From assembly GCF_002234675.1 (NCBI RefSeq), contig NC_019866.2, positions 2,656,583 to 2,720,582 on the forward strand: 64,000 bases of DNA, in the 5' to 3' direction. Positions 1 through 64,000 of this stretch are shown piece by piece. Source of the stretch: Oryzias latipes (Eukaryota > Chordata > Actinopteri > Beloniformes > Adrianichthyidae). The notes below the pieces were generated by a model. The model worked only from the letters and a program-made list of their open reading frames with translations. It had not been told where the DNA came from and did no database searches. The first letter of the stretch is position 1. Each line of letters begins with the position of its first letter. Made by a program: the position numbers and the translations under genes.

Positions 1-257
1 TCACAATTGTTTTTGTCACCGCAGAATTTGAAATACTTATGCCTGAAGAAGACACGCGTATTTGTTCCAAACAGCTGGAAAAACACAGAAGCTCGAGGAC
101 GATTTTCCAGCAGAGTTCAAAGTGGAGCTCGGGACGGTGTGGTGACCTCAGGTTGATTGGGGGGTTTGGACCTGAAGGGGTGTGTTCGAATGACAGAGGA
201 AGGTCCAAAGTTATTTATGTAGGAGGAAAAACGGCAAACCTTTCAGAACTTTTCGAC

Positions 258-7392
<7,135 letters not shown>

Positions 7393-7495
7393 ACTCCTCC
7401 TCAGTGTTTGCAGATGCCTGTCCGTCTGTGTTCAGGACATGAAAGCAATCAGGTCGATGGATTTTCCCGTGAGTGTGATCCCACAGACCTTGACG

Positions 7496-7501
7496 AATAA
7501 A
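7496..7501 (+). terminator. Polyadenylation signal of the protease gene
   Basis: AATAAA lies 104 nt after the stop codon at 7390-7392 and is the first such signal downstream. Confidence 0.6.
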
Positions 7502-7559
7502 ACGTTTAGAGGTTGTTCGAGCAGAAATTCAATTTTGTTCATTTCATTTCACGCCTCAT

Positions 7560-9480
7560 CTTTGAAACTGGTGTTTTAACATGTTCCAGTGAAGATGGAG
7601 AACATAAAGGACAGGTTAAAATTAGGATTTCTTTAATTACCGTAAATTCCGGACTACAAAGCGCACCCGATTACAAGCCGCACCCACCCATATTCACGTG
7701 TTTGACTGCTTTTATACATACACAAGCCGCACCAGAGTACAAGCCGCGCATGTGTTCGCCGATATTGTCATCCTGACAAATCACGCCTAGCATCCCAGAG
7801 TGAGTGCAATTCATTAGCGCATTGTGGGTGGTGCCAATTTTGCCTCTGGGTCACGTATTTGAGTGTATCGACAACTGACAAACAGCATGGAGCTCTATTC
7901 TGTTCACAAGTCCCTCAGTTATGGTGTTTTTATTTCATTTTTTTTTTTTTACTTATTGACAATCTAGGTATCATACATAAAATTACAAACAGTAACCATA
8001 TAATCAACATTACATCCCTCAGTTATAATGAGGAAATTTACATCCGCGATTCCACATTTCCCATGAGTCTTAGGGGATAAAGGCGGGGCCAATGCCCGGC
8101 TCGCCATACTGTTGTACGTGTTTAAGAATTAGCAAGTAGCAGCAGTGCATGGAGGGGTGAACGGGAAAAGCTCTCCTTCCGCTTGTGTCGCGGCAGCGTT
8201 ATGGGAGTAACAGGACTGGTTAAAAAACACACCGGTAAAATACAGCAGCGGCGACTGAAAAGCGCGCGCCTCAGCGCGATACGCGCGCCTCAGTGCGGCG
8301 CGTGCGTCAGAATTCAGAAGCCTCTGCGCTCCGCTCCCGCCCCGCGCGCTCCTTGTCTCCCCTTCCTATCTACTCTGACACCTCTGGCCAGGGCGACTTC
8401 AAGGAGGAGCACTTCGTCCCCGTTGCGCCGGTGGATGGAGCAAATCGTTTCTGTGCAAAGCAATCGGACTTAAAACTGTACGTTTAGTGTATGAGGGGCG
8501 GGTGCGTTGTTACGTGTGGGAGCCTTCAGACTGCCATCGGCCCCGCAGCTCTATAAGAGCAGCAGGAGAAGATGTCTCCAGCTCACACGGAGGCTGTGAG
8601 TTTTTCAAAGCAAAATTCCGCTTTTACGGTTTCCTTAGAAACCGTAAATGGAGTGTAAATCCACTCCATGCGCTGTTCTCTCCGTCACGCAGCAAACCGG
8701 CTTTTCCAAACCCGTTGGTGACGGTGGACTTTTTTACGCTGCTTTTAACGATTGCTTTTAACTTGAAAGCTTCATCATAATGTAGCGGCGATCACGTGCA
8801 CGTTGGGTCTAATGGCCCCAAAGGATTCTGGGATGCGGCTGGACATGCGTGTTTCGTTTTGTTGAACCATGACTGAAGTGTCTAAGACCTGAAGTCAAGT
8901 CCATGCTGTTTGGCTGCTTAGAGGTGTGTTGAATAAAAATGCCTCGTGCTTGGTGTTAGATAGAGAATTCAAACTATTCACTGAGTTCGAAAATACGTAC
9001 ATGGCGGCCGCCAATTAAATCCATAAAATAGCCGCGTCACTGAAAAAGCCGCAGGGCTGTTAGCGCAGGAAAAAAGTAGCGGCTTGTAGTCCGGAAATTA
9101 CGGTAGTTGTAATTCAGGAGCTCACAAAAAATGCAGTTTAGAAAAAGATCTTATTTGTGACGTAGAAAATACAATGGGTGGGGCATAAACTCCATGCTCC
9201 GCCCCTTTATGACTCATCCACCTGCAGACAAACGGATCTATGAACGACTTTGTTTTCCTGGTTTGAGCTGGAATCTGGACCAGAAGTGTACGGCTGGATA
9301 GCTCAGATATTGCTCGCCATTTTCGTTGAACTGCTAATGTCAGGTTGGAGTTGAGCTACTGAGAGAGCATGCCGCTCTGCAGAAACTATGTCCCAGAAAA
9401 CAATTGATTTTAGCCAGAAATGACAGAATCATGAAGGGGAGTGGGACTTTAAAGATTATCCAGAACATAAGGTTTTCCCC
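7560..9480. repeat. Dispersed repeat family A, copy 1, split by a nested transposon
   Basis: The left part (about 7570-7637: GTGTTTTAACATGTTC, ending ATTTCTTTAAT) and the right part (9106-9480: ATTCAGGAGC, TTTGTGACGTAGAAAA, CTTTGTTTTCCT) align in order with the uninterrupted copies at about 45030-45545 and 60527-61045. The 1.47 kb between them is a separate element. No coding capacity seen. Confidence 0.6.
7638..9105. mobile_element. Non-autonomous DNA transposon with TACCGTAA termini, nested in a family A repeat
   Basis: The ends are inverted: TACCGTAAATTCCGGACTAC at 7638-7657 and GTAGTCCGGAAATTACGGTA at 9086-9105 (one difference). Subterminal blocks (ACAAGCCGC..) are repeated inside the left end and mirrored on the right. 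A TA duplication at the ends is possible if the element starts at CCGTAA. No transposase frame is present in the 1.47 kb. A GC-rich core lies at 8270-8480. Superfamily not assigned. Confidence 0.7.
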
Positions 9481-10154
9481 GACAGATTTTTTTATTCAAA
9501 ATACTGTATGCTAACATTCATGCAGAGAAGTTGGTCAACATATGGTAGACGTGGAGCAGATCCACTTCAGCGTTCTCTGTGGAAGACAAAACAAGTCCAA
9601 ACGGAGCTCAGTAAGAGGAGACTCGGTAACGGACATCCGTGTTTCATGCTACGTTCTGTGTTGCCAGATAGTCACAATTTTCCAGCCCAAATATCATATA
9701 AAAAACGGCAAACCCCCCCAAAAAATAAAGAAACCCCTAAAAAAGTTCGTCGGTGATGAATTATCATCCGTTATTTAAGGATTTATAATAATATTGCATT
9801 CGCCATTTTGGCAGTTGAAATAAAAAAACTGAACTTTAAATCTTTGAAGAACAATTGGACTGTTTGGAAAGAGAAGACATGGAATGAATAGAAAAATTAA
9901 TAAATCCTATTTGCCCTTTGCAAAGGATAGTGCAGTCTGTTGAGGCAGAGTTTAGTCCTGCAGGCTGTGCTGTATTTGAACAGGAAAAATTCAAAGATTT
10001 TTGGAGATAAAAATAACAAAAAATATATAATTATTAGAATCGCACAAATAAATTGCATTTATAGAACAGATTAGTGGACACATTTATTTTATTATTAGGT
10101 GTCCCTGACGGCTAGGATGCTCACAGGTGAGATACGCCCCTGACTGCACACAGA

Positions 10155-10160
10155 TTTATT
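10155..10160 (-). terminator. Polyadenylation signal of the cysteine-rich protein gene
   Basis: AATAAA on the minus strand, 86 nt after the stop codon. Confidence 0.5.
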
Positions 10161-10246
10161 ATCTAAACCACCCAATTGGGTGGGTAAGTGTCCAATCTGG
10201 CAACACTTAGAGGTGTAAAATACCACAGGGTGGGCACCTCAGTCGT

Positions 10247-12189
10247 CTACTTGATCCGGATCTCGAAGCAGAGGCAGTTGCAGGACTCGCACTCGGGAGG
10301 CTGGCAGGTGCAGGCACAGTCCAGGTTGACACACTGATGGAGGGGTGGGGGTACCAGAACAATCATGAGAACTAAAAACCTCTCATTTAACAAATGTACT
10401 CACTGAAACCTCTACAAAAGTCACTCGTTTTTCTCTGAAATCCCAGATAAATGGATGAAAGTAACGAAGCAAACTTTTGTGTCCAATTAAGTCATAAGAT
10501 GAATCACTTTTACTGAGCTGCACACCAAAGGAGATTCTTTTACTGAGACAACGTCCTCAAAAACCAAACATTTAACTTGACTCATCAAGAGCATCATGAC
10601 AAAAACTCTGACTCTTTGCTGGGCTTGAGGATTTCTTAGATTGACTCCTGATGACAGGATTTCCCATCATCTGATTGGGGCGTTTGTCACCGCAGAAACG
10701 TGGTTTAATGTCGCCGTTTGCTGACGACAGCAGACTGTTCACTCACGTTGGGTGAAAGGCACGGATTAGGCAGGAACGCGCCGATGGCTGGCAGGCGGCA
10801 GTTACACATTTCAGCCAATCGGAGGCAATTCTCGCACAGAGAAACTTCCGGACAGCAGCCGCCACATTCTGAAGAACAGCGGTCCTGTGGGAGGAAGAAG
10901 CGACAGAACTCATCATCGACACACAACAACACAACGTCGAGTCTTCAAGGCGAAAATCAGATGGAGCACGGATGAAACATCGTAATCATTGACTGTATCA
11001 TAGAACTGGATTGAGTGAGTGGGATGTCATCCATAGAAAACAGTTTACTTCCAGCTCCAACCGAATGATGTTCATTCCGTCGCCATTCTCGCGATAGGGA
11101 TGCCGCCATGTTGGCGTCAGACCCTGTCAGTAAGAATTTGAGTCTGATTATCCTTAAGTTTGATACGTCTTTGAATGAATGAATGAATGAATGCTTATTG
11201 TATCGTTTTGTGCATTATTCCTTGATTGCTTGAATTAAACAATTTCAAATCAAATCAAACATTGCTATGGCAACCACTCTCGCCGATCAGGGTTGAGCTC
11301 ATTGGACGGCCCCACTCCTACTACTTGAAAGCGGGCTACACGAAATCTGTCAACAAACGTTTTGAACATTGGATGTGGGGGCAAGCAGGCTCCTCCCACT
11401 TCCATTGAGGCATCTGATTGGTCAGTTTACAACGTAAAAGAATGACTGAGTTTATTTCTCTATAGAAGTCTATGGGATTTTGGCTTCCAAAAAACAGATG
11501 GTACTTCCTGTTTGGAATGCCAGGGGGCGGGGTTACTCAGTCAAGCTCTCATCTACAGTCAATGGTCCTGCACTGTTTTGTTTGAGTTACTAAAGGAAAA
11601 GACTTAGATTAAGCTTCAAGGAAAACGGAAACAGGATGCTGTTCAAAAAAGATATTTATAGACCCATTCTGATCCTCTTTTGATCTATTGTCAAAGTGTT
11701 CCCTGTGTTGTTTTAATTACGATTATGCTTATTTTAGCTCAAATCAAAAATTAACCACCTCACCATTTGGTCCCTTGCTGCATCATCTTTGAAATATTGG
11801 ATTTTTGCTAAACCATTGTGACCTTCTAGAAACAAAAGACGTTCTTTCTAAGAAGTGATCAAACTAATCCTATGTGTATTTCTTAGATCTGTGTTGTTTT
11901 CAGATGAGTTTTTACATTTATAATTCTCTGTTTTTGACTTTTGGAACTTCTGCTGAGTATATGGACAACAGGCGGGCCTGCGGTACCGACCTTTAGACAG
12001 CATCGGATCCAAAACCCAACCCCCACCAGAACCATGTAGAGACTGACGGTGATGATCATCACTGCGGGCAGAGGAATGGCGAGTCCCCAGATGGGCAACA
12101 CCTCAGAAGAAACGGCAGGAAAAGAAACGTCTAAAGCTGCAGCCGCTGAGCTTTAATGCACAGAAGGGGACTTGAACACTTACCTGCAT
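10247..12189 (-). CDS. Small cysteine-rich single-pass membrane protein, function unknown
   Basis: Four coding exons on the minus strand: 12184-12189 (ATGCAG only), 11991-12101, 10747-10884, 10247-10333. Phases are all 0 and the product is 113 aa. Residues about 3-33 form a transmembrane segment (GLAIPLPAVMIITVSLYMVL). The rest is soluble with about 20 cysteines in CC, CxC and CxxC spacings (CSSECGGCC, CENC, CNC, CACTC, CESCNCLC), which suggests metal binding or palmitoylation. The splice sites are consistent with GT/AG. The start was chosen because the ATG in exon 1 (CACACCATGC context) joins in frame to the membrane segment and the frames upstream of it contain stops. I do not recognise the family. 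It is not clearly MyoD-family-inhibitor (MDFI), despite the Cys-rich C-terminus. Expression is untested. Confidence 0.65.
11020..11570. repeat. Dispersed repeat family B, copy 2
   Basis: Shares ordered blocks with 3040-3770, 46810-47320 and 62160-62440: ATCCATAGAAAA, GCCGCCATGTTGG, TATGGCAACCACTCTC, GAGCTCATTGGA, CACGAAATCTGTCAA and GGAATGCCAGG. A (GAAT)n microsatellite lies inside at 11173-11194. It is in the intron between the second and third coding exons of the cysteine-rich gene. Confidence 0.5.
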
Positions 12190-12451
12190 GGTGTGACTCC
12201 AGGATGAGGCGTTCAGGTGTCACACAATTTTTACAATTCTGTCAACAACAAAAATAATCAACTTGCTAAACTATTTGTTAGGTTAAAAACCTAAACTTAC
12301 ACATCTTTTCCGCTTCTATTGAAGGCATTTCTATTCCTGATAAATATATATACTGTTGGTGTGTCTGCAGGATCTGGTCTGTTTTTAGCTTTGATCATGG
12401 AAATCTGCAACAATTGTTCCATTTGACATCAAAGGCTAACAAAGACTCACC

Positions 12452-12530
12452 GCCTCTAAGCTCCGCCTCCTCCGCCATGTAAACAACGAGCAGCGACTTT
12501 CCCGCAAACTGAATAAAGTCCCACATGTTC
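12452..12530 (-). promoter_or_regulatory. Probable 5' non-coding exon with upstream ORF (cysteine-rich protein gene)
   Basis: On the minus strand an ATG (ATGAACATGTGGGACTTTAT) opens a frame that reaches a good donor (GGCG|GTGAGTC). Spliced to the exon at 12184-12238 it stops after about 29 codons, before the main ATG. It would therefore act as an upstream ORF. Exon assignment is an inference from splice sites only. Confidence 0.35.
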
Positions 12531-12749
12531 ATCCTGTTCTTAAAACAAAGGGAGAAGGAAATGGTCTGGAGGTTTTGAAATCAATCCGAGGCTCGCGGGA
12601 TGGCGGTTAGCACAGCTGCGTCGCCGTGGAAACGGACGGATCCCCGTGAGGGTTAAAAGACGCGGAGCAAAAAAACAAGTTCGTGCAACATTTGTCTGAT
12701 GATGGTGGACATAAAGAAATACAATTAAGCCTAAATTTGCATTTGTAAG

Positions 12750-13080
12750 TATGTATTTATTACAATCGTTGTGTATCAGGGGCAGACAACAAAAATGCAG
12801 CTTTAAAAATAGTTTTTTGGGGTGTAGAAAATGCTCTGCAATGGGGGACGGGAAAGGGGAGTGGGGTTGCTATCTAACAGTCCTGCCCACAACTCAGAAC
12901 CAATTTCTAATGAACTCCTGCCAATGTGTGACAGGTTTTGTTTTAAATGTCTTAAAGATCAAAATCCTTACGGAAACTGGAAACGCCTTGAAAATATATC
13001 AAAATAGAGCGGGTCTCTCAGAATTATGTTAGTCACAACTATATTATAATCAGTTTTAATGAGTCTCTATAATTAAAGAT
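12750..13080. repeat. Fragment of dispersed repeat family A
   Basis: Contains GTAGAAAA, GGGGACGGGAAAGGGG, CTGCCCACAACTCAGAACC and AATTTCTAATGAACTC, which match in order the 3' half of the family A copy at 60527-61045. The remaining intergenic DNA up to 13790 shows nothing else I can name. Confidence 0.45.
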
Positions 13081-13792
13081 GCAAACAACGCAGATTAAAC
13101 GGTATGTCAACCTGAACATTACTCTAAACCAACCATTTTAATGTTTTGTATTGTTTGCATTGCGTCAAATATGAAAGATCAGACTGGTTCTTCCTGCAAA
13201 CCTTTATTAAAGTCTACAGAATTGAGCTTTATGGTTCAGCTCAGGATGCCAACAGGTCATCAAGCATTAGAACAGCATTCCTGCTAGCAAAAGCACCCCC
13301 CCCACACACAGCTTTGTGAACTGCATCATCTTTATTACCCCAAATGATGAATTTACCACACATCCAGTCCACCACCTCCTCTGTTCTCATGGCTTTAGGT
13401 TTTAATCCACTAAACATTGCCATGTTTATAAATTATTGCATTACAGGACTTAATATCCATGAAAAAGAGGATTGGTACCTAATCAGGTTAAGCACCAGTG
13501 TAGTCAATTTCTGAATAACTGCCTCAATGCGTTTACTGCCCCCTCACCCCGGTTCCCTCCCATCTGATCACAGTGAGATGCCTCAGCCCTCCTTACGACT
13601 TCCAGCCCACCAGTGACTGAATACAGAACAGGCAGTGATCTGACAGCAGTCACCCGCTCTCCTGATCTTTAACACTCGTTTCTATGCAGTTTTACTTTGA
13701 AGGGTGGGGGATAAAAACAAAAAAAGTATGACCCTCCTTCACACACCCCACCCCATGACAACACTCCACTCCAAACCATGGAGACTCATTGT

Positions 13793-13798
13793 TTTATT
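13793..13798 (-). terminator. Polyadenylation signal of eif1
   Basis: AATAAA on the minus strand, about 375 nt after the stop codon; the DNA between is the 3' UTR (13799-14172). Confidence 0.7.
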
Positions 13799-14172
13799 GA
13801 AACACATAAGTACAAAACAAAAAATGTTACATGAGATGGTGCCTTTTCATCGGGGCACAATCTAAAAATGGAAAAAAGAAAGAGGGGGCAACACGGAAAG
13901 AGGAAGTGTGTGTGGGAGGGTCATCACCACTCATCCCTGATGTGTGGAACTGTGGTGCGTTTCTGTGAGAGCGCCCCCACCCCCCGGTGTTGTAGGGGGA
14001 TGTTACAGAGTCCCATGTCATTCAGAGGTAATTCAGGTGTTAGCTAATAAAAGCTGGTGGTATTGCAAATGGGAAAAGGGGGGGAGGAAGGGCAACAGCA
14101 GCACATAGGTGGGAAGAGAGGGGCGCTTGGTGGCCTTCAAGGAGAAAGAGGGGGGAGGGCCGCTGGCAGCTC

Positions 14173-15321
14173 CTAAAAGCCGTGAACCTTGAGCTGCTCC
14201 TCCTTCGCCAGGTCAATCTGCAAAATGAAGGTGAGAACTGATTAACACCCACCTGGATCAGACGCCACAGAATGTGATAAAGAACCGCTCACCTCAATCA
14301 AAAACTGGCAGATATTCTTGCGTTGGTCTCCTTGAAGCTGAATCACTTCACCATACTCTGGGTGCTCAATCACTGTCCCATTGCAGGCAAACTTCTGTTG
14401 GATTGAAAATACCAGGTGTGAAGGAGAGGAAGGCCGAACTCCAGCAGCTGCTCTGCGTAGGCCGGAGCTTCCGTTACCTTTTTGAAGGCCTTGACTAGCT
14501 TCTTCTTGTCATAATCGGCCGCGATGCCCTGTACAGTGGTGAGGGTCTTCCTGCCGTTCCGCTGTTGGATTCTTATGTGGATGTAGTCCTCAGTCCCGGC
14601 TGGGAGGCGGTCATCACCCTTAGTTGCATCAGCAAAGGGGTCTACGAAGAAAAATACGTAAATGAGGACGGGTGAGAACCCCGAGGGGGGAGCTGCCTGC
14701 CGGCGTTAGTCCCCCATGTCGATGTCCTAAAGAGGAATCCGCTCTCGACAAGTTAGTGACCCTTTGGTATTGTTGAGGGGGTCACATTTCAACCAAACTG
14801 CGCAGACGGACGTGCTATATATAACGCTTTAGCCGCTTCCGCTCGTTAGCATATTAACTCAGCAAACGCGAAACTAAAGGCCGGCTGCCATTTAAGCCTA
14901 CAAGCAGCGTAAAGTCCCCAACATGTCAACCATCTAACGGGTTACCTCTATCCACATTCTAATAGAACGCATAACGGAAGAAGAAGGGGGGGCAAAAAAG
15001 AAAAGTAGCTGCGCTGCTAATCTCTTAGCTTTACTTTAGGCCTAATGGCGGACATTTAAAAACGGCAACTTAAAAATCCTCATATATGTAATTCAACACC
15101 CAACAAAAACAAGTTTATAGAAAAAGTTTTTCGTTTAAAATAAAGCAAACACTAACAAAGACCCTTCAAATATGGTTTAAAAAGACAATTCATCCTCATA
15201 CAAATTTAAATGTTAGCATTAGCCTGATTAGCTTGATGATGGCCGCCCAACCCCCACCCTCTGCGCCGATCCAACAGAAAAACGACTTACCAAAAGTTTG
15301 GAGGTTCTGGATAGCGGACAT
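14173..15321 (-). CDS. eif1: Translation initiation factor eIF1 (SUI1)
   Basis: Four exons on the minus strand: 15291-15321, 14478-14641, 14293-14394, 14173-14217. They encode 113 aa, the usual length for vertebrate eIF1. The product runs from MSAIQNLQTFDPFADATKGD through the SUI1 core (YIHIRIQQRNGRKTLTTVQG, KKFACNGTVIEHPEYGEVIQ) to the C-terminus KVHGF, and is nearly identical to human eIF1. The known role of eIF1 is to bind the 40S platform, keep the preinitiation complex scanning, and discriminate start codons by preventing premature eIF2-GTP hydrolysis. All introns are short (about 75-650 nt). The gene is in the same orientation as the cysteine-rich gene downstream; it is probably transcribed on its own from the TATA/CRE promoter upstream. 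No defect is seen. Confidence 0.97.
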
Positions 15322-15486
15322 ACGATAAGATTTGCTTTCCTTTCGGAAAATGACTTGGTTATCGGGCAGCCTTTCGGGTAACTTTGACAGTTTTTGTTCT
15401 ATGACGGATCGGCCTCCGCGCGCTGGGACAATAAGACTATGGCGGCTCTCACAAAATGGAGATCTTCAACACCGAAACAGTGGGAA

Positions 15487-15605
15487 AACAAGCCTATATA
15501 GCCCCGCCCCGACGCTGACGTCAGTGCGTATCAGACGTATGAACGAGACGCCGGCGGGAGCCACGCCCTGAAGTATTTCTCAACTTTACTGGAACGGTGA
15601 CGTCA
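15487..15605 (-). promoter_or_regulatory. eif1 promoter: TATA box, GC box and two CREs
   Basis: On the minus strand, GGGGCGGGGC is followed directly by TATATAGG (15494-15510 region), a GC box next to a TATA box about 170 bp upstream of the ATG. Two perfect palindromic cAMP response elements TGACGTCA lie further upstream at 15516-15523 and 15598-15605. Arrangement fits a strong, stress/growth-responsive housekeeping promoter; the function is inferred from motifs only. Confidence 0.65.
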
Positions 15606-16540
15606 CCCTCTCAGCTCTCTGTTATTTTTCCCAAAACATTTAGCAATTCCCCAGCTTATCTAACCCCCCCATCTCAGTAACGTGATGTCATGTTATTTAC
15701 TCCCGATACTTATGTCTTAGTAGTCAATCATGAACAATGCTCCTGTTAAATGCCAAATATTTTTAACAAGTTTTCTAAAAAATACTGCGTCTGTGTTTAT
15801 GGAAAACTGCAAACTCAGCTTAAATTTGTGGTCACAACGTGAAATATCCATTTCTTCTCACTAAAGGCCGTGTCACACTGCTGCTACGCACAATTATATA
15901 CACACGTTATATGTGCCTGATATACGTAATGCACAAGTGTTTCCTACAGTTATGTAAATAATTTTGAGGGGGATTTTTGTTTTTTAAAGTTTCCTATTTT
16001 TATTCAGTTAGAAAAACACAGTTGTAGTTTCCACTGATAAATGAGTTGATTTGGCATTCTATGTTTACTAATATATGGGAAATGTTTCATTCAGAAAAAC
16101 AGAAACCACTATTTAACCCATTCCAGAATGAGATCTGTTTGTATTATAATAATCTTTAAAACTTATGAAAAACAAAAATATAAGAATACTGTACACTTTC
16201 ATTAAAGACAACTAGTTGTACGAAAACCCCTCATTCTACATAATTTGCGTTTGATTGTGATTGTTATTTTAGTGTTGTTAATTTTTAATTTTTTTATTAT
16301 TTTTTCTCTTTATATATATTCTGCATAATTTACTTAGTTTATATCCCAATAATTTGCAATTGTTTATGATTCTTGCAAGATGCATTATGCAAATGTGTGG
16401 CTTTTCATGAGTGTTCAGCATATGTCCACCATTCGGGCGGGTCTCTGAAGGTGTGGTGTCCAGCGCCGCACAGAAAGCTGGTTGCGGGTGCAGCCGGGTA
16501 CGGAAAACCGCGAAGGCGCCGGGCCTTTCTCACAGCAGGG
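15606..16540. other. Gene-free, A/T-rich DNA upstream of eif1
   Basis: No exon-like sequence. At 15865-15885 there is a single end (AAGGCCGTGTCACACTGCTG) related to the termini of the fold-back element at 16541-17432, probably a relic of another copy. Confidence 0.5.
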
Positions 16541-17432
16541 AAGGCCAGGTCACACTGACAGATGAAAATTGGTTATACATGAATATGCAAAGAAAAAGGG
16601 AGAAAAGTTGTGGATCTAAATGAGAAAGAATGAACCACATTAAACCCACAGAAGAAGTGTATGAAGTAAGAGTAAAGTCAAACCTGCTTCATTGAATTTC
16701 TTCACTCTGACATTCAGAGCAGAAATCACTTGGCGTCAGCACCATGGTCAGCTCCCGCCACGGGCCCTGGCGACGCTTTGGATTCGGATTCCCCTGGTCC
16801 GCACCGGGATAACAGTTTTTCAGGAAGAGTCTCATGCGTCACTGGATTACCGTGGGATGGGAGTCGTCTCTGCCATTATTCACGGGAGATGGGGGCAAGT
16901 TCAAAAAAAAGAATCAAAATCGGGAACCATTTGACTTTTATTGATAATACAAAAGAAGGATATAGAGTAAATAATTTAGAACCGGCTCCAGAACCAATCT
17001 GTACCAACACCTCAGAACTAAGAGAAACAAATGTCTACCATTTATTGTGACTAAAACTATTTTTCTTGGTTTTGCACATTTTAATTTGTATTTTGGGCTG
17101 CTGTTGCGGGTTTTGTGAGGCGTGCATGAACCGTGTGTGATCTTTACATTGTTTATGTGCACTTTATTAGTGGCGGGAGCTGACCATGGTGCTGATACAA
17201 TGTGATTTCTGCTCAGTGATCTGAACATCAAAGAGAAGAAATTCCATTAAGTGCAGGTTTACGTGTATTTTGTGGGGTTTATTTGTACTTTTTCAGTGAT
17301 TCATTTGTGGTTCTGATACATCTGTGAAAATCTCACGTAAAGAACCACAACTTCTCTCACTTTTTCCTTTTTCCACGTTTTCATCCATGGAAATTTTGTA
17401 AATTGTATGTAGCGGCAGTGTGACACAGCCTT
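16541..17432. mobile_element. Fold-back DNA transposon with long inverted arms
   Basis: The ends are AAGGCCAGGTCACACTGAC (16541) and CAGTGTGACACAGCCTT (ending 17432). The inverted arms extend to about 16767 and back from about 17163. They share in order GAGAAAAGTTGTGG, GAATTTCTTC, GAGCAGAAATCAC and the exact block CAGCACCATGGTCAGCTCCC (16738-16757 and its inverse at 17171-17190). The 390-bp centre has no transposase-like frame. Confidence 0.7.
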
Positions 17433-20400
17433 CAAATGTATCGTCTCTTTAGATTATCCGTGGCTAAACCTGCGAGAAAAGCAATAAATCAGGATAACCT
17501 CAACTTTATCCCAAATAACAAAAGACATTATATGAAAAAGAGGAGCTTCAGAATGATAGTAATGGTGGATGGACAGAATTTGAATTTAAATTGTACCATT
17601 AGAACAAACACATCATTCCTAAAAATTAAAATAAGAATCCGTCTTCATCTGAGTTTTTTTTTTGAAAGATAACTAGATATTTTTTTAATAAGGCCTTTAT
17701 TGAACAGAGTGGACGTTTACCGTAAGGCAGTGCTTCTCAATTATTTTTTGCCAGCCCCCCCCCCCCCCCCCCCCCTAGGAAAAAGAAAATGTTTCGGGCC
17801 CCCCCTAACCCCCCACCCCCACACACACTCGCGCGGTGACAATATATTACGTTAGTATCTATAAAAATTGTGTAAGTATACCTAAAATTGTATCTTTTAA
17901 CATTAACAAAAGAAAAAAGTAATATAAATCCACTTTCAACTAATATTAACTTTATTTAGTCACAGAAACCCTGTTCTAGTCTAAAACAGAAAAGAAGCTT
18001 AAATTGCCTGAAATAAAAAAATCTGTCATTCATTCCTTATTTAAACTAGAAACATTCTGACCCACTGAACCATTTGATGCTGAGAAAAATATTTCAATCA
18101 ATAAAAAATATTAAATGTAAATTAATGTGAAACATGAACACAGCAGCACCAATATAGTTAACGTTTTTAGTCTGAAGAAATAGACAAAAACATAGTTTTG
18201 ATTTGTTTTCTAAATGATGGATCGTTTTTCATGATGTCATAAAGTGCAGCTGTTTTCCTGCATTACCTGCTGTCTTACTGTCAAATACTGACACCAACTA
18301 AACCACAGGCAGACGTCAAAAGTACATTTATGTGGAAAATAAAGACACGTCATCAAAATGTCTACAATAGTTCCTAAAGGATGACATTATTAGCATGAGC
18401 CGAGTGATCTAAAGGCACGCCATGATCCTGGTGTTGCGCAACAGGCAGCGCTTGCTGCTCTCCGCGTGCACGTTTCTCCTGGCAGACTGAGCCCACACCA
18501 CCCCTCCCCTTTTTGTTCTCGCACACGCAGCCGCGTGTGACAGGAGACGGGAACGCGCAGCTCCACGAACAGGGATTCACAGTTTCAGGCTGTTACAAAC
18601 TCTGTGATAGAACAGACAACAGGAAACTCGTTTGAATATAGAATTAAAATAATTTAAAATATTTTTTTGTGTGTGTTTTTGAGTTTTAAAAAAGAAAAAT
18701 TAATTTGTACATTTTCCCATCTTATGGAGAAATCTTTAAAGATATAAATAATAATAAATTGACTTAAATTCTTCCAAAATCTTTGAACAAACAGTAACAA
18801 AAAGGGATGCGTAATAGTTTTTGAATGATTTCCACAAAAACTACAATTAATATTGATCTATTTTTTTAATGTTATGTATCGCTTTGCTGGTTGAATTTTA
18901 TAAAACACGTTAAATAATTTCAAATTATTTACTTATATTATATTTATTTATAATAACAAATGGCCAAAAGGACATTAACCTTTTGAAATCTGTGTATTTT
19001 TATGTCATAATCATGTCCAGGATTAGGTTTTTTGACTTTTGTTTCTCAACAAAAGTCAAAAAACCTGAGACCCCCCCCAGGACTGACGACACACAAAAAC
19101 CAGGATGTTAATGTTTGGGCCGTTCCGCCTTATTTCCCTAAAATGTTAGGATTTGCTTACCTTCTTATTGTCCCGCACTGACGAGCTTAAGCTAAGGAAC
19201 GACCCCCGGAAATGTTTTTTCGGTGACAGAAAGTCGCCTCGTGTTGAGGAAAAATTCAAGACCCATTCACCAAAATGTAACAGTTTTAAGCTTTTAAGGC
19301 CTGATTTTGGTTCAATTAAATTTACGACCGTTTAGCTCTTTTTCAGGATCACCATCATAAACAAAATGTTTAGTTTCCTGAAATCTACTCCAGGATAACT
19401 TAATATTCTCTGGCAGCCAAAACAGTCATTTTAAATGTATTGTTTTTCCTCTTGTGATGCAGGTTTATTGTATATTTTTAAGAGTTTTATCACTGTTGGC
19501 ACCTTATTTGTTACTTTCTTTGCACCTTGATTCTCAGATTTGTTGTAATCATTGAACTTAGCGGGATCATTAGTTCGTCCGGTCATCTTTATTTACATCA
19601 TCTTCTATATGAACAGGATTAACTTTGAGTAAATTACAGGTGAAATCACTGTTTTCCATCTGTCAGACAACAAAAATTGAAAGACCAGACCCCCACCTGC
19701 TGGATTTGTTCCAAAACTTTCCTGTAGATTTAAATGAACACAGAATCAAATGAGGCGGTTTCAGACAAAAAAAACCCAAATCTTTAATGAATGAAAGTCC
19801 CGTTTTCCAGTCAAAACCTCCATTTGTCACAAAAGGACAGACTGACTTTAGCAGCCGTAGCAGCGCAGTCACAGCAGCTTTCTGGAGAAAACTGGAAACA
19901 TCCAAGCCCCCCGCACAGCAACATGGCACCTTAACAGCTAACCAGCACAATTCAACAGCTACACAACTGCGCCTAGTGCACAAAAACAAACACAAGCACC
20001 GTTAGAATGAAAGAAAAGCAGATGCAAAATGTCACTCAGTGAAGCCTAATCCAACAAAAATCAGCTTCAGCTTATTGTTTTACTGTTTCGCAGCAAACAA
20101 ATTCACTTTGACAGGATGCATGAACCAAATAAATGCAAACAATTATTCAACTGATTGTTTAATGTCATTTCCAAGCAGATTTAGAAAATACAAAAAAAGC
20201 CTAAAGCATGAAAGTAAACCTCAAAGTTCTAGTCTTTATTTGAACCTGCAGAGTCTCCACCAAGATTTTCTAAAATTTACTCTCAAATTAAAGAAAAATA
20301 ACAAACATGAATTAAACCAAATCCCTCTATAAACGTGAAGTCAAATTGTATTTTAAGGGCAGCTAAATAGAAAAGACTGAAACACAAAATACAGCAACCT

Positions 20401-21020
20401 TTGACAGATGAACGCTGCTGCTGGCGGCGGCGGCACGAGAGCCAAACTCTGACGTCTTCCATCGAAACTGCCAAAAGAAGCAAAGGTCATGATGGGTTAT
20501 TTAACAACACACCTGAGAAAACAGGAGAAAGCTTTTGAAATGTCAGGCTTTTCCTGCACCATTACGGACCACAAAGGATGGATTTTACTCTTCGTTTCAT
20601 GCATCTACTTTAGTTTCAACAACAAAAAAGGCTTCATCAATAAAGCCCGACACAACGCGCCGCCGGACCTCAGATCGCGTCTGTACCATTGACTTAACAT
20701 TGAAAGGTAACCCTGACCGTCAGTCCTAAGACATGCAGCCCAGAAATTAGTTTAGTTTTGAAAATGACATGCAAATAATCACTTCTTTCTGGCATTTCAT
20801 TCCATTTGCTGTGCGATTGAGTTCAACAATCTGCATCATGTCCTGATCCACAGCCAGTGCTGCTGCATGAAGCCTAAATTCTGATGTCATTCAGAGCTTT
20901 GTTCATCTCATCAAAGCTCCTTTTGGTGTGTCATTTCAGTGAACAGCAGCATCTGGTTTTGTCGTTCCACATATTGTTCAAAAAGTGTCGATTCGGAACC
21001 AAAAATGTCACTTTTCACAC
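17433..21020. other. Intergenic DNA between eif1 and srsf2, no gene seen
   Basis: A/T-rich with no convincing exon. Contains a possible hAT-type end CAGTGCTTCTCAA at about 17731 followed by poly(C), and a perfect hairpin at 19026-19065. The srsf2 3' non-coding exon(s) probably lie within 20.2-21.0 kb on the minus strand but cannot be placed precisely. Confidence 0.5.
19026..19065. repeat. Perfect 16-bp inverted repeat (hairpin)
   Basis: Left arm GGTTTTTTGACTTTTG at 19026-19041, 8-nt loop, right arm CAAAAGTCAAAAAACC at 19050-19065, with no mismatch. Confidence 0.9.
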
Positions 21021-21026
21021 TTTATT
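21021..21026 (-). terminator. Possible polyadenylation signal of srsf2 (unspliced 3' UTR form)
   Basis: AATAAA on the minus strand, 236 nt after the stop. A second one lies at 20235-20240. Which is used depends on 3' UTR splicing. Confidence 0.4.
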
Positions 21027-21261
21027 GCTAAATTGAAAGGTTGGACAATAGAGACTGTCAGTCGGTGGTGCCTGAAACACTGGTTGGTCTGCTGATTCTT
21101 CCTATTGGCTGTCCTGTTTTCAGGTATGCATCACTTTTTATTTGAGTGTTGTTCCTCTTGACCAGAGGTTGTATTCTGGTCACGGCTCCGCCTGCCTTCA
21201 CCAGCAGCACCTGAACAAACTTTAAGGAAGTTCTGAACTCACCTTTCCCAAAGGACTCCGT

Positions 21262-22260
21262 TCAATTCTCTGCCTGTTTCGGCGGACTTTTAGATCTGGA
21301 CCTGGAGCCCTTTTTGGAGGAAGGGCTGCCGCTCCTGGACCTGGACCTCGGCTTGGAGTGGGACCTGGATCGAGATCTTGAGGGAGAATGTACCTTGGAC
21401 TTTTTGTCTCTGGGGGAGCGGGATTTGGATCTTGAGTTGGACCTGGATCGGCTGTAGCGGGACCGGCTTCTGGAACGAGAGCGGCTCCTGCTGCGGGATC
21501 GGCTTTGTCTTCTTCGCCTTGGGCTGCCGGAATGGCTGAACACATTCAGAGGGGGAGGGTAAATAGGTGTGAATCTCTGTAAATTTATGTGCAATAAAGT
21601 TTATTGCAAAAAAAAAAAAAAAAGTTCTGATAAGCCAGCCCCAAAGAAAAAGCTATTACTGAATGTCATCTGTGTTTTAAATAATAGGTAAAAAAAACAA
21701 TAATATATTTTGTAAAATAAACAAAATTTCCCATCATGCTTTGTGATGTTCTAGTACATTTTTTTTTGTTTATTAAAAATACAGGTACGATCATTTAGAT
21801 GAAGAGTTGTGAATCTAGGGAGTGTAAATGATCGAAGGGATCTTCGGAAATGGTGTGAACTGTCGTAAACACTCATTCTTCGGTTTAGACGCTCTCACCT
21901 CCTGCTTCTGCGTCCAGAGCCGCTGCGCCTCTGGCCCGACGATCCTCCTCCGCGTCCCCCGTGATGGGAGTCGGGAGGGCGGCCGTATCGCGCCATCTGG
22001 ACCCGTAACTCCCGGCCGTCCAGGAGCGCCCCGTCCATGGCGTCCATCGCATCCTCCGCGTCCCGCTTGTCGTGGAAACGGACAAACGCGAATCCCCGGC
22101 TCTCCTTCGTGTAGCGGTCACGGGGTATGTAGATGTCCCCGACCCGGCCGTACTTCTCGAACACGTACCTGAGGGTTTCGGGTGAAGTTCTGTAGGTCAG
22201 GTTGTCCACTTTGAGGGAAGTCATGCCGCCGATGTCTGGCGGGGCCCTGCCGTAACTCAT
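21262..22260 (-). CDS. srsf2: SR splicing factor SRSF2 (SC35)
   Basis: Two coding exons on the minus strand, 21899-22260 and 21262-21535, joined in phase 2, encode 211 aa (human 221). Residues about 14-92 are an RRM with RNP2 LKVDNL and RNP1 RGFAFVRF and the SRSF2 signatures [10 protein letters not shown] and [16 protein letters not shown] Gly-rich hinge leads to an RS domain ([10 protein letters not shown]..., ending KSPPKQAEN). The known role of the family is to bind exonic splicing enhancers and recruit U1 snRNP and U2AF; it is nuclear and located in speckles. The start at 22258-22260 was chosen because MSYGR-PPD is the conserved N-terminus; the frame is open upstream without a better ATG context. 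A strong donor (GGGAAAG|GTGAGTT, exon end 21243) lies only 19 nt after the stop codon, so the 3' UTR is spliced, as in mammalian SRSF2, where this allows autoregulation. The gene is head to head with mfsd11. Confidence 0.95.
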
Positions 22261-23058
22261 GCTGACTAACCCGGGAGGCCGCGCAGCCTTGACTAAAAGT
22301 ATAACACCTTTAAAATTCACCACAAGAGATTAAAAACACTGTTTAAAAAAATCCACTAGAGCACAAATTACAAACTCTTCCTACAGATAATCTTAACGAG
22401 TGACGTTAACCGAAACGAACTCAGCTACTTCTGGCCATTCGAATCACCAATTCTTCTTTACGGAAACAGCGAGGAAACCCGACGGGGTGTACTGCCCCCT
22501 AGTGGACTGGAATATGAATTACAGACATTGTATTTAATTTTATTTTCAAGTACAAATGAATTCAGGGTAAACATTATTCAGAAATTGGCATAAAATAACC
22601 GAAATGACACACTGAAAAAACATGGCAAATTAAGGACATGTTTTTTAATTTACATATATGAATTATGTATTTGCAAAAAATAAAGATAAGGTTGATTCCA
22701 TCACAAAATTCTGAGTCAAAACTGGCCATGAGGTGGAGAACATCCCGTGTCCAAAGCTTTTGTAGATCTGCGCTTTGGTCCCGCGCGGCGCAGCTTTTGT
22801 AGATCTGCGGTTGCTTCATGTTAGCTGCTTCGTCAGCTGACTCATTCACATGACTCCCCGTTTCGCCTCTGTCGGTCCCTATTTTCGATTCTGCGGAGAT
22901 AAGGAAATAATTTAACACCGGTTAAGATTAAGGACCGTTTAGAGGAGATAAATGGCTAAAAACACCGGACTGTAAACAAGAAACTAGCTATGCTAACGAG
23001 GAGGCAGTAAGGCACGCGGAGCCGGAGCTGTTAGCTAAAATAAACGTCCTGAGTCTTG
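22261..23058. promoter_or_regulatory. Bidirectional promoter and 5' non-coding exons of srsf2 and mfsd11
   Basis: The two start codons are 1.2 kb apart and face away from each other. A probable mfsd11 non-coding exon ends at 23058 (GTCTTG|GTAAGT). A CTCF-like site lies at 22493-22505. Part of the interval, 22600-22870, contains a 19-bp direct repeat (AGCTTTTGTAGATCTGCG at about 22756 and 22792). Confidence 0.6.
22493..22505 (-). promoter_or_regulatory. CTCF-like motif between srsf2 and mfsd11
   Basis: The minus strand reads CCACTAGGGGGCA, a full match to the vertebrate CTCF core consensus CCASYAGRKGGCR. Confidence 0.55.
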
Positions 23059-23370
23059 GTAAGTTTTGTTTTGTTACAGACTTTTGGGAAGCTAATTCTT
23101 TACTCTCGTAATTCGTTTATCGCCATTTACTTCATTTCATTTTAGACTTCTGTTTTAAAACTTAATACATGATTACTTTACAAAGTAAGTCGGATGTTAG
23201 CCTGCTCAAATGAGCTTTTTCAGTTGTTCTGTTTTTTGTTTTTGTTTTTTACAGTACGTTCACTGTTTTTGAGTGTGTGACACATTTAAATGTCATGTAT
23301 TTATTCCAGAATTGACAGGTTTGTAAGCTAGCAGAGACAGTCCTGGTGTCTTCATGACCCCTGACCTGCT

Positions 23371-23392
23371 GACTGACTGACTGACTGACTGA
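23371..23392. repeat. (GACT)n microsatellite
   Basis: About five perfect tetranucleotide units, just upstream of mfsd11 coding exon 1. Confidence 0.85.
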
Positions 23393-23431
23393 TGTTTGGA
23401 TTTGCTTCCAGGTCATCAGAACTCTTCCAAC

Positions 23432-24959
23432 ATGAGTCCAGAGGGGAAGAAGCTTTGGAACATCATCGTCCTGGGCTTTGGCTTCATGTTCATGTTTACT
23501 GCTTTCCAAACATGTGGAAACATAGAGGTACTCTGCGTTTCTGGCTTTCCCCAAAACACTCTGTTCACTTCAATAATAAATATGACTTTCTTTTTCTGTC
23601 GTCTTTCCAGCAAACGGTTATAAAAAGCTTCAACAGCACAGAGTTTCACGGGAGCGGATACACAAGGTGACCCGGCTGACCCCATCTGATTTGACATCAA
23701 TCGGGTGGGATGTTTCAGAACCATTCAGTGAATGAAAACAATTGGATGTGGGTTTGTGTGTCTGCTACAGCATGGCCATCATCTACGGGGTTTTCTCTGC
23801 CTCCAACCTGATCGCTCCGTCGGTCGTGGCAGTCATCGGGCCTCAGCTCTCCATGTTCTTCAGCGGCCTTTTATACAGGCGAGTCCTCCCTCTGAATCCC
23901 CTGCAAATGTTGTCGGCTAAAGCAGGAGTGTCATTTTGTTCTTTTCTTTGTTTGCTCCTGACGTCCCTCTCACAGCTGCTACATTGCTGTGTTCATTTAC
24001 CTGTACACCTGGAGTTTCTACACAGCGTCTGTGCTGGTTGGAGTCGCAGCAGCAGGTACAGGAACGCCCAACTCGCTTTTCTGCTTTGTGAATCGTTGTC
24101 TTCCGTCATCCGTCACGGTTTTTTCTGTTCTGCAGTGCTGTGGACGGCTCAGGGAAACGTTCTCGCCATCAACTCCTCTGACAGCACCATCGGAAGAAAT
24201 AGTGGCATTTTCTGGTCGCTGATGCAGTTCAGGTAAACCTGTTTGTCCAGTCCAGGCCACACGCTCGCTTTTCAGATAATTATAATAACAATAATCACAA
24301 AACAACAATATCTATTTATTTAAATTAGTTGAAATGGGTTGGTAAAAATAAAGCAAATCAATAAAACTTCAGAGTTTAGTTGATTTTGGGCATATTAGTG
24401 GTAATGTTTTTAAATGTGAATGCAGAAATGACTGGCATACAAAGCGAATAATGACGGTAACCATGGAAACCCTTCTGTACAAAACTCCCTCCCTGCTAAA
24501 GGCATGTTAGTCACATTGGCTTTGCGGCTTCCTGTGAACCTGCGGCATGCACAGACGTGCACTGAGCATGTGCAGCGTCCACCGGGAAGGCTCCACAGCT
24601 GGACGATGGCGAGAGCGTCACTGCTGAACGTGAGCAGGAGCAGTGGAAAATCTTGCCCTGAGTTCTTAGGGGACACTTTTAAAGTTGTTTTTCCTTTAAT
24701 TATATGTATAGTTTTTACAATTTTAGTTTGGAAAAAGGTCAAGTTTTGTGATTTAAAAGAAAAAGGAAAGTGTTACAGTTTAGAAATCACACAGGATGAC
24801 AGACGGAGGGACAGCAGGACTCTATTTGAATACCGCCACAATAAAAGCATTAAAAGCTGTCTTACGATTTAAGTGTTTAGCAAAGCGTGTTTTGCAGGTC
24901 AGTCAAGCCTCTGAATGCAGACAATAAACCAAAAAGGTCAACAGAATATGAGTGTTGTA

Positions 24960-24992
<33 letters not shown>

Positions 24993-27251
24993 CAAGACCA
25001 GGTGTGACACAAAAAGATGAGACGGAACAATAAAACGTTCTGTGCAGGAAGCAGTCAGTGATGCCGGATTGGGCACTTTCCCGCCCATTTTATGTTCTGA
25101 ATTAGTTGGTAAAGAAGGCTTAGTGCGAGTGGACATAATTCGGCGGCTTTTAGTGACATGAACCTTTGGGGCTTTTGACTTTGTGGGGTGTGGCGGTTTT
25201 TAGATGACTTTTGGACAATGGTGACTGTCTGGCAGTGGGGGTGACATCAGAGAGGACAGCGGGGCTTTCTGAAGGACAGAAACTTGAGCAGCAAACAAAG
25301 AAAACTGAAAACCGTCATCTTCATCTACATTTGTCTTGTTTGAGGAAAAAGTTTTTCAGCATCTCTGATTCCCTGCAGCTTATTCTTCGGGAATCTGTAC
25401 ATCTACTGCTCCTGGCACGGACACGTCCACATCACGGGTATGAACCAACCTCTAACATCGTTTCTGCTTTGTTTCTTCGTCCTGTTCACGGAAACTTGTG
25501 CTGTGGACCTAATTTAAGCATTTGACTCATGTGTGTCTCAGACCTCGACCGTCAGACCGTCTTCATCTCTCTCACCGTCATCAGTCTGGTCGGATGCTTC
25601 CTCTTTTTCCTGATCCGGAAGCCCGATCCCGAGGGTTCTTCTGCTCCTGAGGGGGCGGAGTCGCTGCTGCCCTCGGATTCCAGTGACGGCACCACAGAGG
25701 GGTGAGGCTGGGCAGATGTGTTCAGAGATGAGGTTTGGTCGTGTCTGAAGTGTACGACGAGGTGGCCGTATCATGACACCTCCGCCGCTGTGCCTGAGGG
25801 GTGGTTTCAGGTGTTTCGTGTGTATTTTTGACTTAAAACCCGCGTTAAGTTTTGTAGAAATGTTTTCAGCATTTATGCTTCACTGCTGAGTTTTTTTAAT
25901 CTTTTGAGAAGGATGTTTTTGTTTCATCTTTCCTCTGCAGTCCCGCTGGTCCTTGTGCTCAGGCCGGCGATGCTTTCAGTAAGTTTTTAACCCCTTCTGG
26001 CGATGTTCCTCAGAGCATCCAGCCTGTTAACCTCCAGCTTTATGTTTGCAGTCAAAGCCTGCAAAATGTTTGTGACCAAAGAAATGCTGCTGCTGAGCGT
26101 CTCCATCGGATACACAGGTGAGTCATAAAGAAGTTCAGTTTTTAGCAGCAATATTTTTGTTTTATCTTCAATTTTCTTTTACAATGAATAAATAAAAGTT
26201 GAGCAAATACAGCTTCATTCCCATCATTTACCGTATTTTCCAGGGTACCACACACACACACCCACACACACAGTCACATTTGCAGTGATGGCGGCTCGCT
26301 GGTGAATTTAGGCAGAACAAACTCGAGGAGCCTGAGCTGGGTTTTCTGTGTGCTGACAGGGCTGGAGCTCACCTTCTACAGCGGCGTGTACGGGACCTGC
26401 ATCGGCGCCATGACCCGCTTTGGCACAGACGCCAAGAGCCTGATCGGAATTTCTGGGATCTGCATCGGCGTCGGCGAGATCCTGGGTGAGTCCCGGAGCG
26501 CTGACGCGTTCTGGTCTGTGGTGCCTCAGAGCTTCAGAGCTGTTCTCTGCCGTCCCACCAGGAGGAGGCGTGTTCGGGCTCCTGAACAAAAGCAACCGCT
26601 TTGGGAGGAACCCTGTGGTGCTGCTGGGACTGATCACTCACTATGTGGCCTTCTACTTGATTTTTCTCAATATTGCCAGCGATGCTCCTCTGGCACCAGA
26701 GGGGGGGACAGACCTGGAGGCGTTCATCACTCCCAGGTACAGAAAGCCATCAGTGAACAGAGGTCAGATGAGACCTGGAAGGATTCCTTTTCCAGAGAGT
26801 TTTATGTGACCTTAGCATGAGCTTCAGTGGCATTATGGGAGTTTTTCAGTGTGGCGGCCGCCCTGACTGTTTCCTCCTGGGCGTTTCAGCGTTTGGGTGG
26901 CGTTGTTCTGCAGCTTCCTGCTCGGCCTGGGCGACAGCTGCTTCAACACACAGCTCCTGAGCATCATTGGCCTCTTGTTCCGCGACAACAGCGCCCCCGC
27001 CTTCGCCGTCTTCAAATTCATCCAGGTGACGGTGGCAGGTAAAGGTTCTTTACTGCTCGACCGTGAAGACGACTAACCTGTCCTTCTCCCTGCAGTCCAT
27101 CATGGCGGCTGTGGCCTTCTTCTACAGCAACTACCTGCTGCTCCACTGGCAGCTGCTCATCCTGGTCGTCATGGGTTTCCTGGGCTCCGTTTCCTTTTTC
27201 GTGACCGAGTGGGTGGCCCAGTCCAGCCGGAGGGACTACGACCGGTACTGA
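23432..27251 (+). CDS. mfsd11: MFSD11 (UNC93-like major facilitator superfamily protein)
   Basis: Thirteen coding exons: 23432-23527, 23611-23666, 23771-23878, 23976-24055, 24136-24232, 25379-25437, 25542-25701, 25941-25978, 26052-26117, 26360-26485, 26562-26736, 26890-27025, 27096-27251. All phases close, giving 450 aa (human 449). About 12 membrane segments, with conserved blocks GFGFMFMFTAFQTCGNIE, AVLWTAQGN, IGRNSGIFWSL, GLELTFYSGVYGTCIGA, FGRNPVVLLG, SFLLGLGDSCFNTQLLSI and AFFYSNYLLLHWQLL. A hydrophilic Ser/Pro/Glu-rich loop (about residues 205-230) separates the two six-helix halves. Substrate unknown; the family is an orphan SLC/UNC93-like group of membrane proteins. Intron 4 (by coding exon) starts with GC rather than GT (ACAG|GCGAGT). 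Confidence 0.96.
24958..24991. repeat. (AAT)n microsatellite
   Basis: About eleven perfect AAT units in the 1.1-kb mfsd11 intron (24233-25378). Nothing else recognised in that intron. Confidence 0.9.
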
Positions 27252-27472
27252 GCGGCCTCTGCAGAGAACGCCGCCTGGATCCAGAACCCACAGACTGTGG
27301 TATGTTTGGTTTTTCCTGAGCAGCCCCGACTATCTGACCACAACAGAGAACACTCGTGCATGGAGGACACGCCTGCCATCCTTCACCTCTGGCTTCTTCT
27401 GGTTTCATTATGTGCACACCTTTGGGTCTGAGGAGTTCGGGCGGATGGAGATGGCAAGCGGTGATATAAGCC

Positions 27473-27478
27473 AATAAA
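27473..27478 (+). terminator. Polyadenylation signal of mfsd11
   Basis: AATAAA 222 nt after the stop codon. A second, more distal AATAAA lies at 28849-28854 and could end a longer transcript. Confidence 0.65.
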
Positions 27479-27479
27479 A

Positions 27480-29237
27480 CTGCTGGTGATGAAGGAGCAT
27501 TGAGGGATGTTACAATGAATCTGCTGCAGGTTTTTGGGTTTCTTCTACACATTTAGTGACGCGCTGTTAATGTCCTCATTTCTATCAATACACAGCCTGT
27601 TAGGAGTCAGAGGATCTTCACTGTACATAAAATCTACTTCCTCACAGGTCAGGAATGGGTTTGCTTCCCTGATTGACCATTTCTTGATGGCCTTTTGGAA
27701 AATGTGTTTGGCTTTGAGGTCCAGACTGAGTCTTCAGCATCTGGAAAACACTTTAAAAGAGATGGAACTTGGATCTTAAAGGGTTATTCATCACAGAATC
27801 ACTTGACATAAAGGATGTGCCGAAAACGTACCGCTCCTTTCTTTGAGGGTGCTGGTTAAACTCCGCCCCTCCTCTGACTTAAAGGGAATCCGGTTTTGCG
27901 AGGAAAATCTCCTGGATGCTGTCGAGCTTTGATTGACGTCAAAACTGATGTTTTGACAGAAAAACTAAACAAAGCATTTTATTATGAAAAGCAAAACCTG
28001 AGCCACAAGCAACTTCCTGTCACATGTAAACCGCTTTCTGCAGCCATGAATGATTTATCAAATGTTATTCCTTCAACTGAAATGAAAAATAGAACAGCTT
28101 TGCAATGAGTGAACACAGGATTAAAATAAAATCGTAGATGTATACATTTTGAAAAAAAGAGTTACGAAAAAGACAAACTTTGTCATTTCTTACGGCATTA
28201 ACGCTGTAATATTTATATCCTTTTCTGACCTTCGGCTTAACAATCGGATTCATCATGTGGGTATTAAGTTGAATCTTCATGTAATTTGTTTACTTTTCAA
28301 CTCAAATGTATGTTCTATTCATATTTCCTTTTTTTTATATGGTTGATCTCTAATTTACAAACAAATATGGTTTCATTTTCATTTTATTACTTTATTTTTC
28401 CAAGTTTTTTTTTTCCTCTTACAAAATTTTCTTTGTTGATCTTTTTCCTTTTTTTCTGCCAAACAATGTCTCAAACATTTTGGAGCGACTTTTATCCCAG
28501 AGCAAATGTCATTCTCCCAGTTCTAGCGGCGAGCGTGAAACGTCGCTGCACCCCAGCGTCCGTCACGCCATCGGTCTGATCGATGCGCTCCAGCAGCCGA
28601 TTCTTTCTCACGGTGCTGAATTCAGCTGTGCTGTAACCGTCACTTTATTTGTTTCTATATTGTAATTGTTAATTTATTACTCCACGAACAGAATGGGTGT
28701 TTGTTTTTGTTTCAATATTTTCTTTTTGTTGTGGCTGCAATGTGCAATTAAGGGTAATAAGGGAGGTAAATATGCCATAAGGGTGATTTTTATACTTGAA
28801 TATGATTATTTAGAATGTGGTTAAGAATTTTGCTCTCTTGTTTTTATCAATAAAACGTTCCTCTGACCTTCAGCTTTTTGCTTTGTCGTGTTAAATGTCA
28901 GGAAAAAGAGGGTGATGGTTGTAAAAGGGGCTGGAGTTAAAGTTTTCTGCCTTTTTTCACTTTAAAGCTTTAAAAGATGCACGGCATCAAAAATACATGA
29001 TGTTTGAACGATTTGCTAAGATGTAAAAATATGCCACTGGCAGTAATTTCTATAAAAAATGTTTTGATTTGTTAACAAAATTACACATTTTAACAGTAAA
29101 TGCGTAAACTGCATTCTTAGACAGAAACAAAAAAAAATTTCTGAACTGAAATATTCTTTTTTTCAACATTTAAACGTGTTTGAATAATATTTCCTATTGA
29201 TTTCCTTCATTCTTTAAGGTAGTTTGATTGCTTTCTT
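27480..29237. other. Intergenic or long 3' UTR DNA between mfsd11 and qrich2
   Basis: A/T-rich with T-runs (28330-28460). No exon-like frames with supporting splice sites. A distal AATAAA at 28849-28854 leaves open that 27252-28870 is an alternative mfsd11 3' UTR. Confidence 0.45.
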
Positions 29238-29250
29238 GTTACCAAGCAAC
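29238..29250 (+). promoter_or_regulatory. RFX X-box upstream of qrich2
   Basis: GTTACCAAGCAAC is a perfect match to the X-box consensus GTNRCC(0-3N)RGYAAC with a 1-nt spacer, about 360 bp upstream of the qrich2 ATG. RFX2/RFX3 bind such sites in promoters of ciliary genes. Confidence 0.65.
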
Positions 29251-29609
29251 GAAAAACGCCATGACTTGCTCAACGTGGAAATCCAACGTGTGAAGCAAGA
29301 TCAAGCTTATCGAGCTTTTGAAGCTAATATCCGGTGGGGATCTTCAAAATAAAGGCGTGAGGGGCAACTACGATTTAGAAATTTCAGACGAAAGGGGTAA
29401 AAATTATCATTGATTAGAACTTAAATTTTGACTAATGGTTCTTTAAATGCTTCTACTACGAAGTGTTACACCAAAGAAATCTATTTATTCCCGGTATGAA
29501 ATTTTATTGTGAAAGATATTCTATTGGCTTCCGGTAAAAACGATTAGCTAACCTCCGCAGGTTCCAATTTTCTTTTGAAAAATATTGAATTCAACAAACA
29601 ACCTCCAAC

Positions 29610-32600
29610 ATGTCGGAAAGAAGCATTTCCCTACATGAGCTGTTAAATCTGTCCATCGGGCCGCCTCGGATGAGCTCGGTGAACTTCGGCGCTCTGCACG
29701 CGCTCCTCCTCGCGGTGCTGAAGGAGCTGGGTATCCAGGAGCAGACGAGCCCGTGGAGGGACTCTTCTCCCCGCAGCAAAGCGGAGGAGTTCTCCGCTCA
29801 GACCCAGGAGGAGGAGGAGGAGGAGGAAGGGGACTCGCACCTCCAGCGGCATGGATGGGAGGCGCGCGCGGGCCTTCCGTCCAGCATCCAGAGCCTGGAG
29901 GACGGCGTGTCGGAGGTGAGGAGCACCTGGACACCTCAGAAGCAGCGCGTTACTCTAGTAACGCCAGTCCTGTTTTACTGAGTACACGTTAAATAACGAT
30001 TACAGGAAGCAACAACACAACAGGAACACAAAAAAGGCTTGTTTTTTTTAAACTGTAATTATTATTGTGTTGTTGGCATGTAGTTCAAATGCATTTATTT
30101 TGACATCATTTTTGTTTTATAAACCTCAAACCTAAAAATGTTTTATTTATTTTTTATGACCTAAATTAGTTGTGTTTCGCCTTTAGGTTCTTTTCCATAG
30201 ACCAAAGCGTCTCAAACCTGAGGGTTTTTGTGAAAAATACAGACAAAACCAGCAAACCTCCAGCCACAGCTGCACACATGAATTCCTGTCCGTTACCGGT
30301 GTTTGTCTTATCTTTTTATTTCTTAGGTGATCTTCTGACTCCTACATGTCAAATGTTCAGGAGATCTTCTTTAGATCTTCGGTTCTGCTTCTGCAGTAAC
30401 TCAGATTTAGGGATTACTTTTACAGACCATAAGTAATCTGTTACAACTGAATGATTGTGGCTGTTTTCTGGAGAGGGAACTGGAAGGATGGGTCCCCCAT
30501 CCTGGTGCATTTTGGGAGCTCAAGCTGGTTAAACTGTGTTTCTTGATCAGTCTGGTTCTGTTTAAACGGAGCAACTTTTGTTTTGATGTTTAAAGCGATC
30601 CGTGAGATCAAACTGATCCGGTAACAGGATTCTACCGTGGTTCTGTGTCACAAAGAAAGCTCTGTCCTTCTAAGCTGCCTCACATGCTCCTCCTCCTCCT
30701 CCTCTTCCTGTGGCTGAGACATTTCAACGCGGCGCTAAGCTGCTGATGACAGGACGCACAAAGGAGACGGGCGCCGCCCTGACATCTCCAATGACCTCCG
30801 TGTTCCTGTCAGGCCAACAGAGAAGTTTTCCTCTGGAGAACACGACTGCGGCCTCTGAGCTCCACGGTTTGTGGTTTGATGCCCCGGGTCGGGCCTGCTG
30901 TCCTCCTGCTGCTCCATGTGACAGGAGGGGGGGGGGGGTAATTAGTCCCCCGCAGAGAGAGCTGTCAGTGATGAATGCCTCTCAGGTGAAGGGCCCGGGG
31001 CAGGCGAGGCTTTCAGAGGCCCGTCTGAATCATTCATGGACGCTCTCCCTCTGTTGGCTTCACCGCGGCGAGGTGACCCGGCATGTCCTCGCCCGCCGGT
31101 GCTCGCCACATGTCACGGACCGGAGCCTCGGGTTCAACCGCCCCTCTGTCGAGCTTTGGGCCTACAGTGAGAGCCCCCCCCCCCCCCCCCCCCCCCAGCT
31201 GATGCTGTTTATGATCCATTTAATGAGTGACTGTTTCACCTGAGAGGAGATCTGAACTATTAACAGGCCTGTTGCCTTGACTTAAACATGTCATAAAGTT
31301 AAAGACTCATTTATGCAAAAGGATTTTTAAAGTTTTATCAGCAGTAAAAAACATAAACTCTTAAAAACCTTTTTGATTAAATACGAAAACCTTTGAGACT
31401 CCTTCCTTGGTTATAAATTATTAGAGATGGTGGTAAATGAGGTTAAACCGTGTAGGTCTGCACTCATTAACCTGCTGTGAGTCATCGGGCCCCAGCCGAG
31501 AACAGAGAGGCTGCGGGGGGCCGCTACGCATCATTTCCTGTCCGGCCAGCCCCTCCCTTCACGGCTCAGGAATGTCCGTGGCTCCTCGATCGAACGTTTG
31601 TTCTGCAGGCAGACCTCCATAAACGCTCGGGGTCACAGGTCACGGGGGCCACGCCCCTTTCACATGTAAAATGCACATCCTGAACGATCCTGTCTGTTCT
31701 CCGTCAGGCAATGGCGCTCATCCAGGAGCTGAGGACGCAAAAAGAGGAGCTGAGGACGCAGGTGGAGGCGCTCCAGCAGCAGGTGAGGCGGCGCCAGGAA
31801 ACCAGACCCTCCTCCTGACGGTCACCCTTATGAAACATCAGCAAACGTCACAGAAGGAAAACTAAAACATTAAAACAGCATCCGCAACATGAATTCAGTT
31901 TAATTTTTAACATTTGAGCATAAAAATCCAGGTGTTTTTGAAAACATCACCAAGGTTAAATGAAGGTTAAAACCTTCTGCAGCTGCTTCTTCCCAAAAAA
32001 GACTACAGCATAGATTTAATTCAGGCGCATTTGTGTAGAAAAAGTTGATTGGAGTCAAAATGACAGAACTTGTCGTTTAAACAAACATGGTCACGCAGCG
32101 TTTTTATTCATCTTCTTAAAAAAATGTGGGAACCCAGTAAAAATGTGGTTTTGTTCCGTTGTGTGTTTGTGTAGATAATGTCTCCGTCTCCTCCTCAGAT
32201 GGATGGAGGAGAAGCCGAGGAATTGAGGAAGTGCTGCCACCGTGTGGAGGCGCTGGAGGAGGACCTGGTGAGCGTCGGAAAGACTTTTTTCCTCCGTTTG
32301 ATCCACTTTAACCGTTTCCCAATTCAAAAAAAAAGTGTGAACAGAAGATTGTAAATTTGTTGAACGGTGGATAATTTGGATATAAGAAGATGAAGGATGA
32401 GTTAGAACTGTTTCTGCTGTTTCTGCGGAGCGGGTCTCCCTTGGGGGGTCCTGGCTCGTACCTGGGGTTGGGGCGGGGGGATGCCCGGAACTCCTGGGTG
32501 GTGGTGGGGTGCTCGTCTGGGGCTGTGGGCGTCCTTCTCCGGTGGGGCCCTGCGTTGGGTTCTCCCGGCGCGGCGGGGGGGCTGCTCTCCTGGTTGGGCT

Positions 32601-35600
32601 GGGGCGGCGCTCTCTTTCCCTCCGTGCCTCCCTGGCCTCTGGCTCCGGGGGCCTTGCGGCGGTCCTGCTGGCCCTGGCCTGGGTGGCGGGCTTGGTCGCC
32701 CGGGCGGCGGTTGTTCCCTGCCGGTTCCCGTGTGGCGTTGGGGGGATTCCGGCTGCCGCTGCTGGTGCGGTGGGGGTCTTGGGGTGGGGATGGCTGGGCA
32801 CTGTCCCTCCTTCTTTTCACGTTCCACCATCCATTTTAGAAGAACATAAACACTCACCTGAGCACAGGTGTTAGCTCAACAGACTGAATGACTGAGATAT
32901 TTCACACTAGTTGGTTTTAAGGCATAAGTATGCGTGTGAACACTATCTGTTTTGTGTACATGTCGACAGGTGGACATTTTTGCAACTAACAGGTGTGTTT
33001 ATAACATTTGAGTGTGTGTGTGGACAGGCTCCGCCCTTTTTTTTCTTCTTTTTTTTTACTACGTTTGAACCTTACCATAATGATTAACAACCAGTAAACT
33101 TGTTGCTGTATGCTGCTTCATGGTCTTATCCCCCTTCCCCTTCTATTATCACCCCTAACCCCCCTCTCTCTAACGTCCCTCTCTCTTCTTCCCCTCTTTC
33201 CTTTTCCGTCCGGTCCAACACCAAAGATTTTCAGACATGATTGAAATTAATAAAGTTTGGCCTCAATTACAAAAGGGGTTTATTCAGACATACCTTTGGT
33301 TTGTCTGAAGATTAATAACCCCTCTTGTTAAAGTAAAATATGTCCAACACAAGAGGCCCTCAGCTCTCATCTGACTGCCCAGCTGTTGGACAGGACAAGT
33401 TAAAAAAAAAAAAAAAAAAAAAAAAGAACTGTTTCTGCTGCACACGGGGAGTGAGGAAGAACCGACACCGTGCATCTGAACATCCGTCCTGCTGCTCACA
33501 TGTTCTCTGCAGGAGCCGGGAGAACTTCCTGTGTTCTCATGTCACAGAGCTGTTTGGATCCGTCTGTAGTTCTGTTTTCAGCAGCAGCAGCAGCAGCTGT
33601 GTGTGAAGGAGCTCCAGACTTTGCAGGAGGAGATGTTTCAGGTTGAGTCTGGTGTGTCTTTGTTGTGGCAGAAGTCCCTGAGAGGCGCCTTCCAGAGCTT
33701 TCCGGACCAGGAGCAGATGAGTCATGTGACCAGAGACGCCATGCAGTCGGTGCTGCTGAGTGACAGAGGACACCTCCAGCAGGTGAGACACGCCTCCTGC
33801 AGGGAGACACGCCTCCTACAGGTGAGACACGCCTCCTACAGGTGAGACACGCCTCCTGCAGGCGAGACACGCCTCCTGCAGGCGAGACACGCCTCCTGCA
33901 TGCGAGACACGCCTCCTGCAGGCGAGACACGCCTCCTGCAGGCGAGACACGCCTCCTGCAGGTGAGACACGCCTCCTGCAGGTGAGACACGCCTCCTGCA
34001 GGGGAGACACGCCTCCTGCAGGTGAGACACGCCTCCTGCAGGTGAGACACGCCTCCTGCAGGGGAGACACGCCTCCTGCAGGTGAGGCACGCCTCTCCTG
34101 CAGGTGAGGCAGGCCTCCTGCAGGTGAGACACGCCCCCTGCAGGTGAAGCACGCCTCCAGCAGGTGAGGCACGCCTCCTGCAGGTGAGACACACCCTCTG
34201 CAGGTGAGACACACCCTCTGCAGATGAGGCACGCCCCTTGCAGGTGAGGCACACCTCCTGCAGGCGCTGCTGCCATGAAGATGACCAGTATGAAGGTAAT
34301 AATGTGTCTAAATGGACGAGCTTGTAATATAGAATGTGAGAACTTGCTCACCAAAAATCTGCATCAGTGTGTAAAAATCTTCTGCTGTGAACTGATAAAT
34401 TCCCATTTGCATGTGTTTATTTAGAGTTACGACTTCAAATCTGCGATTCCAACTGCTCAAATGTGTTTCTGCGTGTGCTCCTATATGCTGGCGCAAACCA
34501 CAAATGCGCTACAACTGCGCTCTGAATTCTGACACAGTCCTTGCGAGAAACTTGTGTCAAAACTGATCTGTGTCCGATAATGGAAGTGGGGGAGGGTGTT
34601 TAGAGGAGGCGGGGTCAACCAATCAGAGTGCAGCACTCAGAAGATTAGGTAAAGTTAGAAAGGTCTTCACAGATTCAGCTCTGGCTCTATTGTCTTGCTA
34701 CAACAAAGAAGATTTTTCCTTTTGACGGCACGTTGGCAGCCGTCTCGCTGCATGTCTGCATTTAAAGCAAGAAGACATCATTTCTTATTAAAAGGCAGGA
34801 AAAAAATGACTTTTTTCTTTAGAAATGCATTTGTGGTTCACTCTCTGTGTTAATACAAATTGATTGAGAGACTTGCTGTCACATTTGAACGTCTATCAGA
34901 AGAGTTATTAAAGCAGGAAGTCTGAATCTGTGAAGACCTTTCTAACTTTACGAAATCCTCTGAGTCCTGCACTCTGATTGGTTGACTCCGCCTCCTCTAA
35001 CCCGCCCTCCCCGCCTACTTCCATTATCGGACACAGATCAGTTTTGACACACGTTTCTCGCAAGGAATGTGTCAGAATTCAGAGCGCAGTGTAGCGCATT
35101 TGTGATTTGCGCCAGCAGATTGATGCAGAAACACATTTGAGCAGTTGGAATCACAGATTTGATGTTGTAACTCTAAATGAACACATGCAAATGGGAATTT
35201 GTCAGTTCACAGCAGAAAATTTTACACACAGCTGCAGATTTTTGGTGCACAAGTTCTCACATTCTGTTTTACAAGTTCTCACATCAAATCTACAAGCTCG
35301 TCTATTTAGACACATTATGGCCTTCATAGACCAGGAATCTTCATTTGAATGGGCTGATGGTCTCACATGCTTTGCTGAGCTCTGCTCCTCGTGGAGTCAA
35401 AATGACAGAACTTGTCGTTTAAACAAACATGGTCATGCGGCGTTTTTATTCATCTTCTTAAAAAAATGTGGGAACCCAGTAAAAATGTGGTTTTGTCCCG
35501 TTGTGTGTTTGTGTAGATAATGTCTCCGTCTCCTCTTTAGATGGTTGGAGGAGAAGCCGAGGAGTTGAAGAAGTGCTGCCACCGTGTGGAGGCGCTGGAG

Positions 35601-38600
35601 GAGGACCTGGTGAGCAGCAGCAGCTGCAGCAGCTGTGTGTGAAGGAGCTCCAGACTTTGCAGGAGGAGATGTTTCAGGTTGAGTCTGGTGTGTCTTTGTT
35701 GTGGCAGAAGTCCCTGAGAGGCGCCTTCCAGAGCTTTCCGGACCAGGAGCAGATGAGTCGCGTGACCAGAGACGCCATGCAAACGGTGCTGCTGAGTGAC
35801 AGAGGACACCTCCAGCAGGTGAGACACGCCTCCTGCAGGGAGACACGCCTCCTACAGGTGAGACACGCCTCCAGCAGGTGAGACACGCCTCCTGCAGGGA
35901 GACACGCCTCCTACAGGTGAGACACGCCTCCTGCAGGTGAGACACGCCTCCTGCAGGCGACACACGCCTCCTGCAGGTGAGGCACGCCTCCTGCAGGAGA
36001 GACACGCCTCCTGCAGGTGAGACACGCCTCCTGCAGGCGAGACACGCCTCCTGCAGGTGAGGCACGCCTCCTGCAGGAGAGACACGCCTCCTGCAGGCGA
36101 GGCACGCCTCCAGCTGGTGAGACACGCCTCCTGCAGGTGAGACACGCCTCCTGCAGGGAGACACGCCTCCTGCAGGTGTGACACGCCTCCTGCAGGCGAG
36201 GCACGCCTCCAGCTGGTGAGACACGCCTCCTGCAGGTGAGACACGCCTCCAGCTGGTGAGACACGCCTCCAGCTGGTGAGACACGCCTCCTGCAGGCGAG
36301 GCACGCCTCCAGCTGGTGAGACACGCCTCCTGCAGGCGAGGCACGCCTCCAGCTGGTGAGACACGCCTCCAGCTGGTGAGACACGCCTCCAGCTGGTGAG
36401 ACACGCCTCCAGCTGGTGAGACACGCCTCCTGCAGGCGAGACACGCCTCCTGCAGGCGAGACACGCCTCCTGCAGGCGAGGCACGCCTCCAGCTGGTGAG
36501 ACACGCCTCCTGCAGGTGAGACACGCCTCCAGCTGGTGAGACACGCCTCCTGCAGGCGAGGCACGCCTCCAGCTGGTGAGACACGCCTCCTGCAGGCGAG
36601 GCACGCCTCCAGCTGGTGAGACACGCCTCCAGCTGGTGAGACACGCCTCCAGCTGGTGAGACACGCCTCCAGCTGGTGAGACACGCCTCCTGCAGGCGAG
36701 ACACGCCTCCTGCAGGCGAGACACGCCTCCTGCAGGCGAGGCACGCCTCCTGCAGGCGCTGCAGCCATGGAGATGACCAGGAATCTTCATTTGAATAGGC
36801 TGAAGGTCTCTATGCTGATCTCTGCTCCTTGTTGGAGGAGGTCTTTGTCATTCTTCCTCCTCAAAACGGAAGGTTGTGACATTTTGACCTCCAGAGTCGT
36901 CGTTGGTGATTGAAGTGAAGCAGAGAATTGAGCTGGAACTCAAATCAGACTCCCACATCTTTGTTGTGTTTCGGTGGAGGTCCTCCTCCCCCCCTCGCTG
37001 GAGGAGAGATTTTCAAACCAAACAGCAGATCAGATGGCTTCTCCCCCGCAGAGCGGTACCGGCGCCGATGCGGCGGAGGCTTCGAGGACCGTCGGCCTTC
37101 AGCAGGAGAAGTTCAACGAGCTGGAGGCTCGCGTCGCTGCTCTGGAGGAGGATCAGACCCAGCTGGCCGAGCTCAGAGAGCTGCTCGCTGACCGAGGTGA
37201 GCGTTCTTCAGCTTCCTGTCAAGTGATAAACTGACCCATCAGATGCCTCAATGAAAGTAGGCGGTCATGTGTCAAACGTCCGAAGCGTTTGATCGACAGA
37301 TTCTCCCGAGCCCTTAGAAACGCAGAATCTTACCGACGATTTCTGGTTCCAACATGGCGACGGAAACGGCTTCATTTAGCTGGAGCCGCAAGTCAACCAT
37401 TTTCGATGAATGACATCACGCTCGCAAGTCCAGTTCCATCATACAGTCAATGGTCAGAGAGCATCTGAACGCGCTCAGACCGAAGGCGTCCTCAAGGCAA
37501 AATGTCAAATGAATCATTTAAAGTCTTATGAATAGAAATATAAACAAAGGATTCAGTCTGTCTGTTTAACATTTTATGACAAATGACAGCAATCAATGAC
37601 TTGAATCCACCAAAAACTACAATTCCCAGAGTTCCACCCTCCACATTTGGTATCATTGAAAAGCCCCAAATGTCCTCTGTAGAAACAAAAGGAGATAGTT
37701 TAGACATTCAGGTTTAGAAGGTAGATCTGCATTTCTGCTCATCAGGAGGATAAACTGATCACCTCCTTCAAAATGAGGAGGTGCTCAGTGAGTCTGCTGC
37801 TATAAGGCATAAACGTGTTCTTGGTTGTTCAGGAAACCCGGAGCAGCTGATGGAGGAGCTGAACCAGCAGAGAGCTTTGATCGAGAGTCTGATGAGCGAA
37901 CAAGAGAAGGTGAGGCGGGCTTTAGGACGGCTCCTCGCCGTCTGCTCCGCTTGTGACGGCGTGACGTCTCTGCCCGCAGCTGGAACACCTGGAGGAGGGC
38001 GCCTTCGAGGAGGCCTCGGATGGCGTGGATGCAGACGGCGGAGCTCTCCGTGAGCTCAAACTGCAGGTGTCACATCTCAGGTAAAGACATGCAGCAGCAG
38101 TCACGGCGTCAGAACCTCTCCACCTGTTCTCCTTTCAGCTTCCGTTTGGACTCCACGTGACGTCTCTGCTCTTTGAGATCAAGCTGGTTTGTTGGCATGT
38201 TCTTCTCCTGTTGCTGTCCAGGAAGTGTGTTCATCAGCTGGAGGAGGACATGAAGCTTCTGAGGGACAGACAGGACCAGTGTGAGGAGACGGCAGCCGAG
38301 CAGAACCTGCAGGAGCAGGTCCGTTCTCTGCAGCGGGCCTCACCCCGTAGGGATGTTTTTACAGGCCGGAACGTTCCGCCCTAACCTCAGTTCTTCATGC
38401 TCTCCTCCTGCGCGACCTCAGCTGGATGACCTGCAGGCCATGTTGGAGGACTTCATCCTGTCCCTGACCTCCCACCTGTCCGGCAGCCTGCAGGACGACG
38501 CCGGACCGGACCGGACCCAAAGCCAGGAGTCCAATCAAAGCGCCAAGAGATCAGCCTTCACAGCCAAAACCGTAAAGGTTTGCAGAGAGCTCCGCCTTCT

Positions 38601-41600
38601 GTTCCAGCGCTACGAGCACCTGCAGGAGTCTGTGAAGATGCTGATGGGTGGAGGCGGGGCGCCGCCGAGGGACAGAGATCCGGACAGAGTGGATCCAGAG
38701 GGCGGTCAGGTCAGAACCACGGAGGTCGTCCTTCTGCAGCCTCTGCTCATAGCCAGAGCAGGCGGAGACTTCCAGAGGAGTGACGGGAACATTTCCGTTT
38801 CTTCCCAAGGTGCAGCTGAACGACGTGCAGAGGAGCGTCCTCCACCTCCAGGCAGACTGCGAGAAGCTGCAGGAGGCGACGGCGCTCCTGCACGACGACA
38901 GCAGGCGGAAACACGAACGCATCGAGGTAAACGAGGCCTTCATGCCCGCGTGGTTTCTTCAGAACTGCTGCGCTCACGGCTTACTTTCAACACTTTAGAT
39001 CACGCTGTCTTATTTAATGAACCCTTCAGATTAAAAGCCTCTTCAGTGGAGTTTACACAGTCCTTCTCCTCGAGTTTAACCCTTCACATCAATAATGACA
39101 GCCTTCATCTCTGCAGGAGCTCTTCAAGATGACGGAGGAGCTGAGCGTCAGGAAGGCCGACAAGCAGATGGTGGAAGATGAAATCGTACGTTCAAAGATG
39201 CGAAGCACTAATGTTAGCGCAGCATCACATACGTTTGTTTCATCCCAAATTCATGAAAAAGATGGGAGGGATGGGAGCTCTTCTGTTGTTTTCGTCTCCA
39301 TAGCAACCACTTTGTTTTTTGGTCGCCTGGAGACGACGAACTGGTCTGTGTAATTTTTAAAAGAATTAGCCAAAGTAAACTTTGGATTTCCTTGGCAACA
39401 GAGGTTTGTTGTCAACCACGCCCACATTCCTAATTTAGTCATATCCTATTGATGAAGACTCTGGGAAACAAAACAAATAAACATGCAGCATTTTTCCAAC
39501 AAACAGCTTCCCAATGATGCTCGAGGAGTTGGGAGGCGATAGATTAATTTTCCCTAGGAGGAGGTAGGTTTGTAGAGGATCCTACAGGCCTGTGTGCCAA
39601 TTCCCAGCCATCCAGTGACCTGGATTTTAAAAGCAATTCAGGCACCAGGCTCACTACTTTTTTCTTTTAAACGGCAGATATGACGTCATCGATTTCAAGA
39701 AGTTATTTGTGAGTCCACTGTCTTCTGAAGATAAAAACGTTGATGGTTTGTTTAAAAAATACATTTAAATACATTTTTTTTTGGCAAAAATTGTTCTGAT
39801 GCAATGCATTCTGGTCAATATTCGCCAATCTAGTGAGCATCAATCCACACTGGTTTTTCGCAGAGACTTCTGGGAAATTTCTAGGGCGCTCGATTTGGAA
39901 ATTGTAGATTCGGAACAGCAACAGAAAAAGGAAAACGCACTATATAGTGAGTAGGGAAGGTATTTGGGCACAACCCAGGTTACCTTTGACCTCTACTTGA
40001 AGGTCAAAGGTAAAATAAAACGTCAGTTGTGGTTGTAGACGTTATCTGGTGGCATTTGGGTGAAATTCTGTGAAGATCGCCCAAACACAAGTTTTTCTTG
40101 TACCAATATTTAGCGCTACTATGCAAAATATAGGCCTTTACTATACCCAATTTTCACCGGGTACTAGGTGTGCAAATGTTGGTCAGTCTTTGAGTTTTCT
40201 TGCTCAAAGGGAGCGCCAACAAAGAAGAATTGCAAAATTGATCTGGACCTGCTGCTGCGGGACAGAAGGCCCCTCACTTTACATAGATGCGTGTAAAATG
40301 CTCAAAAAGCAGAAATGGGTGACACAAATGGAGGGGGGGTTGTGCAAAAACAGCTGTGCTGCTGCTGCTCATTTAGAAATGTTGTCTGACGCCTGAGGGG
40401 AGACATGACCTGCGCTAGAGTCATAGCGGACGCCAGGAAAACGTCTAAAAATGAAAGAGAGGCTGAAAAATGCAGGGTTGTGTCTAGAAATGAAGCTGCT
40501 ACCTCTGGTCTGATGGACTCCGTGGCGGTCAGAGCTTCAGGAAGACCCCTATTTTTGAATCTGAAGGGTCTAAACCACCACAGACTTTATGTTCGGACGT
40601 TCGGTTTCCTCGCCGCCTTTACATTCACAGCTGTCGATCCTGCAGGAAGCAGATAAAACGGCTCTGGAGAACAAGGTGAGCCGGCTGCAGTTCGACGCCA
40701 CCATGGAGCAGCTGAACGCCATGTTCCACGAGCTGCTGAACAAAGTGACGGACCAGGAGCAGGACTGGCACAGCGTCATGGACAAACTGTCCTCAGAGAT
40801 GGACTGTAAGGTAGGCAGGAGGGGAGGAAGCTGCAGCGTCCTCCTCCATCGTGTTCAGTTAGAGTCCAGATCGGAAAGACCTTTGTGAAAAACCCAAAAA
40901 AGAAGCAGGAAATGATGCTTCTGACGTTCCTGCAGCTCAACAGGATGGAGCTGGACTCCATGAAGAAGCAGCTGGAGGACCGCTGGAGGAACATCTTCAA
41001 GACGCTGCAGGCCCAGGAAGCTCCGGAGGCCGACGACGCCGCCGCCCTGAGGAAGTGAGTCTCTACTGCTGGAGACGGTCTGCATGGTGCTTGAACGTCT
41101 CTGCAGCGAGAAGCTGTGTGAAGCCTCAGGCTGTTTCCAGCTCTGTCAATCTGCAGAAATGATGTTGAGATGGTTTCACTTGAGCTGTTCTCATCTGCTT
41201 GTCAAAATAAAAGCCTAAAGAGAGACTGTGCTTCCTGCAGGCAGCTTGTGGAGCGGTTCCACTGCTTGTCGTGTGACCGGCCCGTCCTGAAGCGCTTCCC
41301 CAGCGCGTGAGTCCAGATCTCCGCACAGCGGTGGTTCCGGTCTGAGCTGCCTCTAACTCTGCTTCTGTTTTCGGCTATAAAGCGCCATGGTGACGCTCCC
41401 ATCCTTCTCGCCGTTTCCCTCCCGGAAGTCCAGGCGCATCCACCCGGCGGAGGCGTTGCGTCAGCAGTACAGAAGGTAAGACCCGCAGCATCGCCGCATA
41501 CTGATGCCCCAGTATGGAGTCACAGTTATGCCACAGCGGTGCACACAAAACTTTAGAAATTACAAATGAAAATATTCAATATTTGCTTTCAAAAACTTTT

Positions 41601-44373
41601 TCTTTTTAGCTTCAATCAGTATTTTTGCAGAACACCACAAGCTTATCAAACTTTTTGTTTTGTGGGGGAAATTTAGGGAATTATTTTTAATAAATACTAG
41701 CCAAATTGTTATCTTTTAAACAGCAATTGTAAAAATGTGCAACTTCAAGATAATTTTTTCTTCAAGCTAATGTTTTCGCTTGCGTTGTGTGTCATCTGGC
41801 TTTCTTCCTATCTTGGATTTTGCTCACATTAGTTTCAGTTTAGCGTGACAAAACCGCCATCAAACAGCTGCTGATTGGTCCAGATTCTAACCAATCAAAT
41901 CGCGGCATTTATCTAACATAGTCTTCTACTGAGGCTCAGAAGCTGAACCAGCTCTTTTTACCCTTGATTTTGTCTTTTTAGATGAAGAAAATTTCATTTT
42001 TAATCATTTTAACAATAATCCATAATTTTTTTTTTTATCATTGATTAATTTTTATTTAGTCAGATTTGGGAATTTATGGCTGAGGATCTCCTGAAACTGT
42101 AAAAAAAATACTTTTTGAAAGCAAAGACTTTTTTTTTAAAGCAGATATTTAATATTGTAATGTGCAATTTAAAAAGTTTTGTGTGAAGCGTGGTGGCATA
42201 ATATCCCTCCACTCCCCAGCGCTTGCGCTCCGTCTGCTGCGACTAAGCCGCTTTCCCCACCGCAGCCGCGCGCCAGAACCCGGCCAACGCGGCTTCAGGG
42301 TGGCCTGCTTAGGCTGGAGGAGGGCGGAGCTTCAGAGGACGTACGCCGCTGTGTGCAGGCAGATCCAGAGCTTAGAGAGGCTGAGGAATCTGAACCAGAA
42401 CAGGCAGAACCCCAGCAGGAGCGCTGAGTCAGGGCCAGTCAGGGCAGAGGACAGCCACCCCACACAGCCCCCCTACTGTCAGACCTGTGACATCACCGTG
42501 GCCGGGCCTGCGAGGTCATGAGTGAAGTCAAAGATAATAAAGACACTGATAGAAACGGTTCTGGTGGTCTTAACTGGACCTCATTACTGTGTCCAGAAAT
42601 CAGACAGATGCATGTCCTACAGCTCTGTAGAAGGTGAGAAAAGTCTGAGAGGTTCCTGTGATTCGGGCTGCGGAGAGCTTTGGGGAGCGGGCGGAGCAGA
42701 GCGGCGCCCTCACGGCTTATTCTGTGTCCGAGCAGCGAGCGGATCCCCGAGCTGGTGGAGTACGGACGCATGCTGATGTCCAGGAACTGCGGCGGGAGTC
42801 ACACCAGCACCTCCACGCTGCCGCGCCGCAGCTGCCCGCCGCACGCCAAGCTCCACGGCCTGGCCGAGGCCGACGGCGCCGGTCAGGTAGAGACGGGCAG
42901 AGTGGACGCCGTCTGTCCCCGAAAACGGGTCCGAACCCAGAAGCAGATGTTCAGAACGTCAGACGGAAAACAGGCCCACTAGAAACCATAGAAACCAGCC
43001 GAAAATGCTTCAAATAAAAACGGGATGAGGAAGAATACGGAGCCCCTAAAGGGACAAAATTTAGAGAAAAAAAAACAATTTAAGTTAAAAAACACAAACT
43101 AACTGGTGGGCACCCATTAGTTTAGGTTTTTTATTATAAATTGTTTTTCTTTCTTCAGCGCCCTTTAGGGGCTCCGTACTAATCGCTAAGAAGTGTTTTC
43201 TTAAACCAAGATGATTTTGTTATTTACAAAATTTTCTGGAAAAGATTATTTTTCTTGCAAAACAGAAAATAAAACATCCTCAGATGTTTGAGTCAAAGCT
43301 CTGCCAAACTTTTACCAAATTTTAGTTGATTTGGGAGAAAACATAAAAAAAGCAACAAAAATCTGTTGTTTGGACCGTTTCCAGGTGATTTATTTTTTAT
43401 CCTTTTTTTTTTCCCCCGTGCGGTCGGAGGTGGACATCATCGGAGAGGACGGACGGTTGTACCGAGGTCGTCTGGACCTGAGGAGCCCAGACTCCAAACT
43501 GCCCACAATTGCCCCCAAAGACGGTGAGTCCGGATGGGGCGGTGCGTCTTCTGAAAGCAGGAGGGGCATTTAAAGCCCGACTATAGGATCACTAAAAGCG
43601 TGGTCGACCTTCGGCTACAGGATTTCATTTAGTTCTTACATTTTAAGGTTTTTCTAAACCAAAAAAGAAGTCCCTTCCTGCAAAACCTGGACTGAATTGA
43701 TGGATATTTAGGGATATGGATCCACAAATAATGAAATAAATGCTGGATTTAACTGGATTAAATAATCTCAAGGTTTTTTTTCGGACACAAAACTTTAAAT
43801 ACCAGAAAACTTGAACAGCTGTTCATTCGTGACAGTTTAAAGAAATGATCTTTTCATGAGGTTTTCTTCAGATTTGATTCAGGTTTTTTTTTTCTCAGTT
43901 TCTCCTGATCATTTATGTTGTTCTGGTTGGTCAGCAGGTCATCTGTAAAGCGTCCCACTGGACTCTAACCCCGCCCCCAAAATGCGACAGATTCAGTGCT
44001 TTCACCTTTTTTCTGTCTCAGGTGCACACCGGACTAAAGACAGGGCCAAGAGCTCCGCCTCCTTGAGACCGGTACCGTCCCCTGAGGGGGGGCAGACCAG
44101 TCCAGTTGAGCAGCCGGCCCACAGCGCCAGGAGCCCACAGTTCAGCCGCTCAGGTGAGTCCGGGCTCACAGGTGCTTACCCGCCTCTGTCTGAACACTGG
44201 AGAAAGCGGCGGGTCACATTGCCCCCCTCCCCCCTCCAGCCTCCAGCTGCTCTGGCCGGGATTGGCCCGTCTCGGCTCTGGGATGCTGCACGCCTCAGAG
44301 CTCCATCACTCAGGCCTCCGCCGCCGTGAGCAGCCTGGATCCTCGGGGCGGCAGCGCGCCGCTCAACCTGTAG
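29610..44373 (+). CDS. qrich2: QRICH2-like DUF4795 coiled-coil protein (sperm-flagellum family)
   Basis: Twenty coding exons in consistent phase: 29610-29915, 31708-31782, 32199-32267, 33582-33782, 37052-37196, 37833-37909, 37980-38080, 38222-38318, 38422-38709, 38810-38926, 39117-39185, 40646-40810, 40936-41054, 41241-41306, 41383-41475, 42266-42514, 42736-42886, 43430-43523, 44022-44153, 44240-44373. The product is about 915 aa. The N-terminus (SISLHELLNLSIG..VNFGALHALLLAVL) and the central coiled coils (about residues 105-620) are followed by paired-cysteine motifs HCLSCDRPV and YCQTCDITV, then RNCGGSHTSTSTLPRR and VDIIGEDGRLYRGRLDLRS. This is the DUF4795 architecture shared by QRICH2 and C16orf96. 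Synteny with ubald2, foxj1 and srsf2 favours QRICH2, which in mammals is needed for sperm flagella. There is no Gln-rich repeat. The exon at 42266 uses a weak donor (GCGAG|GTCATG); 37052 could instead start at 37037. Confidence 0.85.
29916..31707 (+). other. qrich2 intron 1
   Basis: About 1.8 kb with a GC-richer block at 30680-31200 ending in a poly(C) run (31172-31196). No exon with supporting splice sites was found; the block could be conserved non-coding DNA, which a cross-species alignment would show. Confidence 0.5.
32420..33424 (+). mobile_element. 5'-truncated non-LTR retrotransposon (LINE-like) insertion
   Basis: Flanked by a perfect 16-bp target-site duplication AGAACTGTTTCTGCTG at 32404-32419 and 33425-33440 and ending in a run of about 24 A. 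The 5' 400 bp are very G-rich; the 3' part holds a T/C-rich block (33130-33210) and AATAAA at 33249-33254. The reading frames on either strand are G/C-bias artefacts. Family not named. Confidence 0.85.
33783..34262 (+). repeat. Minisatellite 1, 20-bp unit with fused splice acceptor/donor motif
   Basis: About 24 units of GAGACACGCCTCCTGCAGGC and variants (CAGGTGAGAC, CAGGCGAGAC, CAGGTGAGGC), starting directly at the 3' end of coding exon 33582-33782. Unit length drifts by 1-2 nt at the 3' end. Every unit contains CCTCCTGCAG followed by GTGAG or GCGAG. Confidence 0.95.
34289..35328. mobile_element. DNA transposon with about 250-bp inverted arms and 6-bp target duplication
   Basis: The left end TATGAAGG..TAATGTGTCTAAAT (34289) and the right end ATTTAGACACATTATGG..CTTCATA (35328) are inverted copies. 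The arms run for roughly 250 bp (for example CATTTGAGCAGTTGGAAT and its inverse). GACCAG flanks both ends (34283-34288 and 35329-35334) but occurs once at the matching place in copy 2 of the duplication (36775-36780), which defines the insertion. No transposase frame. Confidence 0.85.
35541..35818 (+). pseudogene. Duplicated qrich2 exon pair, probably non-functional
   Basis: 35541-35609 copies exon 32199-32267 and 35630-35818 copies exon 33582-33782. The intron between them has collapsed to 20 nt (GTGAGCAGCAGCAGCTGCAG), too short to splice. Read through, the frame reaches TGA shortly after the junction. Either exon alone still has usable outer splice sites (CTCTTTAG at its left, CAGCAG|GTGAGA at its right) and is in phase 0, so inclusion of a single copy cannot be excluded. 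Confidence 0.6.
35819..36762 (+). repeat. Minisatellite 2, same 20-bp family as minisatellite 1
   Basis: About 47 units, again starting at the donor of the duplicated exon. Besides the CTGCAG type it has many CAGCTG units (CTCCAGCTGGTGAGACACGC) that alternate with CTGCAGGCGAGGCACGCC, forming a 40-bp higher-order pattern between about 36160 and 36680. Confidence 0.95.
37235..37460. repeat. Fragment of dispersed repeat family B (qrich2 intron)
   Basis: Shares CCCATCAGATGCCTCAATG-, CAAACGTCCGAAGCGTTTGA- and CATACAGTCAATGG-type blocks with the other family B copies. Confidence 0.45.
39700..39980. repeat. Repeat related to the composite element at 1300-1867 (qrich2 intron)
   Basis: CCAATCTAGTGAGCAT, GACTTCTGGGAAATTTCT and CTCGATTTGGAAATTGTAG match 1515-1596 in order, and CACTATATAGTGAGTAGGGA matches the MITE inside 1597-1867 in inverse. 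It is an older, partial copy. Confidence 0.55.
43036..43178. mobile_element. Palindromic MITE in a qrich2 intron
   Basis: A 143-bp near-perfect palindrome. Ends TACGGAGCCCCTAAAGGG (43036-43053) and its exact inverse (43161-43178); the arms meet at about GGTGGGCACCC. It could fold into one stem of about 65 bp. Confidence 0.85.
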
Positions 44374-46136
44374 GGGGCGACGCTGAGCTCCACAGGGTTC
44401 AGCCTGAGGTAAGCGGAAAGCTGCGGGGTCCGACTGCACCGACACTCTGCTCCAGAACTGACACTAAACTGGGTTCACACGCTTTGATCTTCTAGATTAA
44501 TAAGTGCAGGTGAAGCAAAACCCAGGAGCCCCTTCAGCCAGTGGGCGGAGCCTGATCCGTCATCAGAGCGTGACTCATTTTTCTGCACTCCTCTGTTGAG
44601 CCGTCAGACCTGCATGCAGCCGGACGGCGTTACGCAATGTTAGAAGTTCCTGGCAGCGAGCAGCAGAACTGAACATCCTGTTCACAGAAACGAGGTTGCG
44701 GGAGGCCCACGAGGCGCCGCTGTGACCACGGTGACGGTCTGCTGTCGAGGAACTGGTCCTGCTGGCAGAGCAGGAGCTCGGAGATCTTTATGGAAACGCC
44801 TCTGCATGAGCAGACAGTGACAGGCCTACAACTAACTTCTATCATTTGACCTCCACTCCAGGTCAAACTGGGATGGATGCTGCGTTTACTTGCAGTCAGG
44901 AAAACAAGGCGCCGTAATGATCGGCGTGATGTAAAGCAGCTGTGAGGTCACAACAGTTTAGGTTTGAGCTTCATTTCCAAACATTCAACAGAAACTGTCC
45001 CGTTTCTACTGTGATTCTATTCAGCTTCTACAGAATTTAATGAAAATGGTGTTTTTAAAACGTCCCTGTAGCATTTTTCTGAAAAAAGAAAAAGATTAAA
45101 ACTGCATTTCAGAGTTTTTCTTTATTCAAATTGTCGTGAATCAGGAGCAAATGCTGTTTGAAAAAGATCACATTTGTGACGTAGAAAACACGCTGGGCGG
45201 GGCCACAAGCTCCCTGCCCCGCCCCCTTTTCCGATGCATCCACTTGTAGACGATTAGATCCACGAACGTCTTTGTTTTCCTCGTCTGACCTGGAATCTGG
45301 CTCTAAACTGCACGGCTGCAGCTGCAAGCTAGCGGGAGAAAGCGTAAACAAAGAAATGATGGGAAATGAGGGCAGGCTTCCTCCATGCTAACAGTCCGCC
45401 ACTCAAGAGGCGAATCTCTGATGAACTCTGCAGAAACGATGTCCTCGAACACCACACGGGTTGTTTGATTTGGGCTAAAAATGGCATCGTCGTGATTCAA
45501 AGACCCGCTTTGGAAACGGATCAAAAGACGATCGGAGCGGCGCCTTCGGGTTGAAACACGTCTGTGTAAAACGCCTCAAACGGGAGCAGACGTTCCTCCT
45601 CAGAGCAGACGTTCTTCCTCAGAGCAGACGTGTGGAGCCACGGAAACCCGGAGCGCTGAAGCTGGAAGTCTTTATTAGACGTGTAGGAGTGGCTGACAGG
45701 CGCCATCAAAACGCTGCAGGTTTATTGTTCCGTTTACAGACTCGTCGTCCAAACCTACAGGAGCTCCTTCACATTCCTGCACACGTCACATCTGTGAGAC
45801 CCGTTCTGGTCGTTGCCGACCGAGCTTCGGGTCGGAACCCGAAGAACTCACATCAGCTGGAAAAGAAACAAAAAACAAAACAAACAAAAAAAAAAACTCC
45901 ACAGCTCCAGATTGAGACAAACAGGAAGTTCAGTTCTGGATTTCTCTGCTGCTGCTGACGGACTTCCTGTCCGACCCGCCGCAGCAGCAGAAGTGAGGCA
46001 CAGACGTGGGGGGGGGCGTTGACGGTCACATGGTTCCTCTCCTTTGTAAGTGCTGATAGTCACGGGGGTGCATGACCCCCCACCCCCCATGTTCTTCTGT
46101 GCATTAAGCCCCTCCCACCCGCCCCTCATGTCAGCC
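44374..46136. other. Tail-to-tail intergenic region of qrich2 (+) and ubald2 (-)
   Basis: Holds the qrich2 3' UTR (end not located), a family A repeat (45030-45545) and the ubald2 3' UTR. AATAAA on the minus strand at 45721-45726 and 45671-45676 lie about 410-465 nt after the ubald2 stop. Confidence 0.5.
45030..45545. repeat. Dispersed repeat family A, copy 2 (uninterrupted)
   Basis: Runs from GAAAATGGTGTTTTTAAAAC to GATCAAAAGACGATCGGAG and aligns in order with 60527-61045 and with the split copy at 7560-9480. Contains TTTGTGACGTAGAAAA. Confidence 0.65.
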
Positions 46137-55979
<9,843 letters not shown>

Positions 55980-56200
55980 CCCGGACAAACCTCCTGCACC
56001 AGGTATTAAACTGTCCCCCCCCCGGCGGAGCCCGCTGACACCCGCGCGGAGAGGAGGACGAGCAGCGCAGGAGAGCACGGATCCTGTTCTCGGTCGAGGA
56101 CGCGCGTGCAGGCGGCAGATGCGCGGTGCGCAGACCGAGGATCGCCGAGCGCAGCCGGTTTAGAATTTAAAGGTTTTTGAGAGAAAACAGCAGTTCCGAG
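55980..56200 (+). promoter_or_regulatory. foxj1 5' non-coding exon
   Basis: GC-rich leader ending at a consensus donor (TTCCGAG|GTGAGTG, exon end 56200). The next acceptor (CTTGTCAG, exon start 56707) is 28 nt before the ATG. The 5' end of the exon is not defined by the sequence. Confidence 0.55.
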
Positions 56201-56734
56201 GTGAGTGTGACTGTTAGAATGATCCAAAAGTGATCAGAAGGGACAACTCCAGCTGACTAATTACATTTATTTAAAATCGGTTCCTTGAACACGATCCAAC
56301 GGTTTTATTTCGTTTGCAATATTAACCTCACTGTCTAAACACACAAACATGGATTTTAGGCACAACAGTTTCTACAATATGAAAGAAAATATACTCTCTC
56401 TATATATAATATTTTTAATATAACATTTATCACTGTTAACAATTTTAAAGGTTTTTTTAAACGTCTTTTACGCCTCGTGATCATTAAGAGTTCGGAGAGG
56501 AGGCCGTTCTGCGTCATTACGCATGAGGTCCACAGGAAAGTTCTGGTGTTAAAGAAAAAGAACCATTAAAGTTTAATGCGGTTTTAGCTCAAATTTCCTG
56601 CTTTATTCGGGAACATTTAAAAAAGAACCGCAGTGTTTTTGCCCAAACTGCTTCTGTTTTCTCATCTGCGCCGTGCTGGAGCTGATGTTAATGTTGGTCT
56701 TGTCAGGCGGTGGCAGGGGGGGAAGGATAGAGCG

Positions 56735-58601
<1,867 letters not shown>

Positions 58602-59124
58602 GGAATAACTGCAGCTCAAACCCTCATCAGATCTACAGGGAATATTTTTAAATCTGAATTGACTCTCGTTCTCCTGTTCAGGAAAAGAAGAGTTTTCATG
58701 CAGGTGGGGAAACATCCTCATGACCACAGAAGAAAGATGCCACGACAAGCAGCAGGCGTTGACCTGAAACGTTGTTGAGTCTAACCTGAAACCGGCCTGG
58801 ACACACCAGAAACAGGAAGTTATGGAAACCCAATCTCTGAGATTACCGGTCCGGATTGTCAGTTATCCTCGTCAAGTTTTCACCACAAACAAACGTCAAA
58901 TACGTTTGTTTACTGCAGCATTCTCTGCGGTTACGTCTATCGTCATCATATCGTCTGCATAGAGTTTGACTGGCCGGTAGATGTTGAAGGAGATGTTGGA
59001 AGTGGAAAACTCCACTTAATTCCAAGTATTTGGAGCCTGAATGCAGATGTTCTGTCCTCTGTGGAGTGCAGTTATGAGTTGATTCAAGTTCTAGTTTTCC
59101 TTAATTCGCAAAATCAGGAGAAAA

Positions 59125-59130
59125 AATAAA
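59125..59130 (+). terminator. Possible polyadenylation signal of foxj1
   Basis: AATAAA about 525 nt after the stop codon, in an A-rich context. Confidence 0.45.
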
Positions 59131-60526
59131 AACAACAACAACCAGATGGTGGCAAACCTGAGCGGTCAAAGTAGAAAAACAACCACAATAGTTCTGGTTT
59201 CACGGTTGGAGCCGGTTTTCTGTTCTGGTGTGGCCAGGCCTTCAACATGGTGTCTGTTTACATGGCGACGTGTTTCATGCATTTTGGAAGAAGATTCGTT
59301 CACGTCTGTTTGCGGAACATCTGAGGGTGTGACGCCAACTCTGGGATTTTCAGAGTCTTCCTCTGCTCGCGGCTCATCACCGTCACCACGACGCTTCCCT
59401 CAGAAGACGGACGATGAGACGTTTGCCAAAAGTCCCTCTGGAGTGTTTTTCTGTGTTGGTCTTGGTGTGGGGTTAGCTCTGCTCTATGCTTTTTTATATT
59501 AACCCCTCTAACCTCTTTTCTGATTTCATTTTCCATCTGAATAAGAGTGAACTGTTTGTTTGTGTTTAGAAACATTTGTCTCACTTAGCTGATAGATTCC
59601 AGAGCAGCAAAGGGGAGTTTGGCGGATCGGACGTAAAACAGCTGGAGGCGAAACCCTCCTTAGATAGACTTAGGTTGCAGAAATGCGGCGGCGGCGGCGG
59701 CGCCCTGTCAATGAATACCCGACCTTCCATGTGGCGAGAGCAGCACTGAGACTCGACAGGGCGGCAGAGTTCAGCGGTTCTGCTTCACTGCTGCCAGCGC
59801 GTCTCGTTGTGTTGCTGCTGTTGCCTGTGGACCTTCAGATGCAGCCAGAATTCAACCATCATGTCAGAGAATTTTCAGCTGCAGGACTTTGTGTTTGCAC
59901 TTTGTGTATTTTCAGGTCAACACACTTGTTACACAAACCCACCGTGGTCAAATCCAGACCACCGACTCCTCAGATGATGGAAGCGGATGTTCCTGTTAGA
60001 CGCTGTCTGCATTCAGTCTGTTCCTTTAATCCACTTTACTTTCAAAATAAAAGCCTTTTTTCCTGCTTGGGTCTAACTGAGATGATTTCCAGCTTTTGTT
60101 TCAAAGATTTGAGTTTGTGTTTGACGTTCAGGTTCCTCAGAGGAAGAATCTGAAGATGCTCCCGTCGGACTTTAAGTCATTTAAAAAAAAAACTTTGTTT
60201 TCCTCTCATCATTTCATTTATTCACAAGTGTTTTTTTCTAGTAATAGTCTCATTTTTTAGCAGAAACGTTTGCTTTACTAAAAACAATAACATCGTTTGA
60301 TTTACTTTTGTTTGACTTGAATCGATTTTATTCAGCAGTTTTGTTTTCACCAGAGAACTTTCTTTTTTCTGTCCTCTTTGGAACCAAAATAAATGTCGTT
60401 TTAGTTTTAATCCAAATTTTGTTTTTATTTTCTTTCTCATTTTTTGTTTTTTGCAATTTGAATAACAGCTGGAACTACTCCATTTAGTCTGATCGTTTCA
60501 GGCTGAAGCCCTTTTTAAAATTTTAA

Positions 60527-61045
60527 AGAGCCACTCTGATGAAAATTGTGTTTTAACATGTTCTTGTGGCATTTTTTCTTCATATATGAAGAAAATTATG
60601 ATTAAAACGGCATTTCTGAGTATTTCTTTATTCAAATCATTGTGAAAACGGATCAACTGTATAAATGCCACTTAAAAAAGACATACTGGGCGGGGCCTCA
60701 AGCTCCCTGCTCCGCCCCTTTCATGCATCCACTTGTGGACAAATAGATCCACAAACGTCTTTGTTTTCCTCGCCTGACTTGGATTCTGGTTAGGTTGGGG
60801 GGGTGTGAGGGGCTGTAAGCTAGCGGGAGTGCGTGTAAACAGTTAGATGACGGGATATGGGGGCGGGCTTACTCAGCACCAGTAGCCCCGCCCACAACTC
60901 AGTGGTGAATTTCTGATGAACTCCAGCTGCTCTGCAGAATGTTTGTCCTAGAAAAAATGACTCCGGTTTTTTGTCTTATTTTGGCTAAAAACGACTTCAT
61001 CATGATCCAAAGACAATAGATCAAAAGATGATCAGAGTTTGAGGA
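60527..61045. repeat. Dispersed repeat family A, copy 3
   Basis: Begins AAAGAGCCACTCTGATGAAA and ends GATCAAAAGATGATCAGAG. Shares CTCCGCCCC, ATGCATCCACTTGTGGAC- and AACGTCTTTGTTTTCCTCG with 45030-45545. Confidence 0.65.
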
Positions 61046-62159
61046 TTTCCTCCCAAACAAACTCGTCTCATTTCAACCAAAACTCGTCCTGATCTGAAGC
61101 TTAAATCCTCAAACGGCGCCGTTTCATTTTTTTCGCTGCCGTTTCAGACTTCCTGTTTCTTTTTGCTTGTTTTTATTCTCAGAGATTTACGCCTGCTGTG
61201 AGATTTACGTCTTTTCTCGTTCATCGTCGTGATCATATGGCGGTGGTGAGTAGGGGAGGGGGGTGACCATGGGGGGGCTGGTGCCTTTTGTCTCTTCTCA
61301 GTCAGACTTTTGTTGTTTGTGGCACTTGGACCTGTGGAACCTCATTAGGTTGGTGTGGGGTCTAATGGGTACAAGCGTCCCACAGCCCCATATATCACAC
61401 ACGCCCCCCCCACTGCAGACCCTGACCCCGCCGCAGATTAGCCGGGCGCCATGAACAGCCACAGAAGTCAATTGAAGAAGCGGCGCCCCCACAGATCCTG
61501 AACGACACTGACGCAGAGCTGCAACACGACTCCCCCATCATGGAAACCCAACACTCCCTGGAAGAGCAGGATCCTGCCCTGTCAATCCGGGCAGAGCTGT
61601 TTGTTTTTTCTGGAAAGGGGAGCTGATGTCCCCCCCTACCCCTAAGATCGAGCCCCCCCCGAAGGCCCCCCCGGACCGCCATTACCTGCTGGACTTGGCT
61701 CTCCAGCTGGATCTCTGGGCTCGTGATTGCAATGCGGCGGTGCTGTCAGATGAGAGGCCGCGGTAACCCGATGCAGGCTGTGCTGCTGACGGATGCCGGT
61801 AAGAGGAGCTGCTGAAACATGAAGCTTCAGAGCCTCTTCCAAACAGAAACGCCGCAAACTGAAAGTGATAAACGCCAACACCTGGGGTGACCGCCATGAT
61901 GAGAAAGCTGCTGATGGGGGCTCATGTGGAAGGAGCCGTCGACGGACATCAGGGTCTCCAGATAATCCTGATCCTGGAGCTGAGATTAAAGACACCTGGA
62001 AAGGGTCAAAAATACACGTGGGAGTGGTCAAAACAACTACACACCAGCAACACACCTCATGATAGATAAGCTACATGGAAGAAACGATGCAGCTGCAGGT
62101 GTGAGATCTCACCTGAACTCCTGAGTCTTTTTGATGATCTTTGCTCAGTTGCAGGTGAA

Positions 62160-62440
62160 CTCTGCTGCGAGTCCATTGACTGTGCCTGAGAACTGGACTG
62201 AGCGATTGAGACATCATCCATAGAAAATAGTTATAGTTATATCCATAGAAAATAATCACATTTTCACAACACGGACGCCGCCACGTTGGAGCCAGACAGC
62301 GTCAGTCAGCAGTGATTGGTCCGAGTCGGATTGAGTTTCTATGGCAACCACTCTCACCAATTAGGAGTGAGCTTATTGGAAGAGAGCTACACAAAATCTG
62401 TCAATCAAACGTTTTGAATTTTGCAATGCACGTTCAGACC
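62160..62440. repeat. Dispersed repeat family B, copy 5
   Basis: TCATCCATAGAAAATAG, CGCCGCCACGTTGGAGCC, TATGGCAACCACTCTCACCA and CACAAAATCTGTCAATCAAA match 11020-11360 in order. Confidence 0.55.
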
Positions 62441-62939
62441 AATAACAGAGGATGGACCACAGCCGAGGTCACATGTCCCACTTTCTGTCTTCCCGACATC
62501 ACAAACTCGGTTAAAAAAGACAGAAAATGCTAATAAGTTTCCCACTTTGGTCTGGTTTGGTTTGCGTTCACACACAACAGTCTAAGAAGCAAACCAAAGA
62601 CTGACCAAACGACCTGGAATGACTCATTTCTGCTCACTCAGGGGAGATATCGGCCAATCAAGACGTCAAAAAACACAAGAAGAAACCCGGATAGTCCTGC
62701 TGATTCCCTGAAAATCTCTCCAAGCTACACTTCCATAACTTCGTAAACAATCGATCGCAACATTTCACAATTTTGTTGTGAGTCCAGCTTCCGTGGGGAG
62801 CTCGGTGTGATTGTGTCTTTGTGATCACGTTCTTCACTTTCAAGTGCACCAAAGTTCAGGTGAGCTTTCACAGTCGCCAAACCAACATGGTCACGTTTCC
62901 ATGTCATGTTTTGTCTCTCCGCCTGTCAGTCGCAGCGGG

Positions 62940-63160
62940 TTCAGGCTAATGCTCAAGTTCATTTCCCTCAGTGTAGACAAAGAGCTCTCAGCAATAGGTG
63001 ACGGGAAGGGGGGCTGCTTTGTGCCAACAGTTCCGTCCACGACTAAGAGGTCTATTTTGGATGAACGTCTGACGCATTTTTTTTTTTAATTTGTCTCAAA
63101 ACAGCACAATCTTTGGTAACACTTTGGAGAATTCAACAAAAGATGATCAGAGTAGGTCTT
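62940..63160. repeat. Fragment of dispersed repeat family A
   Basis: GTGACGGGAAGGGGGGCTGC, TTTTGGATGAACGTCTGA and AAAAGATGATCAGAG match the 3' half of the family A copies at 60527-61045 and 12750-13080. Confidence 0.45.
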
Positions 63161-64000
63161 TTAATGTCTGACTTTCAGTTCATCCATCCAGATCAGAGGG
63201 TCTGTTCGGTTGCCCCCCTTCACTCGTATCTGAACAGTTGAAGTTTATTTCTCAAATGCCTCCTGCAGTTTGGATCCATCACAATCGGTTGGTGACAGCA
63301 ACTGCTTGAACGTTGGATGGAGATCCGTTGAGGGCTGAGGATGGAGGTTGGTTTGTGGCTCCGGTCTTGTTCGCCGACACAGAAGCAGCTGCTGCGGCGG
63401 AACAGCACAGAGGTGGAACACCTTATTGAACGTTGCATAAAATAAAGTGGCAATGTTTGGTTTTGGTGCCACAAATGTTCACGCTGGGCTGCTCATGCAA
63501 AGCAATCAGGCACGGCGGTGGAGGGATGATGATTGGAGCTTGTATTGCTGTGATCAGCCATAAACTGCTTGAAATGGCAGAGAATCCAGGAGGAAAAGTC
63601 CAGATTCATATTTGTGAAGCAAAAAAAGAGGAAAGAATGATTCCTAAAGATGTGAAGCCTCTGTCCTCTCCGACTTTCTGATTTTTCTGTGGTTAGAAGC
63701 TGACCAGAGAGAAACTGTTTCGATTTGGGGACCAAACAAAGGCAGATAATTGAGGTGACAGGAGGTAAAGCCTCCACATTTTGTTCAGGCTCAGACGGAT
63801 GTTCCTCACAGAAAACTAATGATGCTCTCCGTTCTCAGGAGCAGCTCTGCAGTCGGATCCGACTCTCTTTGTTGCCCCACAACCCCGGCTGGTATTCCCG
63901 GACGCCCTGAAATCCAAAATGAAGCATTCCCTGGAAGTTGAAGCTTATCTACAAGACGAGACGAAGTGGACACAGGAGCTACAGGGAATACATCTTTTTT

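Follow-up and report, generated by a model that had tools for sequence, protein, structure and literature searches.

Donor-spanning minisatellite arrays at two duplicated exons of medaka qrich2, a probable outgrowth of an exon-intron boundary

The window, that is the whole stretch of 64,000 nucleotides of medaka DNA that was analysed, contains a gene that we take to be qrich2, of the sperm-tail QRICH2 type, from the DUF4795 domain found downstream of exon C (E 8.5e-46). Two arrays of a 20-bp unit, the duplicated exons that precede them and a transposon were located in this gene as follows.

32050..35389, + strand: copy 1 of a tandem duplication (local alignments), comprising exons A1 and B1 with the intron between them, array 1 and a transposon inserted later
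32199..32267, + strand: exon A1, 69 nt, phase 0, donor CTG|GTGAGC, predicted from splice signals and open frame
33582..33782, + strand: predicted exon B1, 201 nt, phase 0, ending in CACCTCCAGCAG
33773..34264, + strand: array 1, 24.5 copies of 20 bp (TRF), starting 10 nt inside exon B1 and spanning its donor
33783..33788, + strand: predicted genuine donor of exon B1, CAG|GTGAGA
33822..33827, + strand: first decoy donor, the use of which would lengthen the exon in frame by 39 nt (VRHASCRETRLLQ)
34289..35328, no strand assigned: palindromic transposable element with inverted repeats and target-site duplication GACCAG, its empty site in copy 2
35392..36829, + strand: copy 2 of the duplication, with exon A2, exon B2 and array 2, without the A-B intron and without the transposon
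35541..35609, + strand: exon A2, 69 nt, phase 0, donor CTG|GTGAGC
35610..35617, + strand: 8-nt remnant GTGAGCAG of the A-B intron lost from copy 2
35618..35818, + strand: exon B2, reading frame still open, no acceptor of its own
35809..36756, + strand: array 2, 47.5 copies of 20 bp (TRF), starting 10 nt inside exon B2
37052..37196, + strand: predicted exon C, the next exon of the gene

Local alignments revealed a tandem segmental duplication that the original prediction had overlooked, each array starting at the donor of its own exon B copy. The identity between copy 1 and copy 2 is 216/224 over the 5' flank and exon A, 207/212 over exon B and 50/54 aligned bases in the 3' flank to the right of the transposon, and the donors of A1 and A2 have a PWM score of 9.0 each. 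When A2 is read straight into B2, the frame shifts and meets a stop. The left part of the transposon has at least 54 matches genome-wide, from scoring 40 of the 413 candidate places, and the element apparently entered copy 1 after the duplication, copy 2 being the empty site. We found also that the variant units at the start are shared by the two arrays, a GGGA unit of 19 bp being followed by a TACAG unit in each, and a short array therefore existed before the duplication. The arrays had both been placed in one qrich2 intron; this was not confirmed, since a second exon B copy, together with A2, precedes array 2, and the arrays would lie in two introns if A2 is used.

The copy numbers given by TRF agree with the two arrays of about 24 and 47 units described from the sequence, and the two paralogous arrays are thus unequal in length in the one assembly analysed. 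The consensus unit, with at most 3 mismatches allowed, has 65 matches in the window compared to 0 in 100 shuffles, and the window contains 34 occurrences of CAGGTGAG where 2.5 are expected, with 25 of the 34 inside the arrays. The first unit lies on the exon B1 donor, CCAGCAG|GTGAGACACGCC, at 33783, as had been predicted. Array 1 contains 14 CAG|GTGAG units, 1 CAG|GTGAA and 4 CAG|GCGAG, and array 2 contains 11 CAG|GTGAG, 16 CTG|GTGAG and 13 CAG|GCGAG. The claim that every unit is a CAG|GTGAG junction did not hold, as only 25 units in both arrays are of this form, compared to 16 CTG|GTGAG and 17 CAG|GCGAG, the remaining units showing GGGA, GGAG, GAGA, ATGA, GTGT, GCGAC and CAT|GCGAG forms. Likewise, the number of GT decoys, besides the two genuine donors, is 40 and not about 70. 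As to a possible coding function of the arrays, long antisense open frames of up to 458 aa cross the repeat.

The proposal that the exon-intron junction gave rise to the array was borne out, the unit resembling the exon end plus donor. When the 14 nt on the exon side were compared with the unit, none of the 1475 other CAG-ending 14-mers of the window scored as high. The units span the exon-intron boundary and include exon sequence, and one later unit per array has the ending CTCCAGCAG, exactly as in the exon. Between exon B1 and the units of array 1 the longest exact common suffix is 10 nt, with a median of 4. Against an origin from the junction counts that the match between the qrich2 junction and the unit requires a 2-nt insertion and one substitution; a clearer parallel was found in PI4KA.

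We examined 24 further loci with CAGGTGAG arrays in the genome, and in 4 of them the array begins precisely at an exon donor (L042, DGK gene; L053, RECQL4-like gene; L060, coiled-coil gene; L062, PI4KA), so that, with qrich2, donor-starting arrays are present in five genes. In PI4KA the exon end CCACGGCTACAG is found in all 19 units of the 22-bp repeat, unaltered in 3, with one change in 10 and with two in 6, each unit holding 12 nt of the exon end. The PI4KA chain of PDB 9b9g has the identical protein sequence for this exon end, TKDYKDHGYR, and the copying therefore ran from the exon to the array. The longest exact common suffix is only 4-5 nt in the DGK, RECQL4-like and coiled-coil genes, and these arrays may therefore simply have extended as far as an exon edge that was protected; the RECQL4-like array, with three 17-bp copies, looks newborn. 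Among the 24 loci, no exon was recognised by eye at 11, and at 8 the array runs antisense to the gene; an origin from a donor was therefore not seen for the majority of the CAGGTGAG arrays examined. Counted apart from this tally were L004, L006 and L007, found by similarity, with no exon end seen at the array start, and L050, an array of CAGGTAAG, with no exon seen at its start.

An array that arose within the intron and spread until it met the constrained exon, the donor match being a by-product, would be consistent with array 2 making up 65% of the A2-C intron, with the L060 array filling most of a 207-nt intron and with the antisense arrays near acceptors at 5/24 loci (read by eye). Such boundary-limited growth is unlikely, given the exon sequence held in the unit in qrich2 and, unmistakably, in PI4KA.

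Octamer triples with gaps of 6-24 nt were counted genome-wide with the reversed pattern as a control; these counts are places, not loci, and large arrays dominate them. The triples numbered 771 for CAGGTGAG (8 for the reversed control), 30 for CAGGTAAG (4), 255 for CAGGAGAG (287), 94 for CAGCTGAG (97), 1473 for CAGGTGTG (1326), 51 for CAGGTGAGT (2) and 166 for CAGGTGAGA (0). The ratio to its own reversed control given for CAGGTGAG is by far the highest, yet its count is within the range of the other octamers, and CAGGTAAG, the best U1 match, is rare. Donor identity as the driver of minisatellite formation genome-wide was thus established neither way. The birth of minisatellites from exon-donor junctions may nevertheless be recurrent in this teleost genome, giving introns that begin with tandem near-identical 5' splice sites, an idea that we hold tentatively and judge slightly short of an even chance.

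The CAG fused to a donor had suggested ratchet splicing at zero-length exons, that is, recursive or dual-specific splicing in which each CAG|GT unit would be an acceptor and a regenerated donor, with stepwise removal of the intron. A CAG is indeed joined to a good donor in each CAG|GTGAG unit (PWM 10.9-11.3), the array CAGs do better than the window's median AG, 24% and 31% of all AGs scoring at least the array means, and, in the available passages of PMC10809524, AGGT sites with a weak 3' score can act both ways in tandem repeats, e.g. UBC. However, a polypyrimidine tract with a branch point upstream of AG|GT was found in neither array. YTNAY motifs are absent from 479 and 935 nt of array, compared to 18.5 per kb in the window; the bare TNA core occurs at about 30 per kb in the arrays, where weak branch points could still be present. 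A preceding AG lies at a median distance of 14 nt upstream of each array CAG. With approximate weights, the acceptor scores of the arrays have means of -2.3 and -3.5 and a best value of 0.6, poorer than the 6.7, 3.6, 6.3 and 1.0 of the four genuine acceptors scored, those of A1, B1, A2 and C. The ratchet reading is therefore very improbable, and these signals argue against dual-specific (UBC-type) use of the array sites as well.

As 5' splice sites, the CAG|GTGAGA/G units are good, their PWM scores equalling that of the genuine donor, and the 16 CTG|GTGAG units score 8.7. Decoys used at a meaningful rate, altering the protein or the mRNA level, would make an alternative-donor array, as in human IFI6, where downstream repeat units of a minisatellite serve as donors (Turri 1995, as cited in the part of PMC4526556 consulted); such use would be compatible with an origin from the junction. 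The decoys match the genuine 9-mer and the one at 33822 keeps the frame. Local folding gave the genuine donor no clearly more open state, as 4/14 GT decoys in array 1 and 7/26 in array 2 were more open, and 2/14 and 22/26, respectively, less paired than it. Masking of the decoys by two self-pairing palindromes, CCTGCAGG (17 in array 1, 28 in array 2) and CCAGCTGG (0 in array 1, 16 in array 2), with the genuine CCAGCAGG left open, accordingly found no support, no clear folding advantage being seen for the genuine donors. In the frame test, done on array 1, 12 of the 13 GT decoys other than 33822 meet a stop when joined to exon C, the decoy at 33842 giving a shifted frame that stays open, and joining to A2 gives a stop for all 13. 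The first decoy in PI4KA and in the DGK gene also leads to an immediate stop. Appreciable decoy use would therefore be costly, and a functional alternative-donor array appears improbable, although some donor-choice noise from the decoys, which had also been suggested, may plausibly occur. Titration of U1, another proposal, is implausible by number for 40 sites of a single gene.

The arrays are, very probably, a boundary ('mirage'-type) minisatellite that expands neutrally, most likely has no selected function and is removed with the intron. A short tandem duplication across the donor junction of exon B, taking in about 14 nt of the exon and 6 nt of the intron, would have come first, and slippage or unequal exchange would have expanded the duplicated junction into the intron. 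The block of exon A, exon B and array would then have been duplicated in tandem, after which both arrays would have expanded further, separately, the A-B intron being lost from copy 2 and the transposon gained by copy 1. Most probably lacking any acceptor function, the array would be spliced out together with the intron, the exon-proximal donor being used and a few decoys perhaps at a low rate; of these, 33822 would add 13 residues in frame.

Tandem donor 9-mers that are identical and differ mainly in their distance from the exon allow donor choice to be studied with the sequence held constant: if the copy nearest the exon is chosen every time, position by itself settles the matter, and if not, array length is a splicing allele. 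Recurrent birth, if true, would offer a natural experiment on how the spliceosome selects between donors of identical sequence, and would supply heritable splicing variation that is polymorphic in length. PI4KA is a direct demonstration of an exon end seeding a minisatellite, which bears on intron growth and on duplication models of intron gain.

Junction-spanning repeats are a known but rare kind, with the amphioxus 'mirages' and human IFI6 as earlier examples. Boundary repeats were also sought in the available text of PMC3151243 and PMC2206037, and none was found there. In a Sparus aurata growth-hormone gene, minisatellites lie in introns 1 and 3, and the likeness is a polymorphic minisatellite in a teleost intron; the available part of PMC3045353 makes no statement that this repeat crosses a splice junction. 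UBC shares the tandem AGGT sites, but according to the passages of PMC10809524 its monomers are coding and its sites are used both ways, whereas the acceptor half is poor in the qrich2 arrays. The internal tandem repeats of human segmental duplications, as excerpted from PMC2812944, are similarly minisatellites that lie at exon-intron boundaries within recently duplicated segments; there the variation is from one gene copy to another, whereas the qrich2 arrays vary between two copies within one gene. Human IFI6 (G1P3), with its splice-donor minisatellite (Turri 1995, as cited in the portions consulted of PMC4526556 and PMC2572611), likewise has tandem units offering several splice donors; its downstream units are reportedly used, whereas here the decoys are predicted, one of array 1 being frame-preserving. 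The arrays also resemble the 'mirage' minisatellites of amphioxus Adh3 and of the globin genes BflGb6 and BflGb9 (Canestro 2002, cited in PMC3087553), which, in the part of that source available, are minisatellite-like tandem duplications of the exon-intron boundary with AG/GT signals in many repeats and, in Adh3, short units of 10-72 bp, and for which RT-PCR suggests that regular splicing is undisturbed. The qrich2 arrays differ from them in being in a teleost, on the donor side, with 24 and 47 units, and in a block duplicated with two exons.

The window contains two arrays of a 20-bp unit, at 33773-34264 (24.5 copies) and 35809-36756 (47.5 copies), which are far above chance expectation and as described in the original prediction. 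Its statement that every unit carries a CAG|GTGAG junction was too strong, since other forms were counted in both arrays: across them, 25 sites were CAG|GTGAG (two being the genuine donors), 16 CTG|GTGAG, one CAG|GTGAA and 17 CAG|GCGAG, the last a poor donor form. Besides the two genuine donors, 40 GT donors (decoys) were present. The array-bearing gene showed downstream a DUF4795 domain (E = 8.5e-46), which we take to be a domain of QRICH2, and its N-terminal exons gave only generic coiled-coil matches in Pfam and PDB. The putative name qrich2, proposed from the sequence, is kept as reasonable. In mammals, QRICH2 is described as a sperm-flagellum gene (PMC6347614).

The array region is a tandem duplication, overlooked in the original prediction. 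The predicted exons are A1 (32199-32267), B1 (33582-33782), A2 (35541-35609), B2 (35618-35818) and C (37052-37196), and the duplication is arranged as follows.

32050-35389: copy 1, in which 1.3 kb of intron separate exons A1 and B1, followed by array 1 and a palindromic transposon inserted later
34289-35328: the palindromic transposable element, with arm pieces 87-94% complementary and a 6-bp target duplication, GACCAG
35392-36829: copy 2, with A2, B2 and array 2

The identity between the copies was 96.4% for exon A with its 5' flank and 97.6% for exon B. Copy 2 holds the empty site for the transposon of copy 1; the left part of this element had at least 54 matches in the genome (734 Mb, 25 contigs; 40 of 413 candidate places scored). 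The A-B intron is gone from copy 2 save for the 8 nt GTGAGCAG between A2 and B2 (35541-35818), so that A2 read into B2 frameshifts to a stop; this near-precise loss may have occurred by deletion between short repeats. B2 itself lacks a usable acceptor (score -11.3), and the reading frames of A1-B1-C and A1-B1-A2-C are both open. Because both arrays open with the same variant units, a short array predates the duplication, after which the growth of the two arrays would have diverged. A 458-aa antisense open frame was also observed across array 2 (35433-36809, minus strand), which probably arises because the repeat units contain no stop, and the A1-B1 intron is G-rich at 32420-32800 with long open frames on either strand.

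The array had been proposed to have grown out of the exon-intron junction. At the border of exon B, the sequence GACACCTCCAGCAG|GTGA differs from the unit, GACACGCCTCCTGCAG|GTGA, by one substitution and a 2-nt gap; of the window's remaining 14-mers that end in CAG, 1475 in number, none scored as high. As a check for chance origin, 24 other CAGGTGAG-array loci were compared: L009, 10 loci on C1/C2 (among the places listed of 771 matches), 8 from all 51 places and 5 further ones (among the matches listed of 166). Exact starts at an exon donor were found in 4 of the 24. In the diacylglycerol kinase (DGK) gene (DAGK_cat, 3e-12) the steps between units are 21 bp in 28 cases and 42 bp in one, and a coiled-coil gene has a 29-bp unit with 6 donors in an intron of 207 nt. 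The PI4KA gene (PI4K_N, 1.3e-16; PDB 9b9g, 1.2e-44) has a 22-bp unit holding 12 nt of the exon end, exactly in 3 of 19 units, with one change in 10 and two in 6. This exon end codes for TKDYKDHGYR, and 9b9g has the same residues in its PI4KA chain, which makes this exon old and the array a copy derived from it. The fourth locus is the following.

C11:308500-312500, minus strand: RECQL4-like array of three 17-bp copies, offering two decoys besides the genuine donor

The exon after it matched a zinc knuckle (Pfam, 2.8e-5) and the RECQL4-helicase-like PDB entry 2mpj (2.4e-6), ranked under a viral Gag zinc-knuckle match (2.2e-7); apart from these matches, the RECQL4-like name is our assumption. 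Judged by its very short array, it is a possible newborn boundary minisatellite. The longest exact suffix common to exon end and unit was 12 nt in PI4KA, 10 in qrich2, 5 in the DGK and RECQL4-like genes, 4 in the coiled-coil gene and 2 at L040 (medians 5, 4, 4, 5, 4 and 2, respectively), L040 being a sense array that begins 50 nt past a donor in a gene which is presumably beta-spectrin. By this comparison, the evidence for derivation of the unit from the exon is strong for PI4KA and qrich2 and weak for the DGK, RECQL4-like and coiled-coil genes.

Splice-site scores, from position weights and the U1 sequence, serve for ranking only. The CAG|GTGAGA/G units equalled the genuine donor. Array acceptor sites had means of -2.3 and -3.5 (best 0.6), compared with 1.0 to 6.7 for the four acceptors scored in the gene, those of A1, B1, A2 and C; the array sites beat the median AG of the window, of whose AGs 24% and 31% reach the array means. 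An earlier AG lies at a median of 14 nt upstream of these sites, and the branch-point motif YTNAY occurs in neither array versus 18.5 per kb in the window, the minimal TNA core being present in the arrays at about 30 per kb. Ratchet splicing by the units, as originally suggested, is thus unlikely given the poor acceptors, the nearby upstream AG and the missing YTNAY. Joined from B1, the decoy at 33822 adds 13 residues and keeps the frame, the one at 33842 shifts the frame (open into exon C, closed into A2), and the other 12 GT decoys of array 1 run into a stop. The first decoy leads to an immediate stop in the PI4KA and DGK genes, and adds 17 nt (RECQL4-like) or 29 nt (coiled-coil), frameshifting with a stop-free added part. 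That such arrays persist suggests that the donor nearest the exon is usually the one chosen.

Among the remaining loci, five antisense arrays lie near an acceptor (L009, L048, L051, L055 and L056). Pfam matches were obtained for L051 (Iso_dh) and L056 (CTC1) only, the genes at L048 and L055 being recognised by eye; the L009 peptides tried gave no Pfam match, and we take this gene to be IQGAP-like.

C16:32624000-32633000: L009, two long arrays with units of 16 bp and about 19-21 bp, CAGGTGAG antisense to the gene

The longer L009 array reaches up to the acceptor. At L048, L051, L055 and L056, the pyrimidine-rich strand of the antisense CAGGTGAG arrays might serve as polypyrimidine tract. Three arrays (L045-L047) are antisense and, by eye, outside coding sequence, and at 11 loci (L041, L043, L044, L049, L052, L054, L057, L058, L059, L061 and L063) inspection by eye revealed no exon where the array starts. 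With five intronic arrays in sense and five in antisense, there is no sign of a general function for sense decoys. Separately, L006 (C9:425411-428801) carries a 21-bp array (18.7 copies, 97% matches) which, by eye, reads on the minus strand as a coiled-coil heptad, LREEASD.

Among the titles and abstract openings listed in literature searches, no teleost paper described a junction-born minisatellite, and we do not claim that it is unreported; intronic minisatellites are on record in fish growth-hormone genes (PMC3045353). Dual-specific splice sites have been described, including in UBC (PMC10809524), and one minisatellite supplies several donors in human IFI6 (PMC4526556). Exon-intron boundary minisatellites are reported in human segmental duplications (PMC2812944), and the amphioxus 'mirages' are tandemly duplicated, minisatellite-like exon-intron boundaries in which many repeats carry AG/GT signals and for which RT-PCR suggested regular splicing (PMC3087553). 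The qrich2 array is a real, well-formed boundary minisatellite, duplicated together with its exons, of a kind already known, and its interest is that boundary minisatellites recur within one vertebrate genome.
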